From Cylindrospermum sp. FACHB-282 (lineage in GTDB: Bacteria > Cyanobacteriota > Cyanobacteriia > Cyanobacteriales > Nostocaceae), in contig NZ_JACJRJ010000001.1 of the NCBI RefSeq assembly GCF_014697195.1, positions 62,001 to 126,000 on the forward strand: a stretch of DNA of 64,000 nucleotides, given 5' to 3'. The notes beneath the pieces are model-generated. The model was not told the origin of the DNA, searched no databases, and was given only the letters and a program-made list of their open reading frames with translations. The position numbers and the translations under genes were made by a program. How positions within the stretch are numbered: position 1 is the stretch's first letter; each line of letters starts with the position of its first letter. Below, one piece after another: positions 1-64,000 of the stretch.

Positions 1-1404
1 ACTAATTCCTATGCTTGCGGTGTGGGAGATTTGTTTATTGGGATGCCGGGAACTAGGGTGGATGGTGGGGAATTTTGGCCGAGTGCTTTAGCATCGGGTG
101 CTGTAGCGGCGATTGTCTCCTCGGATGCGATCGCTAAAAATCCTCCCACACCTGAAGCTGTTGTCATTAGTGCAAACAACATGAATACAGCTTGCGCCCA
201 GATAGCAGGGGCTTTTTACGGTTATCCAGGGCAAAAACTCAAATTGGTGGGTGTGACGGGTACAAATGGCAAAACTACCACTACTCACCTGATTGAATTT
301 CTCCTCACCAAAGCTAATTTAGCTACAGCTTTGATGGGAACTCTCTACACTCGTTGGCCTGGTTTTGAGCAAACTGCTATCCACACGACACCGTTTGCTG
401 TGGAATTGCAACAACAGCTAGGGGAAGCTGTGAATGCTGGTTGTGAGTTTGGGGTGATGGAAGTTAGTTCCCACGCTTTAGCCCAAGGCCGGGTGTTGGG
501 TTGTTCTTTTGAGGTGGGGGTGTTTAGCAATCTCACTCAAGACCATCTGGACTATCACCGGGATATGGAAGATTATTTTGCCGCTAAAGCGTTATTATTT
601 AGCCCTGATTATCTCCAAGGACGGGCGATAATTAATGCTGATGACGCTTACGGACAGCGGTTAATTGGGTCGTTGAGTTCAGAACAGGTTTGGAGTTACA
701 GCGTCAATGATGCCAATACTGATTTGTGGATGAGTGACTTGAGTTATCAGCCTCATGGTGTTAGCGGTAAACTGCATACCCCAAAGGGTGATGTGGCTTT
801 TCGGTCTCCTTTGGTCGGTCAATATAATTTAGAGAATCTTTTGGCAGCGGTAGGTGCTGTTTTACATTTAGGGCTAGATTTGGAGTTAGTAGCCTCGGTG
901 ATTCCTGAGTTTCCCGGTGTTCCTGGACGGATGGAACGGGTACAGATTAGTGAAGGGCAAGAAATCAGCGTGATTGTAGATTATGCCCATACACCAGATA
1001 GTTTGGAAAACTTGCTCAAAGCCGCACGTCCGTTTATTCCTGGTAAAATGATTTGTGTGTTTGGTTGTGGAGGCGATCGCGATCGCACCAAGCGCCCACT
1101 CATGGGAAAAATCGCCGCCGAATTAGCAGATGTGGCAGTGGTGACATCAGATAATCCCCGCACCGAAGACCCAGAAAAAATCTTGCAAGATGTGTTAGCC
1201 GGGATTCCCGCAACTATTCAACCAACAGTGATTTGCGATCGCGCGATCGCCATACGTACCGCCATTTTACAAGCTAAACCTGGTGATGGCGTATTGCTGG
1301 CTGGTAAAGGTCATGAAGACTACCAAATTCTCGGCACTGAAAAAATCCATTTTGACGACCGAGAACAGGCACGGGAAGCTTTACTCTCAAGAATCCAAGG
1401 TTAA
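1..1404 (+). CDS. murE: UDP-N-acetylmuramyl-tripeptide synthetase MurE, 5' end cut by window
   Basis: Cytoplasmic peptidoglycan ligase that adds the third stem-peptide amino acid to UDP-MurNAc-L-Ala-D-Glu using ATP. The frame is open from base 1 and starts inside the N-terminal domain (GDLFIGMPG, a typical MurE motif), so only the first few dozen residues are missing. The Mur ligase P-loop GTNGKTTTTH follows about 85 residues in. DNPR lies near the C-terminus (TSDNPRTEDP) and in this family marks meso-diaminopimelate as substrate, as expected for a cyanobacterium. HIP1-type GCGATCGC sequence overlaps the coding region near 1072 and 1240. The protein ends with EALLSRIQG. No cell-wall gene follows directly. 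Confidence 0.96.
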   Translation, partial: TNSYACGVGDLFIGMPGTRVDGGEFWPSALASGAVAAIVSSDAIAKNPPTPEAVVISANNMNTACAQIAGAFYGYPGQKLKLVGVTGTNGKTTTTHLIEFLLTKANLATALMGTLYTRWPGFEQTAIHTTPFAVELQQQLGEAVNAGCEFGVMEVSSHALAQGRVLGCSFEVGVFSNLTQDHLDYHRDMEDYFAAKALLFSPDYLQGRAIINADDAYGQRLIGSLSSEQVWSYSVNDANTDLWMSDLSYQPHGVSGKLHTPKGDVAFRSPLVGQYNLENLLAAVGAVLHLGLDLELVASVIPEFPGVPGRMERVQISEGQEISVIVDYAHTPDSLENLLKAARPFIPGKMICVFGCGGDRDRTKRPLMGKIAAELADVAVVTSDNPRTEDPEKILQDVLAGIPATIQPTVICDRAIAIRTAILQAKPGDGVLLAGKGHEDYQILGTEKIHFDDREQAREALLSRIQG

Positions 1405-1418
1405 CGCCCAAGTAGCAA

Positions 1419-1530
1419 ACTTACGCAACTATCAAATACAGGAACTGAATTTTAATTTCGTAGTCAACAATTTAGTGCTGTATTACTGAAGTACAGACGA
1501 CGAACAAATCTCTGTACCAGTTGCGTAAGT
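1419..1530. repeat. short MITE-like element with 12-bp inverted ends
   Basis: ACTTACGCAACT at 1419-1430 is matched in inverse by AGTTGCGTAAGT at 1519-1530, enclosing about 88 bp of AT-rich sequence without coding potential. The ends resemble those of the element at 47367-47519 (GGACTTAC...), so both probably belong to one family of non-autonomous elements. It sits 15 bp after murE. Confidence 0.6.
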
Positions 1531-1827
1531 CCTAAGTAGAGGCGCCAGCGGTAGGGTCTCTACAAAGAAAAAATTTAGGCACACCAGGGTAGAGAAATAT
1601 CAATAAATACATAAAGGCAAGATGAATTTATTTAAATCAAGAAAAACTTGCCACAGTCTATCTTGAATGATAAACTCCCTTAATCTCATAACTAATAATT
1701 CAATCATTTATACTTCACCTTTATTACTGTGACTGCTTGACCAATTATTTATACATCAGGGTGAAAATAGAAGATAACATTATTGCTTCCTTCATCCTTC
1801 TTTGTCTTTTCTTCTTCAACGTACAAA

Positions 1828-3246
1828 ATGAATTTTTCTCTGACTCAGGATCTATCTATTTATCATCTAGCTGTTGGTGGACAGACTCCGCTCCAATCAT
1901 TAACTCTCAATCCTGCTACTCTGCTATCTCTGGTGAGGGCACAAATTGACTTACTAATTGAGCAGCAGATTGTCGCCACTTTATGGGTAAAGCTACCACC
2001 AGGGAAAATTTGGCAATCAGAACTAGCGCGTTATCAGTCCTCAATGGGTGTTTCTGGGATTATCTATAATTGCCCAACTAGTTCAAGTGGCAGAGAAGAA
2101 GAGAAAGACAAAAAAAGTGAGGCTTGTATCCCTGTTGGTGACTCTATCAGCGTGCAGTTACTACCCAATAGCCAACTGCGACGGGAATACTTTTTAATGG
2201 TTTTATCGCCCCAGTTTTGCAGTTTAATTTTGGCTGAACGTCCGCTTAATAGAGCTAAAAATAACATCTTGTTCAGAAAAAATATTCATAAAAATCTCCC
2301 ATTATTAGCGATAAATACTGTTGAAGGAACCATCATTCAGCAGGTGTTAGCAGGTATTAAACAAGCCCAGGCTCCAGAATCATCCCCAATTGTACCTGCT
2401 GATTTTATTTGCCCCAGTGTACCCGAACCAACACTGATGAACCAGTTGTTAATCAAACAACTCCAACGACAGGAAGAAATGAATCGGCAAATCATGGCTA
2501 GGCGCGTTGCCAAATTGCAGCAGCGAAATCAAACCCTAGAGAACAAAGAGCACCTTAAGGATGAATACTTAATTAATGTCTGTCAGGAGTTGCGAACACC
2601 CCTAACCCACATGAAAACCGCCTTATCGCTGTTAAATTCCCCTAATCTAAAACCAATCCAGCGACAACGTTATTTACAGATGTTAAATAACCAGTGCGAT
2701 CGCCAAAATTCCCTAATCACTGGACTGTTGGATCTACTCGATCTAGAACGCAATATAGATGAGAGCAAATTAGAGTCCATACGCCTCTGTGACGTTGTGC
2801 CTGGGGTAGTCAGTACCTACCAACCCGTAGCCCACGAAAAAGGCATCATGCTAGCTTACACCGTCCCCACTCAACTGCCAGCTATTTGGTGCGTGAGTGG
2901 TGGACTGAGGCAGATTGTCATTAATTTGCTGCATAACAGCATGAAGTTTACCCCCAACGGTGGGCAAGTGTGGGTGCGTGCGCGTCTTCAAGGCAATCAT
3001 GTGCAATTAGAATTCCGCGACACAGGTATTGGTATTGCCGAAAATGAAATTCCCAAAATCTTTGACCGCTTTTATCGTGTGCGTACAGGATTAACTGAAG
3101 ACTCTAGCGGCGCTGGCTTAGGGTTAACAATCGTAGAAAAACTGCTGAGGCGTAGCGGTGGTTATATTTCTGTTAAAAGTAAGCTCTATGAAGGTTCTAC
3201 CTTTACAGTACACTTAGCGACTGTCGGCGAAAAGCCAGGAAGATGA
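1828..3246 (+). CDS. Histidine-kinase-like protein with Gln in place of the phospho-acceptor His
   Basis: The first ~230 residues form a soluble sensory region with a hydrophobic core motif (FLMVLSPQFCSLILAERP) that may be a divergent DICT-like domain. A coiled coil follows (QLQRQEEMNRQIMARR region), then a HisKA dimerisation helix and a HATPase domain. The ATP domain is complete: N-box (LLHNSMKFTPNGG), DTGIGI near residue 398, an F-box (FDRFYRV) and GAGLGLTIV. The H-box reads CQELRTPLT: codon 253 is CAG (Gln) where His is expected, so autophosphorylation at the usual site is impossible. The start was placed at ATG 1828 rather than an upstream non-ATG codon at 1783. No membrane segment is seen. 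The next gene is convergent, 44 bp away, and has the opposite defect. Partner and signal are unknown. Confidence 0.85.
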   Translation: MNFSLTQDLSIYHLAVGGQTPLQSLTLNPATLLSLVRAQIDLLIEQQIVATLWVKLPPGKIWQSELARYQSSMGVSGIIYNCPTSSSGREEEKDKKSEACIPVGDSISVQLLPNSQLRREYFLMVLSPQFCSLILAERPLNRAKNNILFRKNIHKNLPLLAINTVEGTIIQQVLAGIKQAQAPESSPIVPADFICPSVPEPTLMNQLLIKQLQRQEEMNRQIMARRVAKLQQRNQTLENKEHLKDEYLINVCQELRTPLTHMKTALSLLNSPNLKPIQRQRYLQMLNNQCDRQNSLITGLLDLLDLERNIDESKLESIRLCDVVPGVVSTYQPVAHEKGIMLAYTVPTQLPAIWCVSGGLRQIVINLLHNSMKFTPNGGQVWVRARLQGNHVQLEFRDTGIGIAENEIPKIFDRFYRVRTGLTEDSSGAGLGLTIVEKLLRRSGGYISVKSKLYEGSTFTVHLATVGEKPGR

Positions 3247-3290
3247 ACCACCCCAGATAGTTCAAAAGTCTAGATGGTGAAACCTTTAAA

Positions 3291-4739
3291 TTATGAATTA
3301 TGAAGCCCTAACTTATGTTTACTACTAACCTCTAAAGGCAGGAAAATTGTTAACACTTCCCCATAGTGCGGACGCTGGCGCACAATCAGCTTGCCACCAA
3401 TAGCCTGAAACAAATGCTTTGTTGCAGCAATATTTAAACTAATCGTTCCCGTTTCCGGTTGAAACATTAGCAGTTGACCAAGGGCCTTGCGAATTGGTGG
3501 CGTTGCAGGTGTAGCAGCAATACTTGCATCTTTGCATTGGAATTGGGGCGATAATTGTAACTTTAGTTGGTCTCCAGCGGGGATGACATGGACTTGAATA
3601 TGGCCCCCTGGGGGTAAGCTGCGAGTGAAATTCTCCATCAAACCCGTAAGTACCTGATCTAGCATAGTGGGATTACTTACCACCGTTGGTAGTTGCTGCG
3701 GTAACACCACATCCAAAGTTATGTTTCGTCGCTTCGCCGCTTGTTGCCAACGAGGAATACTTTGTTGCAAGACTTGATCTAGAGACATCGGCGTTAGTTG
3801 AGTGCTGGAAAATCGCACCGAGGAACAAGTTTCTAGTTCTGCTGCCTTAAACAGCAACTCCATCCGGTCAATTTGCTCAGTACACTCGTGGTCAATAACT
3901 TCTAAACGATTAATCACATTAGTTGGCAAATCCCGCCGCTTCAGCAGTAAGCGAGTCATCGTCCGAATAGTTGTCAGTGGAGTGCGGACTTCGTGAGCAA
4001 AGGCTTGCAATAACTCCACATCAGGACGGGGAGGGGAAGAGAGGGAGATGGGGGTCTGGGGGTCTGGGGAGATAGCGGGACTAGATACCACCGTATCCGC
4101 TTCTGGCTCTGTTAATTCCTGAAGTAGCAACCGACTAAACTGAATTATCGTGTGGTAATCTGGGGCGGTTGGAGAATACTTTTGTACCAATACATCTAAA
4201 TCAGCAAAAAATTCTGGATTAGTCAGTATTACCCTAGCTCCTAGCGCTCGCCATGCCTGCTGGACTACCCCTGGCTCAAAGGAAAATGAAAACTCTTTTT
4301 TACCATTCTTGTGTTCTGCCAAAACCAGCACTAATCTAAATTTATCAGTGAACACCAAGCAAAACTGCTCCGAACCTAGAGGATCGGTAGGTAGCAATGG
4401 TAATATCGATTCTTCGGAAGCAATTTTATCTACCGTCACAGCAACAGGCGGCATTTGAAATGGCATCAGTGCCAAGGGGTTAAAGGGTTTTGCCGTAAAA
4501 GTTACCCTTTGTAAGTTTTGAGTCAGTTTTGGTTGACTAAATAGCGGTGCTGGTGCAGCTAAAACCAAGCCTTGGATAGTGTCAGGTGAAGCCTTTTCTA
4601 AAGTGTTGAGTAGCAAATGTTCTGTCGCTGCTAGGCTGACGCGCCATTGCTGCTCGGCTTTGGCAGATCCACATTCAGCTACCCTTGATTGACTTTCGGC
4701 TAAAACTTCGCTCAGACTCGGCAAGATCCATTCGTACAC
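3291..4739 (-). CDS. Histidine-kinase-like protein with intact H-box and degenerate ATP-binding domain
   Basis: 482 residues, same overall build as the convergent neighbour. A soluble N-terminal sensory region includes FCLVFTDKFRLVLVLAEHK, possibly DICT-like. The H-box AHEVRTPLT has His249. The C-terminal domain keeps a recognisable N-box region (GLMENFTRSLPPGG) and the final IGGKL...GEVLTIFLPL strand pattern. It lacks the DxGxG box (QLSPQFQCKD at that place) and the GxGLGL box (GTISLNI). It therefore has a phospho-acceptor but probably cannot bind ATP normally. The linker before the H-box is encoded by a low-complexity G-rich tract at about 4024-4078, giving a Ser/Pro-rich stretch. No transmembrane helices are seen. 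It may be trans-phosphorylated by a partner kinase. Confidence 0.82.
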   Translation of the reverse strand: MYEWILPSLSEVLAESQSRVAECGSAKAEQQWRVSLAATEHLLLNTLEKASPDTIQGLVLAAPAPLFSQPKLTQNLQRVTFTAKPFNPLALMPFQMPPVAVTVDKIASEESILPLLPTDPLGSEQFCLVFTDKFRLVLVLAEHKNGKKEFSFSFEPGVVQQAWRALGARVILTNPEFFADLDVLVQKYSPTAPDYHTIIQFSRLLLQELTEPEADTVVSSPAISPDPQTPISLSSPPRPDVELLQAFAHEVRTPLTTIRTMTRLLLKRRDLPTNVINRLEVIDHECTEQIDRMELLFKAAELETCSSVRFSSTQLTPMSLDQVLQQSIPRWQQAAKRRNITLDVVLPQQLPTVVSNPTMLDQVLTGLMENFTRSLPPGGHIQVHVIPAGDQLKLQLSPQFQCKDASIAATPATPPIRKALGQLLMFQPETGTISLNIAATKHLFQAIGGKLIVRQRPHYGEVLTIFLPLEVSSKHKLGLHNS

Positions 4740-5240
4740 AGGTTTTCACCCCTTGATTCAAGAGCTTCTAACAGCAGCTAGGCATTGCATCGTATACTTA
4801 CGAGGTTATAGTGATTTGTGTATTCACGACAGTGGTATAACCGAACAATTGAGGCGCAATTTCCCCTGTTTTCTTCATCAGTCCTTAGTCATTCGTTGTA
4901 AATGTCATGAAATTTTGAGCAGGGAGCGCTAAATGTCCTCAAATCTGATAGCATCAAATGACCGCTGTGGAGCGGCAGCATCTACCCTTGGCAAAGCCAC
5001 TGGGTTTTTACCTCTTCATTTGTAGAGAGCCAAACGCTCTACAAACAGAGCTACTACCTTTATTTAGTCGGCATAAAAACTAAATTGGCGCTTCGTATTA
5101 AGTTATCCCAGTTTGAAGTTTCAGCAATCTAGGCGTTTAGCTTCAGCTACTTTTTCCCCTTTAATTGTTTTTTAAGATTTGCTCCTCAGCATCACACACC
5201 GGTCAATTAATCGCTTCACGTACTCAAGTCGGAGATAAAA
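4740..5240. other. Intergenic region between divergent genes, with one hairpin
   Basis: 501 bp between the minus-strand kinase-like gene and the plus-strand lipoprotein gene, so it should hold both promoters. A 9-bp inverted repeat, TTTGTAGAG at 5019-5027 and CTCTACAAA at 5037-5045, forms a hairpin without a T-run. No open frame with coding character was recognised. Confidence 0.5.
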
Positions 5241-5744
5241 ATGAAAAAGCTTATTCCTTTTCTAATCAGCGGCGTTCTGGTAGCTGGTGTTTTTGGTTGC
5301 CAAGAAGCTCCTAAAACTAGTTCCGAAAATTCTAGCACTACCAATGAATCTGCCCAAGCACCAGTAAAACAGGCATCTCAGACAACGGAAACTACTGCTA
5401 AAGATGCTACTGAAAAGACCAAACCAGCAGATGCTACTACTGCTAAAGATGCTACTGAAAAGACCAAAATAGCAGATGCTACTACTGCTAAAGGTGCTAC
5501 TGAAAAGACCAAACCAGTAGTCACAGCAGGATCTGACAATGTCAAAACCTTAGCTTTGGACAAGTTAAAGGAAAAGTTACCCGGCAGTAATTTAGTAGTG
5601 GAAAGTAAAGAAGGTGTTGTTACTGTTACTGGCACAGTGCCCGCTGAAGCGGATTTGAAGAAAATTGAACCCATCGTTAAGCAACTAAATGGTGTTAAGA
5701 GTGTGAAGGTAGAAGCAAAAGTGGCAACTGATAAAAAGCCATAG
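5241..5744 (+). CDS. BON-domain lipoprotein with internal 15-residue repeats
   Basis: 167 residues. The signal peptide MKKLIPFLISGVLVAGVFGC ends in a lipobox with Cys20, so the mature protein is probably lipid-anchored. A low-complexity Thr/Ala/Lys region follows with three near-identical copies of TTAKDATEKTKPADA, encoded by a 45-bp DNA tandem repeat (about 5396-5520). The C-terminal ~70 residues (DKLKEKLPGSNLVVESKEG, then VTVTGTVPAEADLKKIEP and GVKSVKVEAKV) match the BON fold, a small alpha/beta domain linked to membrane or cell-envelope binding. A strong terminator follows at 5796. The repeats probably act as a flexible spacer. No specific role can be assigned. Confidence 0.85.
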   Translation: MKKLIPFLISGVLVAGVFGCQEAPKTSSENSSTTNESAQAPVKQASQTTETTAKDATEKTKPADATTAKDATEKTKIADATTAKGATEKTKPVVTAGSDNVKTLALDKLKEKLPGSNLVVESKEGVVTVTGTVPAEADLKKIEPIVKQLNGVKSVKVEAKVATDKKP

Positions 5745-5795
5745 AACTTAGAGTAGTTTGCAGTTGCATGGACTAGTTACTGGCAATTGAAACTA

Positions 5796-5833
5796 CTGTA
5801 GAGACGATATTAATCGTCTCTACAGATTTTTTT
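5796..5833 (+). terminator. Rho-independent terminator after the BON lipoprotein gene
   Basis: CTGTAGAGACGAT (5796-5808) pairs with the inverse copy ending at 5825, leaving a short AT loop, followed by a run of seven T. It lies 51 bp after the stop codon. Confidence 0.88.
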
Positions 5834-5929
5834 AATTATAATATTTAAGATCGGCTAATTACTTACGGTCTGCTTAGTTTTGTTACTAATTGTTTTATCC
5901 AACTTTTCAGACTGCTTTCATGGTTTTTA

Positions 5930-5949
5930 GATGCGTCCCCTGACGCATC
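5930..5949. repeat. Palindromic GATGCGTC repeat
   Basis: GATGCGTC at 5930-5937 and GACGCATC at 5942-5949 form an 8-bp stem. The same core (GATGCGTTCCCTAACGCATC) occurs near 47450, and a TGCGTTCCCTAACGCA version occurs several times at 48840-49520, so this is a dispersed palindrome family in this genome. Apart from this and the terminator at 5796, the 424 bp between 5745 and 6168 show nothing else recognisable. Confidence 0.6.
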
Positions 5950-6168
5950 CTACGTAGCTTGCTTCTTGCCGAATTAGGGGTTATGGTAGCAATGGAACAG
6001 GAATGTACGTTAATCCCTACAAATAAAACTGGTGAGATGTAAAGAATAGTTGCTGTATATGGTTCTTGTGTAATCCATAGGGATAATTTTTGTATTTTGA
6101 ATAGCCGAAAAAGTTTGGTGAATTCAAGAGTTTCTCTATCGTATTTGCCTACTTTACATAACACTAAA

Positions 6169-7074
6169 ATGTATAAAAATATTGCTGCTGCTCTTTTCGC
6201 CTTAACGTTACCAGTACTCATGCCTCAGATGGCATACTCTGAGACTGTGATGCAAAAAGTTGCCCGGACAGGGGTGCTAAAGGCTGGTACAAGTAAAGAT
6301 GCCTTACCTTTTGCCTACGCTGACAGTCAGGGTAAATTAACTGGTTATTCTGTAGATATGCTGGGTATTATTCAACAGCAATTAGAAAAAGAACTGGGTA
6401 GAAAAATTCAACTTAAATTAGTCGGACTTTCTCCAGCAGAGCGAATTCCTAATATAGTCAACCGACAAGTTGATATTGTTTGTGATGCTAGTAGTTTCAC
6501 TTGGGAACGGGACAAAAAAGTTGATTTTTCTGTCAGTTATGGGGTTACTGGTACTCAAATATTAATCAAGAAGGGAAGTAATTTAGGTGCTCCTGAGTCT
6601 CTAATTGGTAAGCGTGTGGGTGTGCTGGCCCAAACAACCAATGAGCAAGCAATCAAGCAAGTACAACCTCAAGCTAAACTGGTGTATTTGAAGACGAGGG
6701 CAGAGGGATATACTGCTTTACAACAGGGTAAAATTGATGCTTTTGCCTCTGATAGCATTCTGTTAGAGGGATGGTTGCAAACAGCGAAAAGTCCAGATGA
6801 TTTTGCGATTGCACCCCCGCGCCCTTATTCACGAGAGGGAATTGCTTGTATGGTACCGGAAAATAACTCAAAATTCCTCGACTCGGTGAATTATTCTCTA
6901 GTCAAGTTTATGCAAGGATTTGTCAACGGGAAGCCAAAATATGCTGCTATTTTTGACCGTTGGTTTGGTTCCCAAGGTGCTGTGTATCTGAATCGGGATT
7001 TACGCGATTTAACGGTGGAAACGATGCAACTGATGATCGAATTGCGCGAGGAGATTCCCCAAGGTGATTTGTAG
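6169..7074 (+). CDS. Periplasmic amino-acid-type ABC transporter substrate-binding protein
   Basis: 301 residues from ATG 6169. A Sec signal peptide (hydrophobic core AALFALTLPVLMPQ, cleavage probably after AYS) precedes a bacterial extracellular solute-binding family 3 domain: VLKAGTSKDALPFAYADSQG, then GYSVDMLGIIQQQL and VDIVCDASSFTWERDKKVDFS. Family members bind polar amino acids or similar small ligands for an ABC importer. The longer frame from 6097 adds 24 residues before the signal peptide and is unlikely. No permease or ATPase gene is adjacent, so it is an orphan receptor here. It ends 7 bp from the convergent acsF-type gene. Ligand unknown. Confidence 0.87.
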   Translation: MYKNIAAALFALTLPVLMPQMAYSETVMQKVARTGVLKAGTSKDALPFAYADSQGKLTGYSVDMLGIIQQQLEKELGRKIQLKLVGLSPAERIPNIVNRQVDIVCDASSFTWERDKKVDFSVSYGVTGTQILIKKGSNLGAPESLIGKRVGVLAQTTNEQAIKQVQPQAKLVYLKTRAEGYTALQQGKIDAFASDSILLEGWLQTAKSPDDFAIAPPRPYSREGIACMVPENNSKFLDSVNYSLVKFMQGFVNGKPKYAAIFDRWFGSQGAVYLNRDLRDLTVETMQLMIELREEIPQGDL

Positions 7075-7081
7075 GTTTTAT

Positions 7082-8158
7082 TTAACGCACTGTTTCGCGG
7101 ATTGATTCAGCATCAATGGGTTTCATGAGGTAAACCTTTAACATTTGCCAGATGATTCCCATAACTAGGGGGATTTTTTGGAAAAATTTGACAATCTTGG
7201 GGCGATCGCTATTTTTCAAGGCTATCAGTTTGAGGTTATTCTCAGAACACTGCTCTAACCGCCAGAAAAATTCCGGGTGATCTGTATTTAAGATCAGGGG
7301 AAATGCTCTGGCCGCTGTTTTATTCGTCTCTGCAATCACTTGATTATTGTATTTGCGGGGATGAATACCAATGGCTTCATAAAAATCAGCCCGTTCAAAA
7401 ACTGTCATGGTGTGGGTAGCGAACACCGTCAGCAAAAAGAACCGCACCCATAAACGCGATCGCCAATTGTTCCATAACCGCGGTTGCGATCGCAAAAGTG
7501 CTTTAAAGAAATCCCCGTGTCGATTCTCATCCTGACACCAACTCTCAAACTTCCGGAACAGGGGATACACTTGGTACTCTGGATGCGCTTGCATATGGCG
7601 GAACACCAAAATATAGCGCCAGTAACCAATTTTCTCTGATAGGTAAACCGTGTAAATAATCCACTCTGGGGGGAAGAATGTATAAGTACGGCTTTTAGTT
7701 AAATAGCTTAAGTCTAGGGAGAGGTTAAAATCTGCCATTGACTTATTCAAAAATCCTGCATGGCGTGCTTCATCCCGTGCCAAAAAATTAAAGGCATCAG
7801 ACAAAAGCGGGTTGCTATCCTTCAGTCTGCGAGACAACTCTTTAAACAGCAGAAACCCAGAAAACTCTGAAGTACAAGAACGTTCTAAAAAGTCAATAAA
7901 AGCACGGCGCTTTTCCCCCTGAATATGATCCCAAGACTGCTTAAATTCCTCATCACGCACGAAGTGATGACGGTTATAATCAGCCCTGAGTTCTTCAACC
8001 ACTGCCCGCAACTCAGCTTCATGAGCCGAGAAATCCATTTTGGCTACAGCATCAAAGTCCGTAGTATAAAACCGGGGCGTTAACAATGTTTCCTGAACAG
8101 GTGCTTTAATACCCGACTTCAGTAACTCCGCCTGGGGGGTTTCCAGAGACTTAATCAT
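7082..8158 (-). CDS. acsF: Mg-protoporphyrin IX monomethyl ester oxidative cyclase (AcsF/ChlA type)
   Basis: 358 residues, full length for the family. This di-iron enzyme forms the fifth ring of chlorophyll from Mg-protoporphyrin IX monomethyl ester using O2. The ferritin-like iron-binding motif is visible in NFLARDEARHAGFLNKSM and in the Glu/His motif WCQDENRHGDFF. Cyanobacteria often have two copies, and the one next to heme oxygenase and hemN genes is usually the low-oxygen-induced form (ChlAII in Synechocystis). The arrangement here, divergent from a heme oxygenase and hemN, suggests this is that form, but the sequence alone does not prove it. The 458-bp gap upstream should hold both promoters. 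Confidence 0.93.
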   Translation of the reverse strand: MIKSLETPQAELLKSGIKAPVQETLLTPRFYTTDFDAVAKMDFSAHEAELRAVVEELRADYNRHHFVRDEEFKQSWDHIQGEKRRAFIDFLERSCTSEFSGFLLFKELSRRLKDSNPLLSDAFNFLARDEARHAGFLNKSMADFNLSLDLSYLTKSRTYTFFPPEWIIYTVYLSEKIGYWRYILVFRHMQAHPEYQVYPLFRKFESWCQDENRHGDFFKALLRSQPRLWNNWRSRLWVRFFLLTVFATHTMTVFERADFYEAIGIHPRKYNNQVIAETNKTAARAFPLILNTDHPEFFWRLEQCSENNLKLIALKNSDRPKIVKFFQKIPLVMGIIWQMLKVYLMKPIDAESIRETVR

Positions 8159-8616
8159 GAGACTCCTTTTACTATTTTATCTATATAAAGGTTATATAAA
8201 CATAAATAGTTATTATTAGTCATCAGTTAAATTATTGAAAAATAACTGGCGCTAGATAACCTGTTAGACAGCCCTGTAAGCACAGTTTAAATACCTATTT
8301 AAAATCAGTTTTAGTCCCACTGAAGGAGCTTCTCAGTACAAGTCTGCATTCAAAGGTAATGAATTTAAATTAATTGAAATTCTCGGTAAAAATCTAAAGA
8401 AATATTAATACCTTGATAGCTATACAAAGAAATAATAGTTAAATAATTTAGGGAGAAATGAAAATAGTTAGGATTTACATCAGCAATTGTACTTGCTAGA
8501 TCAAGAGGTGTAGATCCTCGATAAACCTAGAATAGTGATCTTTTAACTCTAACTGGCAGACATCCTGAGTCGGTGACTGTCTGGAAACCTGGCCCTGGAA
8601 AAAGAAGGAAACAATA
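8159..8616. promoter_or_regulatory. Shared divergent promoter region of acsF and heme oxygenase genes
   Basis: 458 bp of AT-rich sequence between two divergent tetrapyrrole genes, so control of both is expected here. An AAGAAGGAAAC sequence just before ATG 8617 is the ribosome site of the oxygenase. In Synechocystis the equivalent genes are controlled by the MarR-type regulator ChlR; no such gene lies in this window and I could not pick out a defined operator. Confidence 0.45.
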
Positions 8617-9333
8617 ATGAGTAGTAATCTAGCCATCAAACTGCGCTCTGGCACTCAACAAGCTCATACAGAGGCAGAAAATGTGGGATTCATGAAATGT
8701 TTTCTCAAAGGAGTTGTAGATAGAGACTGCTTCGCTAAATTTTTGGCAAATTTGTATTATATCTACAGCGAACTAGAAGCAGCAATTGAGAGGCACCGAG
8801 AGCATCCTGTAATGAGTCAGGCTTATTTTCCTGAACTTAACCGCCAAAGCTCTTTAGAGCAAGATATGGTATTCTATTATGGAAATGACTGGCAAAGGCA
8901 AATCACACCCTCACCCGCTGCCCAAGCCTACATTAACCGGATTCGGGAAATTTCTGCTAATGACCCTCTGTTGTTGCTAGGTCATAGTTATACCCGCTAC
9001 ATGGGCGACCTCTCAGGGGGTCAGATGTTACAAAAAATTGCTCAATCAGCCCTGAAGTTATCTGGCTACGAAGGTACATCCTTTTACAATTTTGAGCAAA
9101 TTCCTGATAAAAAGGCATTTAAGGACAATTATCGTCAAGTATTGAACGCCATGCCTATCGATGATGCGATCGCTAAATGGATTGTAGCAGAAGCAAACAA
9201 TGCCTTCCTGTTTAATTGGCAGATGGCTCAGGAATTAGAGGGCTATTTAATCAAGTCCCTTGGTCAAGTTTTATTTGATAGCTTAACTCGCCCCTATAAC
9301 CCTGGTAGCACGGAAGTAACTGCTGCTAATTAA
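8617..9333 (+). CDS. ho: Heme oxygenase (biliverdin-forming)
   Basis: 238 residues, the usual length for cyanobacterial HO. It opens heme to biliverdin IX-alpha with ferredoxin and O2, supplying bilins for phycobiliproteins and phytochromes. His17 (SGTQQAHTEAE) is the proximal heme ligand of the family, and the distal helix motif GHSYTRYMGDLSGGQ is intact. The location next to an AcsF-type gene and hemN matches the low-oxygen chlAII-ho2-hemN group of other cyanobacteria, so this is more likely the HO2-type paralogue. A strong terminator-like hairpin lies downstream at 9754. Confidence 0.95.
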   Translation: MSSNLAIKLRSGTQQAHTEAENVGFMKCFLKGVVDRDCFAKFLANLYYIYSELEAAIERHREHPVMSQAYFPELNRQSSLEQDMVFYYGNDWQRQITPSPAAQAYINRIREISANDPLLLLGHSYTRYMGDLSGGQMLQKIAQSALKLSGYEGTSFYNFEQIPDKKAFKDNYRQVLNAMPIDDAIAKWIVAEANNAFLFNWQMAQELEGYLIKSLGQVLFDSLTRPYNPGSTEVTAAN

Positions 9334-9381
9334 TTTTTTGCATCGGCATTTAGTTGCAAAGATTTACCTTCAGTTCATCTA

Positions 9382-9557
9382 GGGGTTTCATTAAAATTAT
9401 CCTTTCATTGGCGATTCCTGATCCAAAATCTATTCGTTAGATGGGTAGACTCGGCGCGCAGCGCGGCATCACCCAAGATATTGGGTGAAAACGAGATTAT
9501 ATAAGCCGCCTTCCTTGCCTTGGAACCGCCAATTTAGGACAGGTTTTTCCCCAAGGG
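9382..9557 (+). repeat. ~176-bp dispersed repeat, copy A (upstream of hemN)
   Basis: The sequence from GGGGTTTCATTAAAATTATC to the final TTTTTCCCCAAGGG is repeated in the same orientation at 11342-11514 with clear similarity along most of its length. Inside are partial inverted ends: GGCGATTCC/GGCGGTTCC on the left and GGAACCGCC on the right. A third scrap is at 62186. It is MITE-like with no coding frame. Confidence 0.8.
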
Positions 9558-9753
9558 CACGCCACGGTTCCCTCCCAGCGCTGAGTACAAAGCACAAGCT
9601 ACAGATAAGCGTTGCGCCTCTTCTAGAAGCACGCCCTTTGTGTAGCCGCGAATTCTATTCTCTAGGGCTAATTCTAGTATTTTTTATATAAACCGGGTTT
9701 CTTTGCGTAATTTCTAGCTGTTTGGTTTGAATCAACAAAATTCTGCTCTATTG

Positions 9754-9794
9754 GCAATTTGTTTACCACAGAAGCAAACAAATTGCAGTTTTTA
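9754..9794 (+). terminator. Probable terminator after the heme oxygenase gene
   Basis: GCAATTTGTTT (9754-9764) and AAACAAATTGC (9776-9786) form an 11-bp stem followed by AGTTTTTA. It lies between copy A of the dispersed repeat and hemN. It could end the oxygenase transcript, separating it from hemN. Confidence 0.65.
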
Positions 9795-9940
9795 TTATCC
9801 ATACAACCAATTACTAGTACCTGACAGCGGAAATAAAAATAGTATTCAAAATTAACAAAAAGCTGACTTTTTGAATTTTGAATTTTGAATTCCGCTTTCG
9901 CCGTACTAGGCGGTATGTTCGCAGTTACTCGGAGGTTTTA

Positions 9941-11323
9941 ATGGTTTTTCTATTACCTGGTGTTAAGTTCGATCTGGATCTGATTCAAAAGTATGATACT
10001 CGCGCTCCCAGATACACCAGCTATCCACCCGCTACAGAATTAAGCGAAACATTTACCGCAAACGACTTTCAAGCTGCAATCGCCGCTTCAAATCAACGGA
10101 AAACCCCCCTGTCTTTATATTTCCACATTCCGTTTTGTCAGAGTGCCTGCTATTTCTGCGGTTGTAATACGGTAATTTCTAATAACAAGAATATTGCCAA
10201 ACCTTACCTAGAGCATTTGGTTCAAGAAATCAAGAACACCACAGCCTTAATTGACCCAGATAGAAAAGTGCTTCAGGTTCACTGGGGTGGTGGTACGCCT
10301 AATTATTTAGAACTTGATCAAGTAGAATTCTTGTGGAACAACATCACTCAACACTTCAATATTGATCCACAAGCAGAAGTTTCTATTGAAATCAATCCTC
10401 GCTATGTCGATAGAAACTACATTTTATTTCTTAGACAGCTTGGATTTAACCGCATTAGTTTTGGCATCCAAGATTTTAACACTCAAGTCCAAGTAGCGGT
10501 GAATCGCATCCAGCCTGAAAAAATGCTCTTTGATGTCATGAGTTGGGTCAAGGAAGCCAAATTTGAAAGTGTGAATGTAGACTTAATTTATGGACTACCC
10601 CATCAAACTCTCCAGACATTTCGGGAGACTGTAGAAAAGACAATTGCCTTAGATCCTGACCGGATTGTGGTTTTTAACTTTGCTTATGTCCCGTGGATTA
10701 AAGCAGTGCAGAAAAATATATCTCAAGATGCACTACCCCCAGCCCAGGAAAAGTTAGAAATTCTCAAAATGACTATTGAGGAGTTAACCAATAACCAATA
10801 TCTATTTATTGGCATGGATCATTTTGCTAAAATTGACGATGAATTGGCAGTTGCTCAACGCCATGGCACCCTGAAGCGGAACTTTCAAGGCTACACCACC
10901 CATGCCGAAACAGAACTTTTCGGATTCGGTGCCACATCTATCAGTATGTTAGAAGATGCTTATGCCCAAAACCACAAGCAATTAAAGGATTATTATCAAG
11001 CAGTGGTAGCGGGTTTTATCCCAACTAGTAAAGGCGTCAAACTAAGTCAGGATGACATTATTAGACGAGATGTGATTATGTCGATTATGTCTCACTTTCA
11101 TTTGCATAAGCCAGACATCGAAAACAAACATCACATCAGTTTTGATGAATATTTCTCTGAGGAGTTAGAAGAACTAATCCCCCTAGTAGCTGATGGACTT
11201 GTGAGTTTATCAACCAACGACATTCAGATTACAGATATTGGCAGGTTGTTGGTGAGAAATATTGCTGTAATCTTCGACACTCATACAAGAATGAGAGAGA
11301 CAAAATTCTCCCGTGCAATTTGA
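9941..11323 (+). CDS. hemN: Oxygen-independent coproporphyrinogen III oxidase (radical SAM)
   Basis: 460 residues from ATG 9941, which has GGAGG ten bases upstream and gives the typical N-terminus MVFLLPGVKFDLDLIQKYDT. The longer frame from 9878 is rejected. It decarboxylates coproporphyrinogen III to protoporphyrinogen IX without O2, using a 4Fe-4S cluster and S-adenosylmethionine. The radical-SAM motif PFCQSACYFCGCN (CxxxCxxC) is present, as is HWGGGTPNYL. With the aerobic HemF at 62597 the organism has both routes. The gene is bracketed by the two ~175-bp direct repeats at 9382 and 11342. It is probably induced at low oxygen, as in related gene groups. Confidence 0.95.
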   Translation: MVFLLPGVKFDLDLIQKYDTRAPRYTSYPPATELSETFTANDFQAAIAASNQRKTPLSLYFHIPFCQSACYFCGCNTVISNNKNIAKPYLEHLVQEIKNTTALIDPDRKVLQVHWGGGTPNYLELDQVEFLWNNITQHFNIDPQAEVSIEINPRYVDRNYILFLRQLGFNRISFGIQDFNTQVQVAVNRIQPEKMLFDVMSWVKEAKFESVNVDLIYGLPHQTLQTFRETVEKTIALDPDRIVVFNFAYVPWIKAVQKNISQDALPPAQEKLEILKMTIEELTNNQYLFIGMDHFAKIDDELAVAQRHGTLKRNFQGYTTHAETELFGFGATSISMLEDAYAQNHKQLKDYYQAVVAGFIPTSKGVKLSQDDIIRRDVIMSIMSHFHLHKPDIENKHHISFDEYFSEELEELIPLVADGLVSLSTNDIQITDIGRLLVRNIAVIFDTHTRMRETKFSRAI

Positions 11324-11341
11324 GTATTGGTAATGGGTGAT

Positions 11342-11514
11342 GGGGTTTCATTAAAGTTATCTAAAATTGGCGGTTCCTGATCCAAAATCTACTCGTTAGA
11401 TGGGTAAACTCGGTGCTTTTTGGCGGCATCACCCAAGATATTGTGTGAAAACGAGATTATATAAGCCGCCAACTAGCGTTGGCTGACCAATTTTGGACGG
11501 GTTTTTTCCAAGGG
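11342..11514 (+). repeat. ~173-bp dispersed repeat, copy B (downstream of hemN)
   Basis: Second copy of the repeat at 9382-9557, same orientation, starting 19 bp after the hemN stop codon. The shared core includes ATCACCCAAGATATTG and ACGAGATTATATAAGCCGCC. The inverted-end feature is ATTGGCGGTTCC on the left; the right end is more diverged (GACCAATTTTGGAC). Confidence 0.8.
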
Positions 11515-11657
11515 AAAATTCTCTATTTTGGGAATTTTCTACTATTACCTGTGCTATTTCTTTGCCCCAGTTAGTGAACAGCAATCAACACAGTCGTCTA
11601 ATTACGTAAAATTAGTCAGAAAGAGTTATATACATAATATTTAACTAAATCCCTTAG

Positions 11658-11941
11658 AGGATGTTTGAAAAGTATTGGGCGAATATAATTCGCTACTACA
11701 CAAACGAAGTCCGCCTGCGCGGACTAACGGTAAATCAAGCTTTTTGAACCCACGTTCGCGTAGCGTTCCGCAGGAAAGGTGGGTAAAGTCTCGTGTAGCC
11801 AAGCCACTGCGTTGGGGAGGCAGCGCGGTGGACGGTTTCCCCGGCATAAAGCGACTGCCGTCGGCTCCGCCGACTTGAAGCAAGTGGCGCGCGACTTCTA
11901 GTCGCCAAGGGAAGTAATAAATTAGACTTTTCAAACAACCT
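11658..11941. mobile_element. 284-bp MITE with 16-bp inverted ends and CTTAG target duplication
   Basis: The left end AGGATGTTTGAAAAGT (11658-11673) and right end ACTTTTCAAACAACCT (11926-11941) are inverse with one mismatch. CTTAG flanks both sides (11653-11657 and 11942-11946). The interior has short palindromes common in cyanobacterial repeats but no transposase. Short open frames inside are not genes. It should be mobilised in trans by an IS with the same ends. Confidence 0.85.
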
Positions 11942-12231
11942 CTTAGGTAAGTAAGGCAGAAAATATTTTTTCAGGCATCACCAAAAAGTTAGATAGTTTA
12001 ATTATTCCGTAAGATAGAGACAAAAATAAATATATAGCTAGATTATATCTAATTTTTTGCTTCTGTTTATTTAAGCAGTACCCAAAGCATTTGGTAATTT
12101 TTATTTAACTGCATATTCAGCTATTTTCTCTATCTTTTGATTTTTTTGATTTATCTCATTTGATGGAGATAAATGTAAAGAGGAATTGATAACTTAGATA
12201 CAGATTAGATTTTTGAGTTTTGAGGCAGTTT

Positions 12232-12510
12232 ATGAATATTATTGCATGGATAGTTTTAGGTCTATTAGCTGGTGCGATCGCTAAAGCAATTTATCCAGGT
12301 TATCAAGGCGGCGGCATCCTCTCCACAATGATTTTGGGTATTATCGGCGCTTTCGTTGGTGGCACTGTGTTTACGCTTATCCGAACAGGAACCCTACAAA
12401 TTACGGCGGCTGGTGCTGGTTTAAGCATTCCTGGTCTTTTAGTTGCTATCATCGGCGCAATGATTGCCATCTACCTGTGGGGACTGTTGAGAAGAAGCAG
12501 CAATGCCTAA
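12232..12510 (+). CDS. GlsB/YeaQ/YmgE family small membrane protein
   Basis: 92 residues from ATG 12232, preceded by GAGG; the TTG at 12220 is less likely. Three hydrophobic segments and the glycine-rich repeats AWIVLGLLAGAIAKAIYPG, STMILGIIGAFVGGTVF and LLVAIIGAMIAIYLWGLLRR are typical of the transglycosylase-associated (GlsB/YeaQ) family of stress-related inner-membrane proteins. The molecular function of the family is not established. It stands alone between the MITE and the manganese catalase gene. Confidence 0.85.
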   Translation: MNIIAWIVLGLLAGAIAKAIYPGYQGGGILSTMILGIIGAFVGGTVFTLIRTGTLQITAAGAGLSIPGLLVAIIGAMIAIYLWGLLRRSSNA

Positions 12511-12728
12511 CATTAGATATTAAGAAGAGGAATTGATTTGCTAAGTGCAAGATTTCGTAAATTCTGATATTTATAATCCGAGATTTATAACTTGTAGTTG
12601 CCCTATTCTCGCTCAAAGGCAACTATAAGAAGGAGCAAGTATCAAAATTTAGGAAAAACTGCACTAATTCCTCTAACAAATAGCCAAAAAATCTTGTATC
12701 GAATCATTTAGTGGAGAAAAATAAGCGG

Positions 12729-13421
12729 ATGTTTTTTCACAAAAAAGAACCGATTCATGCAGTCAAGGTTAGTGAAGCTAACCCTCGTTTTGCTCAGTTA
12801 CTTCTAGAGCAGTTCGGCGGAGCAACTGGAGAACTATCAGCGGCTCTGCAATATTGGGTGCAATCCTTTCATGTCGAAAATGCGGGAATTCGCGATATGC
12901 TCCAAGATATTGCTATCGAAGAATTTGGGCATTTAGAGATGGTTGGTAAGCTGATCGAAGCTCATACCAAAAATATCGATCAAACAGAGGCTTATAAAAG
13001 TACTCTCTTCGCCGTTCGCGGAATTGGCCCCCATTTTCTTGATAGTCAAGGTAATGCTTGGACTGCAAATTACTTGAATGAGGGTGGGGATGTGGTGCGT
13101 GATTTACGTGCTAATCTGGCGGCAGAAGGTGGCGCTCGTCAAACTTATGAAGCGTTGATTAAGCTAGCCTCAGATGAGGGAACTAAAGAGACTTTGGTTC
13201 ATTTGTTAACGCGAGAGATTTCTCATACCAATATGTTTATGAAGGCTCTAGATTCCTTGGGTAAGTTGACTGATCCTTTCTTTGGCAATGTTCAACCTGA
13301 CGAAACTGTTGCGCTTTATTACAACCTCTCTACAAACGGAAATGCTCAGGATGACCGTGGCCCTTGGAATTCTGAACCAACATTCAAATACATCGCTAAT
13401 CCCTTAGAGACTCATTCCTAA
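12729..13421 (+). CDS. Manganese catalase
   Basis: 230 residues from ATG 12729 (MFFHKKEPIH); the GTG at 12711 in the same frame probably belongs to the ribosome-site region (GTGGAG). This ferritin-like di-manganese enzyme converts H2O2 to water and O2. Likely ligands are Glu35 (GATGELSAAL), Glu65 and His68 (IEEFGHLEM), Glu133 (AAEGGARQTY) and His166 (REISHTNMF), matching the spacing of known Mn catalases. Length matches the short Mn-catalase form of Anabaena (KatB type). It is cytoplasmic, with no signal peptide. The neighbouring tetrapyrrole genes would fit an oxidative-stress link, but no shared operon is visible. Confidence 0.93.
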   Translation: MFFHKKEPIHAVKVSEANPRFAQLLLEQFGGATGELSAALQYWVQSFHVENAGIRDMLQDIAIEEFGHLEMVGKLIEAHTKNIDQTEAYKSTLFAVRGIGPHFLDSQGNAWTANYLNEGGDVVRDLRANLAAEGGARQTYEALIKLASDEGTKETLVHLLTREISHTNMFMKALDSLGKLTDPFFGNVQPDETVALYYNLSTNGNAQDDRGPWNSEPTFKYIANPLETHS

Positions 13422-13568
13422 ATTAATAGCGGGTTATAGATGGATACAATGCCGCTGGTATTGATGAGGGTGGGGTATTTTTCCACCCCAAATTTTATGA
13501 ATCCCCCAGCTTCTAGCCGTCTACTTACCCAAAAGTCCTCTAAAACCTCAAAGAGTCCCGACGGAAAG

Positions 13569-13591
13569 CCCTCTCCTTGATAAGGAGAGGG
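13569..13591. repeat. 10-bp-stem hairpin repeat downstream of Mn catalase
   Basis: CCCTCTCCTT and AAGGAGAGGG are perfect inverse copies around a 3-base loop, with no T-run. This looks like a dispersed intergenic palindrome. The rest of the 425-bp gap 13422-13846 shows only a weak GGGG/CCCC hairpin near 13473 and no convincing gene. Confidence 0.6.
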
Positions 13592-13846
13592 ACAGGCAAA
13601 GCGAAAGCAGAACCAGGGTGAGGTTTTGTTTCCTCGGTTCGATAAACCAGAAATTGCATTAGACATAGCAGTAAAAATTAAATATGCATTATCCAGAACC
13701 CTTGTAGAGACGTTCCATGAAAATGAAACCCCATTCCTCATAAGTAGTTTGTATATATAAGATTAGTTTTAGTTTGTCAATTCTGCTTGACAAACTGTAA
13801 TAATTCCGTTAAATTTATTTACATAAGCTAAAAAACAAAAAAACCT

Positions 13847-14017
13847 ATGTACACCACTATTAACGAAAACGGTATTCTAAATAACTACGCAAATGAACCA
13901 AAGATGTACTATGCTACCTTCCCCAGTCAAGAGCAGCAAATTCGTTACGCTCTGGGTGGTGCAGTAGCTGGTTTATTCGTCACCGCGATAATTTTAGTTG
14001 CCTTAGGCGTTAGCTAA
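13847..14017 (+). CDS. psb34: Psb34-like (Ssl1498 family) photosystem II assembly protein
   Basis: 56 residues, MYTTINENGILNNYANEPKM at the start, then TFPSQEQQIRYALGGAVAGL and a single C-terminal membrane helix (LFVTAIILVALGVS). This matches the small cyanobacterial ssl1498 family, one helix resembling the high-light-inducible proteins. Its member Psb34 binds photosystem II assembly intermediates near CP47. The gene is monocistronic: it has its own upstream AT-rich region and a terminator 55 bp after the stop codon. Thylakoid membrane location is expected. Confidence 0.88.
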   Translation: MYTTINENGILNNYANEPKMYYATFPSQEQQIRYALGGAVAGLFVTAIILVALGVS

Positions 14018-14071
14018 AAAAACAGATTTCCATATCGCTATCTCTAATTGAGATTAATCTTCTCCCAACTA

Positions 14072-14097
14072 CCTCGGCCATCAAGCTGAGGTTTTTT
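14072..14097 (+). terminator. Rho-independent terminator of psb34
   Basis: CCTCGGC and GCTGAGG form a 7-bp stem (one G-U pair) around a 6-base loop, followed by six T. Confidence 0.85.
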
Positions 14098-14273
14098 GTT
14101 ACTGCTGGGTGGTAAATTAGGAATTTTGACAGCAAGGGCATAACAGCAAGGATAAATGGGTTTGCCATGCTAGAAAAAACCTCCTCCTGAGAAGGTACAC
14201 TGCATTGCTAAACTAACCATTGTCCTGTGTTCAATCTGTTATTACTAAAAAGCCATTAGCTGAGGTAGCAATT

Positions 14274-15326
14274 ATGACAAAGTATGATAAGATATTCAAC
14301 TCAAAAGAAACCTCCGAAGAATCACTGAGTCCAGAAGAAGCCGTAGCTGCGATCGCAGTCATCACTGCACTTGCTGAGTCCACCGTTGACGAAGTAGAAG
14401 CAGAACGCTTAGTCATTAACCTCTGGGAATTCGAGGTTTTTGAGGAATATTCAGAAGATGAAATTGCCGAAATAGTCGATAGACTTCTAGGCATTGCCGA
14501 AGATGAGGGACTTGGGGCCCTGTTTAATACCGCCAGTGCCAGCCTCTCTGATGAATTAGTGCTTGATGGTTTTGCTGCTGGGGTCATCATGGTTTTAGAC
14601 GAAGAAAAACTGATTATCCCCAAACAAAAACAGCCTTATCTCAAAAAGCTACAAGCAGCCTTGGAACTTGAAGAGGGGGAAGCAGAAGAAATTATCCAAG
14701 AGGTAATTGCCGCTTTTCAAGAAGCAGAAAATGAAGAATTCGCAGAAGATGAAGATGAAACATTAATCATCGAAGACTTTAGTCAACAGGTGTATGAGTC
14801 ACCTTTGGGGAATTTTACAGTGCCAATTCCGGTTGATGCTGAACAAGGAGGTAGGGTTCAAAGTCAAGATGGCGTAGTCGGTTTTTCTGATGACTTCGGC
14901 ACGTTGCTGAGAATTGATTATTATCCTCTCCCACCAGAACAGTTAGAGGAAATGGAGTCTACTGGACAGGAAGAATATCTCCAATCAATTCTCATAGAAA
15001 AGTATGTACCCCAGGCGATTTTTGCCCATGTACCAGGTGCTGAGGTCAAGCATACCGAATATCTGGAAGAAACCTGGGAGGGGTCTTACTATGCCTTAGT
15101 TGATATGCCCAAAGGTTCGACAATCTCCAAGCAAGAAAATAACGGAACTGCCATCAGATTAGATGCATACCGAGGGCTACTGGCTTTGGTAAATGGGGAA
15201 TTTTTGTATATAGTTAGCAGCCAGCGCAGCTTTTTTAATGGCGACACTCCCGGTACTCTTGAAGAAGAAGCCGAAGAAATCAAGGATAATATTTTAAACT
15301 TTTTGGAGACCATAGAGTTTAATTAG
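14274..15326 (+). CDS. Acidic two-part protein with TerB-like N-terminal domain
   Basis: 350 residues from ATG 14274 (MTKYDKIFNSKE), with GAGGT upstream; an earlier non-ATG start would add 18 residues. Residues ~20-160 are helical and rich in Glu (SPEEAVAAIAVITALAES, then DEVEAERLVINLWEFEVFEE), resembling TerB-like helical domains. Residues ~175-350 form a separate alpha/beta-looking domain (YESPLGNFTVPIPVDAEQGG, then GTLLRIDYYPLP and LALVNGEFLYIVSSQRSFFN) with no family I can name. No signal peptide or membrane helix. It is monocistronic and convergent with the STAND gene. Function unknown; a stress or metal role is suggested only by the TerB likeness. Confidence 0.78.
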   Translation: MTKYDKIFNSKETSEESLSPEEAVAAIAVITALAESTVDEVEAERLVINLWEFEVFEEYSEDEIAEIVDRLLGIAEDEGLGALFNTASASLSDELVLDGFAAGVIMVLDEEKLIIPKQKQPYLKKLQAALELEEGEAEEIIQEVIAAFQEAENEEFAEDEDETLIIEDFSQQVYESPLGNFTVPIPVDAEQGGRVQSQDGVVGFSDDFGTLLRIDYYPLPPEQLEEMESTGQEEYLQSILIEKYVPQAIFAHVPGAEVKHTEYLEETWEGSYYALVDMPKGSTISKQENNGTAIRLDAYRGLLALVNGEFLYIVSSQRSFFNGDTPGTLEEEAEEIKDNILNFLETIEFN

Positions 15327-15564
15327 GCTGAATATTTTTGTCTCTAGCAAGGGGCAATGTCTGAGAACAAACCCCCTTGTTTAATCTGGCAATTTTTCTA
15401 ATAATTAAAAACACTTTCTTTCTCTATACTCAATACTGCTTAGAGCTTAACCGAACCGTATTAGAAGTATCTGGGCTAGTTACCATCCTTTAACTAAATC
15501 TCAGAAACGGCTTTGGCGGTACAGTTGCTGCCGAATTGAATATTTGAAAAAGCTAAAATAATAC

Positions 15565-18348
15565 TCATGTCTGAGAAGACTGCAATAACTGTCGCATATA
15601 TTGAGCAGATACATTCTCAGGAAAAACATTTAAAAAGTCATTTAGGTCTTGGATAGCTGCACGGATACCCTCCAAAGAAGCACCTTGAGATAAAGCATAT
15701 CGATATAATTTCTCCACTGGTTGAGTATACTGAGCAGCCAAATAGTAAAGGGCTAAGTTAAAGGTATTATGCCAGTCTTGATGATCTTGTTCGTAATGCT
15801 GTTTAGCAAGCTTAATAGCAACAGCAAGGTCAGCCCTTGCTTTATCTGCTTGATTCAGGGTTTGATAGGCTAAAGCGCGAGCATACAAATACTTATCATC
15901 GTTACATTTTAAGTTGATAGCGTGGTTGAAATCTACAAGAGCTTCATTGTATTGCTGAAGTATCAGGTAAGTATAACCCCGATTTTTCAGCGACCAGTGG
16001 TCTTTTGGGTCAAGTTCAACAGCACGTCCCAAGTCTTGTAGTGCTTCATTGTAGCGCTGCATTTGGCGATAAATAAAACCCCGACGTGCCAGCACCCATT
16101 GGTAATTAGGGTTAAATTCAATGTTGCCGTCTAAGCCTTGGGGTGCTTCATTGTAGCGCTGCATTTGGCGATAAATAAAACCCCGAAATCCCGTTGCTGG
16201 TGTCCATTGGTAATTGGTATTAAGTTCAATGGCACGGTTTAAGTCTTGCAGTGATTCATTGTAGCGCTGCATACGTCGGTAAGTATCACCCCGACTGGCG
16301 ATCGCCCATTGGTAATTGGGGTCAAGTTCAATAGCACGATTTAAGTCTTGCAGTGATTCATTGTAGCGCTGCATCCAGCAATAAGTTACACCCCGATGTG
16401 CTAGCACCCATTGGTCATCGGGGTCAAGTTCAATAGCACGGTTTAAATCTTGCAGTGCTTGATTGTAGCGGTGCATGAGGCGGTAAGTCACACCTCGACT
16501 GGCAATCGCCCATCGGTAATTAGAATCAAGTTCAATGGCGCGGTTAAAGTCTTGCAGTGCTTCATCGTAGCACTGTATATAGCAGTAAGTCTCACCTCGG
16601 ACTGTTAAATACTCAGCCTTTTCAGGCGCTAACTTTATAGCCTCGGTTAAATCTTCCAGAGCTTTTGAATATTGATGAGATTGAGAGTAAATATAACTAC
16701 GCCAGTCTAAAGCTACTACACGCCACTTGTCCTCAAGACTAGCATCGCTCAACAGTGTTGTGAGCATTTCAGGGGCAGCTGAATAGCGTTTTTCTTCATA
16801 AGCTTTTAACCAATTGGTTAGCTTCTCACCCCAACGCTGAACTTCACCATAATCCGCATCTTTACCAGCCTGACACATTGTTGTTGCCCAATCTTGGGCA
16901 AAAGCGCGTTGATTTTTGAGAGCAGCAAGGAATTCATTGAGAGCTAGAGGCAAGTGCTTTTGTGGTGATTGGCACAAGCGGTGATATAAAACGTTAAGCT
17001 TATGGCTTTGCCAGGTTTTATCCTGCCAGGCTTTTACTTCCTTCAATTGCAACTCATGACCCAGCCTGTCGTAGTAATTTGCTAGCTTGCTATGCAGGTC
17101 AGCCCAACCTTGCGGTGATGAAAGGCGTTTATGGCGTAACATTTGCATTTTAACGACATCATGATAAGCCCAGCCATCAGTACGCTCGTTCACAAAGGAT
17201 GTTTCTTTCAGCCAACTAAACAGCGCATCAGCTTCTTCTTCTCCTCTCAACTGAGCTACAATATCCCGATTCAAACACCGAGGAATGGCAGCATCAAGGG
17301 CTACTTGTCGCCTTTTGGGTTCATCAATCCATTTTAAAAAGCGTTCTACTGCATTGCTGCTTGGTTCAACTACTTGGTTGGGGTCGTTGGGATGAGCATC
17401 TGCTAGCATTGCCACCAGCAACGGCAAATTTCCAGCAAGGCGTAAAATCACTTCGATAACGCGACTGTTAGTAATTCCTTTACGAGTTAGATATAGTTGG
17501 GCTTCTTCCTCTGTAAATGGTTCTAAAGGAAAACGAACTATTAACCCCTCGTAGGGTGTCCAATAGTTTCTATCTAACTCTTGCCGACCAGTAATGGTTA
17601 TCAATATATTGAGAGACACTGCACCGTAGTGACCCTGTATAATTTCCTGTAGCCAGTTATCTAAAAATTCTCCAGTGCGCTCATAAGTATCAAAAAACAG
17701 AGCAACACCAATCTTTTCTGCCACTTTAGAAATATCTTGCAAAAACAGAGGAGTTAGAACCTCTACAGGTTCTTGGACTAAAAGTATTTCGTTGTTATTC
17801 GTCAATTTTTTAGCCACATAAGATGCCCATTCGCCAGCTTGCGTAGCTACAGCATCTTCGTCTACAAAGTCAAATACAGCACCGCCAACGGGAATTCCAC
17901 GGCCCAGACGTACACCAGCTTTAACTACAGTTTTTCCGACAAAAGCAGAAAAGCCTTGAGGAGCTTCTGGATCGGTTTCTAATTCTAGACACTTCTGGCG
18001 GTAAACTTTGTAGCGTTCAGTGAACTGCGCCAGTTTGTGACCTTGCCGTTCCAACTCCTCAGCTAAACGATTCATTACTTGTGGGACACTTTTCTCAGCT
18101 TCATCAATGTAAGCCGTGATAATTTTTGCTTCCTCCGCAATCTTGCGAAACTGCCGTAACAGGGTAGTTTTACCAACCCCACCTTGACCCCAAATATTAA
18201 ACAGAAAGCGACGACGATCATCTTCAATTGGTAATTCCAGATTGTGGCGAAATTGCTTCACTTGGTCTTCACGACCTACAAAACCTGATTGTTGACGTTG
18301 CTTAAGAATATCTTGTAGGCTTTTAGGCTTGTTTTGGGAGTTGCTCAC
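15565..18348 (-). CDS. STAND-type NTPase with C-terminal TPR array
   Basis: 927 residues. A P-loop NTPase domain carries Walker A GQGGVGKTTL near residue 55 and Walker B VALFFDTYER near 220. A sensor/GxP-like segment LAGNLPLLVAMLADA and a winged-helix-like part follow. The C-terminal ~350 residues are tetratricopeptide repeats of 34 residues (for example RYNESLQDLNRAIELDPNYQ). Several repeats are almost identical in DNA (about 16010-16570), which points to recent expansion or gene conversion. STAND proteins act as signal-triggered switches in regulation, cell death or phage defence. No effector domain is recognised at the N-terminus. The gene stands alone; its role is not known. Confidence 0.88.
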   Translation of the reverse strand: MSNSQNKPKSLQDILKQRQQSGFVGREDQVKQFRHNLELPIEDDRRRFLFNIWGQGGVGKTTLLRQFRKIAEEAKIITAYIDEAEKSVPQVMNRLAEELERQGHKLAQFTERYKVYRQKCLELETDPEAPQGFSAFVGKTVVKAGVRLGRGIPVGGAVFDFVDEDAVATQAGEWASYVAKKLTNNNEILLVQEPVEVLTPLFLQDISKVAEKIGVALFFDTYERTGEFLDNWLQEIIQGHYGAVSLNILITITGRQELDRNYWTPYEGLIVRFPLEPFTEEEAQLYLTRKGITNSRVIEVILRLAGNLPLLVAMLADAHPNDPNQVVEPSSNAVERFLKWIDEPKRRQVALDAAIPRCLNRDIVAQLRGEEEADALFSWLKETSFVNERTDGWAYHDVVKMQMLRHKRLSSPQGWADLHSKLANYYDRLGHELQLKEVKAWQDKTWQSHKLNVLYHRLCQSPQKHLPLALNEFLAALKNQRAFAQDWATTMCQAGKDADYGEVQRWGEKLTNWLKAYEEKRYSAAPEMLTTLLSDASLEDKWRVVALDWRSYIYSQSHQYSKALEDLTEAIKLAPEKAEYLTVRGETYCYIQCYDEALQDFNRAIELDSNYRWAIASRGVTYRLMHRYNQALQDLNRAIELDPDDQWVLAHRGVTYCWMQRYNESLQDLNRAIELDPNYQWAIASRGDTYRRMQRYNESLQDLNRAIELNTNYQWTPATGFRGFIYRQMQRYNEAPQGLDGNIEFNPNYQWVLARRGFIYRQMQRYNEALQDLGRAVELDPKDHWSLKNRGYTYLILQQYNEALVDFNHAINLKCNDDKYLYARALAYQTLNQADKARADLAVAIKLAKQHYEQDHQDWHNTFNLALYYLAAQYTQPVEKLYRYALSQGASLEGIRAAIQDLNDFLNVFPENVSAQYMRQLLQSSQT

Positions 18349-18460
18349 AGGATTGGGTTTTCAGGTGTTTATACTTATACAGTAACTACTATCTAGGTGT
18401 AAAATCAACGAAGCTTTATTTATTGTCTTGTAAAGCCTGAAAACCTTGCTGTAATAAAAA

Positions 18461-18512
18461 ACTGGAGTTTAGACTAAATCTGTCTTCTATAGCTTTTAGT
18501 CTAAACTCCAGT
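18461..18512. repeat. Perfect 18-bp inverted repeat upstream of the STAND gene
   Basis: ACTGGAGTTTAGACTAAA (18461-18478) and its exact inverse (18495-18512) flank 16 bp. No T-run. It lies in the 376-bp gap between recG (3' end) and the STAND gene (5' end), both minus strand. It may be a bidirectional transcription barrier or a small element. The rest of the gap contains a short AATTTTGAATTTTGAATT-type repeat near 18680 and nothing else recognised. Confidence 0.65.
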
Positions 18513-18724
18513 CTGGCGCTATGTTGATTTTAGCCATAAGCGCACTATTCAAAAATTTTGAATTACAGCAGATTCGAGGTTTATGAGGTACACTGACCGA
18601 TTCAAATTCAAGTTTTAAAACCACCTTCTGAAATTGGTGTACCTCACTTACTTCAAAAGTGCTGTAAAAAAATATTTAATTAATTTTGAATTTTGAATTG
18701 GAGCGAAGCGACGGTCATGGTCAA

Positions 18725-21217
18725 TCACGTCAAAATTGCTCCACCCATCAACCGCTCATACCGATATTTCAATTCTTCTTTCATCAAACGCCAACGGTCT
18801 AAAGTTGCATCTGTTTCTATTACCTTCTCCGCTGCTTGTCGGGCTAAGATTAATACTTCCTCATCTTCCACCAAACTGGCTAAAGTAAAATCTGCTACTC
18901 CAGATTGGCGAGTTCCCAGCACTTCCCCAGGGCCGCGAAAACGCATATCCATTTCTGAGATGAAAAAGCCATCTTGGGACTGTTCCAACACCTTCAGCCT
19001 TTGTTGCGCTTCGGGACTTCGAGAACTGCTCATCAGCAAACAGTAGGACTGCGCTGCACCCCGACCGACACGCCCCCGTAATTGGTGCAGTTGTGATAAA
19101 CCGAATCTCTCTGCATTTTCAATGAGCATTACAGTGGCGTTAGGCACGTCTACACCAACCTCAACCACGGTGGTAGAAACTAAAATTTGCGTTTCGTTAT
19201 CGCGGAATTTGGTAATCGATTCATCCTTTTGGGCTGAACTCATGCGACCGTGCAACAATCCCACTTGAAAGTCGGGGAAAATGCTTTCTTGTAACTTTTG
19301 ATGCTCCTCTACAGCCGATCGCAAATCGAGTTTTTCTGATTCTTCCACCAAGGGCAAAACCACATAAATTTGCCTACCTTGGGCAACTTCTCGGCGCATT
19401 AAATCGTAAGCTTGGGGGCGTTCCTGACCAGATAAAACCGTTGTTTGAATCTTTTGCCGTCCTGGTGGTAACTCATCAATTTGGCTCACATCCAAGTCAC
19501 CATGTACCGTCAATGCCAGTGTCCGGGGAATAGGAGTGGCGGTCATAGTTAACACATGGGGTTGCTCGCCTTTTTGCTGCAACTTCGCCCGTTGTTGTAC
19601 CCCAAAGCGATGTTGTTCATCAATCACCACTAACCCCAGTTGCTGGAAGTTTACCGGGTCTTGAATTAAGGCATGAGTTCCCACCAGCAGGGGTAATTCA
19701 CCGGTTTCTAACTGGGAGTGAATTTGTCGCCTTTTAACAACTTTAGTGGAACCTGTCAGCAATTCCACGGGTAAATGCAGCAGGTTAAACCAGCTTACTA
19801 ACTTGCGATAATGCTGTTCTGCCAAAACTTCAGTAGGAGCCATTAATGCCGCTTGGTAGCCAGATTGAATTGCAGCGAGGATAGCTACCACAGCAACGAC
19901 GGTTTTACCCGAACCCACATCTCCCTGCACCAAACGATTCATCGGTGTAGATTTTTGCAAATCGTTGAGGATATCATTGATTACTCTTTGCTGGGCGCCG
20001 GTGAGTTGGAACGGTAGTATTTTGTTGAATTTTTCTAATAGCTGACCTTTGGGAGCAAGGATAGCGCTAGTTTGGATTTGTCGTGCTTGCTGCTGTCGTT
20101 GCAGTAAACCGAGTTGGAGATAGAAAAATTCGTCAAAGACTAGGCGACGACGGGCAACTTTGAGGGTGTCGCTATCTTCGGGGAAGTGGATGTTGGCGAT
20201 CGCATCCTTCAATTCCATCAAACCATACTTCTGGCGTAAACCACTGGGCAAAGGATCTTTCATCTGAGCCGCAGAAGGCAAAGCAGCAATTACCGCCTGT
20301 CGTACCATATTCGCCACCACACCCTCAGTTAGAGCATAAATCGGCACTACCCGCCCAATGGTCAGGGAATCAATCGTATCTCCTGGATGTGCCAAAACTT
20401 CTAGTTCTGGGTTATCCAACGTCAAGCCGTATTTACTTCCTTTCACCAATCCACAAGCCGCCACCACACTACCCACAGGATAACGGCGTTTTAAACTTTC
20501 CTGCCATCCGCGACTGCTAAAACGCGCACCAGCGTAAAAACGCCCAACTTTGATTTCGCCAGTGTTATCTTTCAGTATCAGTTCTAAGATTGATAATTTC
20601 TTATTTTTAGGGCTAGTAAAAAAGTTACAACGCTTCACCGTCGCTATTATTGTTACTGTTTCACCTCCCTGCAACTCACGGATATTCACCTGACGCGCAT
20701 AGTCAATGTGGTCGCGGGGATAGTAGAATAGCAAATCACGCACAGTAGATAAACCCAGACGCGCCAAATTTTCAGCTTTTCTGATGCCAATTTCTGGCAA
20801 ATCGCTGATTTTTTGGTCTATTTTTGGGGCAAGTCTTTGACTAATATCAGGGATAATTTGAGATTTGGGATTTGGGATTTTGGATTGATAAGTTTTCCCC
20901 TCTTCCTCTACTCCCTTGCTTAAGAGCTCACCCTGATCTTTTTGGTCTTTTTGCAGTTCGTAGAGATACCTGCGAGCCTCGGCTACTAAATGTTGTCTCT
21001 CTTCAACTCCCAAATTTGGATAGTCAACAAACTTCACCGCTAACTCTTGCCAGCGGCGCCGTTCAGTAGGGGGTAAAACTGTGGGGAATTTACCGAAAGT
21101 TAGGCTGAGAAACTCACTAAAGCGGTATTGCTTACCCACCAAATCTGTAAAGCCATGTTCAGCCTCTATTCCCAAGGCTTTATGCAATCGTATCCAATCC
21201 GGTGTGTCATTAGTCAT
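18725..21217 (-). CDS. recG: ATP-dependent DNA helicase RecG
   Basis: 830 residues. RecG remodels stalled replication forks and Holliday junctions. Seen: wedge/OB domain (residues ~160-260, NIRELQGGETVTIIATVK), helicase Walker A QGDVGSGKTVVA, DEQHRFG box, TATPIPRTLALT, and C-terminal GRVGRGAAQSYC. It is longer than the ~690-residue enterobacterial protein because of an N-terminal ~150-residue extension, common in cyanobacteria. The linker at residues ~100-130 (KIPNPKSQI) is encoded by a GGGATTTGGGATTT-type repeat (20855-20890), a dispersed intergenic repeat captured in the gene. It starts 40 bp after the neighbour upstream on the same strand. Confidence 0.96.
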   Translation of the reverse strand: MTNDTPDWIRLHKALGIEAEHGFTDLVGKQYRFSEFLSLTFGKFPTVLPPTERRRWQELAVKFVDYPNLGVEERQHLVAEARRYLYELQKDQKDQGELLSKGVEEEGKTYQSKIPNPKSQIIPDISQRLAPKIDQKISDLPEIGIRKAENLARLGLSTVRDLLFYYPRDHIDYARQVNIRELQGGETVTIIATVKRCNFFTSPKNKKLSILELILKDNTGEIKVGRFYAGARFSSRGWQESLKRRYPVGSVVAACGLVKGSKYGLTLDNPELEVLAHPGDTIDSLTIGRVVPIYALTEGVVANMVRQAVIAALPSAAQMKDPLPSGLRQKYGLMELKDAIANIHFPEDSDTLKVARRRLVFDEFFYLQLGLLQRQQQARQIQTSAILAPKGQLLEKFNKILPFQLTGAQQRVINDILNDLQKSTPMNRLVQGDVGSGKTVVAVVAILAAIQSGYQAALMAPTEVLAEQHYRKLVSWFNLLHLPVELLTGSTKVVKRRQIHSQLETGELPLLVGTHALIQDPVNFQQLGLVVIDEQHRFGVQQRAKLQQKGEQPHVLTMTATPIPRTLALTVHGDLDVSQIDELPPGRQKIQTTVLSGQERPQAYDLMRREVAQGRQIYVVLPLVEESEKLDLRSAVEEHQKLQESIFPDFQVGLLHGRMSSAQKDESITKFRDNETQILVSTTVVEVGVDVPNATVMLIENAERFGLSQLHQLRGRVGRGAAQSYCLLMSSSRSPEAQQRLKVLEQSQDGFFISEMDMRFRGPGEVLGTRQSGVADFTLASLVEDEEVLILARQAAEKVIETDATLDRWRLMKEELKYRYERLMGGAILT

Positions 21218-21256
21218 TGGTCATTAATCATTAATATTGAGACAAAGGACAAAAGA

Positions 21257-22093
21257 CTAATCTTCAAACCAACTGGCACGCCATGCGGCTTCAGCTTCAG
21301 CTACCATAAGTTCTCGCTGCCTTTTTTGATACTCCCGTCCTAGCTTGTTGAGTTGAACTAAGATATTCCGAATCTGCTTGCGTGCTGATAAAAGTGTCAT
21401 GTCAGCAAATTCAATTTCTCCCAGCCGCAGGTTAATAGCCATGATTTGTGTCAGGCTAGAATCTTCTGACTCCTGCTCATTTTCAATTTCAATTACTAAG
21501 TTTAATAGGTTGGGTGGTCCTGGTATGACTTCAGCAGAGGCTTCAGATACAGCTGCCGCCGCCGCTAAAATAGGTTCTGGTAATTTTTTGGGTAAAACCC
21601 CAGCTTTTTGTAATAAAACATTAGCATTATGGGAGACTTTCTTGAGTATATCCTGGGTTGCTTCCTCCAATTCTTGTTGCCATTCTGCTAGTTCCATCGG
21701 GTCAGAGAGGTCACTAAATTTTGGATTGCTTCTACTCTCCTCAACTTCTTCAACTTCCTCAACTTCTTCAACTTCTTCAACTTCTTCAACTTCCTCAACT
21801 TCCTCAACTTCTTCACTTTTCATATAAGTGAGCAATTCCTCAGCTGCCTGTTGACTCAACTTGCGGACAGCTTGTTGCAATTTTTGCCGCTGATTCAACG
21901 ACAAACTCAGGAAATTTTCCGCATATCCCTGGGTACAGAGGTGGTAAGTTGCCAGAATCAACTGTTTGGATAGGGCTTGCCCCAAGGTGACTAAATAACT
22001 AGCATAAGCGCTTTGGAGTTCTGTTGCGATCGCCCCAATAGCCTCTTTCAGCACTGCAATATCCCGCTCAATTCGCTCGATTGCTCTCGCCAT
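21257..22093 (-). CDS. Uncharacterised helical protein with a Glu-Glu-Val repeat tract
   Basis: 278 residues, mostly predicted helix: MARAIERIERDIAVLKEAIG at the start, a middle helix-rich part, and EYQKRQRELMVAEAEAAW near the end. At about residues 93-119 is a tract of EEV units (EEVEEVEEVEEV...), encoded by a 9-bp DNA repeat of the AACTTCTTC type on the plus strand (about 21740-21815). Unit changes keep the frame because the repeat is a multiple of three. It lies just upstream of recG on the same strand (40-bp gap), so co-transcription is likely. No family recognised and no membrane segment seen. Confidence 0.72.
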   Translation of the reverse strand: MARAIERIERDIAVLKEAIGAIATELQSAYASYLVTLGQALSKQLILATYHLCTQGYAENFLSLSLNQRQKLQQAVRKLSQQAAEELLTYMKSEEVEEVEEVEEVEEVEEVEEVEEVEESRSNPKFSDLSDPMELAEWQQELEEATQDILKKVSHNANVLLQKAGVLPKKLPEPILAAAAAVSEASAEVIPGPPNLLNLVIEIENEQESEDSSLTQIMAINLRLGEIEFADMTLLSARKQIRNILVQLNKLGREYQKRQRELMVAEAEAAWRASWFED

Positions 22094-22340
22094 ATCTTCT
22101 TGTTATTGTCCATCTGCACCTTATTATGGTACAAATGTACGATTTTTTGTGAAAAGAATTGTCTAGAAAAACTTAGATTTTGCCTGACAAATTGGGGATG
22201 ATCCTCCCTTCAGGTGGATTTACCTGGACAAAACCCCCAATAAAATACAGGCCAGCATAGTTTGCATGACCTGTCTCAAAACAGTTATTAGTCAAGAGTC
22301 TATAGCCCATAGTTAAAACCATCATAATTTATTGATTTTT

Positions 22341-22375
22341 AACTAATGACTAATGACTAATGACTAATGACTAAT
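22341..22375. repeat. TGACTAA heptamer tandem repeat
   Basis: Four to five units of TGACTAA in direct repeat, directly after the tsf stop codon. These long tandemly repeated heptamers are characteristic of heterocystous cyanobacteria. Similar but less regular tracts occur at 21210-21240 and 58265-58344. Confidence 0.85.
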
Positions 22376-23320
22376 TTACTTAGTACCCATTTGTGCAGCA
22401 ACTTCATCAGCAAAGCTAATTTCTTGCTTTTCAATGCCTTCGCCTAGCACAAAGCGGACAAAGCGACCCACTTGGATATCTTCGCCTATTTGACGCTTGA
22501 CTTGCTTGACCAGGTCTTCCACGGAGATGCTTTGATCACGGATGTAAGGCTGATCTAGCAAAGTCAGTTCTTTCAGGCGTTTTTCAATCCGTCCCTGAAC
22601 AATCTTTTCTTTGATGTTCTCTGGTTTGTTCGCTAAATCATCCCGCCCCATTTCCACATCTTTTTCTTTTTGGGCAACTTCAGCAGGGATTTGGTCTAAA
22701 GACACAAACTCGACATTTGGACAAGCTGCAACTTGCATCGCTGCGTTCCGTGCCAAGGCTTGGAACTCTTCGTTAACAGCGGCTGAATCAGTTTCAGAGT
22801 TGAGTTCGACTAACACACCAACTCGACCGCCAGTGTGAATGTAGCTGTCTACTATACCTGATGTGCCTTTGGCGATCGCAAAATTGACAAAGCGCCGTAC
22901 CTGAATATTTTCTCCCAGGGTAGCAATAACTTGCTTAATGGCTTCGTCTACAGTAACGCCGGCATTGTCAATATAGGGTTGAGCTAGCAAAGACTCCACA
23001 CTATCAGCCGTTGCTGCTTGCTTGGCTAGGCTTTTAACCAAAGCTTTAAAAGCATCATTACGGGCAACAAAATCGGTTTGGCAGTTGACTTCTATGAGTA
23101 CACCCACCTGGCCACCTGGCTTAATGTAGGTATCTACTAGACCTTCTGCCGCAATGCGATCGCTTTTTTTACCCGCCGAAGCAATGCCCTTTTGTCGCAG
23201 CCAATCTCCGGCTTTTTCTATATCGCCGTCAGTTTCTTTCAGCGCCTTTTTGCAGTCCATCATGCCGGCACCAGTTTTTTGGCGTAGCTCTTGGACGAGT
23301 TTTGCAGATATTTCCGCCAT
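22376..23320 (-). CDS. tsf: Translation elongation factor Ts
   Basis: 314 residues. It exchanges GDP for GTP on EF-Tu. The N-terminal UBA-like domain [20 protein letters not shown] is clear. The core shows the usual [13 protein letters not shown] motif, then the dimerisation region, and two [17 protein letters not shown] repeats ([20 protein letters not shown] and [18 protein letters not shown]). It follows rpsB on the same strand with a 496-bp gap that contains a folded RNA, an unusually long spacer for this pair. Confidence 0.97.
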
Positions 23321-23816
23321 GTTGCCTCAATTCCTAACTTGACATCGAGTTGTAATTGCTCACTAGTGTGAAACAGTTGCCCATCAATCTATAAAAATCT
23401 AGTTTTGTTTGCTGGCTTTTAAGTACAATTACTCAAGATAAAGCAGCCATAAAATCAGTGTTGAGTACTTCTATCTTACTCACGAGAATGCCAAGTATGA
23501 AGTGATGAAGCAACTTTGATTTTAACTTCATCCTTCATCTGATAAAAAAATGCTAACAATTGCTCACATTTTCTTCCTAATAATGTTAGCACTCTCCCCT
23601 TCTGAGTATCTCCTGGGTCGCTAATCGGCGGTTAGAAACCGCAACTACACAAACAAAACGCAAAGTGGCATCCGGTCGGGAAGGCCACCTGCGTGGGTTT
23701 CAAACATCTAGTTTTTCCTTAGTCCAGGTCGGTGGACTTTGTTTGTATGGCCGCGATTTCTCATCCCCTTGGCTCTAAGTTGAAACTCATGGGTGCTGAC
23801 GACATCCGACAGTTAT
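23321..23816. other. Long rpsB-tsf intergenic region
   Basis: 496 bp between rpsB and tsf, both minus strand. The half nearest rpsB holds the multibranch fold described at 23634-23761. The rest, 23321-23633, is the probable tsf 5' untranslated region; apart from a hairpin at 23628-23642 (GCGGTT/AACCGC) I see no gene. Confidence 0.6.
23634..23761 (-). ncRNA. Candidate structured RNA between rpsB and tsf (multibranch fold)
   Basis: Read on the minus strand, AGAAATCGC pairs with GCGGTTTCT (9 of 9 with one G-U). Inside, ACAAACAAA (23746-23738) pairs with TTTGTTTGT (23657-23649). This closed stem encloses two hairpins: AGTCCA-CCGACC-TGGACT (23738-23721) and a CGCA/GGTGGC stem at 23693-23659 with a 14-base loop. 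Both apical loops carry CCGACC. The one imperfect pair is a G-U on the minus strand but a C-A mismatch on the plus strand, so the minus strand, the rpsB-tsf coding strand, is the likely RNA. It could be a cis-regulatory leader of tsf or a processed small RNA. No Rfam family was recognised. Confidence 0.5.
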
Positions 23817-24608
23817 TTATGCTTCTTCTTCATCACCATCGGGAATCAGGGCGTCAGTATACTCCGTTTCTTCGTAGTCGTACTCATCGCCTTCGTATTC
23901 TTCGTAATCTTCTTCACCTTCCAGCTGACCATGACGCCCTTCATAAATGGCATCCGCCAATTTACCGACAATCAGCTTAATTGACCTGATGGCGTCATCA
24001 TTAGCTGGGATGGGAATATCAACTACATCTGGGTCACAGTTTGTATCTAACATAGACACAATCGGAATTCCCAGTTTTTGGCATTCTTGAACTGCGTTAT
24101 ACTCCCGTCGTTGGTCTACAATTACCACGACATCGGGCACTTTCCGCATAGTTTTAATGCCGCCCAAGTATTTCTGTAGCTTCGCCATTTCCCGACGCAG
24201 CATCGAAGCTTCTTTTTTTGGCAATAAATCTAGGGCGCCGGTTTCTTCGCGGCGTTCCAAATCTTTCAGCCTGTCTGCTCTGGTTTTAATGGTCGCCCAG
24301 TTGGTCAGCATTCCGCCTAACCAACGTTGGTTAATGTAGTGAGAACCACAACGGCTAGCTTCTTGGGCAATAATTCCGGCTGCTTGGCGCTTAGTACCCA
24401 CAAACAGGAATTTTTTACCCTGCTCTGATTGCGATCGCATATAGTTATATGCCGCATCCATCAATTGGGCAGTTTGCACCAAGTCGATGATGTGTACACC
24501 ATTGCGGGAAGTGTAGATGTAAGGAGACATCTTCGGGTTCCAACGTCGGGTTTGGTGCCCAAAGTGAACCCCTGACTCCATCATTTGAGCCAACGAAACA
24601 ACTGGCAT
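23817..24608 (-). CDS. rpsB: 30S ribosomal protein S2
   Basis: 263 residues. Typical start [20 protein letters not shown], the core motif [20 protein letters not shown], and [20 protein letters not shown]. The C-terminal ~35 residues are very acidic ([16 protein letters not shown]), as in other cyanobacterial S2 proteins. A folded leader lies just upstream of the start codon (24623-24674). It is followed by tsf, the standard partner. Confidence 0.98.
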
Positions 24609-24622
24609 ATTTTTTAACTCCG

Positions 24623-24674
24623 ATTCGGGTTAAACCTCCACCCAGGCGTATTTCCCATAAGGAAACACCCGAAT
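24623..24674 (-). promoter_or_regulatory. Folded rpsB leader, probable S2 autoregulatory element
   Basis: On the minus strand ATTCGGGT (24674-24667) pairs with ACCCGAAT (24630-24623), ending about 15 bases before the rpsB start codon. Between them TTTCC-TTAT-GGGAA makes an inner hairpin and GGGTGGAGG is available as a purine-rich segment. A structured leader directly before rpsB fits ribosomal protein S2 autoregulation known in other bacteria; binding here is inferred. The rest of the 303-bp gap 24609-24911 shows only AT-rich sequence and a TTTTTGAATTTTGAATTG-type repeat near 24846. Confidence 0.55.
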
Positions 24675-24911
24675 TCCCGGATGTGCGAGATTAATGAACT
24701 TTTCTAGGGTAGCACAATAATGCTGGCTGTGAAGGGAAGCCTAGATTTTTCAGTGATTGGGAAATTTGCTAAAAGGCGCTTTTTGTTTAAACAACATTTT
24801 TTAGCCATTCAAACGGCTTTTTTCTGATTTTTTTATTTGTTTATTTTTGAATTTTGAATTGTTTAAAGTTCATATCTCTTGCCATAGCCTTAAATACCCC
24901 ATTACTAGCTT

Positions 24912-25688
24912 TTAATATCTTCCAAGTGTCCCCTGACGCTTAACCTCCTTTTCAGCAACCCAAAAAACCAAAAGACCCAAGATTAAATATCCCATTCCAT
25001 TAAACAAGGCAATAGCAAGCTCATGCCAGTCTAAATTTGAATTACGTACCATTATATGCCGCAGTATCACCGTGCCTGGTATCATGGGCAGCACTGGGCC
25101 CAAAAACCGGAGCGGTTGGCTCCAACTCTCAGGGGGAAATGCCAGCAAAAGTAATAATCCAAACCCAAGCAGCCCCAGCAATTGCTGCACACGTTTAAAC
25201 AGCAACGCCAAAGCTCCCATTGAGAAAGAAATACCATAAGCTCCCAGTAAAACTGTAATTAGCGGCAAAATCAGACTCGGCGAAAAATGTAGCTGACGTC
25301 CAGTAAAAAATGTAATCACCAGCAAAACAGCTACAACCAAAACTAGATGTATTGTCAGGCTAGCAAATGCTCGCGCTAGCAAAATCATCGGGGCGCCGTA
25401 TGGAGAAAGGAAGAGTTGCTCTAGTGTGCCAATCTGCGCCTCCGTTTGTAGCCCAAGAGAAATATTATTGACAGTAAATATTACTAAATTCCAAAGTACA
25501 TACCCAAACACAATTGCATCCAATCGAGTACCAAACTGCATACTAGAACCAGCAATATAGCGAGCGCTAAGGAACAGCCCATAAAACAAAACAGTAATAG
25601 TAATCACTGCGGCAATTGCATCAAGCGGATAGCGGGTAAACTCTATCCAGACACGTTTAAGTTCGGCTTGGAACAGTTTAAGCATCAC
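24912..25688 (-). CDS. ABC-2 type transporter permease
   Basis: 258 residues with about six membrane helices (for example AAVITITVLFYGLFLSARYI, HLVLVVAVLLVITFFTG, and the C-terminal GMGYLILGLLVFWVAEKEVK). It resembles NodJ/DrrB-like ABC-2 export permeases. Its start codon overlaps the end of the ATPase gene by 11 bp, so the two are translationally coupled. The substrate is unknown. The pair is divergent from the lanthipeptide genes across a 950-bp gap, so a role in export of or immunity to that peptide is possible, but similar pairs occur elsewhere without such genes. Confidence 0.88.
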   Translation of the reverse strand: MMLKLFQAELKRVWIEFTRYPLDAIAAVITITVLFYGLFLSARYIAGSSMQFGTRLDAIVFGYVLWNLVIFTVNNISLGLQTEAQIGTLEQLFLSPYGAPMILLARAFASLTIHLVLVVAVLLVITFFTGRQLHFSPSLILPLITVLLGAYGISFSMGALALLFKRVQQLLGLLGFGLLLLLAFPPESWSQPLRFLGPVLPMIPGTVILRHIMVRNSNLDWHELAIALFNGMGYLILGLLVFWVAEKEVKRQGTLGRY

Positions 25689-26601
25689 TGTTTTCTCGCA
25701 GTAGTTCTAAGTATATTTGCGTTAGATCAGCCTGTTCCTGTTTGACTTGCACTAGAGGCAAAGGATTAAGTACTTCTAATATCTGATATAGCCCTTGTGG
25801 CGTTCCCGAATAACCAATTTGTTCATCAACAACTGTTGCTCCTAATGCCAAAATTTTGTTAATTCGCCCTGAATCTAACTGTTCTTGAATGTTGATGATA
25901 TATGTAGAGTCAGAAAATCGCCTGATAATTTCTTGAGTTGGTTCCAAAGTTATAAGCTTGCCATTTTGAATAATAGCTACCCAATCTGATAACTCTTCCG
26001 CCACTTCAATTTGATGCGTAGTCAGCAGTACAGCGCAGCCTTCTGCGGCCACCTCACGAACTAAACCTTTAACTTCCTGGCTTGCTTCTGCATCCAGCCC
26101 CAAAATAGGCTCATCTAACAGCAATAGTCGGGGATGGTGAACTAAAGCCACTGCAATAGCTAATTTTTGCTGCATACCGCGAGAAAGCCCTTGAACCGGA
26201 GTGCGACGCTTATGCAGAAGTCCAAATCGCTCCAACATATAAATACCTTGTTGATAGGCAACTTTACGGTTCAAGCCTCTTAAAATACCAAAATACTCCA
26301 GGTTTTCTTCCGCAGTCAGCTGCCAGTAGAGGTTACGCGTTCCTTCTAAGACTGCACCCAATCTCCGCAACGCTTGCGGTTGGCGATGAGGATCAAAACC
26401 TTCAATTTTCACCCAACCCCTATCAGGCTGAATGAGACCGGCAATCATTTTAATGCTGGTTGTTTTACCTGCTCCATTATGACCAAGAAAAGCCAATATT
26501 TCTCCAGCATTAATGCTAAAAGAAACCCCACGCACTGCTTCAACTAGCTTTCCATGCTGTCGGTATGCTTTTTGCAGGTTATGTGTCTCTAGTACCGTCA
26601 T
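25678..26601 (-). CDS. ABC transporter ATP-binding protein (exporter type)
   Basis: 307 residues from the ATG at 26601 (MTVLETHNLQKAY); the longer frame to 26736 adds 45 residues before the conserved start and is not preferred. Walker A FLGHNGAGKTTSIKM, signature LSRGMQQKLAIA, Walker B LLLLDEPILGLDAEA and the switch His in LLTTHQIEV are all present. The C-terminal ~80 residues after the nucleotide-binding domain are typical of DrrA-like exporter ATPases. It energises the permease encoded downstream, which it overlaps. Confidence 0.93.
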   Translation of the reverse strand: MTVLETHNLQKAYRQHGKLVEAVRGVSFSINAGEILAFLGHNGAGKTTSIKMIAGLIQPDRGWVKIEGFDPHRQPQALRRLGAVLEGTRNLYWQLTAEENLEYFGILRGLNRKVAYQQGIYMLERFGLLHKRRTPVQGLSRGMQQKLAIAVALVHHPRLLLLDEPILGLDAEASQEVKGLVREVAAEGCAVLLTTHQIEVAEELSDWVAIIQNGKLITLEPTQEIIRRFSDSTYIINIQEQLDSGRINKILALGATVVDEQIGYSGTPQGLYQILEVLNPLPLVQVKQEQADLTQIYLELLRENSDA

Positions 26602-27554
26602 GGGTTTTATCAAATGTAAATAATAAATGATCTCGCCATCACAAAAGTTCTTATAAAAGTGATGAAGAAAATAAATATCGAGTTTACACAAGCCAATACT
26701 TGAAATCTTCGCTTTAGATTGTAATTTGTCTCGCAACTCTTAACGCAACACTGGCTTTACAAATATAATTCAGTCCTAAGGATATTACTCCTATACTTTA
26801 GACATATTAAAGTCTAGTGTTAGAATAAATCAGCCCTATTTTTACTTGCTTTATATTTCCAGAGAGAGAGCTTTCTATAATTTATTGTTGGATGGATATA
26901 AAGAAAACTTCCCTCAGGGGATATAAATACTGGTAGTAGCTCATTGCATTTTAATATCAGCCTTACTAAAAAGCATATAATTTATTGATTAAATCAGCTA
27001 AAAGTATAATTTTAGTCAAAGATACTAAAAGAAATTATGCATAATCACAGCCTATTAACTTTCCCAAAATCAAGCTAGCTTACACTAGCAATTTCTCCTT
27101 AATCTCGTAGATTCAAGCTAAATTGTTGGAGAAATGATATTAGAAATCATTTCTTATTTATTTATAAAACTTATTCTCTATAGTATTTTTTACTTTATTT
27201 CTTAAGTAAGAAAGCAAAAAAAAAAGTTTTTTTTGATGAACCAAAAAAATAAATACTGCTAAATTAAAAAGTAGGCGGTTGAAAAATAATAGTTATCGAG
27301 CAAAAAATTATTTGTCGTCATGTCAACTAAGTTTGCTAACTTAGGTCAAGGCTTGTCATCCAAGGATTTCTAATAGCTTAAATATGCAGGCTAAGTTTAG
27401 GCTATAAACAATTAGTTGAAGTCAAAGCTTTTTCGAGTTAGTACAGTGTCCGCGTCATCGGAATATTGACATCAAGTTTTGCTTGCAGACAAATATTTTA
27501 GTTACTTACTAACTGACTTTTTCAACCGTTCATAACAGAAACAAGGGAGTAAAA
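26602..27554. promoter_or_regulatory. Long AT-rich divergent control region before the lanthipeptide genes
   Basis: 953 bp between the divergent ABC genes and the first lanthipeptide-locus gene. It is strongly AT-rich with A/T runs near 27215-27250 and no convincing open frame. An AGGGAG ribosome site lies just before ATG 27555. Promoters for both directions should be here; I could not define an operator. Confidence 0.5.
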
Positions 27555-27911
27555 ATGGCGATGGTTGCAACTAAATATTTGCTGAATACAGATGAAATCC
27601 GGCAAATTCAAATGTTAATGGCTCTGCTTTTGTGTATACCGCCTCAAAGTAAATTGCGCGAGGTGTTCGACAGGGCATTAGCAGCTTCAGAAAGTCAAAC
27701 ATTGAATAGAATCAAACCATGTACCGATGCGAGTATAGCTGGTTTAAGAGATTGGTTTGAATCTCTGATGATTCAAGGAGGACTGACACCGGAAGAACAA
27801 AGTTTGCTGGATTGGCAAAGTAATTCAGATAATATGTCCGCAGCTATTAAGGAGTTTACTTCCATTCAAGACAAGACAAATCTGAAGATTAGCTTCCAGC
27901 AAAAATCCTAA
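27555..27911 (+). CDS. Unknown 118-residue protein, first gene of the lanthipeptide locus
   Basis: ATG 27555 is preceded by AAGGGAG. The protein is mainly helical (LLNTDEIRQIQMLMALLLCI, then KLREVFDRALAASESQTLNR and TPEEQSLLDWQ) with a single Cys pair (LLCIPPQ, KPCTDAS), no signal peptide, and a polar C-terminus. I recognise no family. It ends 39 bp before the precursor gene, so both are likely co-transcribed. Its conserved position, if confirmed in other genomes, would suggest a regulator, chaperone or immunity protein. It lacks the Cys/Ser/Thr-rich tail of a lanthipeptide precursor. Confidence 0.75.
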   Translation: MAMVATKYLLNTDEIRQIQMLMALLLCIPPQSKLREVFDRALAASESQTLNRIKPCTDASIAGLRDWFESLMIQGGLTPEEQSLLDWQSNSDNMSAAIKEFTSIQDKTNLKISFQQKS

Positions 27912-27950
27912 GCTGGAACTTAGTCAAGTCGATCAATTTGGAGGTGTTTT

Positions 27951-28235
27951 ATGTCTACTACCACTCTTGAGAAATCATCTGTAGATTACCTTGAGCAGTT
28001 ATTTAACCAAGCTGCAATTGATGCAGAATTCAGTAGTGAACTTTCGAGAAATCCTGAAGTATTTGGCATCTCAAATGATGTCAAAATGGTGCTACCACCA
28101 TCAGTTGAAATGCAAGATCAGTCCTTTTTTGAATTGTTCAATGATGCTTTGGGTGAACTCAACCAAATCGTAGCTTGTGCAAGTACTTGTAGCGCAAAGA
28201 TTTTCACCATCGTCTGTGACGGATCGACGAAGTAA
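27951..28235 (+). CDS. Class II lanthipeptide precursor peptide
   Basis: 94 residues, ATG 27951 after a strong GGAGGTG site. The leader (about residues 1-75) is acidic and helical with ELSRNPEVFGISNDVKMVLPP, resembling nitrile-hydratase-like (NHLP) leader features. The tail CASTCSAKIFTIVCDGSTK (from residue 76) has Cys76, Cys80 and Cys89 and several Ser/Thr, suited to three thioether rings. No clear double-glycine cleavage site is seen; GELNQIVA precedes the core. Asp90 follows the last Cys and could be hydroxylated by the encoded oxygenase. A LanM gene lies downstream. Ring pattern and cleavage site are inference. Confidence 0.85.
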   Translation: MSTTTLEKSSVDYLEQLFNQAAIDAEFSSELSRNPEVFGISNDVKMVLPPSVEMQDQSFFELFNDALGELNQIVACASTCSAKIFTIVCDGSTK

Positions 28236-28285
28236 TGATATGTCACATATTAGTTTTTGAGGTAATAGCCTCATAAGCTATATCC

Positions 28286-28337
28286 AGGCTAGCAACACAT
28301 TTAATACCGTGATGCTAGCCTAGTTTATTTATTTTTT
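28286..28337 (+). terminator. Hairpin with T-rich tail between precursor and lanM
   Basis: AGGCTAGCA (28286-28294) pairs with TGCTAGCCT (28313-28321), followed by TTTATTTATTTTTT. A third half-copy, AGGCTAGC, follows at 28351. A leaky terminator here would give more precursor than synthetase, as is common in lantibiotic operons. Confidence 0.75.
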
Positions 28338-28435
28338 GGCTTCTGTTTAGAGGCTAGCCGCAAATTTAATTATAGTCCAATACGGTTTGGTTAAGGCTTA
28401 AGTTTTTATCAAAGTCAATTTTTTGAACCAACCGC

Positions 28436-28500
28436 AAAGGACGCATGCGCGCAGCGATGCCCGTTGGCGTAAGCCTGCCGTTAGGCATAGGGCTGTAGAA
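28436..28500. repeat. Palindrome-rich dispersed repeat upstream of lanM
   Basis: A short GC-rich block in an AT-rich gap, containing GCATGCGCGCAGCGATGC and GCCTGCCGTTAGGC. It resembles the palindromic blocks inside the MITE at 11658. It separates the precursor terminator from lanM and suggests insertion into the locus. Confidence 0.5.
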
Positions 28501-28559
28501 CGCAAAGAAAGAGAAGGAAGAAGTACTGAGCCGTATTTAATTATAGTCGCTGTATAACT

Positions 28560-31500
28560 ATGTTTGATAATTCTCTGCTACTGGAAATTGCCAGCCGTGC
28601 TAGTAATCTAGTTGAGCGTACTCTCATCGTTCAAAAATTAGCTAATAATCAAGGGCAGATAATATTTACTACAGATATTAGCCCTTTCGATTATTGGAAT
28701 ATTAAGAAGCTATCTGGTAAATTATCTGGACAGTTAATCAAGGATTCTTATCAGCGAGGGACAGTTAATATATCGATTATTGATGATCTACAAAAACTAT
28801 TGCTTGATTATAAATTATATCAATTAAATTTACACCAATTGTCTGATGACCAGAAGTTAGAGTTTACTAAACCACATATTAAATGGTTGCAAGTATATCA
28901 AGCAGCTTTGTTAACATTAGACCTACCGAGAGATAACTTTTATGTTACTGACTGGTACGAACCAGAAATTTATTATGGCAATTTTGCGAAAGTTTGTGAA
29001 CCTTTTCTCCGGCTAATACAAAATGAATTGCAGTCCTTATGTGATGCGGTTAATGTATCTCCAGACCAATATAAAATAAATCCGCAAGTAGTCACAGATA
29101 TTCAACTACAGTTTCTAAATCGTTTTGATATGTCCTTAGCTTGGGCACTGGAGGCAGATATTAATGTTTACTGCTCTCGAAACCAAATTACTAAAGCGCC
29201 TGATGCTGTTGATGCATATATCGATTATCTAGAAAAAACCTTTAAAAATAAACAAGATTATCATTGCTTTTATTACAAGTTTCCAGTGCTGGCAAAAACC
29301 CTAGCTCAAGCCACCAAATTTATCTGCGATTTTGGCGAAGAACTCATACAACGTTTAACAAGTGATGCTAATGAAATTAGTACTACTTTCTTTGGTAACA
29401 AACAACTTTCCCAAATAAAATCCTTTAATTTGGGTAAATCTGACTACCATGCTGGCGGCAAAAGTGTTGTCATTGTTGAACTAGAACTAGATAACTCAGA
29501 ACTAGCAACTATTGTTTACAAGCCTCGTTGTATTAAGTCTGAAGCGGCTATGCAAGGTTTGTTAGCAGCTTTGGCTAAAAATAAAGTTGTTGAATTTGCT
29601 AGTTATCAAGTGCTTTGTAAAGATGGCTATGGTTATGCAGAGTTTATTCCCTCCAATAGAACTTATGTCCAAGAAGAGGAGAAAATACAGAGATTTTATC
29701 AACAATTAGGGGGATATTTAGGCATATTTCATATATTAGGTGGTAGTGATCTGCATTATGAAAATATTCTTGTTGCTGATGGTAATGCCTTCATTTGTGA
29801 CTGCGAAACTGTTTTGGAAGTAGTACCGCCAGGGAGGGATTTATTCTCAGATACAGTGTTTGATTCTGTATTTAAAACAGCTTTGCTGGCATGGCCTCGT
29901 GACAATGCAAGCGATAACAGTATTGATACCAACATCAGCGGCTACAGTGGCGGTGAATCTTACCAAATACCATTTGCTATCCCCACAATTAATCAGCACC
30001 GTATGTCATTAGCTCTAGCCGTTGAACATCAAGTTGGTGTTTTCGTTGAGCTAGAAGCGACGAATCGAATATATTATAACGGTCAGCTAGTGAGGCCGCA
30101 AGATTATAAAAATTGTATTGTCGAAGGTTTTAACCAAGTTTATGACTGGTTTCAAGAAAATTCTACTACAGCCATAACGCTGATCACAGAATTATTTACA
30201 CCATCGTTAGTGCGCTTTATCAATTGGGGTACAGAAGCCTATGGGAAGTTAATTGTCTCAGCTAGACATCCAAAATGCCTCGCCGAACCATTGGAAGTGG
30301 ATTTGCTGTTTCACAGTTTAATCGTACATCGGCGGCAATGGGACAAGGAGGGCAAGTTAGCTGATTTGGAATTAGCGGGAATGTGGCAATTAGATATTCC
30401 CCTATTTACAGCAAAGGCAACTAGCTGTGATGAGTTGATTTATAACTACCAACAATCATTACCAGAAACTTTGGCGATTTCACCCTTGGATAATGCAATT
30501 AGAAGGATTCAGAAATTATCTTCAGAAAACCGCAACCGCCAAAATCACTATATCTATACCAGCTTGTCCACTGAAGAGATTAATAGCCCACATTTCATTG
30601 CTGCTGCTGTTAATTATGCCCAGCAAATAGCGTTGCAGTTATGCGAGATGCTTCAACCTCCATCTAGTAAAGCTCCTTGGACAAACTACGAATTTACAGC
30701 CTTGGGAAAACGCCAGGTGAATATCAGGGGAGATTTGTACGACGGTACAGCAGGAATTTGCTTATTTTTAGCTTACCTGGATGCAATTCAACCACAGCCA
30801 GAATTTCGCCAAGTGGCAGAGCGATCGCTATTGTATTCTATAGAGCAACGCAACACTACATTAATTGGCGCATTCCAAGGCGAGACGGGCTTGATTTACT
30901 TGTTGACGCATCTAGCCCAGCTATGGAATCAACCGCAGTTGCTCGATTTGGCTGTGGAATTGACTGATGAGTTAATACCGCGTATTAGCCAAGACCATTA
31001 TTTTGATATTCTGCATGGCGTCGCTGGGATTATTCCTGTGATGCTCAGTCTAGCAGAGGCTACTTCTGGTAAAGGCATCGATTGCGCTCATCTGTGTGCT
31101 CAACACTTACTACAACACGCGATTTGTCAGGGTAATACACTCAGTTGGCGCCATCATCAACAGGGGAACGTCCAAGGAAATTTGACAGGCTTTTCTCACG
31201 GTGCGGGGGGAATTGGTTGGGCGCTAATTTTGCTTGGTTGTCACACTAACCAACCTGAATATATAGAAGCAGGTCGCCAAGCTTTTGCTTATGAAGCCAC
31301 CCAATTTGATGCCGTTCACCTTGATTGGTATGACTTACGCACCTCAGTGATGACAGCAGACCCCAATGAACCACATTTTGCTAATGCTTGGTGTAATGGT
31401 GCAGCGGGTATTGGTTTGAGCCGTATTGCTAGTTGGGCAACTTTAGGGAAAACAGATGATGATATATTGAGCGATGCTTACAGGGCACTAAATGCAACTT

Positions 31501-31802
31501 TACGTAATTTTCAAGCATTGGGAAATGATACTTTGTGTCATGGAAAAGCAGGTAATGCCGAGCTATTATTGCGGTTTTCTCTGTTGAGAAATGAACCTTC
31601 TTTTCAAATGGAAGCTAATGTACAAGCTCAGGCACAGTGGCACAATTTTGAAAAGGCTCGTTGTTGGATTTGCGGGACTGGAGGTAATGATATATCTCCC
31701 GATTTAATGCTGGGATTGGCAGGTATTGGTATGCACTTTTTACGTTTAGCTTATCCGCAACGTGTGCCTTCACCTTTGTTACTTGACCCGCCACCTAAAT
31801 AA
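28560..31802 (+). CDS. lanM: Class II lanthipeptide synthetase LanM
   Basis: 1080 residues, full length. The N-terminal dehydratase half phosphorylates and eliminates Ser/Thr in the core: Asp295-Tyr-His297 (KSDYHAGGKS), Lys in YKPRC, His399 and Asn402 (DLHYENIL), Asp414 and Glu416 (ICDCETVLE). The C-terminal half, from about residue 660, is the LanC-like cyclase that adds Cys to the dehydro residues. Its zinc ligands are Cys945 (AWCNGAAG), Cys993 and His994 (LCHGKAG), the common Cys-Cys-His set. The start ATG 28560 has a weak ribosome site and lies 324 bp after the precursor. It acts in the cytoplasm on the 94-residue peptide. Confidence 0.97.
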   Translation: MFDNSLLLEIASRASNLVERTLIVQKLANNQGQIIFTTDISPFDYWNIKKLSGKLSGQLIKDSYQRGTVNISIIDDLQKLLLDYKLYQLNLHQLSDDQKLEFTKPHIKWLQVYQAALLTLDLPRDNFYVTDWYEPEIYYGNFAKVCEPFLRLIQNELQSLCDAVNVSPDQYKINPQVVTDIQLQFLNRFDMSLAWALEADINVYCSRNQITKAPDAVDAYIDYLEKTFKNKQDYHCFYYKFPVLAKTLAQATKFICDFGEELIQRLTSDANEISTTFFGNKQLSQIKSFNLGKSDYHAGGKSVVIVELELDNSELATIVYKPRCIKSEAAMQGLLAALAKNKVVEFASYQVLCKDGYGYAEFIPSNRTYVQEEEKIQRFYQQLGGYLGIFHILGGSDLHYENILVADGNAFICDCETVLEVVPPGRDLFSDTVFDSVFKTALLAWPRDNASDNSIDTNISGYSGGESYQIPFAIPTINQHRMSLALAVEHQVGVFVELEATNRIYYNGQLVRPQDYKNCIVEGFNQVYDWFQENSTTAITLITELFTPSLVRFINWGTEAYGKLIVSARHPKCLAEPLEVDLLFHSLIVHRRQWDKEGKLADLELAGMWQLDIPLFTAKATSCDELIYNYQQSLPETLAISPLDNAIRRIQKLSSENRNRQNHYIYTSLSTEEINSPHFIAAAVNYAQQIALQLCEMLQPPSSKAPWTNYEFTALGKRQVNIRGDLYDGTAGICLFLAYLDAIQPQPEFRQVAERSLLYSIEQRNTTLIGAFQGETGLIYLLTHLAQLWNQPQLLDLAVELTDELIPRISQDHYFDILHGVAGIIPVMLSLAEATSGKGIDCAHLCAQHLLQHAICQGNTLSWRHHQQGNVQGNLTGFSHGAGGIGWALILLGCHTNQPEYIEAGRQAFAYEATQFDAVHLDWYDLRTSVMTADPNEPHFANAWCNGAAGIGLSRIASWATLGKTDDDILSDAYRALNATLRNFQALGNDTLCHGKAGNAELLLRFSLLRNEPSFQMEANVQAQAQWHNFEKARCWICGTGGNDISPDLMLGLAGIGMHFLRLAYPQRVPSPLLLDPPPK

Positions 31803-31891
31803 AAATAATATAGCAACTAATGTATCTCCAAATGTGGAAGTATTAAGTTTTTTGGGGATTGAAGTTTTTTTAAACTAAGGGAAAACCAACT

Positions 31892-32851
31892 ATGTCCAAA
31901 GAAGCTGTTTTGCAGTTTTATCAATTTGTCTTAAATTCGCCAGCATTAAAAGACAATTTTAGCGCCATCACTGGATTGCCAGAGTTGATTAAGCTTGGGG
32001 CAAAGTATAACTACATTTTTAATCAGGAAGATATCGCGGAAGCATCTGCTATTTATGCTCAAAAAAGCAGCGAAACTGAAGATAAAAATGGTCAAATAGG
32101 GCTGTTTAAAAAAACTGATGCTGATTTCAGCGAGAAACATTCTCAGTTTTACCACTATGAATTTAAATTTTCGGATGTTTCAGGTTTTGAAGAAATAGAT
32201 CAGGAGATAGAAAAGCTCAAAATTAAACCGAGTACAGTGGATATGGAGTTATATGAAAAAAGCTTTCGAGATGAAGATTTTAATTTTGCCTCGATATCTC
32301 CTGACTCTCCTGAATTTAAACAGCAGTATGATGAAATTATGAAGCCTTGTTTTGATTCAAAAATCTCTTTACCAGAACATGAATACACACAGCGTCAATT
32401 TCACTTAATTAATCTGGATCTTCATGTTGATCATTTGCTCTATGAAGATTATTTAATGACAAAAGTTAGATTAGTTAAGCTACTCGAAAAATTGTTTGGA
32501 TTTGAAATTAAGTTCTCTGGCAGCTTATGGTATCCACCAAATGCTTATAGATTATGGCACACTAATGAAAATCAACCAGGCTGGAGGATGTACCTAATTG
32601 ATTTCGATGAGTTTGAATCAAACTCAGAAAGTCAGGCTTTTTTCCGCTACATGAACCCCCAAACTAAAGAGTTAGTTACTATTGAAGATAAACCTAAATT
32701 GATCAGGTTTTTTAAGGTAGAGCAAGAGGAAGATAAATTATTTTGGCATTGCATTGTTAATGCAACAAAATTTAACAGATGGAGTTTTGGGTTTCTTGTT
32801 TCTGATGACTGGATGGATAATTTTTTGCTAAGAAATAGCAATAAAAAGTAG
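31892..32851 (+). CDS. Nif11-domain / 2OG-Fe(II) oxygenase fusion
   Basis: 319 residues. Residues 1-50 (SKEAVLQFYQFVLNSPALKD, then GLPELIKLGAKYNYIFNQED) match the Nif11 leader-peptide domain. The C-terminal ~110 residues look like a 2-oxoglutarate/Fe(II) oxygenase of the small phage-like type: LWYPPNAYRLWHTNENQPGW, a FFRYMNP strand, then FWHCIVNATKFNRWSFGF. Likely iron ligands are His223 with Asn225 or Glu226, and His286. Arg296 and Ser298 (RxS) would bind 2-oxoglutarate. The middle ~140 residues are unassigned. It lies 89 bp after lanM on the same strand, so it is probably a tailoring hydroxylase for the lanthipeptide. The Nif11 part could serve leader-like recognition; this is inference. 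Confidence 0.78.
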   Translation: MSKEAVLQFYQFVLNSPALKDNFSAITGLPELIKLGAKYNYIFNQEDIAEASAIYAQKSSETEDKNGQIGLFKKTDADFSEKHSQFYHYEFKFSDVSGFEEIDQEIEKLKIKPSTVDMELYEKSFRDEDFNFASISPDSPEFKQQYDEIMKPCFDSKISLPEHEYTQRQFHLINLDLHVDHLLYEDYLMTKVRLVKLLEKLFGFEIKFSGSLWYPPNAYRLWHTNENQPGWRMYLIDFDEFESNSESQAFFRYMNPQTKELVTIEDKPKLIRFFKVEQEEDKLFWHCIVNATKFNRWSFGFLVSDDWMDNFLLRNSNKK

Positions 32852-32932
32852 GTGATGGTGAATAGCTATTTTCTCGGTAGACGTTGCTTCGACTTTCCAC
32901 ACTCAGATTTCTGTCACTCACTAGGAGCTACT

Positions 32933-34615
32933 ATGATTAACTTTGATGCAATGACCGATGAAACAATAACTGATGAAAGAAAGTACTTTTATTGGTTAAT
33001 GAATATTGACGAGATGCCAGAATTTCTTCCCAAAGCTAAAAATATAGCAGATGCTTATCTGAAAGCAGGGGAAGAGCGAATGTTAGATGACAGCAATCAA
33101 GACTTTCCAAAACTATACAGGTTTTTTGATTACACACCTGAAGCTTTCGATGAACGCCTACAAAAAATTTATGATGGTCTTGTTAAGGATTATGCTGAAT
33201 TTAACCTTGATGAAGCTTTAAAGGTATACACTCGTTCTGTTTTGATTGAAAGATTACGGAACTTTGCCCCTTTCAACCTAACCGATGGTGCTTGGCTACA
33301 AAGGGTTGCTGGTGCAGGTACTTCTACAGATGTTGAGTCTTTGTTGTTCTCTATATGGTCTGATGAAGTAGGAAATGGTGATCCAACAAAGAACCATAGT
33401 AATGTATACAAAACACTTCTAAACAGTCTCAATGTTGAAATGCCAAGTGAGGCTTCATATCCGTTTGTTAAACAGGAAAACCTCTTTGATTCTGCTTTTA
33501 CAAATCCAACATTTCAATTAGCAGTATCTCAGTTTCCTAAAACTTTCTTTCCAGAATTAATAGGCATGACCTTGTATCTAGAGTGGGAAAGCACTCCATC
33601 CATAGCACCTCTAGTCAAGATACTAGAACGGCGTGATATTAATCCCCAGTTCTTCAGTTTACATGTTGCTATTGACAATCCATCGAGTGGTCATGGTGCA
33701 ATTGCTAAACAAGCAGTAGAACGTTATCTTGATGAAATTCGTCAATCTAGTGGTGAGAAAGAAGTTCAAGAGCAGTGGAGGCGTATATGGATTGGATATG
33801 TAACTTTTGCCACCACAGGAACACTCGGTGAAGATTTAGCAAAATATTTCGCTTCGGAGGCTCAGAAGACACCAAAAAAAAAGGCACAAGATAAAATGAT
33901 TGCTTTAATCAAGAAGAAAGCGCCTTTTGCAAGTACTATACATGACGGTAAGTCAGTACACAGTAAACTTATCAATCAGTGGTTTTCTGATCCACAAGGT
34001 TTTGTTAAAGCTCTAGAAACTTCATCCTATGTTGAGCCTGGAAGTGCAAGTAATAGCCAATTTATGCGGCTATTAGCCTTTGATGGCCCTATGTACAAGA
34101 TTTTTACAGAAGCGGAGATTGAAATCATCAAGGAGTGGATACTAACTCTCAAAGAACAACCGCCTAGCCCAACTCCCCCAGTTGAAGACAGCGCCGAAAA
34201 AATGAAACAGCTCATCATCAATAAAGGTGAATTTATTGAGGCTAGTGGAGGTGATCATCATGGTTCAAGATCCTTGAGTGATAACGGTACAACAAAGCGA
34301 GTAGATGAGTGGTTCCAAGAGCCAATTCCTTTCATGAAAGCTATGGTGAACAATAACTTTGTGAACACTACAGATGTTGAAAGTAGTCGCCTAATTGAAC
34401 TGATCACAGCAAGAGGAATGGCAGGAGTCTTTTCAAATGATGAAGTAGAGACGATCCGCCAATGGATAAGAGATGGGGCAAAAATTCCAGATGAAGAAGT
34501 CCAGCCAGTTGCACCTCCAATCGCGCCAACAACGCTTTTCTCTGAATCTATACAAATAGCGTCGAGACTGGGTAAAAGAGTACACAGGATACTGGGTCAG
34601 GGCACAGTTAACTAA
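32933..34615 (+). CDS. Heme-oxygenase-like iron oxidase with duplicated C-terminal module
   Basis: 560 residues from ATG 32933, which has AGGAG five bases upstream; an earlier GTG at 32852 would overlap the previous gene and adds 27 odd residues. Residues ~80-310 fit the Haem_oxygenas_2 / iron-containing redox enzyme family (HDO fold): IWSDEVGNGDPTKNHSNVY (Glu145, His155), FPELIGMTLYLEWES (Glu208, Glu217) and FSLHVAIDNPSSGHG (His244, Asp248, His254) offer the iron ligands. Residues ~321-410 and ~424-515 are two copies of one module (WF-DPQGFVKAL / WFQEPIPFMKAM, ending in EIIKEWI / ETIRQWI). Such enzymes do O2-dependent C-C, C-N or N oxidation. The substrate here is unknown, probably the peptide. 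Confidence 0.78.
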   Translation: MINFDAMTDETITDERKYFYWLMNIDEMPEFLPKAKNIADAYLKAGEERMLDDSNQDFPKLYRFFDYTPEAFDERLQKIYDGLVKDYAEFNLDEALKVYTRSVLIERLRNFAPFNLTDGAWLQRVAGAGTSTDVESLLFSIWSDEVGNGDPTKNHSNVYKTLLNSLNVEMPSEASYPFVKQENLFDSAFTNPTFQLAVSQFPKTFFPELIGMTLYLEWESTPSIAPLVKILERRDINPQFFSLHVAIDNPSSGHGAIAKQAVERYLDEIRQSSGEKEVQEQWRRIWIGYVTFATTGTLGEDLAKYFASEAQKTPKKKAQDKMIALIKKKAPFASTIHDGKSVHSKLINQWFSDPQGFVKALETSSYVEPGSASNSQFMRLLAFDGPMYKIFTEAEIEIIKEWILTLKEQPPSPTPPVEDSAEKMKQLIINKGEFIEASGGDHHGSRSLSDNGTTKRVDEWFQEPIPFMKAMVNNNFVNTTDVESSRLIELITARGMAGVFSNDEVETIRQWIRDGAKIPDEEVQPVAPPIAPTTLFSESIQIASRLGKRVHRILGQGTVN

Positions 34616-34642
34616 CTAGTTGCCTCTTAAAATTTCAGGAAA

Positions 34643-35575
34643 ATGAGCAAATTTGAGTTTGAAGTGGTCACTATTGCCGATATTGAAAAAACTGGATTTT
34701 TAGATATAGAGGCATCCCAAGTTAAGACTATCTCTTGTCAGGGACGAGTTGATTTTCGTGTCGAAGATTTGGAGAATGGGGTGAGTTTGGAGTTGGTGGC
34801 GATTCCGGGGGGTGAGTTCGTGATGGGTTCACCCAATGATGAGGAATGGCGAAATTGGTATGGGAATGCTTTTCCAAGTCTCAGGGATGTGAATGTAGAA
34901 GGGCCTCAACACAGGGTGGTGATTAACCCGCTCTGGATGAGTAAATATCCTGTGACTCAAGCTCAGTGGCGAGCTGTTGCAGCGCTTCCTAAAGTTGAGC
35001 GTGACCTAGATCCTGAGCCATCTAACTTTCAAGGCTCACGCCATCCTGTGGAGTCGATATTCTGGTCTGATGCAGTGGAATTTTGCGATCGCCTATCCCA
35101 AAAGACAGGACAACAGTATCAATTACCCAGTGAGTCCCAGTGGGAATATGCATGTCGTGGGGGAACAACCACACCCTTTTACTTTGGTGAAACGATTACA
35201 ACAGAGTTAGGGAATTACCGGGGAACTGATTGGCGATTTCTGGACAAAACTTACCCAGGATTCTATGGTCGAGGTGATCGGGGAATTTATCGTCAGCAAA
35301 CAACTGAAGTGGGAATCTTTCCTCCTAACCCCTTTGGACTTTATGATATGCACGGGAATGTGTGGGAGTGGTGCCTAGATCACTGGCATGATAACTACCA
35401 AGGAGCGCCCACCGATGGCAGTGCATGGGTTACAGGTGGTGATGATAGCTGTCGGATAGTGCGCGGTGGTTCCTGGCCCTATTTCCCCGGTCTGTGCCGT
35501 TCAGCGACCCGCCACAAGTATGCCTTGGGTATCTGGCATATCGGTATCGGATTTCGGATTGTTTGCTCTACTTGA
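34643..35575 (+). CDS. Formylglycine-generating-enzyme-like protein lacking one catalytic Cys
   Basis: 310 residues. Residues ~48-310 carry the FGE-sulfatase (SUMF1) fold: LELVAIPGGEFVMGSP, YPVTQAQWRAVA, LPSESQWEYACRGGTTTPFY, GLYDMHGNVWEWCLDHW and VRGGSWPYFPGLCRSATR. True FGEs use two Cys; here the second is Cys285, while the first falls on Tyr280, so copper-dependent formylglycine formation is unlikely. Many FGE-fold proteins act instead in C-S bond or hydroxylation chemistry, or bind. The first ~45 residues are unassigned. It starts 27 bp after the iron oxidase gene on the same strand and may be the last gene of the lanthipeptide operon. Confidence 0.85.
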   Translation: MSKFEFEVVTIADIEKTGFLDIEASQVKTISCQGRVDFRVEDLENGVSLELVAIPGGEFVMGSPNDEEWRNWYGNAFPSLRDVNVEGPQHRVVINPLWMSKYPVTQAQWRAVAALPKVERDLDPEPSNFQGSRHPVESIFWSDAVEFCDRLSQKTGQQYQLPSESQWEYACRGGTTTPFYFGETITTELGNYRGTDWRFLDKTYPGFYGRGDRGIYRQQTTEVGIFPPNPFGLYDMHGNVWEWCLDHWHDNYQGAPTDGSAWVTGGDDSCRIVRGGSWPYFPGLCRSATRHKYALGIWHIGIGFRIVCST

Positions 35576-35593
35576 CGGTAAATCCTCGTCTTT

Positions 35594-36562
35594 CTATGAT
35601 GCTTGCTGCATTTCGGCGTAGGCTTGGTAAACGCCTTTGACGTTATACCAATTCAAGAAAATTCGGGCAATTTCTAAAGCTAACTGAGGTTTACCTAAAT
35701 CAATTAACCATTGCAAAAAAGGAGCCATTGTCTTTTCATTTAATGCGCCATTAAGTGAAAGAATGCCCCAAAGTAAGCGATGAAACCATGTCATTTGAAT
35801 CATCATTTTTACATCCCAAGTGGGATGCTTTTGATAAAACAAAACTCCCATGCGTCCGCGTTGAATTTCTTGATCAATGAGGCGGGGAATTTGTTCTAGA
35901 TTAAATGGTGGATGCCAATGATAGCCGACTGCTTCAGGACATTTAATTAGTTGTAAACCTAGCTTTTTTAGCCTGACACCTAGTTCTAAATCTTCCCAGC
36001 CATAGAGTTGAAAACCAGTATCAAATAATCCGGCTTTTTCTAACCAATGTTTGGGAATGGCGACGTTACCAGTAGCAAAGAAGGCGGCAGAAAAATCTGT
36101 AATTTTATAGGGTTCGGCGGTGGGGTTGTCGAAATTAGCAGTGTTAATGACTGCACCGTAGGTAAAAAAGCGATCGCATCCTAATTTCTCTTTTCCTTGC
36201 ACCAACGCCTCAGCATGGGCTTGCAGAAAGTTTTTCAGCACCACCAAATCGCTATCAATAAAAATGATTGTGTCTCCCAGTGCCTTCTCTACCCCCAAAT
36301 TTCGCGCCGCAGCTGGCCCAGCATGATCCTGTAAGAAGCTTCGCACATGGGGAAATTCTTCTTGGTGTGCCGCTAACCATTCCAATGTGCCATCAGTAGA
36401 GCCATCGTCTACCAAGACAATCTCATAACCAGTAACGGCACTGGATGCACTCAAATCCTGTATTTCCAAGGCACGGAGGCACTTGGATAAAATCGGCTGG
36501 CGATTGTAAGTTGGTATCACAACGCTGAAAAACACAGTCTCACCCACAACACTATTATCCAT
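35594..36562 (-). CDS. Family 2 glycosyltransferase
   Basis: 322 residues. The GT-A fold shows VVIPTYNRQPILSKCLRAL, VLVDDGSTDGTLEWL and FIDSDLVVL (the DxD that binds metal and nucleotide sugar), then LFDTGFQLYGWEDLELGVRL, a typical GT2 acceptor-side motif. No clear transmembrane helix. It is convergent with the FGE-like gene, 18 bp apart, so it is not co-transcribed with the lanthipeptide genes. Sugar and acceptor are unknown; cell-surface polysaccharide synthesis is a reasonable guess. Confidence 0.88.
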   Translation of the reverse strand: MDNSVVGETVFFSVVIPTYNRQPILSKCLRALEIQDLSASSAVTGYEIVLVDDGSTDGTLEWLAAHQEEFPHVRSFLQDHAGPAAARNLGVEKALGDTIIFIDSDLVVLKNFLQAHAEALVQGKEKLGCDRFFTYGAVINTANFDNPTAEPYKITDFSAAFFATGNVAIPKHWLEKAGLFDTGFQLYGWEDLELGVRLKKLGLQLIKCPEAVGYHWHPPFNLEQIPRLIDQEIQRGRMGVLFYQKHPTWDVKMMIQMTWFHRLLWGILSLNGALNEKTMAPFLQWLIDLGKPQLALEIARIFLNWYNVKGVYQAYAEMQQAS

Positions 36563-36751
36563 TTCCAGGATAGGACAAAAAAATCACTGTCATGGTTTCC
36601 TCAAAGATATTGGGCTTGTAGAGCGGAGATTAATAGTTTTTCCCTATTCCCCAGTACCCAATCCCCAGATGCCGTTGCATAGAGAAAGTATACAGGGGTT
36701 AGTTTAGATATAATGATGACTCATTCTTTGTTTTCCTAAGTGGAGAAATTA

Positions 36752-37954
36752 ATGGGTCGCGCCAAAAAGGTTGTCCTGGCATATTCTGGTGGAGTTGATA
36801 CTTCTGTTTGCATCCCCTACCTGATGAAAGAGTGGGGAGTCGAAGAGGTGATTACACTCGCAGCAGATTTAGGTCAGGGAGATGAATTAGAGCCAATTCG
36901 AGAAAAAGCTCTGAAATCGGGTGCAAGTGAATCCCTTGTGGCGGATGTTAAAGACAGCTTCGTTAAAGATTACGCTTTTCCCGCGATTCAAGCTAATGCC
37001 CTTTATGAAAATCGCTATCCTCTAGGAACTGCCCTAGCTCGGCCGCTGATTGCCAAAATATTAGTAGAAGCAGCTGCAAAATACGGTGCTGATGCGATCG
37101 CACACGGTTGTACTGGCAAAGGTAACGATCAGGTGCGCTTTGATGTCTCCTGTGCTGCCCTGAATCCCAATCTCAAGATACTCGCACCAGCAAGGGAATG
37201 GGGCATGAGTCGTGAGCAAACAATCGCCTATGGTGAGAAATTTGGCATCCCCGCACCAGTTAAAAAATCCTCTCCCTACAGTATTGATAAAAATTTGCTT
37301 GGTCGGAGCATCGAAGCTGGTTCCCTGGAAGATCCAGCAGTTGAACCACCAGAAGAAATTTATCAAATGACCAAAGCGATCGCCGACACACCCAATGAGC
37401 CAGAATACATTGAAATCGGTTTCGACAAAGGTCTTCCTACCACCATCAACGGTATATCCAAAAACCCAGTTGAATTAATTGAACAACTCAATCAGGTGGT
37501 GGGAAATCACGGCATCGGGCGAATCGACATGATCGAAAACCGCTTGGTGGGCATCAAATCGCGAGAAATATACGAATCACCTGCCATGTTGGTGCTAATT
37601 CATGCCCATCGCGATTTAGAAAGCCTAACTTTGACGGCAGATGTCAGCCACTATAAACGGGGACTAGAAGAGACTTATACTCAACTTGTTTACAACGGCC
37701 TGTGGTACAGTCCACTCAAAGCAGCATTAGATGCCTTTATTCAAAAGACACAAGAGCGAGTGTCTGGAGTTGTGCGGGTGAAACTTTTCAAAGGCAATGC
37801 CACAATAGTTGGTCGTTGGAGTGATAAATCCCTCTACAGCCCCGACTTGGCAACCTACGGTGCAGAAGACCAATTTGACCACAAGGCAGCTGAAGGATTT
37901 ATCTATGTTTGGGGGCTACCAACTCGCATTTGGGCACAGCAAACTAGAGGTTAG
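36752..37954 (+). CDS. argG: Argininosuccinate synthase
   Basis: 400 residues from ATG 36752; GTGGAG at 36740-36745 is the ribosome site rather than the start. It joins citrulline and aspartate with ATP in arginine synthesis. Seen: P-loop-like [27 protein letters not shown] and [19 protein letters not shown]. Single gene with its own terminator at 37981. HIP1 sites overlap at 37095 and 37377. Confidence 0.97.
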
Positions 37955-37980
37955 TATCGCTGCGCGGAATTCAAAATTCA

Positions 37981-38010
37981 AAAAGCTGACATAATCAGCT
38001 TTTCGTTTAT
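37981..38010 (+). terminator. Terminator of argG
   Basis: AAAAGCTGA (37981-37989) and TCAGCTTTT (37995-38003) form a 9-bp stem with a 5-base loop, followed by CGTTTATTTT. Confidence 0.75.
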
Positions 38011-38092
38011 TTTGAATGGTTGGCGTATTTTCGCCGTGCTGTACTAAGTAATTTTGGATTTTGGATTTTAGATTAATCCAAAATCCCACCCA

Positions 38093-38722
38093 CTACTCAC
38101 CTGCTTGATGCTTGACTTGGCGGGACTCCCACCACAAGGGCACAACGATCACGGCAATTAAGATTAGCAATGCGGCGATCGCAAATTGACTCACCCAAGC
38201 AACCAATTGCTCTAGGGAGATAATTTTGCCAGCAAAGAAAGCTAATGTCACCATCGCACTAGCCCAAGCAGTGGCCCCTGCCAAGTTGTATACAAAGAAT
38301 TTTCCAAAGGACATTTCAGCTATACCAGCTAGTGGCGCCGCAAAAATTCGCAATAATGCGAAAAAGCGCCCAAAAAACACAGCTTTAGCAGCATTTTCAC
38401 TAAATTGATCTTTAATACTCAGCAATCGAACTTCAGAAATCCGGAAGAAACTACCAACTTTTAACAGGAAAGGCCAACCGCCGACTCTCCCAATCCAATA
38501 ACCGCAATTGCCGCCAATTACAGCACCAGTAACGGCATCACCGAGAACCAGCCAGTAATTTAGTTCATCGCTACCAGCAAGGAAACCACCTACTAGAGTC
38601 ACAGTTTCACCAGGAAGAGGAATGCCCAAATTTTCTAGCAAAATCCCCAAGAAAATTGCCCAATAGCCGTAACTGTGGGCAATTTCCTGGATATTTTCTA
38701 GTGAAATTAGCTCAAAAGACAT
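38093..38722 (-). CDS. DedA family membrane protein
   Basis: 209 residues. Typical DedA/VTT features: GILLENLGIPLPGETVTLVGG, GAVIGGNCGYWIGRVGG and FFGRFFALLRIFAAPLAG, with several membrane helices and a final helix ALLILIAVIVVPLWW. Members of this family are proposed lipid flippases (undecaprenyl phosphate or phospholipid) needed for envelope homeostasis; a specific substrate here cannot be read from sequence. Convergent with argG. Confidence 0.92.
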   Translation of the reverse strand: MSFELISLENIQEIAHSYGYWAIFLGILLENLGIPLPGETVTLVGGFLAGSDELNYWLVLGDAVTGAVIGGNCGYWIGRVGGWPFLLKVGSFFRISEVRLLSIKDQFSENAAKAVFFGRFFALLRIFAAPLAGIAEMSFGKFFVYNLAGATAWASAMVTLAFFAGKIISLEQLVAWVSQFAIAALLILIAVIVVPLWWESRQVKHQAGE

Positions 38723-39355
38723 CCTGCACCGCCACCTTTACAAATTTTTACTTTTACTATATCTTTGCTTGTTTTTGCTTGGGGTGTCAATCAAGCCGCT
38801 ACACGCACTAATTAGCCTTTAATCGAATTTGACACTCTCCACGGACAAAGCCGGAAGATGATTACAGAGAATTAGGTAGGAGCAGTGAACTACCGCTGAA
38901 AGCTTTTGTTGACCAACTTAAATCAGACCTACCCACAAATGACTAGCAATGAGTAGATGTGGGTAGGAATTAAGTTACAGTTACAAACCCCACCCTCACC
39001 GTAGCAGGATAGAGGATTTTGAGGAATTCGTTAACCTTAGTTTTTGACTGTTGACTGCATAATATTTGACTTTTGGCAATTAAATTACAATGTATTTATA
39101 AAAAAGAACAAAAAAACAGAAATTTTATAAAAATTTTGTAAAAGATAAGTTTGATACCGAAATTACCAGGCACTTATGCTTATACTGTATGTGTAATTAT
39201 AAATTATACGGCGTAAATACGGAAACAAACCCGCTCAACTGCATTACTGAAATCCCCCAAACAGTTGGATAAATTAGTAATTTTACTGTTGAAACCGAAG
39301 CAGTACTGATGTCAAATTTTCATTTGTTAAGTGTATCAATTACCTAGTTAAAAAC
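38723..39355. other. Intergenic region, no gene seen
   Basis: 633 bp between the divergent DedA and STAS genes. Very AT-rich from 39060 to 39250, with no open frame of coding character and no strong hairpin. It should contain both promoters. Confidence 0.4.
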
Positions 39356-39682
39356 ATGACTCTCACACAAGAACGCCAAGTGATTTTGTTCAAACCCCAA
39401 GGAGCTATAGACTTGCAGGGAGGTATGGCTTTGAGCCAAAAGATGGCTGAAATAAAGCCCCAACCTCATCAACTTTGGGTTATCGATCTGGCCGCAGTGG
39501 ATTTCATGGATAGTTCTGGCTTAGTCCCCTTGGTAAAAGGACTAAAAGCCGCACGTCAGAGTGGTTGCCGCTTAGTTCTTTGCAACGTGCAAACCCCTGT
39601 ACGGTTAATTTTGGAACTTACCCAACTGGATACGGTGTTTGAAATCTTTAACAGCCATGAAGATATTCTCTCTATCGTCTAG
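39356..39682 (+). CDS. STAS-domain protein (anti-sigma factor antagonist type)
   Basis: 108 residues, a single STAS domain. The conserved loop VDFMDSSGLVPLVKGL has Ser53/Ser54, the position phosphorylated in SpoIIAA/RsbV-like antagonists. It should act in the cytoplasm by binding an anti-sigma factor or partner kinase. No kinase or phosphatase partner is adjacent. Long unannotated spacers on both sides suggest it is transcribed alone. Confidence 0.9.
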   Translation: MTLTQERQVILFKPQGAIDLQGGMALSQKMAEIKPQPHQLWVIDLAAVDFMDSSGLVPLVKGLKAARQSGCRLVLCNVQTPVRLILELTQLDTVFEIFNSHEDILSIV

Positions 39683-40526
39683 AATAACAACTTAGTACTA
39701 GCAAGCTGAATCTCTATTACACCGAAGAAAAAATGGTGAAGTCAAGCAATGCCTGCATTTTTTAATGCGTACCTCTAAAAGAGACATTTAATAAGATAGT
39801 TCTGAGTTCAATTTGCTTCGGCTTTAAAACTAATAACCCTGGTACACAAAAGTTCTCAATATTACTGAATCCATCAATTTACTAGCTGTTGATGCTATAC
39901 TATGGATGTAATATTATACACCATATTATTTGGTGATATTTTTGATTCCTCCTTTGGGAATTTTTTTTTGTTTTAATTACTACAATGCTGACTAATTGGA
40001 CATTGACAGCCGTAATTTCTGATTTAGGTTTTTCTGAATTTCTGCCGTTAATTAATCTATAAGTCTCAGGTATTTGGGGAAAAATAGAAATTGTTGACAG
40101 GTGGCATCAATCATTAAAACCACCATTGGCTGAAACTCTATTAGACTTATCCGGGAATAAAAACTTTATTGGCCTGAAACCTAGCTCTGGAGAGGGTTTT
40201 AGATTTTACTGCTTTGCATAAGCTAAGAAGCAAACTATGTAAAGGGTTCAGCTATTTTGAGCTTTATTTGTAGACAGGTCTATTGATAAGACAGCCAAGT
40301 GGCTTCTGTGCCTTTCGGCTATATTCTGGTAAATTTATTTGTTCGCGTAGGGTGCTACAGGCAATCGTGTTTACCACTGCCAAACTACTTAGTACAAGGC
40401 ATACACAATCACGTTTCCGTAGCGTAACCTGGGCAATTTATAGAAATTGAAATTCTGCTGATAACTTGTCAAAAGCAGCAATAGACTGTTAATTAACCCT
40501 TGGATTAATTACCATTATTGATATGT
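39683..40526. other. Long intergenic region without a recognisable gene
   Basis: 844 bp between the convergent STAS gene and a coiled-coil gene. Stretches around 39986-40220 give short open frames (TNWTLTAVISDLGFSEF, interrupted by stops) that may be decayed coding sequence, but no family was recognised. No strong terminator is visible. Confidence 0.4.
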
Positions 40527-41087
40527 TTAGGCATTTTGGGGAGTGGACATATTACTTTGTCCAGATGGCATAGGGGGGAAATTCGGCAAATCAATGCCGC
40601 TATGAGTAGTATGGCGGGTTTTTACTGCTAAACGGTAACTCACACTTTGTAACTCTGCCTGTAGTTGGCGATTTTCCCGTTGGAGCACTGTTACCTTTTC
40701 TCTCACTGGAGCCATACGCTCCTCAAATTTACGACGGTAAATTTGAGGTAACTCCTGTACTACTTGCTCCAACATCCGACTGCGATCAGTGAGTTCTTGC
40801 ACTGACTGCCGCAATTGGTAAATTTCGGCGTCACGAACTGTAATTTGCTCTTGGTAGAATGTCACCTGTTGTTCAACGGCTTGGAGTTGTTCTCGTAAAG
40901 CCTTAAACTGACTCAGATCACGCTCTGGCTCCGAGCGCTGGGGCATGAAATTAGTATTCCCTTTTACCAGCCGGAATAGTTCTTGAGATAGCTGCTGTAC
41001 TAATTGATCGCGGAGTTGCAACTCTTGGCGCAACTGCGATACTTCCGTAGAAAGAGCTTGGATGTTGGGGGTGTCAGATTGGCTCAC
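40527..41087 (-). CDS. Coiled-coil protein of unknown function
   Basis: 186 residues. Nearly all of residues 8-150 is heptad-rich helix (ALSTEVSQLRQELQLRDQLV, FKALREQLQAVEQQVTFYQE, VTVLQRENRQLQAELQSVSY), ending in a short Pro/Ser-rich tail (LPNFPPMPSGQSNMS). No membrane segment or signal peptide. Upstream of rpsF's terminator on the same strand. Function unknown; structural or scaffold roles are typical for such proteins. Confidence 0.8.
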   Translation of the reverse strand: MSQSDTPNIQALSTEVSQLRQELQLRDQLVQQLSQELFRLVKGNTNFMPQRSEPERDLSQFKALREQLQAVEQQVTFYQEQITVRDAEIYQLRQSVQELTDRSRMLEQVVQELPQIYRRKFEERMAPVREKVTVLQRENRQLQAELQSVSYRLAVKTRHTTHSGIDLPNFPPMPSGQSNMSTPQNA

Positions 41088-41216
41088 AGTGGCTTACAGC
41101 TCTCTTGGTATAACTGCGATGATATTGCCTTTGGCAAGTACTTGTTAATGTAGCATTCCCAGCTTAAATCAGGAAAAACTCCAAAGAAAATTTTTTGTAT
41201 TTTTACCTAAAATTAT

Positions 41217-41247
41217 ACTGAGTGCTGCATTTCATGCAACACTCAGT
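41217..41247 (-). terminator. Hairpin downstream of rpsF
   Basis: ACTGAGTGCTGCA and TGCAACACTCAGT pair with one G-T-type mismatch around a short loop, 28 bp after the rpsF stop codon on the minus strand. The following minus-strand sequence is T/A-rich but lacks a clean T-run, so efficiency is uncertain. Confidence 0.65.
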
Positions 41248-41274
41248 ACTTAAATCTCAGAACTCAGGAATTTT

Positions 41275-41601
41275 TTAGACGGGTGCAGCCACTTTTGCAG
41301 GTTTTTCTTCGTGGACTTCTTGCTTAACTGTTAGGTAACGAATTACCTCTTCGCTTAAGCGCATAGCACGTTCTAAGGGGGCGATCGCTTTTGCTGGTGC
41401 AGTGTAGTTGAATTGAATGTAGATGCCGTCCCGGTGCTTTTTGATTTCATAGGCCAGGCGACGCTTGCCACGATTTTGAATTTCGATCTCCTCAGATCCC
41501 TGCTCACGAAGCAAGTTCTGATATTTAGCAATTGCTTGCTCTACCTGTTCGTCTCCCAAGTCAGGACGGAGGATGTACATTGTCTCGTAAACTGTCGTCA
41601 T
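41275..41601 (-). CDS. rpsF: 30S ribosomal protein S6
   Basis: 108 residues from the ATG at 41601 ([20 protein letters not shown]), with AAGGAG upstream; the longer frame to 41652 is rejected. Signature [21 protein letters not shown] and the [13 protein letters not shown] end are typical of S6, which binds S18 and 16S rRNA. A short Lys/Ala/Glu tail follows. Here it is not next to rpsR or ssb. Confidence 0.97.
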
Positions 41602-41774
41602 GGTTTTTAGTCTCCTTATGGACAAATTGGCTGCTGATGTTAATTTATACATAGATAGCTGTTTAAGATACCAGCACCTATCAACATCGGAAGCAACAAG
41701 GAACTATAATCTTACCAGTTTTCAATTTGAATCATTAGCCCAATCTGCCGAAGTCAAGGATATTAATCAAGTTT

Positions 41775-42548
41775 ATGGCGCAGCGCTATTTGCGAGTTCA
41801 AAATCAAGAAGGACAGATTTACTATGGGTTACTACAGCTATCCCTCAATGTAGAAGTGTTGGATGCTCCGCCTTGGTTGCATGGCCAACCCACTAATTTA
41901 ATCTTGGAACCAGATAACTACCAAATTTTGGCGCCCTGTGCGCCCTCAAAAATTGTGGCAGTAGGCAAGAATTATGCAGACCATGCGGCAGAGATGGGAA
42001 CTTCAGTGCCTGCGGAACCGCTGATCTTTCTCAAGCCGCCTACATCCATCATTGCCTCAGAGTCAGAGATTAAGTATCCTGAACAGTCCCAGCAGGTGGA
42101 CTACGAAGGGGAATTAGCAATAGTGATTGGCGATCGCACCTGTGACTGTACACCAGAGTTAGCCCAAACCAAAATTTGGGGTTATACCATCGCCAATGAT
42201 GTGACAGCACGAGATTTACAAAAACAAGATGGTCAATGGACAAGAGCCAAAGGTTTTGATACGTTCTGTCCCTTGGGGCCTTGGGTGGTAAGGGAATTAA
42301 ATCCAGGAGCCAAATTGCAGACTTTTTTGAATGACGAGCCAAATCCAGTGCAATCTGCCTGTATCGATCAAATGGTATTTCCCCCAGATTTTTTGGTGTC
42401 CTATATCAGTAAAGTCATGACGCTGCTGCCAGGGGATGTAGTACTAACGGGTACGCCTTTTGGAGTTGGTGCATTGCACTTAGGCGATCGCGTCCGCGTA
42501 GAAATTGAAGGTATTGGTCGCTTAGAAAATACCGTGGTAGCCCGTTAA
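41775..42548 (+). CDS. Fumarylacetoacetate hydrolase family protein
   Basis: 257 residues. The FAH domain is clear: VAVGKNYADHAAEMG, FLKPPTSIIASESEIKYP, the metal-site motif VDYEGELAIVIGDRT and IANDVTARDLQKQDGQWTRAKGFDTFCP, then LLPGDVVLTGTPFGVG. Members are Mg-dependent hydrolases, decarboxylases or isomerases acting on beta-diketo acids or oxaloacetate; the exact substrate cannot be read. The first ~45 residues are an N-terminal domain common in bacterial members. It ends 3 bp from the convergent Tic20 gene. Confidence 0.92.
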   Translation: MAQRYLRVQNQEGQIYYGLLQLSLNVEVLDAPPWLHGQPTNLILEPDNYQILAPCAPSKIVAVGKNYADHAAEMGTSVPAEPLIFLKPPTSIIASESEIKYPEQSQQVDYEGELAIVIGDRTCDCTPELAQTKIWGYTIANDVTARDLQKQDGQWTRAKGFDTFCPLGPWVVRELNPGAKLQTFLNDEPNPVQSACIDQMVFPPDFLVSYISKVMTLLPGDVVLTGTPFGVGALHLGDRVRVEIEGIGRLENTVVAR

Positions 42549-42551
42549 CAC

Positions 42552-43028
42552 CTAGCGCACTTGCATATGCACCGCATCGGAAATCGTCGGTATTTCCGCA
42601 TAACGCCCGCTCAGTGACTGGATAACAGAATATACCACAGATGCCACTATACCTAAAAAGATGGTGCTGGCTACCGTTTCTATTGCAAAGCCAGCACCAG
42701 GAATCGGCGCCAAAATTTCTAACAATAGAGAGCACAAAAATATAATGATGTCCAAAAGAATTGCCTGCATGGTGTTGAAACGGATGAAGTGATTGATTTT
42801 TTCGTTTCTGACCACCAATAAAAACAAGGCGAAGAAAACGATTATTTCAGCATAGGGTATGCTTCTGTAGATTCCTCCCAAAAGAAAAATCGGCAAAAAA
42901 ACGATTTTTAAGACAGGGAACTGTTCAAATAAATATTTACCGAAACCTGTGCCCTCAATCAGGGGCAGCAAATACGGTAAACAAGCAAAAATCCGGTCAG
43001 AAACCGTTGTAGACCCGCGCCAAGTCAT
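42552..43028 (-). CDS. Tic20 family protein
   Basis: 158 residues. Typical opening MTWRGSTTVSDRIFACLPYL, with about four membrane helices (FPVLKIVFLPIFLLGGIYRS, FFALFLLVV, LLDIIIFLCSLLLEIL, VASTIFLGIVASVVYSVIQ). Plant Tic20 is part of the chloroplast import channel; the cyanobacterial function is not settled. Convergent with the FAH gene with only 3 bp between stop codons. Confidence 0.9.
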   Translation of the reverse strand: MTWRGSTTVSDRIFACLPYLLPLIEGTGFGKYLFEQFPVLKIVFLPIFLLGGIYRSIPYAEIIVFFALFLLVVRNEKINHFIRFNTMQAILLDIIIFLCSLLLEILAPIPGAGFAIETVASTIFLGIVASVVYSVIQSLSGRYAEIPTISDAVHMQVR

Positions 43029-43109
43029 TGTGCGTTCTCCTGTGGTGAAATTTCAACATTTACTTGAGCCTAGGATAACGCAGTTACTTAGTCTTGCTAG
43101 CAAATCAGA

Positions 43110-43307
43110 TTATTCTATATGGGCAATGTGGAAGCCCATCATGCACTTATACTGCTCTGGCTGCTGCTCATTGAATTTGCGAATAGCTTGACCACAGCGC
43201 AGTTGACCTCCACGCCAGCGGGGTTGACCGCTCCCATCGGCAAGTAGACAAGACTGGCAAACCTGCTCAGGAGCAAGGATTTGATCTTCCATTAAAATGA
43301 CTAGCAT
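43110..43307 (-). CDS. Small four-cysteine protein
   Basis: 65 residues, ATG at 43307 with GGAGGG about ten bases upstream; the longer frame to 43460 adds residues without coding character. Cys17-x2-Cys20, Cys38 and Cys55 (VCQSC, LRCGQ, YKCMM) with His60 and His63 look like a small zinc-binding fold. GSGQPRWRGGQLRCGQAIRK is Gly/Arg-rich. Similar short proteins are known in Nostoc-type genomes to my recollection, but function is unknown. Confidence 0.7.
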   Translation of the reverse strand: MLVILMEDQILAPEQVCQSCLLADGSGQPRWRGGQLRCGQAIRKFNEQQPEQYKCMMGFHIAHIE

Positions 43308-43840
43308 CCAATCCCTCCATAAATCCTTATTGCTACCCACATTGCGTTTTGGAGAGGACACGCTTGGTAGACGCCCAAAGAGCAGAGTAAGGCAGGATAA
43401 GCGCTGGCTACGCGTCGTCAACTCCTGTGAGTTTATGGCCCAGATATGCCAAGAGAGCATCCTCCGGCGCTGTTGTTGGCAAAAATATGGCTAATAGCCA
43501 AAAGTTGCTAAGTGAACCTAAATTTATTGTATGTTGTATATTTTGGAGATTAGGATATTTAGTAAAAAGTAATACATAAATTCTGACGCCAAGTTTTAAC
43601 AGCAAGCCAGTGGGATCAATTGCATCCCCGTTAAGTTAGTGATAGTGATTGTCAAACTTGATGATAATTAACCCATTAATTTATCTAGCGTCTAATAATA
43701 AATAGGTCAGCACTAATAAACGTCAATAGTCAATAGTCAAAAAAATATTGAACTACCGACTATCAGACTGTTACCTCGGTGCTGGTGCTACGGCTAATCA
43801 AAATCCATGCTTTGTGTAAATTTCCATAAGGATAGTTGAA
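43308..43840. other. Intergenic region with repeat debris before glyA
   Basis: 533 bp between the small Cys protein and glyA. It holds a GC-richer patch at 43365-43440 with GGCTACGCGTCGTC-type palindromic sequence, a GTCAATAGTCAATAGTC repeat near 43725, and otherwise AT-rich sequence. It should include the promoters of both divergent genes. Confidence 0.4.
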
Positions 43841-45124
43841 GTGACCAAGACTAACTCAGACTTTCTGACATCCACCGATCCCGCCATTGGGGAGTTAATT
43901 AACCAAGAACTACAGCGTCAACGTGACCACTTAGAGTTGATTGCTAGTGAAAACTTTACCTCCGCCGCTGTACTGGCGTCCCAAGGTTCAGTACTGACCA
44001 ATAAATATGCTGAAGGCTTGCCTGGTAAACGCTACTATGGTGGCTGTGAGTTTATTGACAAAATTGAGCAACTGGCAATTGACCGAGCCAAACAGTTGTT
44101 TGGTGCTGCTCATGCCAATGTCCAACCACATTCTGGCGCACAGGCGAATTTTGCAGTCTTTTTGACACTGCTACAACCAGGGGACAAAATCATGGGGATG
44201 GATTTGTCTCATGGGGGACATCTCACCCACGGTTCTCCGGTAAATGTTTCGGGTAAGTGGTTCCAAGTTTCTCACTACGGCGTTAGCCAGCAAACAGAGC
44301 AATTGGATTATGATCAAATCCGCGAGCTGGCGCTGAGGGAGCGCCCTAAGCTGCTGATTTGTGGTTATTCTGCTTATCCCCGTGTCATTGACTTTGCCAA
44401 GTTTCGCAGCATCGCTGATGAAATTGGTGCTTATTTACTGGCGGATATTGCTCACATTGCTGGTTTAGTAGCTACTGGTCTCCATCCCAATCCCATTCCT
44501 GATTGTGATGTGGTGACAACAACTACGCATAAAACTTTACGCGGCCCTAGGGGTGGTTTAATCTTGACCCGTGATGCAGAACTTGGTAAAAAGCTAGATA
44601 AATCTGTTTTCCCTGGCACTCAAGGGGGCCCATTAGAACACGTCATTGCTGGTAAAGCAGTAGCTTTTGGTGAAGCTTTGAAGCCAGAGTTTACTACTTA
44701 TTCTGCCCACGTGATTGAAAATGCCCGTGCTTTAGCAAATCAACTGCAAAGCCGGGGACTAAAGCTAGTGTCAAATGGCACGGATAACCATTTAATGCTA
44801 GTGGATTTACAGTCTATTGGCATGACGGGTAAACGGGCGGATCAGTTGGTGAGTGGTATAAATATTACGGCAAACAAAAATACAGTTCCTTTTGATCCCC
44901 AGTCACCTTTTGTTACCAGTGGTCTGAGGTTGGGTTCTCCAGCTATGACTACGCGGGGTTTGGGTGTTGCAGAATTTGCGGAGATTGGAAATATTATTGC
45001 CGATCGCCTGCTTGACCCTGATTCTGACACAGTCACCCAAGATTGTCGCCGACGGGTGGCAACATTGTGCGATCGCTTCCCCTTGTATTCTCACCTAGAG
45101 ATTCCCGTACCAGTGCTAGCTTAA
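43841..45124 (+). CDS. glyA: Serine hydroxymethyltransferase
   Basis: 427 residues from GTG 43841, with AAGGA upstream. PLP enzyme interconverting serine and glycine with tetrahydrofolate, source of one-carbon units. Seen: [36 protein letters not shown], the PLP lysine in [13 protein letters not shown], and [17 protein letters not shown]. Single gene; the spacer to the next gene contains an ATTTGAGATTT-type repeat that can form a hairpin at 45127-45175. Confidence 0.97.
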
Positions 45125-45263
45125 GCAATTTGAGATTTGAGATTTTGGATTGCCGTCTAAAATCTCAAATTCTCATGCTGATAACTGACCCAAATGTAGT
45201 AGATATAGGTAGAAACAGCCCTCACTCACTTGTGTCTAATAAACTACGTATAAGAAAATACCA

Positions 45264-46310
45264 ATGCCTTCTCAGATATATCATCTGATTGCCTTCCTTC
45301 TCGCCGCAGTAGTCGTACTCTGGACTACGCCTGATGTCAAAAACATTGGCCTAAAAAGTGGACGTGTAGATCAACCAGGCGATCGCAAAGTTCATCAACG
45401 TCCAATGGTACGCCTAGGAGGAGTTTCTATCTTCGCCGGCACTTTTGCCTCCCTATTAATTGTCTGGTGGTTAGGCGGATTTGGCAATTTGTCGCCAGAA
45501 AAAGAATGGCAAATTTGGGGCGTTATTTTAGGAGGTGTCGGCTTTTTTCTCATCGGTTTAGCAGACGATTTATTAAACCTATCGCCCCTAGGACGCCTGC
45601 TAATGCAAGTTATTGTGGCAGCCGCTGCATGGAAAGCAGGCGTAAGTATAGATTTTATTAGCGTTCCCACAGTCGGCATAGTTAACCTAGCAGGGCTGAG
45701 TTTACCAATCACAATCATTTGGCTAGTAGGGATGGTCAATGCCATTAACTGGATTGACGGCTTAGATGGATTAGCCGCTGGGGTATCTGGAATTGCCGCT
45801 GTAGTGATGCTGGTAGTATCCCTATTTATGCGCCAACCAGCAGCAGCCCTAATTGCTGCCGCTTTAGCAGGTGCAGCCCTAGGCTTTCTCCGCTATAATT
45901 TCAACCCCGCACAAATCTTTATGGGAGATGGCGGGGCTTATTTTATGGGGTTCACCCTAGCCGCTGTCGGTGTAATTGGTTTAGTCAAAATCCCTGCTTT
46001 CACTGCTGTATTATTGCCTTATCTAATTTTGGCAGTGCCGATTGTTGATATGTCAGCCGTGATTTTAGCGCGGTTACGTCGGGGTAAATCGCCTTTTGTA
46101 GCGGATAAAAGTCATTTGCATCACCGACTGCTACAAGCAGGCTTATCCCACAGATTAACAGTTTTGTTCATTTACTCTTTAACTCTATGGGTGGGAAGCT
46201 TGGCTTTAGCTATTGCTGGCATCCCTAGCGGCATTACTTACGCCTGTGCTGCCACCTCACTTTTAAGTTACGCTATCTGGCGAGTATGGAAACTTTCTCG
46301 ACAGTCTTGA
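45264..46310 (+). CDS. WecA/MraY-like undecaprenyl-phosphate sugar-1-phosphate transferase
   Basis: 348 residues with about ten membrane helices. It shows DRKVHQRPMVRLGGVSIF, GLADDLLNLSPLGRL, the active-site IDGLDGLAAGVSGIA and IFMGDGGAYFMGF, and a C-terminal HLHHRLLQAG, all typical of the polyprenyl-phosphate N-acetylhexosamine-1-phosphate transferases (WecA/TagO group). It would start a lipid-linked glycan for surface polysaccharide. It starts 139 bp after glyA. Confidence 0.92.
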   Translation: MPSQIYHLIAFLLAAVVVLWTTPDVKNIGLKSGRVDQPGDRKVHQRPMVRLGGVSIFAGTFASLLIVWWLGGFGNLSPEKEWQIWGVILGGVGFFLIGLADDLLNLSPLGRLLMQVIVAAAAWKAGVSIDFISVPTVGIVNLAGLSLPITIIWLVGMVNAINWIDGLDGLAAGVSGIAAVVMLVVSLFMRQPAAALIAAALAGAALGFLRYNFNPAQIFMGDGGAYFMGFTLAAVGVIGLVKIPAFTAVLLPYLILAVPIVDMSAVILARLRRGKSPFVADKSHLHHRLLQAGLSHRLTVLFIYSLTLWVGSLALAIAGIPSGITYACAATSLLSYAIWRVWKLSRQS

Positions 46311-46524
46311 TTTTCGTTAAAACTAGACCATCAAAACTCACAATAAAACCACTGAATTTATTTAGGACAAAAAATGAAATATGTATTTTTATCTCCCCAG
46401 CGCTGATAATAAAGCGTCCTTTTTACAAACTGTGTGAATTTATTCATCGGTTTCCCAATGCCCATCCCACGGGAAGCGCAATAAAGATAAAATAAAAGAA
46501 TAAATTTAAATTCATGCTGTGTTT

Positions 46525-47280
46525 ATGGCAACCCAACTCCGTGAAGCCAAATCCCTAACTGAACTGGTAATCTCTTGGGAAGCGTTGCCCAACGATTTTC
46601 AATTAGAGGATGAACCAGTGGAGAATACCGGTCAACCACTTTTAGCAGGTGCCTTGCGTGAAAGCCTAGAAATTAGTGGATTCATCAAACCCCAGATGTT
46701 GATAGCCTCAAATTTTGGTCTTTGTGCAACCGTCAACGAGCAATTGATTATCAAAGCACCTGACTGGGTTTATGTGCCATCAGTTAAAGAAATTTTGGGA
46801 AATCGCAAAAGTTATACACCCCATTTAGAAGGTGAGATTCCAGAAATTGTCATGGAATTTCTCTCCGACACAGAAGGGGGCGAATATTCAGTAAAGCGAA
46901 CTTATCCACCAGGAAAATGGTTTTTCTACGAGCAAATTTTGCAGGTTCCCATCTACATTATTTTTGAACCAGAAAGCGGTTTATTGGAATTTTATCAACT
47001 AGAAAATAAACGCTACGAGTTAAAGCAACCCGACGAAAATGGTCGTCATTGGGTTGAGACAATGGGCTTATTTTTGGGAACTTGGCAAGGAACAAAAGAA
47101 ACTCGCCCTGGTTATTGGTTACGCTGGTGGGATGAAGCTGGTAATTTGTTACCTTGGGCTGTGGAGCAAATTGAACAAGAACGCCAACGAGCCGAACAAG
47201 AACGCCAGCAAAAAGAACGATTGATTGCTTATTTACAATCTCAAGGTATTGACCCGAATAATTTGCCCCCGTTGGAGTAA
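46525..47280 (+). CDS. Uma2 family (DUF820) putative restriction-endonuclease-fold protein
   Basis: 251 residues from ATG 46525 (MATQLREAKSLTEL); a GTG two codons earlier is less likely. Features of the Uma2 family, common in cyanobacteria: VPDWVYVPSV-like KAPDWVYVPSVKEI, EIPEIVMEFLSDTEGGEYSV and YEQILQVPIYIIFEPESG. These have a PD-(D/E)XK-like fold. The C-terminus is a coiled coil (EQIEQERQRAEQERQQKERL). Biological role unknown. Confidence 0.9.
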   Translation: MATQLREAKSLTELVISWEALPNDFQLEDEPVENTGQPLLAGALRESLEISGFIKPQMLIASNFGLCATVNEQLIIKAPDWVYVPSVKEILGNRKSYTPHLEGEIPEIVMEFLSDTEGGEYSVKRTYPPGKWFFYEQILQVPIYIIFEPESGLLEFYQLENKRYELKQPDENGRHWVETMGLFLGTWQGTKETRPGYWLRWWDEAGNLLPWAVEQIEQERQRAEQERQQKERLIAYLQSQGIDPNNLPPLE

Positions 47281-47366
47281 ACACATAACAATAAATAACA
47301 ATGATATAGGAATCAGCTTGGATTCCTGAAAAGGATTTAAAATAAAAAACCTTACATAATTAGGAT

Positions 47367-47519
47367 TAGGACTTACACACCGAACAAATTCACCATTTTT
47401 TCAGAGTGTTTAAATGGTTTTTTTATAAGTCTCTTGACCCATCCTACCTGTAGGATGCGTTCCCTAACGCATCAAAAAAGCCTAAAAAGAGGGTAAATTT
47501 CTATGGTGCGTAAGTCCTA
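47367..47519. mobile_element. ~153-bp MITE-like element with embedded GATGCGTT palindrome
   Basis: The ends GGACTTACACACC (47369 on) and GGTGCGTAAGTCC (ending 47517) are inverse with one mismatch and flanked by TA. Inside is the palindrome GGATGCGTTCCCTAACGCATC. Related one-sided sequence ACTTACGCAC...AATTTACCCTC occurs near 49424, and the ends match the element at 1419. Confidence 0.72.
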
Positions 47520-47560
47520 AAGTCATAATTTTTCCTAGCAATTAACCATTCCTAAATCCG

Positions 47561-48811
47561 ATGAGTTCAGAAATTATTTGTGTTGGTACTGAAATGCTGC
47601 TAGGAGATATCCTCAACAGCAATGCTCAATATCTTGCCCAGCAGTTAGCCCAGTTAGGCATCCCCCACTACTATCAAACAGTGGTTGGGGATAATCCAGA
47701 AAGACTCAAGCAAGTTATAGAAATTGCTGCTTCCAGAGTGCAAATTCTTATTTTTACCGGTGGTCTTGGCCCCACACCAGATGACCTCACTTGTGAAACC
47801 ATCGCCGATTTTTTTGGTGTCCCCTTGGTAGAAGACCCAGAAGTTATTGAAGATATAGCTGAGAAATTCGCTCAACGCGGTCGGGAAATGACACCAAGCA
47901 ACCGCAAACAAGCCTTGATTCCCCAAGGAGCAAAAGTTTTACCCAACCCCACAGGCACTGCACCCGGTATCATTTGGCAACCCCGACCAGATTTAACGAT
48001 TTTCACCTTTCCTGGTGTTCCCAGTGAAATGTATCGGATGTGGGAAGAAACGGCAGTCCCCTTTCTCAAAAGCCAAGGTTGGGGTCAGGAAATTATTCAC
48101 AGCCGGAGTTTAAGATTTTGGGGAATTGGTGAATCTGCTTTGGCAGAAAAAGTCTCTGCTTATTTGAATTTACCTAACCCGACGGTAGCGCCTTATGCAG
48201 GTAAGGGAGAAGTCAGGCTGCGAGTTTCTGCTAAAGCAACTTCAGCAGCAGCCGCAGAGGAGTTAATTGCACCAATTGCCAAACAACTAATAGATATTGC
48301 AGGTTTAGATTATTACGGCGCTGATAATGAAACCCTGGCTTCTGTGGTGGGTAAGTTGTTACGGACATCAGGGGAAACCTTATCGGTAGCTGAATCCTGC
48401 ACTGGTGGAGGTTTAGGGCAAATGTTGACCGAGATTTCTGGTAGTTCTGAATACTTTTGGGGTGGGGTGATTTCTTATGATAATTCGGTGAAGGTTGGGT
48501 TGCTGGGGGTTAACCCAGAAGATTTAGATAAGTTTGGCGCTGTGAGTGCGACTGTAGCTGAACAGATGGCCATTGGGGTAAAAACCCGTCTCTCAACTAC
48601 TTGGGGATTAAGTATTACAGGAATTGCTGGCCCAACTGGGGGAACTGATGACAAGCCGGTGGGTTTGGTGTATGTCGGTTTAGCGGGGCCAAAGGATGAA
48701 GTGACAAGTTTTGAATATCGCTTTGGGACTATCCGGGGACGTGCTTTAACTCGTCATGTGAGTGCAAATGCAGCGTTGGATAATTTGCGCCGGCGGTTGT
48801 TGACAAGGTAG
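47561..48811 (+). CDS. cinA: CinA family protein (MoaB-like plus CinA deamidase domain)
   Basis: 416 residues. The N-terminal MoaB/MogA-like domain (SSEIICVGTEMLLGDILNSN, FTGGLGPTPDDLT, then GTAPGIIWQ and TFPGVPSEMYRMWEE) is followed by the C-terminal CinA domain (LSVAESCTGGGLGQMLTEIS, YDNSVKVGLLGV, GLSITGIAGPTGGTDDKPVG). The latter is nicotinamide-mononucleotide deamidase in other bacteria. ATG 47561. No recA nearby. A repeat cluster follows. Confidence 0.95.
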   Translation: MSSEIICVGTEMLLGDILNSNAQYLAQQLAQLGIPHYYQTVVGDNPERLKQVIEIAASRVQILIFTGGLGPTPDDLTCETIADFFGVPLVEDPEVIEDIAEKFAQRGREMTPSNRKQALIPQGAKVLPNPTGTAPGIIWQPRPDLTIFTFPGVPSEMYRMWEETAVPFLKSQGWGQEIIHSRSLRFWGIGESALAEKVSAYLNLPNPTVAPYAGKGEVRLRVSAKATSAAAAEELIAPIAKQLIDIAGLDYYGADNETLASVVGKLLRTSGETLSVAESCTGGGLGQMLTEISGSSEYFWGGVISYDNSVKVGLLGVNPEDLDKFGAVSATVAEQMAIGVKTRLSTTWGLSITGIAGPTGGTDDKPVGLVYVGLAGPKDEVTSFEYRFGTIRGRALTRHVSANAALDNLRRRLLTR

Positions 48812-48835
48812 GGAATAGGCGATGTCTACGACAAG

Positions 48836-48935
48836 CATCTCTTGACCCATTCTACCCGTAGCGTGGGTTCCCTAACGCACGAATTACCGCAAGCACCTCT
48901 TGACGCATTCTACCCGTAGTGTGCGTTCCCTAACG
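48836..48935. repeat. Two tandem GTGCGTTCCCTAACGCAC palindrome units after cinA
   Basis: The unit CTTGACGCATTCTACCCGTA followed by a TGTGCGTTCCCTAACGCA palindrome occurs twice here and again at about 49480-49520. The second unit runs into the truncated hicA. The GGCGATGTCTACGAC block at 48818 and 49377 marks a larger duplicated segment. Confidence 0.75.
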
Positions 48936-48940
48936 CACGA

Positions 48941-49150
48941 ATTACCGCTTTTAATCAACTAGTTAGTCTGGTTGAGGCATTTGGATTTTCTCTATCACGG
49001 ATTAATGGCAGTCACCATATTTTTACTCATCCGAATATTCCTGAACTTGTTAATCTGCAAAATCGAAATGGTAAAGCTGTTACCTATCAAATTCGTCAAT
49101 TTCAGATTTTGATTGAAGAATATGCACTCACTTTGGTGGATGAAGGATGA
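48941..49150 (+). pseudogene. hicA: HicA-type toxin gene, 5' end replaced by a repeat
   Basis: The frame ending in TGA at 49148-49150 encodes NQLVSLVEAFGFSLSRINGS, then HHIFTHPNIPELVNLQNRNG, the HicA core with the catalytic His in GSHHIF. It is in frame from at least 48941 but no ATG, GTG or TTG precedes it before a TAG inside the repeat upstream. The usual first ~10 residues appear lost where the palindromic repeat ends. It overlaps hicB by ATGA, the classic hicAB arrangement. A non-standard ATT start cannot be fully excluded. Probably inactive. Confidence 0.75.
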
Positions 49151-49365
49151 AAAACGATCACATTAATATCTTCTACAGTGAAGAAGATGAAGGCTATATT
49201 GCGGATATTCCTGATTTGAAATACTGTTCTGCATTAGGTTCAACAGAAGAAGAAGCTCTCCGGTTCGTATTGCAAGCAAAAGCAGCATGGTTAGAAGTCG
49301 CCAAAATCGAAGGTAGACCAATTCCTGAACCGAGATATCGACCTGCAATTTACCAAATAGCTTGA
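49147..49365 (+). CDS. hicB: HicB family antitoxin
   Basis: 72 residues. Typical HicB N-terminal domain (INIFYSEEDEGYIADIPDLK, then GSTEEEALRFVLQAKAAWLE, and GRPIPEPRYRPA). This short form has no extra DNA-binding domain. It overlaps the 3' end of the truncated hicA by four bases, so it was once translated with it. With the toxin gene broken it is likely an orphan antitoxin. Confidence 0.9.
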   Translation: MKNDHINIFYSEEDEGYIADIPDLKYCSALGSTEEEALRFVLQAKAAWLEVAKIEGRPIPEPRYRPAIYQIA

Positions 49366-49479
49366 GAATTAGGGAGGGGCGATGTCTACGACGGGCTTCG
49401 TCTACGCATTTTTTAAACTTCACTTACGCACTGTACAAATTTACCCTCGTTCCAGGTTCTTCCAATCGTTTTTTGATGC

Positions 49480-49590
49480 TTCTCTTGACGCTACTCGTAG
49501 TGTGCGTTCCCTAACGCACAAATTACCACTTTTAATCAACTAGTTACTCTGGTTGAGGCATTTGGATTTTCTCCCTTACGGATGCTCAGT
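49480..49590 (+). repeat. Duplicate of repeat plus first part of hicA
   Basis: The CTCTTGACG...GTGCGTTCCCTAACGCAC repeat followed by TTTTAATCAACTAGTTACTCTGGTTGAGG and ATTTGGATTTTCTC is nearly the same as 48890-48996, then similarity stops. It is a partial duplication of the decapitated hicA, not a gene. Confidence 0.75.
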
Positions 49591-49594
49591 TAAT

Positions 49595-49789
49595 TTATTT
49601 ATTTATCTTATTTTTAAATAGAAAATTATGTATTAAACTAAAAATAATCAAGCTGTAGCTGCAAAATAAAGCAATACTAACACTAGTAAATGCAGGAACA
49701 TTGAAGAATTTAATCAGCCATTGAATTACAATTATGGCTACGATGCTAAAAATAAAACTAGCTATAAAAGCTACTAAATTTTTGGGCAA
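49595..49789 (-). CDS. Possible small two-helix membrane protein
   Basis: 64 residues. Two hydrophobic segments, LVAFIASFIFSIVAIIVIQW and FTSVSIALFCSYSLIIFSLI, and a basic end (FLFKNKINK). The composition is convincing for a membrane protein, but the ribosome site (AGGAGAATATTTTGCCC upstream on the minus strand) and lack of known relatives make it uncertain. It abuts the hicA scrap. Function unknown. Confidence 0.5.
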   Translation of the reverse strand: MPKNLVAFIASFIFSIVAIIVIQWLIKFFNVPAFTSVSIALFCSYSLIIFSLIHNFLFKNKINK

Positions 49790-50093
49790 AATATTCTCCT
49801 ATTTATATTTGATTTAGGCTTAACTTACTAATAGTTTGTTGAGTCTCATAAATACAGTCATAAATGTTACTGATAAACCTGGTTAATCAGCTTGTTTGGC
49901 TTAATTTAAGATTTTAATTAAACTTGTTGACGAGTTTAATTATCTCGAAGCTAAAAAGTGATATTAAATCTGCGACTTATGCTACGCTATTTTCCGTATA
50001 TAAATATTTTACAAATAATCGCGTTTCCTATGTAGAGATGGAAAAAAAGGCGATCGCTTGATTAGTCTAGCCAATTTCAGGAAAATCACACCT
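49790..50093. other. Intergenic region, nothing recognised
   Basis: 304 bp between the small membrane protein and the TerB-like fragment. AT-rich with one GGCGATCGC site near 50050. No gene or strong hairpin. Confidence 0.4.
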
Positions 50094-50627
50094 TCATTGA
50101 ATGGTAACTAAATAATGATTTAACTTTTGATTAATAGCTTCTATGACATTAGATTCTTCAGGTGTAATTACCCCATCTAAATTAGCAATTTTTTCACATT
50201 GAGCTAGTAAAGGTACAGCAAAATCACTATTTATTTGCTCAAGTAATCTTTCTAAAGATGGTGGTGATTTGATGTGTGCTGCAATTGCCTCAATTGAGGC
50301 AGGGCTAAGGTTAGCAGCTTGTAATTCTGGCAAAATATCCTCCCAAGATTTATCTGGATTACCTGCTAACACAACATGAACTAGTATTTGATCCATAATC
50401 TTCTCTTGAGAAATAGCAGCTTCGAGATATTTTTCGCTCTCCGCTTGAACATCTATCAAGGTTGCTTTTAAAGTTAATGGATTCTGCTTTGCCTCATAAA
50501 ATTTACAAGCTGCATAACCTAATGCATAGATCATTACTGCATTTGAACTAGCCCCAATTAAGGCTCCAACACCTGGCGTAATTCGCAACAGACCCAAACC
50601 AGCTTTAATTGCTGTTTTTCCACCTAA
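50094..50627 (-). pseudogene. TerB-like protein, 3' half of a probably frameshifted gene
   Basis: In frame from 50627: LGGKTAIKAGLGLLRITPGV, a hydrophobic hairpin (GASSNAVMIYALGYAACKFYE), and a C-terminal TerB-like domain (VPLLAQCEKIANLDGVITPE, ESNVIEAINQKL). No ATG starts it; the first possible start is TTG at 50597, inside a hydrophobic stretch. The open frame begins exactly where the upstream frame (50624-51010) stops, in the -1 phase. A single-base indel or programmed shift would join them into one ~300-residue protein. Confidence 0.65.
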
Positions 50628-51010
50628 TCAGCCCCAAACAGCGAATTGAAAAAAGATGGTTTTTGAACAGATAATTTACCGTCTGTTTGAGGTACTGACA
50701 AAGAGGAATTGAGTTTTACTTCTAACTCAAATTCTTGTTGCCAATCTGGAAAATCTTCTCCTGTCTCTCTTCCATATATTTTGACTTTTGTAATAGATTG
50801 AATATTTAAATTCATTAATGCATCACGAATCGGTGGAACTAATGTTTGCTGCTCTGGAACCTTGGCTGATTCCAGCATTATTTGTAGACAATCTTGTTTT
50901 AGAGTGGTTTTTGTCTTAATACTGGGCGAGTTTAACCACTCATTTACCAGAGTATTAATCGCACCTGTATCACCCTGCTTTGCAAGTTCTATAGTATTTG
51001 GCTGTGTCAT
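50624..51010 (-). CDS. Unknown protein, possible 5' half of a split TerB-like gene
   Basis: 128 residues from ATG 51010 (MTQPNTIELAKQGDTGAINT). It resembles cyanobacterial proteins with the pattern IMLESAKVPEQQTLVPPIRD and VKIYGRETGEDFPDWQQEFE. The TAG stop at 50624-50626 lies at GCTGATTAGGTGG, overlapping the next frame. In other genomes I would expect this domain to be followed by a longer tail, which fits the split-gene idea. A longer start at 51055 is less likely. Function unknown. Confidence 0.7.
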   Translation of the reverse strand: MTQPNTIELAKQGDTGAINTLVNEWLNSPSIKTKTTLKQDCLQIMLESAKVPEQQTLVPPIRDALMNLNIQSITKVKIYGRETGEDFPDWQQEFELEVKLNSSLSVPQTDGKLSVQKPSFFNSLFGAD

Positions 51011-51331
51011 TTTTAGTAGCGGTGAGCAGTTTATACCTCCTTCTAGTGTTCCCACTTATAAGCAACTAATAACACTATCATTCGTCCTTATCAACATCAT
51101 CAGCCGTCAAGAGTGCTTGTGAACTATGGCGCACATAAAGCACGCCGTCACGAATTGCGAACAAAATATTTAGTACGAACAAAGCAAAAAAATGTCATAT
51201 CCGATACAGTCATTTAACAACCATCAGTTATCCTACTCTGATTCATCAGCACAACCTATTACGGGATCGCTTGCAGTATTGTTCATAGTTTGTTACAAAA
51301 GTACAAAGAACTTCTAGAGACCAAAAACCTA
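51011..51331. other. Intergenic region between divergent genes
   Basis: 321 bp between the TerB-like pair and the DUF2993 gene. AT-rich, no gene or strong hairpin seen; should hold promoters for both directions. Confidence 0.4.
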
Positions 51332-52126
51332 ATGTTCGGCGGACTTACTGGTTTAACAGATCCCAAAGGCACTGATTGGGGAGAGCGGATGCTCAATACA
51401 GTCGCTAGCCAAACGATTCGCCACCTGTTTACCCAAAGCGAGTCAGTAGAAGTCTTTGTGCGCTGCTATCCCTCCAGCAAACTGTTGCAAGGCAGCATTG
51501 ACAGCTTTAAAATGAGCGGACGTGGCTTGGTGATTCGGAGAGATTTTGCAGTTGAGGAAATGTCTTTTGAAACTGATGCGGTTGCTATTGACTTTGGCTC
51601 GGTGATGAGTGGCAAACTCAACCTCAAGCAACCCACCCAAGCAGTAGCTCAAGTGATTTTGTCAGAAGATGGGATTAATGATTCTTTTAGGGCGGAACTG
51701 GTAAAGAAGCGCTTGCTTAACCTTTCTGTCCCAGCCTTGACGGCTTTATCTGGGGGTGAACCTGTTTCTTTTACGGAAGTCCAAGTAAAGTTATTGCCAC
51801 ACAATCGCCTGCATCTTGTAGCACAGGCGGATTTAAACAACGGTGAACTCATCCCCCTGAGTATGACTGTTGGTATCAGCATTGAAAGACGGCGGCGGGT
51901 TTCTTTTAAAGACCCGAAAATTGAACTTGATCTGGTGCCTGAAGCGCAACGAGAAATTTCCCAAACTTTGAGCGTGGCACTGGTGGAAATTTTGGATAAT
52001 ATGGTCGATTTAGATCGCTTTGACCTCGATGGGGTGAAAATGCGTCTCAACCGTTTAGATACTGAGGGACAAAGGTTAATTTTTAGCGGATATGCGGAAA
52101 TAGAACGAATTCCCCGTAGTTCTTGA
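51332..52126 (+). CDS. DUF2993 (LmeA-like) protein
   Basis: 264 residues from ATG 51332 (MFGGLTGLTDPKGTDWGERM); the longer frame from 51290 adds 14 residues before this typical start. The pattern SESVEVFVRCYPSSKLLQGS, then GRGLVIRRDFAVEEMSFETD and TEVQVKLLPHNRLHLVAQAD fits the DUF2993 family, of which mycobacterial LmeA is a lipid-binding, envelope-related member. No signal peptide. Cellular role in cyanobacteria unknown. It ends before the bidirectional terminator at 52146. Confidence 0.87.
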   Translation: MFGGLTGLTDPKGTDWGERMLNTVASQTIRHLFTQSESVEVFVRCYPSSKLLQGSIDSFKMSGRGLVIRRDFAVEEMSFETDAVAIDFGSVMSGKLNLKQPTQAVAQVILSEDGINDSFRAELVKKRLLNLSVPALTALSGGEPVSFTEVQVKLLPHNRLHLVAQADLNNGELIPLSMTVGISIERRRRVSFKDPKIELDLVPEAQREISQTLSVALVEILDNMVDLDRFDLDGVKMRLNRLDTEGQRLIFSGYAEIERIPRSS

Positions 52127-52145
52127 GATGAAAAATAAATTAAAT

Positions 52146-52170
52146 GCCGCCTAAAAAAAATCTAGGCGGC
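52146..52170. terminator. Bidirectional terminator between DUF2993 and ugd genes
   Basis: GCCGCCTA (52146-52153) and TAGGCGGC (52163-52170) form an 8-bp GC-rich stem. T-rich sequence follows on the plus strand (GGTTTAATTTTTT), and the region serves both convergent genes. Confidence 0.85.
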
Positions 52171-52207
52171 GGTTTAATTTTTTGGGTATTTGATTAAAAA
52201 TTAATTT

Positions 52208-53599
52208 TTAGCGGCCTATACCCACATATTGGAACCCAGCCCGCACCATTTCTTCAGGATTGAGGAAGTTACGACCGTCAATGATGACGGCATGGTTCAT
52301 TAATTTTGCCATTTTGACATAGTCCAAGGTGCTAAACTGCTGCCATTCGGTGACGAGTACTAAAGCATCGCAGCCATCAGCTAGCCGTTCGGCATCGGTT
52401 TCTACTAGGACGCCAGAAATACCATGACGTAGACCTGTTTGGGAAACAATGGGGTCGTAGGCTTTGACTTTGGCTCCCAGTCGGTTTAGCTGTTCAATGA
52501 GGTTAAGTGCTGGGGCATCGCGCAAATCGTCGGTATCTGGCTTGAAGGTGAGTCCGAGTAGTCCGACAGTTTTACCTTTGAGGATTTTCAGGACTTGTTG
52601 GAGTTTTTCTAGAGCAATTAGCCGTTGGCGTTCGTTGACGCTGACAGATGCTTTCATTAGCTGGGCTTCGTAGCCGTAATCATCAGCGGTGTGAATGAGG
52701 GCGGAGACGTCTTTGGGGAAGCAGGAACCACCCCAACCAATGCCAGCTTGTAAGAATTTATTACCGATGCGGGAGTCTAGACCGATGCCTTTTGCTACTT
52801 GGGTGACATCAGCACCGACGCGATCGCAAATATTGGCAACTTCGTTAATAAAACTAATCTTGGTGGCCAAAAAGGCATTAGCGGCGTATTTGATCATTTC
52901 TGCTGAACTCAGGTCTGTTGCCAGTACTGGTACAGGTGCTAAAGACTGATCAACGGCGTACTGACGCTCGACAATTGGGGCATACAGTTCTTTCATTAAG
53001 GCGATCGCTTTTTGACTATTGCCGCCCAAGACAATGCGATCAGGGTTAAATGTATCGTAAACTGCCGAACCTTCACGCAGAAACTCTGGATTACTGACTA
53101 CATCAAACTGGGCTGTAATCTCAGGTAGATTCTCGTCAATTGCTACCCCACCTGCGGGTACTAGTGTTTTCTGACGTTCAGCAATGCCATCTAAAACAAT
53201 CATCCGCACCCAGTCACCAGAACCAATAGGCACTGTAGATTTATTGACGATTACCTTATAACCACCGTTGAGATTTACCCCAATGCCACGAGCTACAGCT
53301 TCTACATAACGGGTATCACTTTCACCAGTGGGCAAAGGAGGGGTTCCCACTGCAATAAACAGAATTTCGCCGTGGGTGACTCCAGCCGCTAAATCTGTGG
53401 AAAATTCGATCTTTCCAGTATTAATGGCAGACTGCATAATTTCTGAGAGTCCCGGCTCGAAAATTGGGGACTGGCCAGACTTCATTAATTTGACTTTTTC
53501 TTCGTTATTATCTACACAAATTACATCATGCCCGATATGAGCCAAGCAAGCACCTGTGACTAAACCAACATAACCAGTACCAATTACGCAAACACGCAT
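52208..53599 (-). CDS. ugd: UDP-glucose 6-dehydrogenase
   Basis: 463 residues from ATG 53599 (MRVCVIGTGYVGLVTGACLA); the longer frame to 53656 is rejected. NAD-dependent, four-electron oxidation of UDP-glucose to UDP-glucuronate. Seen: Rossmann GTGYVG, catalytic Cys in GIGWGGSCFPKDVSAL, and the C-terminal domain (GLTFKPDTDDLRDAPALNLI). It follows the UDP-xylose synthase gene on the same strand; together they turn UDP-glucose into UDP-xylose for polysaccharides. Confidence 0.96.
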   Translation of the reverse strand: MRVCVIGTGYVGLVTGACLAHIGHDVICVDNNEEKVKLMKSGQSPIFEPGLSEIMQSAINTGKIEFSTDLAAGVTHGEILFIAVGTPPLPTGESDTRYVEAVARGIGVNLNGGYKVIVNKSTVPIGSGDWVRMIVLDGIAERQKTLVPAGGVAIDENLPEITAQFDVVSNPEFLREGSAVYDTFNPDRIVLGGNSQKAIALMKELYAPIVERQYAVDQSLAPVPVLATDLSSAEMIKYAANAFLATKISFINEVANICDRVGADVTQVAKGIGLDSRIGNKFLQAGIGWGGSCFPKDVSALIHTADDYGYEAQLMKASVSVNERQRLIALEKLQQVLKILKGKTVGLLGLTFKPDTDDLRDAPALNLIEQLNRLGAKVKAYDPIVSQTGLRHGISGVLVETDAERLADGCDALVLVTEWQQFSTLDYVKMAKLMNHAVIIDGRNFLNPEEMVRAGFQYVGIGR

Positions 53600-53747
53600 T
53601 TTCTTTAAGTCCTCGCTTTTTTTCGGGTTTTTCGACAATTCAGAAGCTTTCAGCACGAAATCTGTAAACAGGGGTCAAGCCCAGCCACTAAGAGAGTGAG
53701 GCTGCACTGAGATTCAGAGTAGCCCTAAACAGTACTCAAAAGCCTGA

Positions 53748-54686
53748 CTACTTGATATCGTTTTGGATACGCTCGCGGAAATCTTCTACTGTCAGTTTTA
53801 ACCCGTCTTGCAGAGGAATGGTAGGTTCCCAATTTAACCAGGTCTTTGCCCTTGTGATATCAGGACGACGACGACGCGGATCATCAGCAGGTAATGGCTC
53901 AAACTTAATTTGTGCGTCTGGGTTAACCATGTTTTGCACTGCTTGTGCCAATTCTAAAATGCTGTATTCATCAGGATTACCCAGATTTACTGGCCCAATG
54001 TGCTCCCCATCCATCAATCGCATCAGCCCTTCTACTAGGTCTGATACGTAGCAGAAGCTACGGGTTTGTGTACCTTCACCGTACACAGTTAAAGGAATAC
54101 CTCGCAATGCTTGAACGACTAAGTTGCTCACTACCCGACCATCGTTTTCTAACATCCTGGGGCCGTATGTATTGAATATTCTGGCCACCCGAATATCGAC
54201 TTTATTTTGTCTGTAGTAGTCAAATGCCAAAGTCTCAGCAATTCTTTTGCCTTCGTCGTAGCATGAACGAATGCCAATGGGATTGACACTACCTCGATAA
54301 TCTTCAGTTTGGGGATGAACTTCTGGATCTCCATACACTTCACTGGTGGAAGCTAATAAAAACCTAGCATTGACCCGTTTAGCTAAACCCAACATATTCA
54401 TCGTTCCCATCACGTTAGTTTTAACGGTTTTGACAGGGTTGTACTGATAATGTACTGGGGAAGCAGGGCAAGCCAGATGATAAATTTGATCCACTTCTAA
54501 CCGAATTGGTTCGGTGATATCGTGACGGATCAACTCAAAGTATGGATGATCTAGCCATTTGAGGATATTGCGTTTATGTCCTGTATAGAAATTATCTAAG
54601 CATATTACTTCATGCCTATCAGTTATTAGTCGATCAATCAGATGGGAACCAATAAACCCAGCACCACCAGTCACCAAAATTCTCAT
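53748..54686 (-). CDS. uxs: UDP-glucuronate decarboxylase (UDP-xylose synthase)
   Basis: 312 residues, extended short-chain dehydrogenase fold. Rossmann [37 protein letters not shown], and the active-site YDEGKR ([13 protein letters not shown]), which is diagnostic for UDP-xylose synthases over other sugar epimerases. It decarboxylates UDP-glucuronate with internal NAD+ recycling. The upstream partner of the dehydrogenase gene, 148-bp gap, same strand. Confidence 0.94.
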
Positions 54687-55051
54687 ATTTTTCCAATTAG
54701 TTACAGATATTTTCAGTTATTTTCAGCAGCTATTGCGCTTGTTTTTAGATGACCCAAGTTGGATACAACAATATATGACCAACAGGGATAAATAAAAAGG
54801 TATTTGTAGATTTTTACCAATTTTGTTATATTTGTCAGCCCTATCTGTATAGTTCAATTAGCAAAATAACAAATATATTCTGATCATTGTGGTTTTTTTA
54901 GTTATAGTTCATCAAATCTTCAACAATATAAAGTGTTTTACAGTCATTGTCATTGGTACTAAAATTCCATATTTCCTAGAGTAAGGTAATAAATAATTCC
55001 GACATTTGTAACAATGCAAAATTAATTATATTGTCTCATCTTTGCATTTTT
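54687..55051. other. Intergenic region upstream of uxs
   Basis: 365 bp, AT-rich, between the uxs start codon and the 3' end of the antiporter gene on the same strand. It should hold the uxs promoter. No hairpin or gene seen. Confidence 0.4.
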
Positions 55052-57250
55052 TTACACAACAATTTTGATATTGGGAGTTCCAGTTGGAAGCAATGCTGTT
55101 TGAGTGTGTTGCGGTTCTCCAAGGATGATGATCGAGCAGGTGAGTTCCCTAGCTAATTGGCTGATGACATCGCTAATGACTAAGCCTCCAGGGCTTGTTT
55201 TGTTGCGTATAAATGGCAACACCACTAAATCATATAATCGCGCTGCTTGCAAGATTGCTTGGGCTACATTGTCATGGGCGATGATTTGGATTTCTGGTGG
55301 ATTGGACAAAGCTAATTTAGACAGTAATTGGGAGAGATGCGATCGCCTAGCAGCGATTTCATTGGAACTGGTGTGGTGATGTCTTCTCTTGGAGACGCTA
55401 GCCGTTGCCGTAGCAGATCCTCTAGCCATACGACCAGCTTCGCTAACCCACACGTTCAGCACCGTAACTTGAGCTTGATTGGCCTCAGCCAGCATTTGGG
55501 CAAATAGCACAGGCTGTAGGGCGGGTGCGATTAAGTTTTCCAGGGGTACGAGGATACGCTGAATTTTTTTCGGTGATTCCACCAGACGTGTCACCGCTAC
55601 TGGACAATGAGATGCCCAAAGAACACTATCAATAACATTGCCAAATAGACGCGCTCGCAATCCAGTACGGTTACCCCAACCCATCAGAATTAAACTCGCC
55701 TTTTGTTCGCGAGCTGCTCTGCTAATTCCGGGAGCGAAGGCATCATCGATTCGCAGCAATGGTTCTGTCGTCACGCCCAAACCTCGACTCTGGGCGCTGG
55801 CTTTTGCCAGTAACTGCTCACTCCGTTGCAGAGAAACTGCTAACCGGGGTGCATCCATTTGAGCAGCAGCAGGTGCGATCGCTAGGGGAACAATTCTACC
55901 ATTGCACTGACGCGCCAATAATGCCGCCATTTCAATCAAATACTGCTGAGTCTGGGGATTATAGACGGGTACGACTATAGTAAAAGTACTATTTGCTCCC
56001 TCTGGGTTCTGGTCAGAAAGGGCGATTAGCCCTGGCTCCTCGGCTAGGGAATTCATCAAACCCCCAGCTACCCGACTAGTAATCAAAGGCCCCAAAGTTG
56101 ATGTTACAAGCATTAAAATAATCACACTATTTAATACTTCTGGTGGTAGCAATCCAACCCGATGTCCCACTAAAGTTGCGGCTAATGTTGCACCCACTTG
56201 GGGCATACTAAGCGACCACATCATGAGCATTTCTTGCCAGTTATAGCGGTAAATCACTTTTGCCAACAAAGCTGCAATAAATTTACTGGCAATCAAACCA
56301 ACTACAATGAAGAGTGTTAACTTCATTGTGCCCTGGCTGTTGACAAATGCAGGCAGATCGATGAGCAAACCAATGTCAACAAAGAAAATGGGAATGAACA
56401 GCGCGCTGCCAACAAATACCACTTTTTCTTTAACTGGCCCTTCACCCAGGGTTTCATTCACTGCCAAACCTGCTAAAAAAGCGCCAACAATTTTTTCGAT
56501 CCCAATCAATTGAGCGCCCACAGCAGCCAGGAATAAGGAAAGCAGCACAAATAAAAATTGGTGGGACTCGTCATCTCCAGACCGCCGAAAAAATTCTTTG
56601 CCTGCCCAATCAAAGCCGATCAAAACAACAAAGGCGTAAACAGTTAACCAACCTAATAAGGTGACTAGATTTAGTAAGCTGAATGATCCAGTATGAATAG
56701 CTACACAAATTGCTAATACTAATAGTGCGCTAATGTCAGTAAAAATCGTGGCTCCAATTGTGACAGTCACCGCTTCGCTATTTACCAGTCCCAGGCGACT
56801 AATAATCGGATATGCCAAAAGGGTATGGGAAGCGAATAAAGAGCCAATTAATATTGCAGCAGTCCAGCCAAAGCCAAAAATCCGCCCTACTAAGGTTCCC
56901 ACCACTAAGGGTACACTAAATGTAAAGCTGCCAAACCCCAAGGAACGATTTTTGCGTCGGCGAAATAGTTTGATATCAACTTCTAGTCCGGCTACGAACA
57001 TCAAGTAAACCAACCCAATATCTGATAGCAGGTTCATCACCGGCAAATCAGAATGGAATAAATTCCAACCTGATGGTCCAAGTACTATCCCAGAGAGAAC
57101 CAAACCTACTAATCCTGGTAGTCTTAGCCGCTCAAATAAAATGGGTACAACTAAAATGACCACGAGCAAAATGGCAAAAGGAATAATTGGTTCTTTGGCG
57201 AGAACTTGGGAAATTGGTTCCAAACCAAGAACTTGTGATATGAGTTCCAT
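55052..57250 (-). CDS. CPA2-family cation/proton antiporter with C-terminal universal-stress domains
   Basis: 732 residues from ATG 57250 (MELISQVLGLEPIS). The first ~400 residues are a CPA2 (KefB/Nap-like) membrane domain with about 12 helices: VVPILFERLRLPGLVGLVLS, GLVYLMFVAGLEVD and LIGIEKIVGAFLAGLAVNET. The last ~320 residues contain two universal stress protein-like domains (TIVVPVYNPQTQQYLIEMAA and RILVPLENLIAPALQPVLFA), separated by GNVIDSVLWASHCPVAVTRL. It should exchange Na+ or K+ for protons; the USP domains suggest nucleotide-sensing control. Monocistronic. Confidence 0.9.
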   Translation of the reverse strand: MELISQVLGLEPISQVLAKEPIIPFAILLVVILVVPILFERLRLPGLVGLVLSGIVLGPSGWNLFHSDLPVMNLLSDIGLVYLMFVAGLEVDIKLFRRRKNRSLGFGSFTFSVPLVVGTLVGRIFGFGWTAAILIGSLFASHTLLAYPIISRLGLVNSEAVTVTIGATIFTDISALLVLAICVAIHTGSFSLLNLVTLLGWLTVYAFVVLIGFDWAGKEFFRRSGDDESHQFLFVLLSLFLAAVGAQLIGIEKIVGAFLAGLAVNETLGEGPVKEKVVFVGSALFIPIFFVDIGLLIDLPAFVNSQGTMKLTLFIVVGLIASKFIAALLAKVIYRYNWQEMLMMWSLSMPQVGATLAATLVGHRVGLLPPEVLNSVIILMLVTSTLGPLITSRVAGGLMNSLAEEPGLIALSDQNPEGANSTFTIVVPVYNPQTQQYLIEMAALLARQCNGRIVPLAIAPAAAQMDAPRLAVSLQRSEQLLAKASAQSRGLGVTTEPLLRIDDAFAPGISRAAREQKASLILMGWGNRTGLRARLFGNVIDSVLWASHCPVAVTRLVESPKKIQRILVPLENLIAPALQPVLFAQMLAEANQAQVTVLNVWVSEAGRMARGSATATASVSKRRHHHTSSNEIAARRSHLSQLLSKLALSNPPEIQIIAHDNVAQAILQAARLYDLVVLPFIRNKTSPGGLVISDVISQLARELTCSIIILGEPQHTQTALLPTGTPNIKIVV

Positions 57251-57598
57251 AGGTAGGACGGTTAAGGGGGCGATGGTGGGTCTGCGATGTTTAAACCTCT
57301 GTCGATACTGAATCCACAATGTTCTTAGTCAAACAATCTTTCATCTAAAAGATAGTGTTTTTTCCGCAGTGGGAACAAGTATGAGAACTTGGGAACCATC
57401 TGTCAACAACTACAAGCTTAGATATGTAAAGTTCAGACTTAACTGCAAAAATCCAATATCCGCACTGCATCCCATTATCTATTCATCCCAGAAGACGTGA
57501 TAAGAAATGATCAGGAATTTTGTGATAGTTAGTGACCCTGAACAAAACTAAAAAATATAAATTTACACTATCTAGGCAGTTGTCTCAAAGCTAACTAC
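57251..57598. other. Intergenic region, nothing recognised
   Basis: 348 bp between the HAS-barrel-like gene (3' end) and the antiporter (5' end). No gene; a weak AACTTGGGAA-type repeat near 57390. Confidence 0.4.
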
Positions 57599-58264
57599 CT
57601 ATGGGTGGATTTGACTCAAAATAAATCGTAAGCGATCATAATCGTCTTTCAGCAGCACACTTAGGTTACGTCCAGCTTTGATCAGCCATTGTCGGTCGGC
57701 TTTGCGTAACTGGTACACGAATCGAATAGCAGCTGCGGCTAAAGACTCTACAGGGGCGCCATTGATCAAAAGTATTGTCCGCAAAAAATCTAGCTCTTCG
57801 GTGAACTTAATTATCGCTTCTGGTTCGCACCGATAAACAGCTTGATGTATTTGTGGAGGACGGGGTGGTAGATACTGATATACCCTTCCGTTATAACCTA
57901 TATTATGGGTTGGCTGCTCAAAGCCGACGATCGCCGCACGGAATTCAGTTTTGAGCATGGCAAAAATTTGGGGTTGTTCCTCGCGCAAGTTTTGCAAAGA
58001 CAACCCCAAGGCCCTTGCCCGGTGTACAGAGTCTATGGGCGTGGTCGTGGCATAATACACCACAGCATAAACCTGATTGCCTGACTCTTCATCCACAGAA
58101 CAGACCCAACTACCAAAAGGTGGCATGGGGGGAAAAGTCAAGTCGTCCGGTTCCAAACATTGTGCCAAAAATTCGGTAGTAGTGGTCTCGATCACCTCCG
58201 CAATATGGTTAGGTTGGCGATCGCCAGTAGCAAACTGTGGCAAGGGAAGGCGCATAGTCGTCAT
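57599..58264 (-). CDS. HAS-barrel-like protein of cyanobacteria
   Basis: 221 residues, MTTMRLPLPQFATGDRQPNH. The first ~100 residues (FGSWVCSVDEESGNQVYAVV, then THNIGYNGRVYQYLPPRPPQ) look like a HAS-barrel, a beta-barrel often next to HerA-type ATPases. The second half is helical (LDFLRTILLINGAPVESLAA, LRKADRQWLIKAGRNLSVLL). No ATPase is adjacent. It sits directly upstream of ndhS on the same strand. Function unknown. Confidence 0.7.
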   Translation of the reverse strand: MTTMRLPLPQFATGDRQPNHIAEVIETTTTEFLAQCLEPDDLTFPPMPPFGSWVCSVDEESGNQVYAVVYYATTTPIDSVHRARALGLSLQNLREEQPQIFAMLKTEFRAAIVGFEQPTHNIGYNGRVYQYLPPRPPQIHQAVYRCEPEAIIKFTEELDFLRTILLINGAPVESLAAAAIRFVYQLRKADRQWLIKAGRNLSVLLKDDYDRLRFILSQIHP

Positions 58265-58344
58265 TAGTCCTTAGTTATGAGTCATTAGTCAATAGCCAAT
58301 AGTCTTTTACTAATGATCAATGACCAATGACTAATGACTAGTAA
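58265..58344. repeat. Irregular heptamer repeats between ndhS and HAS-barrel genes
   Basis: Units of the CATTAGT/TGACTAA type (TCATTAGTC, CAATGACTAATGACTAG) fill this 80-bp gap on both orientations, as at 22341. Typical of heterocyst-forming cyanobacteria. Confidence 0.7.
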
Positions 58345-58539
58345 TTATTTCCCTTTTTTCTTTCCTGTGGTCTCTACGAGTTCTAACTCTGGTAGACGAA
58401 AGGTAACTAATTTATCCCAGTTACCACCTTCAAATAGCACGGCTATCTTACCATCACTCACCCGTTGCACGAGTCCTTCGTACCGATAATAGATATCTGC
58501 AGCATTCTTAACGCGAACAGTTGCTCCAGGCAGGATCAT
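58345..58539 (-). CDS. ndhS: NAD(P)H dehydrogenase subunit NdhS
   Basis: 64 residues. [20 protein letters not shown] followed by [19 protein letters not shown] and [17 protein letters not shown] is the SH3-like NdhS fold. NdhS forms part of the ferredoxin-binding site of the cyanobacterial NDH-1 complex, which supports cyclic electron flow and respiration in the thylakoid membrane. The end is basic (GKKKGK). It is not near other ndh genes. Confidence 0.93.
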
Positions 58540-58704
58540 GTTTTTACCCTCGCTTATTTCCTTTTCTTAGCTTAATACTTGTTAGTTGTTAGTTGTCAAA
58601 TTACTAATGATCAAAGCCGCTTCGCTCCAATTATAAATTCAAAATTAAAAAAGAAGAATTTAATTGACCGCGAAGCGACTGATCACTGACCACTGACTAC
58701 TGAC

Positions 58705-60021
58705 TCAAGAATAATACTTCTGCCGTTGGCGAAAATTGGCTACAGATTCCACTATTCCTAAAGCAATAAAGTTGGTTAGCATGGCAGAACGCCCATAACT
58801 CATCCAAGGTAGGGGAATTCCCGCCACAGGAGCTAAACCAACAGTCATACCAACGTTAACAATCAGTTGAAATACGATCATTGACAAAACACCAATAGCC
58901 AATAGGGAGCCAAAGTTATCTTTAGCAGTTTGGGCGATATGCAACAGGCGGAAGCAAATTAAACAAAAGACAAACAGTAGTAACAAACAACCAAGAAAAC
59001 CGAATTCTTCGCCTACTGCCGAAAAAATAAAGTCTGTATGTTGCTCAGGCACAAAATTAAGTTGGGTCATCGGTCCTTTGAAAAGACCCCATCCCCAAAT
59101 TTCACCTGCACCAATGGCAATACGAGATTGGTGTTGGTGATACCCAGCACCCAGCAGGTCGTGTCCAGGGCGAAGAAATACAGTTAGTCGGTCTTTTTGA
59201 TATTCTCTCAAAATATGGTTCCAGGCGAAGATGCCTAATTCTCCACCCAGCATGTTGAGCAGCCATGCACCGATGCTACTAATGCCAAATCGCTGCCAAG
59301 GGAGGGTTCGCCAGCCTACAATAGCCATAGCGACTGACCAAGCTAACCCTAAGACGCCGAAAGATAGTTGCTCGAATACAATTAGTGGCTCTGATAAGGG
59401 CCAAGATGTACCAAACAAAATGGCAGCAACGATAGGAGAAATTAAAAGTATCAACCAGCCTGGGTTGGCATTTGCCCAGTACAACATTCCTAAGACAATC
59501 GCCCCAAATACTAGTGAGGTTGCCAAATCAGGCTGAATAAATACCAATCCCCAAGGTAGGGCGGTGAATGCCAAAGCACGGAAAAAGTTGGGTAGGGTAG
59601 CAGCGGTACGTCGATGTAATAAAGCTGCTAGGGTGATAATTATCCCTACTTTCGCAAATTCTGAGGGTTGCACATTGAAGCCTGCGATGCTGATCCACCG
59701 CTGTGCCCCTTTAGCGCTAGTCCCAGCTATCATCACGGCGATCAGGCTGAAGTTTGTCAGGACATAAGTTACCCAGTGCCACTGAAGCAGGAATTCGTAA
59801 CGGCTGCGAGCCAAAAATAATGAGATCAATATGCCAATACCAGCTACGAGCCAGTGCCACCACCAATCGGCTACTGGCTGCTTCAATTCTGTACTCAGGA
59901 TCATAATGCCGCCAAAGATACTGACAGCGACAGGCAAACAAAATAGCAGCCAATCTACTTGTTGCCAGGGATTGACCCCATATTTCCAGCGAATTTTGGG
60001 GAGCGAACGTTTTAACAACAT
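58705..60021 (-). CDS. rodA: Rod-shape-determining SEDS protein RodA
   Basis: 438 residues, multi-spanning. GTSAKGAQRWISIAGFNVQPSEFAK is split here as GAQRWISIAGFNVQPSEFAK, the SEDS hallmark; also FIFSAVGEEFGFLGCLLLLF and GIPLPWMSYGRSAMLTNF. SEDS proteins are peptidoglycan glycosyltransferases working with a class B PBP in the elongation complex. It follows the mrp gene on the same strand with a 96-bp gap. Rod-type assignment over FtsW rests on the PQ/PWMSYG pattern and is fairly certain. Confidence 0.94.
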   Translation of the reverse strand: MLLKRSLPKIRWKYGVNPWQQVDWLLFCLPVAVSIFGGIMILSTELKQPVADWWWHWLVAGIGILISLFLARSRYEFLLQWHWVTYVLTNFSLIAVMIAGTSAKGAQRWISIAGFNVQPSEFAKVGIIITLAALLHRRTAATLPNFFRALAFTALPWGLVFIQPDLATSLVFGAIVLGMLYWANANPGWLILLISPIVAAILFGTSWPLSEPLIVFEQLSFGVLGLAWSVAMAIVGWRTLPWQRFGISSIGAWLLNMLGGELGIFAWNHILREYQKDRLTVFLRPGHDLLGAGYHQHQSRIAIGAGEIWGWGLFKGPMTQLNFVPEQHTDFIFSAVGEEFGFLGCLLLLFVFCLICFRLLHIAQTAKDNFGSLLAIGVLSMIVFQLIVNVGMTVGLAPVAGIPLPWMSYGRSAMLTNFIALGIVESVANFRQRQKYYS

Positions 60022-60117
60022 TGTGTGAGTTTAGACAATATCTTTTAAATTTTCAATTTAGCTAAAAATCTGTATTCCTAGGCTACGGCCCAGGAAACAG
60101 GCAACAACTAAAATCTC

Positions 60118-61188
60118 TTATGTCAGAGCCGCAACTGATACTTTACCAGCGATGGCGAAGGCGATCGCTTTTAATGCTTTTGCCGAAGCTGAATCTGGAT
60201 CAGCAACGACTATTGGCACGCCACTGTCACCGCCAACTCTTGTGGAAATCTCTAGCGGCACACACCCCAACAGCGGCACTCCCAACTCAGCTGCTGTTTT
60301 CTCGCCACCACCAGAACCAAAGATGTCATACTGCTTATCCGGCATATCTGGGGGAATAAAATAGCTCATATTTTCTACTATTCCCAATACCGGAACCTTC
60401 ATCTGTTGAAACATTCGCAATCCCTTACGAGAATCTAACAGTGCTACAGTTTGTGGTGTGGTGACAATTACCGCTCCTGCCATCGGTACTGCTTGAGTTA
60501 AAGTTAACTGAGCATCTCCGGTTCCCGGTGGCATATCGACGATCAAATAGTCCAGTTCTCCCCATTCCACTTGATAGAGAAACTGGCGAATCACTCCATT
60601 GAGCATTGGCCCACGCCAAACCACTGGCTGGTCTGGGTCAATCAAAAAGCCCATTGAAACTAATTTGACGCCATGATTAAAAGCAGGTTCTAAAACATCT
60701 CCTTTTTCAGTTGGACGCACAATAATCTGGGCATCAGCTAGTCCCATCATGGTTGGGTCGTTGGGCCCGTAAATGTCAGCATCCAGCAAGCCGACTTTTG
60801 CCCCTGTTTGTGCTAGAGCCACTGCGACATTCACCGCCACCGTGCTTTTACCAACGCCACCTTTACCACTAGATACAGCAATAATATTTTTGACTCCAGA
60901 AATGCCAGTGCGGTCGGGCAAGCTTTTTTGCTGGGGTGTTTCTGCTGTCACTTCTACACTTACATCTGTAACACCTGGCAGCTTTTTAACAGCCCTCTGG
61001 CAGTCTTCTACGATAAATTCCCGTAAGGGACAAGCGGGAGTGGTCAACACCAAAGTGAAGCTAACTTTGCCACCCTCAATTTTAACGTTGCGAATCATGT
61101 TCAGTTCTACCAGACTTTTGCGGAGTTCTGGATCTTGCACTGGTCGCAACACGTCTAGGACTGATCGGGAATCTAGGACATCGTACAT
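60118..61188 (-). CDS. mrp: Mrp/NBP35 family P-loop ATPase with N-terminal MIP18 domain
   Basis: 356 residues. Residues 1-85 form a MIP18/DUF59 domain (DVLRPVQDPELRKSLVELNM). Then Walker A SSGKGGVGKSTVAVN, LLDADIYGPNDPTMMGL and YLIVDMPPGTGDAQLTL. Such proteins carry or deliver Fe-S clusters. The usual CxxC near the C-terminus is not present (ENMSYFIPPDMPDKQYDIFG), a known cyanobacterial variant, so cluster binding must differ or be absent. Upstream of rodA on the same strand. Confidence 0.92.
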   Translation of the reverse strand: MYDVLDSRSVLDVLRPVQDPELRKSLVELNMIRNVKIEGGKVSFTLVLTTPACPLREFIVEDCQRAVKKLPGVTDVSVEVTAETPQQKSLPDRTGISGVKNIIAVSSGKGGVGKSTVAVNVAVALAQTGAKVGLLDADIYGPNDPTMMGLADAQIIVRPTEKGDVLEPAFNHGVKLVSMGFLIDPDQPVVWRGPMLNGVIRQFLYQVEWGELDYLIVDMPPGTGDAQLTLTQAVPMAGAVIVTTPQTVALLDSRKGLRMFQQMKVPVLGIVENMSYFIPPDMPDKQYDIFGSGGGEKTAAELGVPLLGCVPLEISTRVGGDSGVPIVVADPDSASAKALKAIAFAIAGKVSVAALT

Positions 61189-61334
61189 AGTGTTTTTACC
61201 ATCGCCCCGTAATAATACTTAACAAAATTTCCTCATTACCTACTAGGATCTTAGACTTTCTGATGGCCTAGGGTATTGTACTCAAGAGGTAGAGAAGAAG
61301 AGGTTTCTACTGCCTGCCCCCCAATCCCCAACCC

Positions 61335-61877
61335 CTAATCCCCAGTACCGAAATCCCCAGTAAAGTGTCCCCTATTAAAGAATTTTTTCTTACCTGACAC
61401 CCCTGACAATGGGGCTTTTTCTACAGATTCAACCAAGGAACGTGCCACCCGATCTGCATAAGGACGGGACAACGACCAAATCAGGGGTGATAACCAACCC
61501 CGTAGAGTCACAGAATAAGATAAACAAGTGCCACAAACCGTTGACTCTACCTGGTAAGTCACCCGTTCCTCGACGCCTGGAATTGCCAGCACGCGGATAC
61601 TCAGCATCTCTTTGGGATTCACACGCTCCACAAAAATCTGGATGGGAATCGGCCAAAAGCGTGTTACTGCCTGGAAAATTAATCCGGGTTTCGGTACTAA
61701 TCCGTAGGGGACGTTGGTACTTTTAAGTAGTGGATGCCAGGAAACGTCTGTTAAGTCAACAACCTTTTGCCAGAGTTCATCTGGTGAAGCAGAACTAATC
61801 TCTCGATAGGTTCGCACCAGAGAAGCGCAAAACCGACGACGTTTGCGGTGGATGAATTTTGATAACCAACCTCGCAC
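61335..61877 (-). CDS. SRPBCC-family (polyketide cyclase/START-like) protein
   Basis: 180 residues from a GTG at 61877 that has GGAG about 11 bases upstream. The pattern YREISSASPDELWQKVVDLT, VSWHPLLKSTNVPYGLVPKP and VERVNPKEMLSIRVLAIPGV fits a START-like hydrophobic-cavity fold. The C-terminal GTCLSYSVTLRGWLSPLIWS region includes an amphipathic helix. It may bind a lipid or other hydrophobic ligand. No pathway context. Tail (GHFTGDFGTGD) is variable. Confidence 0.75.
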   Translation of the reverse strand: MRGWLSKFIHRKRRRFCASLVRTYREISSASPDELWQKVVDLTDVSWHPLLKSTNVPYGLVPKPGLIFQAVTRFWPIPIQIFVERVNPKEMLSIRVLAIPGVEERVTYQVESTVCGTCLSYSVTLRGWLSPLIWSLSRPYADRVARSLVESVEKAPLSGVSGKKKFFNRGHFTGDFGTGD

Positions 61878-62596
61878 TGTCCTAATGCTCCTCTTCGCTA
61901 AACTTTTTCTGGCAACTCTGGCATCTACTAGGCAGGTTTTGGGGGATGACGATCATGGCGTATCCCTGACTGCTTTAAGGATTGAAGGTCAATAATCCTT
62001 AATAGACTAATTATTTATAGTCTGGAGTCTGGCACTTATACCAGAATGTTAAGAGCAACAAGTCCAAAAAACTCGGTCAATATACAAGACTATACGCATT
62101 TAAAAAAATGATGGCTACTTAGTATAATACTTAATGCCTGGTTTATCAGATAACTGAAAATTGAGTAACCAATAGATTTTGGCTCAAGAACCGCCAATTT
62201 TGTCCAGGTTTTTCCCAAGGGTCAGTTGATTGGTGGCAACAGAGTATGAGTATCAAAGGAATGGTAAGGTAAGTTAGTTAGATGAGTATTCTATAAATAT
62301 CTAGCTTTGACAGCAGATTGCTTGATATTAAATGCTCAATTTAACGGAGATCATGGTTTTGAGTATTTCTATGAGTATTGCCTGAAGACTGAAAACTAAA
62401 AGCGTTGAAAAATCGACGTTTTTGTAATTTACGGCTAATCACTCTAGTCATGGACATCTATCGTCTAAATGCTTGACAAGTAAGAAAAAAGCAAGTTAGG
62501 CAAACTGTAGCCCTGATTGTTGGCTTTTCTGGCCAATAAATTTTTAAACTAAAAATTTGTGGCTTTCTGGAAATTGTATTTTAGAGTCGGGAATCT
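61878..62596. other. Intergenic region upstream of hemF
   Basis: 719 bp between the divergent SRPBCC and hemF genes. It carries a partial third copy of the hemN-flanking repeat (62186-62221). Otherwise AT-rich with no open frame of coding character. Confidence 0.45.
62186..62221 (+). repeat. Fragment of the ~175-bp dispersed repeat, copy C
   Basis: AAGAACCGCCAATTTTGTCC followed by AGGTTTTTCCCAAGGG matches the right end of copy A (9522-9557) with few differences; the rest of the element is missing. Confidence 0.65.
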
Positions 62597-63643
62597 ATGT
62601 TGACCAAATCACAAACCCCAACTGTAGCAGCAGAATCATCCACGTCTTTACCGCCAAGTGACGCTAAGGCTAGGGTTCGTCAGTTTATGCAACAGCTGCA
62701 AGACGAAATTAGTCAAGGTTTAACAGATGTGGATGGTGTCGGTAAGTTTAAAGAAGATAGTTGGGAACGACCAGAAGGTGGCGGGGGGCGATCGCGCATA
62801 TTACGCGATGGAGCTATCTTTGAACAAGCAGGTGTAGGTTTTTCTGAGGTTTGGGGAGATCATCTGCCGCCTTCAATTTTAGCCCAACGTCCAGATGCAG
62901 CAGGACATAGCTTTTATGTGACGGGCACTTCAATGGTGTTACACCCCCGTAATCCCTATGTACCCACAGTTCATCTGAATTATCGCTATTTTGAAGCGGG
63001 GCCAGTATGGTGGTTTGGCGGCGGTGTGGACTTGACACCCTATTATCCCTTTGCCGAAGATGCAACACATTTACATAAAACACTGAAGCAGGCTTGCGAT
63101 CAACATCACCCAGAGTATTACCCAGTGTTTAAGCGTTGGTGTGATGAATATTTCTATCTTAAGCATCGAAACGAGACACGGGGTGTCGGTGGCCTGTTTT
63201 TTGATTATCAACATAGTCAAAGTGCTTTATATGGTGGCCCCGATCCTCATGGGGTAGCGGCTGCTTACAGTAACGAGGTGGGATCACCAACACCACGCAG
63301 TTGGGAAGAATTATTTGCTTTTGTGCAAGATTGTGGTAGGTCTTTTTTACCAGCATACATACCAATTGTAGAACGGCGACATGGCATGGAATATGGCGAT
63401 CGCCAACGGAACTTTCAACTGTACCGTCGGGGCAGGTATGTAGAATTTAACTTGGTTTATGACCGAGGCACGATTTTTGGATTGCAAACCAACGGACGCA
63501 CAGAATCAATCCTCATGTCTCTCCCACCCTTGGTGCGTTGGGAATACGGCTATCAGCCAGAACCAAATTCCCCCGAAGCTGAGTTGTATGAAACCTTCCT
63601 CAAGCCTCAAGATTGGATAAACTGGGCCCCAGCAGATAAATAG
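62597..63643 (+). CDS. hemF: Oxygen-dependent coproporphyrinogen III oxidase
   Basis: 348 residues. It decarboxylates coproporphyrinogen III with O2. Seen: [20 protein letters not shown] then [16 protein letters not shown] (active-site region), [19 protein letters not shown] and [20 protein letters not shown]. It complements HemN at 9941, giving aerobic and low-oxygen routes. Single gene with a long upstream region. Confidence 0.96.
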
Positions 63644-64000
63644 TCAATAGTGTTGAGTAACACTCCAGGAATCAATCTGGAGGAAGTAAGGAAGTTTTAT
63701 CTTAGCTACTTTGCAGATCGATACATGATTTTTCCGGTTGTTTTACTCAGAACTCGCATCTGTAAAATCTGGACTATTTGGGTAAATTGGACTACTAAAG
63801 TAAACACTTAGTTTACAAAGTGACAATTATCGGTTTATCTTGTTCAGTTCAAGCGTCAGCTGAAAAAAATCCTGTTGCTGGTGGTGAGCCAACTAATTTA
63901 CTAATTTACTGGAATGTTTTCCAGTGACGGTAGAATTTAAGAGTGCTATACTAGTGATTATTTTGGCTCACCAATCTAAGTCTATATACAGGGGTAGTTT
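63644..64000. other. Region after hemF to the window end
   Basis: 357 bp without a recognised gene. CTCCAG/CTGGAG (about 63663-63680) and GTAAAC/GTTTAC hairpins near 63801 occur without T-runs. The strand of the next gene is unknown. Confidence 0.4.

What the first reader, a model, noticed from the sequence alone, without database searches (positions are those of the whole stretch)
27555..35575. Class II lanthipeptide locus with three different oxidative tailoring candidates
Six same-strand genes: unknown 118-aa protein, precursor, LanM, Nif11-2OG/Fe(II) oxygenase fusion, heme-oxygenase-like iron oxidase, and a formylglycine-generating-enzyme-like protein. The gaps after the precursor are moderate (324, 89, 81, 27 bp) and internally repeat-free after lanM, suggesting one operon. 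LanM and the family motifs are seen in the sequence; joint action on the peptide is inference. I know of lanthipeptide clusters with one hydroxylase (CinX/DurX type) but not this set.
Basis: partly seen in the sequence, partly recalled or inferred. Interest (0 to 1): 0.85.

Follow-up and report, generated by a model that had tools for sequence, protein, structure and literature searches.

The report
Cyanobacterial cinnamycin-type lanthipeptide gene cassette
This is a cyanobacterial version of the known gene set that makes cinnamycin-like peptide antibiotics; it carries two unusual extra genes, an iron oxidase-like gene found only here among the related clusters and a relative of rapidly mutating recognition proteins that appears to have become fixed inside the cassette.

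Summary
The 118-aa 'unknown' is a LanN lysinoalanine synthase (DurN family). The precursor is of the cinnamycin family, core CASTCSAKIFTIVCDGSTK. The 'Nif11-2OG fusion' is the CinX/DurX-type Asp hydroxylase; the cinnamycin producer's CinX has the same Nif11-like N-terminus. The core lanN-lanA-lanM-lanX is therefore a known kind of pathway. Against a Dolichospermum locus, homology runs from an upstream divergent ABC-transporter pair to the FGE-like gene, with different flanks on both sides. The only gene-content difference inside is a 1.76-kb segment with the HO-like gene, present only in this window. The FGE-like gene occurs in 2 of 7 cyanobacterial loci. It lacks one of the two FGE copper cysteines and belongs to a cyanobacterial family with retroelement-type hypervariable positions, yet 13 of 16 such positions are identical between the two genera: more likely a binder than an oxidase. 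The HO-like protein keeps a full set of dimetal ligands and may modify Lys8, unique to this core; that is conjecture. 'Three oxidative tailoring candidates' reduces to one known hydroxylase, one plausible extra oxidase and one probable binding protein.

The parts
24912..25688 (-). ABC-2 type permease, candidate exporter/immunity (LanH-like role)
   Evidence: Pfam ABC2_membrane; 82% identical and equally placed in Dolichospermum L012; first gene inside the shared block
25678..26601 (-). ABC transporter ATPase (LanT-like role), divergent from lanN; start chosen at the MTVLE ATG
   Evidence: Pfam ABC_tran; 87% in L012; best-scoring match in 2 congeners and 2 other family genomes 33-38% identical. 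No closer to the ABC ATPase beside cinX than to other ABC ATPases (129-139 against 126-152 bits)
27555..27911 (+). lanN: lysinoalanine synthase (DurN/CinN family)
   Evidence: PF19375 E 1.9e-28; PDB 6c0g lysinoalanine synthase E 6e-18
27951..28235 (+). lanA: cinnamycin-family precursor; leader ending ..NQIVA (inferred cut), core CASTCSAKIFTIVCDGSTK (28176-28232)
   Evidence: NF033431 E 7e-28, PF19398 E 4e-25; alignment of 14 precursors
28286..28321 (+). hairpin followed by a T-rich run between lanA and lanM (possible terminator/attenuator)
   Evidence: fold of 28270-28345: z -4.13, 0 of 200 shuffles as stable; stretch picked by eye; not listed by the consensus terminator scan
28560..31802 (+). 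lanM: class II lanthionine synthetase
   Evidence: TIGR03897 599 bits; C945, C993, H994 (zinc ligands, roles recalled) invariant in 11 LanMs, the window's included
31892..32851 (+). lanX: CinX/DurX-type Asp15 beta-hydroxylase with Nif11-like N-terminal domain
   Evidence: full-length match 35-79% to LanX in L012-L021; Nif11 also over the cut-off in L014, L017, L018 and just below it in L021
32852..34615 (+). HO-like dimetal oxidase (HDO) with C-terminal repeats; likely start 32933. Lies in a segment (32876-34631) absent from Dolichospermum
   Evidence: PF14518 E 1.5e-20; blastn borders; E145, H155, E208, E217, H244, D248, H254 (numbered from 32933) invariant in 6 aligned sequences, this one included
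34643..35575 (+). FGE-like/C-type-lectin-fold protein of the hypervariable cyanobacterial family, variable positions shared between two genera
   Evidence: PF03781 E 1.5e-48; 83% in L012; dN/dS 0.19; variable-position analysis

Best explanation
A cinnamycin-type lanthipeptide cassette that appears to move as a unit. LanM dehydrates Thr4, Ser6, Thr11 and Thr18 of the 19-residue core and closes three methyllanthionine rings (Cys1-Thr18, Thr4-Cys14, Cys5-Thr11; ring pattern from established knowledge of cinnamycin). LanX beta-hydroxylates Asp15. LanN joins dehydro-Ser6 to Lys19 as lysinoalanine. The leader is cut after ..IVA, and the divergent ABC pair exports the peptide or protects the cell. 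Gene and residue conservation are shown; the reactions are inferred from orthology. Two genes are additions. The FGE-like protein is probably a non-catalytic binder recruited from the hypervariable FGE/C-lectin family, its ligand face now fixed; it may bind the peptide or its target (immunity, escort). The HO-like protein, present only here, probably oxidises the peptide, the best guess being the Lys8 side chain. Probabilities: N-A-M-X core 0.95; X as Asp15 hydroxylase 0.9; FGE-like as binder rather than oxidase 0.6; HO-like acting on this peptide 0.5; on Lys8 specifically 0.2.
For: Core. C1, C5, S6, T11, C14, D15, G16, T18, K19 and Ser/Thr4 are kept in 14 of 14 precursors aligned. Gene order N-A-M-X is that of L012-L015 and of the actinobacterial loci L018-L021; functions of CinN, A, M, X as tabulated in PMC6974636 (passages). 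Cassette: homology to L012 lies between 24890 and 35567 and none is found outside it. Binder reading of FGE-like: first copper Cys replaced by Tyr280 (alignment); family with 1-33 matches per genome in 60 of 60 relatives; 16 chosen hypervariable positions enriched for NNY codons in 26 relatives (363/414 vs 2411/4484; 100/121 vs 1079/2026 within fourfold boxes); window-Dolichospermum identity 13/16 there versus mean 13%, maximum 44%, in 377 other pairs. HO-like: ligand set. Lys8 occurs in 1 of 14 cores, this one, and HO-like in this locus only. HDOs HrmI and BesC act on lysine and 4-chlorolysine (PMC13108848, passages). The plasmid match with the highest coverage is fused to a LodA lysine-epsilon-oxidase-like protein.
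Against: No product, transcript or enzyme assay. The HO-like/Lys8 link rests on one locus against one sister locus. HO-like could be a chance insertion: no counterpart in the 11 related loci. Scytonema and Plectonema loci have the order A-M-X-N, so the order is not universal. The 16 positions were chosen by eye before the codon test; 12 of them have NNY fractions of 0.92 or more, but 283 (0.31), 295 (0.50) and 292 (0.69) do not, and other variable columns (269, 270, 298, 302) were left out. In the two cassette genes themselves the bias is weak (13/16, p 0.036; 12/16, p 0.11). FGE-like also resembles PvdO, an oxidase (5hha, E 1e-33), whose catalytic residue was not tested. The ABC ATPase is no closer to the actinobacterial cluster ABC than to others. 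The LanX model was poor (pLDDT 62) and gave no fold match at E <= 0.001, so the 2OG fold was not confirmed here.
Confidence: 0.8

Rival explanations
1. One reading: a lanthipeptide matured jointly by three different oxidases (2OG, HDO, FGE-type).
For: All three genes lie in one same-strand run with short gaps; FGE-like and LanX are under similar purifying selection between two genera (dN/dS 0.19 each); HO-like keeps the metal ligands; FGE-like resembles PvdO, an oxidase.
Against: LanX is the known CinX type. FGE-like lacks one of the two copper cysteines and sits in a family with a hypervariable binding face. HO-like is missing from the sister cassette.
Confidence: 0.12
2. HO-like is an accidental insertion with no role in the peptide; FGE-like is the immunity or escort protein; the product is a plain cinnamycin-type peptide.
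For: The HO-like segment has sharp borders next to conserved sequence and is absent from Dolichospermum (40 bp there); among 385 other cyanobacterial genomes drawn from the phylum one weak match.
Against: The gene is on the same strand between lanX and FGE-like with AGGAG before its ATG, and its presumed metal ligands are intact; short gaps fit co-transcription.
Confidence: 0.35
3. The FGE-like gene is a stray member of the abundant cyanobacterial FGE family that happens to sit next to the cluster.
For: The family has 1-33 matches per genome; FGE-like is present in only 2 of 7 cyanobacterial loci.
Confidence: 0.1

Closest known systems
Cinnamycin / duramycin / kyamicin clusters (Actinobacteria)
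   Same: lanN-lanA-lanM-lanX in the same order; same ring, Lal and Asp15 residues; Nif11-like N-terminus in the S. cinnamoneus LanX too
   Different: Core lacks the GP of the published consensus CxxxCSxGPFTxxCDGxTK (PMC12837462, passages): A7-K8-I9 here; ABC pair upstream and divergent; HO-like and FGE-like added; regulators such as cinR/K were not looked for
Divamides (Prochloron, cyanobacterial symbiont; divA/M/X/N/MT/T)
   Same: Cyanobacterial cinnamycin-like pathway with LanM, LanX, LanN and an ABC transporter (PMC9505594, passages)
   Different: Divamide has an N-trimethyltransferase. Two further div genes are of unknown function; the Prochloron sequence was not compared, so they could not be checked against HO-like or FGE-like
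Heme oxygenase-like dimetal oxidases (HrmI, BesC, SznF)
   Same: PF14518 and a 3-His/3-4-carboxylate set by alignment
   Different: Extra C-terminal repeats; the longest plasmid match is fused to a LodA-like protein; substrate unknown
DGR-diversified FGS/C-lectin proteins of cyanobacteria (PMC7159879, PMC10907252; passages)
   Same: Same domain family; relatives show the C-terminal hypervariable layout
   Different: Stand-alone protein in a lanthipeptide cassette, variable positions shared between two genera; DGR parts for it not found, template repeat not searched

Membership tests
Cinnamycin-type lanthipeptide pathway (LanN/A/M/X) | LanN (lysinoalanine synthase) homologue | tested here: met
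   PF19375 E 1.9e-28; 6c0g E 6e-18
Cinnamycin-type lanthipeptide pathway (LanN/A/M/X) | Precursor with C1, S/T4, C5, S6, T11, C14, D15, T18, K19 | tested here: met
   14-precursor alignment; NF033431
Cinnamycin-type lanthipeptide pathway (LanN/A/M/X) | LanM with cyclase zinc ligands | tested here: met
   C945, C993, H994 invariant in 11
Cinnamycin-type lanthipeptide pathway (LanN/A/M/X) | LanX hydroxylase | tested here: met
   sequence likeness over the full length; fold not confirmed
Cinnamycin-type lanthipeptide pathway (LanN/A/M/X) | Mature product with MeLan, Lal and OH-Asp | not testable with these tools
   needs expression and MS/NMR
PE-binding cinnamycin-like antibiotics (product class) | Core consensus CxxxCSxGPFTxxCDGxTK | tested here: not met
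   A7-K8-I9 where the consensus has x-G-P; position 8 is Gly in 12 of 14 cores, Ser in 1, Lys only here. Not filed as a PE binder
PE-binding cinnamycin-like antibiotics (product class) | Binding of phosphatidylethanolamine | not testable with these tools
   needs the product and a lipid-binding assay
HO-like dimetal oxidases | PF14518 and 3H/3C or 3H/4C ligand set | tested here: met
   PF14518; E145/H155/E208/E217/H244/D248/H254 invariant in 6 sequences; roles assigned by comparison, no structure
Copper formylglycine-generating enzyme | Two copper-binding Cys in the GGSxxCxxxxC segment | tested here: not met
   first Cys is Tyr280, second is Cys285 (alignment with 6s07; which Cys bind copper is recalled)
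EgtB/OvoA/SenA-type iron sulfoxide synthase | N-terminal DinB domain with iron-binding His | tested here: not met
   only the FGE domain is found, from residue 50; the DinB/His requirement is recalled
PvdO (dihydropyoverdine dehydrogenase) | PvdO catalytic residue / NCBIfam cut-off | tested here: inconclusive
   149.6 bits against a cut-off of 500; best PDB match 5hha; catalytic residue not checked
DGR-type FGS/C-lectin variable proteins | Domain family with C-terminal hypervariable positions in NNY codons | tested here: inconclusive
   met for the relatives taken together; in the window's own gene the bias is weak (13/16, p 0.036) and the positions are shared with Dolichospermum
DGR-type FGS/C-lectin variable proteins | Template repeat and DGR reverse transcriptase for this gene | tested here: inconclusive
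   one RVT_1 match in the whole genome, on another contig, in a 646-aa frame; its type was not determined and no template repeat was searched

The most novel reading that the evidence does not exclude
A hypervariable, retroelement-diversified recognition protein has been domesticated into a lanthipeptide cassette as a fixed receptor, immunity or escort protein, and a lysine-directed HO-like dimetal oxidase has been added that rewrites Lys8 of a cinnamycin-type scaffold (hydroxylamine, nitro or cleaved side chain), giving a peptide that no longer targets phosphatidylethanolamine in the usual way.
Probability: 0.12. Interest if true: 0.75.

Novelty: new variant of a known kind. Interest (0 to 1): 0.45.

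Why it matters
It extends cinnamycin-type pathways in cyanobacteria (this window plus six more loci) and gives a natural pair of cassettes whose gene content differs only by an HO-like oxidase, so the role of such an enzyme on a ribosomal peptide can be tested directly. If the FGE-like protein is a fixed member of the retroelement-diversified family, its ligand can be sought with defined candidates (the lanthipeptide or its lipid target), which is hard for the hypervariable members.

Tried and rejected
HO-like as a general cyanobacterial gene: rejected, 1 of 385 other genomes drawn, weak. HO-like relatives in viral contigs: none confirmed. LodA partner in the own genome: none, so the LodA fusion is only a hint. 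Structure of LanX: pLDDT 62, no fold match at E <= 0.001; structure of HO-like alone: pLDDT 38. Neither is used. LanX profile against solved structures: best a Nif11 domain protein, E 0.0017, the rest E 0.11 or worse. C-terminal repeats of HO-like: no Pfam match better than E 0.15. Plasmid search for LanN: none. A paper on the PvdO mechanism: none found. FGE-like matches a phage protein family labelled 'kinase' (E 8e-84); not followed. A two-His site in LanX (HTN..H invariant in 11; likeness to AspH recalled) was not confirmed. The extra gene in L014, L016 and L017 looks like a 2OG oxygenase by an HxD..H motif (recalled) but has no Pfam match and PHROG matches with other names, so it is left as a candidate.

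In print: that no paper describes an HO-like or FGE-like gene in a cinnamycin-type cluster rests on searches and 80 of one open-access library, listings capped and only partly opened. Passages were seen of PMC11356792, PMC13060382, PMC9505594, PMC12837462, PMC10907252, PMC7159879, PMC13108848, PMC11251773, PMC7268733 and PMC6974636; no paper was read whole. PMC8120280 (HO-like genes beside thioamidated peptides) was seen as a listing only.

Rows dropped before a count: L047 and L048 (truncated FGE-like copies) were left out of the counts (26 of 28 relatives used); L022 ends before lanM and is not counted for M or X. In one search six HO-like sequences (the window's and 5 from 30 plasmid records) were aligned; L076 (unannotated) was fetched and not used.
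Full report
Setting. The six ORFs stand as described.

Identity of the core. ORF1 matches Pfam DurN (E 1.9e-28) and the solved duramycin lysinoalanine synthase 6c0g (E 6e-18), 38% identical over the aligned part. The precursor matches the NCBIfam cinnamycin family and Pfam DurB-like. A scan of one genome for each of 84,980 species with a LanN alignment returned 11 loci: six cyanobacteria (Dolichospermum sp. ST_sed8, Oscillatoria princeps MAG, Oscillatoria sp. PCC 10802, an Oscillatoriales MAG, Scytonema hyalinum MAG, Plectonema radiosum) and five Actinomycetota, including Streptomyces cinnamoneus and Marinactinospora thermotolerans. In the family 4 of 217 genomes had LanN over the family cut-off and a fifth below it, the window's own genome included among the four; in a phylum draw 2 of 386 did, own included. 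LanM relatives occur in 10 of the 11 loci (45-87% identity) and ORF4 relatives in the same 10 over the full length (35-79%); the eleventh contig ends before them. The S. cinnamoneus protein also has the Nif11-like N-terminus, just below Pfam's cut-off (22.3 of 23.8 bits). The order N-A-M-X is shared with L012-L015 and L018-L021; L016 and L017 have A-M-X-N. Functions are as tabulated for CinN, CinA, CinM and CinX (PMC6974636, passages). ORF4 is therefore LanX, not a novel fusion. A model of it was too poor to confirm a fold.

The peptide. In an alignment of 14 precursors, C1, C5, S6, T11, C14, D15, G16, T18 and K19 are invariant and position 4 is Ser or Thr. The window core CASTCSAKIFTIVCDGSTK has Ala-Lys-Ile at 7-9, where the published consensus has x-Gly-Pro (PMC12837462, passages). 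Lys8 is found in 1 of 14 cores, Ser8 in 1 (Dolichospermum), Gly8 in 12. Phosphatidylethanolamine is the target of known members; a changed target or affinity is possible here, by inference.

Cassette borders. Against the Dolichospermum contig, DNA homology is found in five pieces between 24890 and 35567 at 79-88% identity and nowhere else in the window. It starts with an ABC permease and ATPase divergent from lanN (82% and 87% identical) and ends with the FGE-like gene. No window gene outside it has a counterpart on that contig by tblastn. In two congeners and two other family members the best-scoring ABC match is 33-38% identical, and the congeners lack LanN. So the block behaves as a unit, FGE-like included. 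Besides the HO-like segment, the lanA-lanM spacer differs: about 420 bp on the Dolichospermum side and about 150 bp on the window side have no counterpart. dN/dS between the two is 0.11 (LanN), 0.21 (LanA), 0.19 (LanM), 0.19 (LanX), 0.19 (FGE-like), 0.19 (ABC ATPase).

HO-like gene. The one difference in gene content is a segment at 32876-34631 where Dolichospermum has 40 bp. Of 386 cyanobacterial genomes drawn, the window's own and one weak match (30% identity over residues 115-249) have a relative. Of plasmid records 30 have one, all under 60% identity; the only one covering at least 80% of it (37% identity, 90% covered) is a Paraburkholderia protein that joins LodA_N and LodA_C domains to the HO-like part and its C-terminal region, next to an FAD oxidoreductase. 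Three others read sit near acyl-CoA dehydrogenase, P450, saccharopine-dehydrogenase-like or SidA/PvdA-family genes; a fourth has none of these beside it. In six aligned sequences E145, H155, E208, E217, H244, D248 and H254 are invariant, which fits the three-His, three-or-four-carboxylate sites described for this superfamily (PMC13108848, passages). HrmI oxidises the lysine side-chain amine to nitro and BesC cleaves 4-chlorolysine (same review). With Lys8 present only where the gene is present, Lys8 is the first site to test; it is a guess from one pair of loci.

FGE-like gene. The best solved relative is PvdO (E 1e-33); a Treponema variable protein and FGEs follow. The alignment with a bacterial FGE puts Tyr280 at the first copper Cys and Cys285 at the second (which residues bind copper is recalled). 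Matches exist in 60 of 60 relatives searched, 1 to 33 per genome, some weak, many in open frames of 600-1000 residues. C-termini of 26 relatives are hypervariable. At 16 positions chosen by eye, 363 of 414 codons end in C or T against 2411 of 4484 in residues 100-278, and 100 of 121 against 1079 of 2026 when only fourfold boxes are counted. Twelve of the 16 have fractions of 0.92 or more; 283, 295 and 292 (0.31, 0.50, 0.69) do not fit, 294 is at 0.81, and variable columns 269, 270, 298 and 302 were left out. The bias is what adenine-directed mutagenesis by diversity-generating retroelements would leave, and FGE/FGS domains are reported as the hypervariable part of such systems in cyanobacteria (PMC7159879 and PMC10907252, passages). 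Among 377 other pairs the identity at these positions averages 13% with a maximum of 44%; the 31 pairs more than 75% alike elsewhere lie between 0 and 44%. Window and Dolichospermum share 13 of 16. The face thus looks fixed in the cassette lineage. None of the window's 16 residues is Asp, Asn or Ser, which make up 158 of 414 in the relatives. A rather hydrophobic, fixed binding face suggests a peptide or lipid ligand; this is inference. Against it: the codon bias in the two cassette genes alone is weak (p 0.036 and 0.11).

Other cyanobacterial loci. They carry different additions: a candidate 2OG oxygenase (L014, L016, L017; a 59-residue remnant in L013), which among cyanobacteria occurs in the 4 loci with a Pro9 core and in 0 of 3 without, but in 0 of the 4 actinobacterial loci L018-L021, which also have Pro9. 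The cassette type thus varies its tailoring around a constant N, A, M, X set, and the window is one such variant.

Verdict. Known pathway, new variant. The claim of three different oxidases is reduced to one known hydroxylase, one plausible extra oxidase and one probable binder.

Noticed in passing
L014:14187-14942, L016:10419-11153, L017:10420-11136, remnant L013:15080-15256: A second candidate 2OG-type oxygenase in other cyanobacterial cinnamycin-type loci, found where a core has Pro9 (4 of 4 cyanobacterial loci, one as a remnant) and not where none has (0 of 3); absent from the 4 actinobacterial loci L018-L021, which have Pro9.
   Followed up: partly
L016:7460-8248, L017:7689-8519: A protein of about 270 aa between lanM and lanX in the Scytonema and Plectonema loci; the Plectonema one matches VWA7_N (PF25107), the other was judged alike by eye.
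   Followed up: no
L013:10473-11392, L017:3441-4180: Two precursor genes in tandem with nearly identical leaders and different cores.
   Followed up: no
G000:C40:33535-47685 (L001-L003, L009): Three further LanM-type (DUF4135) genes in the same genome; beside the ones read lie several small ORFs with GG-type leader ends.
   Followed up: partly
L046-L073 and window 34643-35575: Cyanobacterial FGE-like proteins show hypervariable C-terminal positions biased to NNY codons, as expected from diversity-generating retroelements.
   Followed up: partly
L028:6255-9665 (Paraburkholderia caribensis plasmid): A LodA/GoxA-type protein fused to an HO-like dimetal oxidase domain, followed by an FAD oxidoreductase.
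   Followed up: partly
window 31892-32851 and LanX in L012-L021: LanX, that of S. cinnamoneus included, has an invariant HTN..H in place of the usual HxD..H (motif recalled): no carboxylate two residues after the His.
   Followed up: partly
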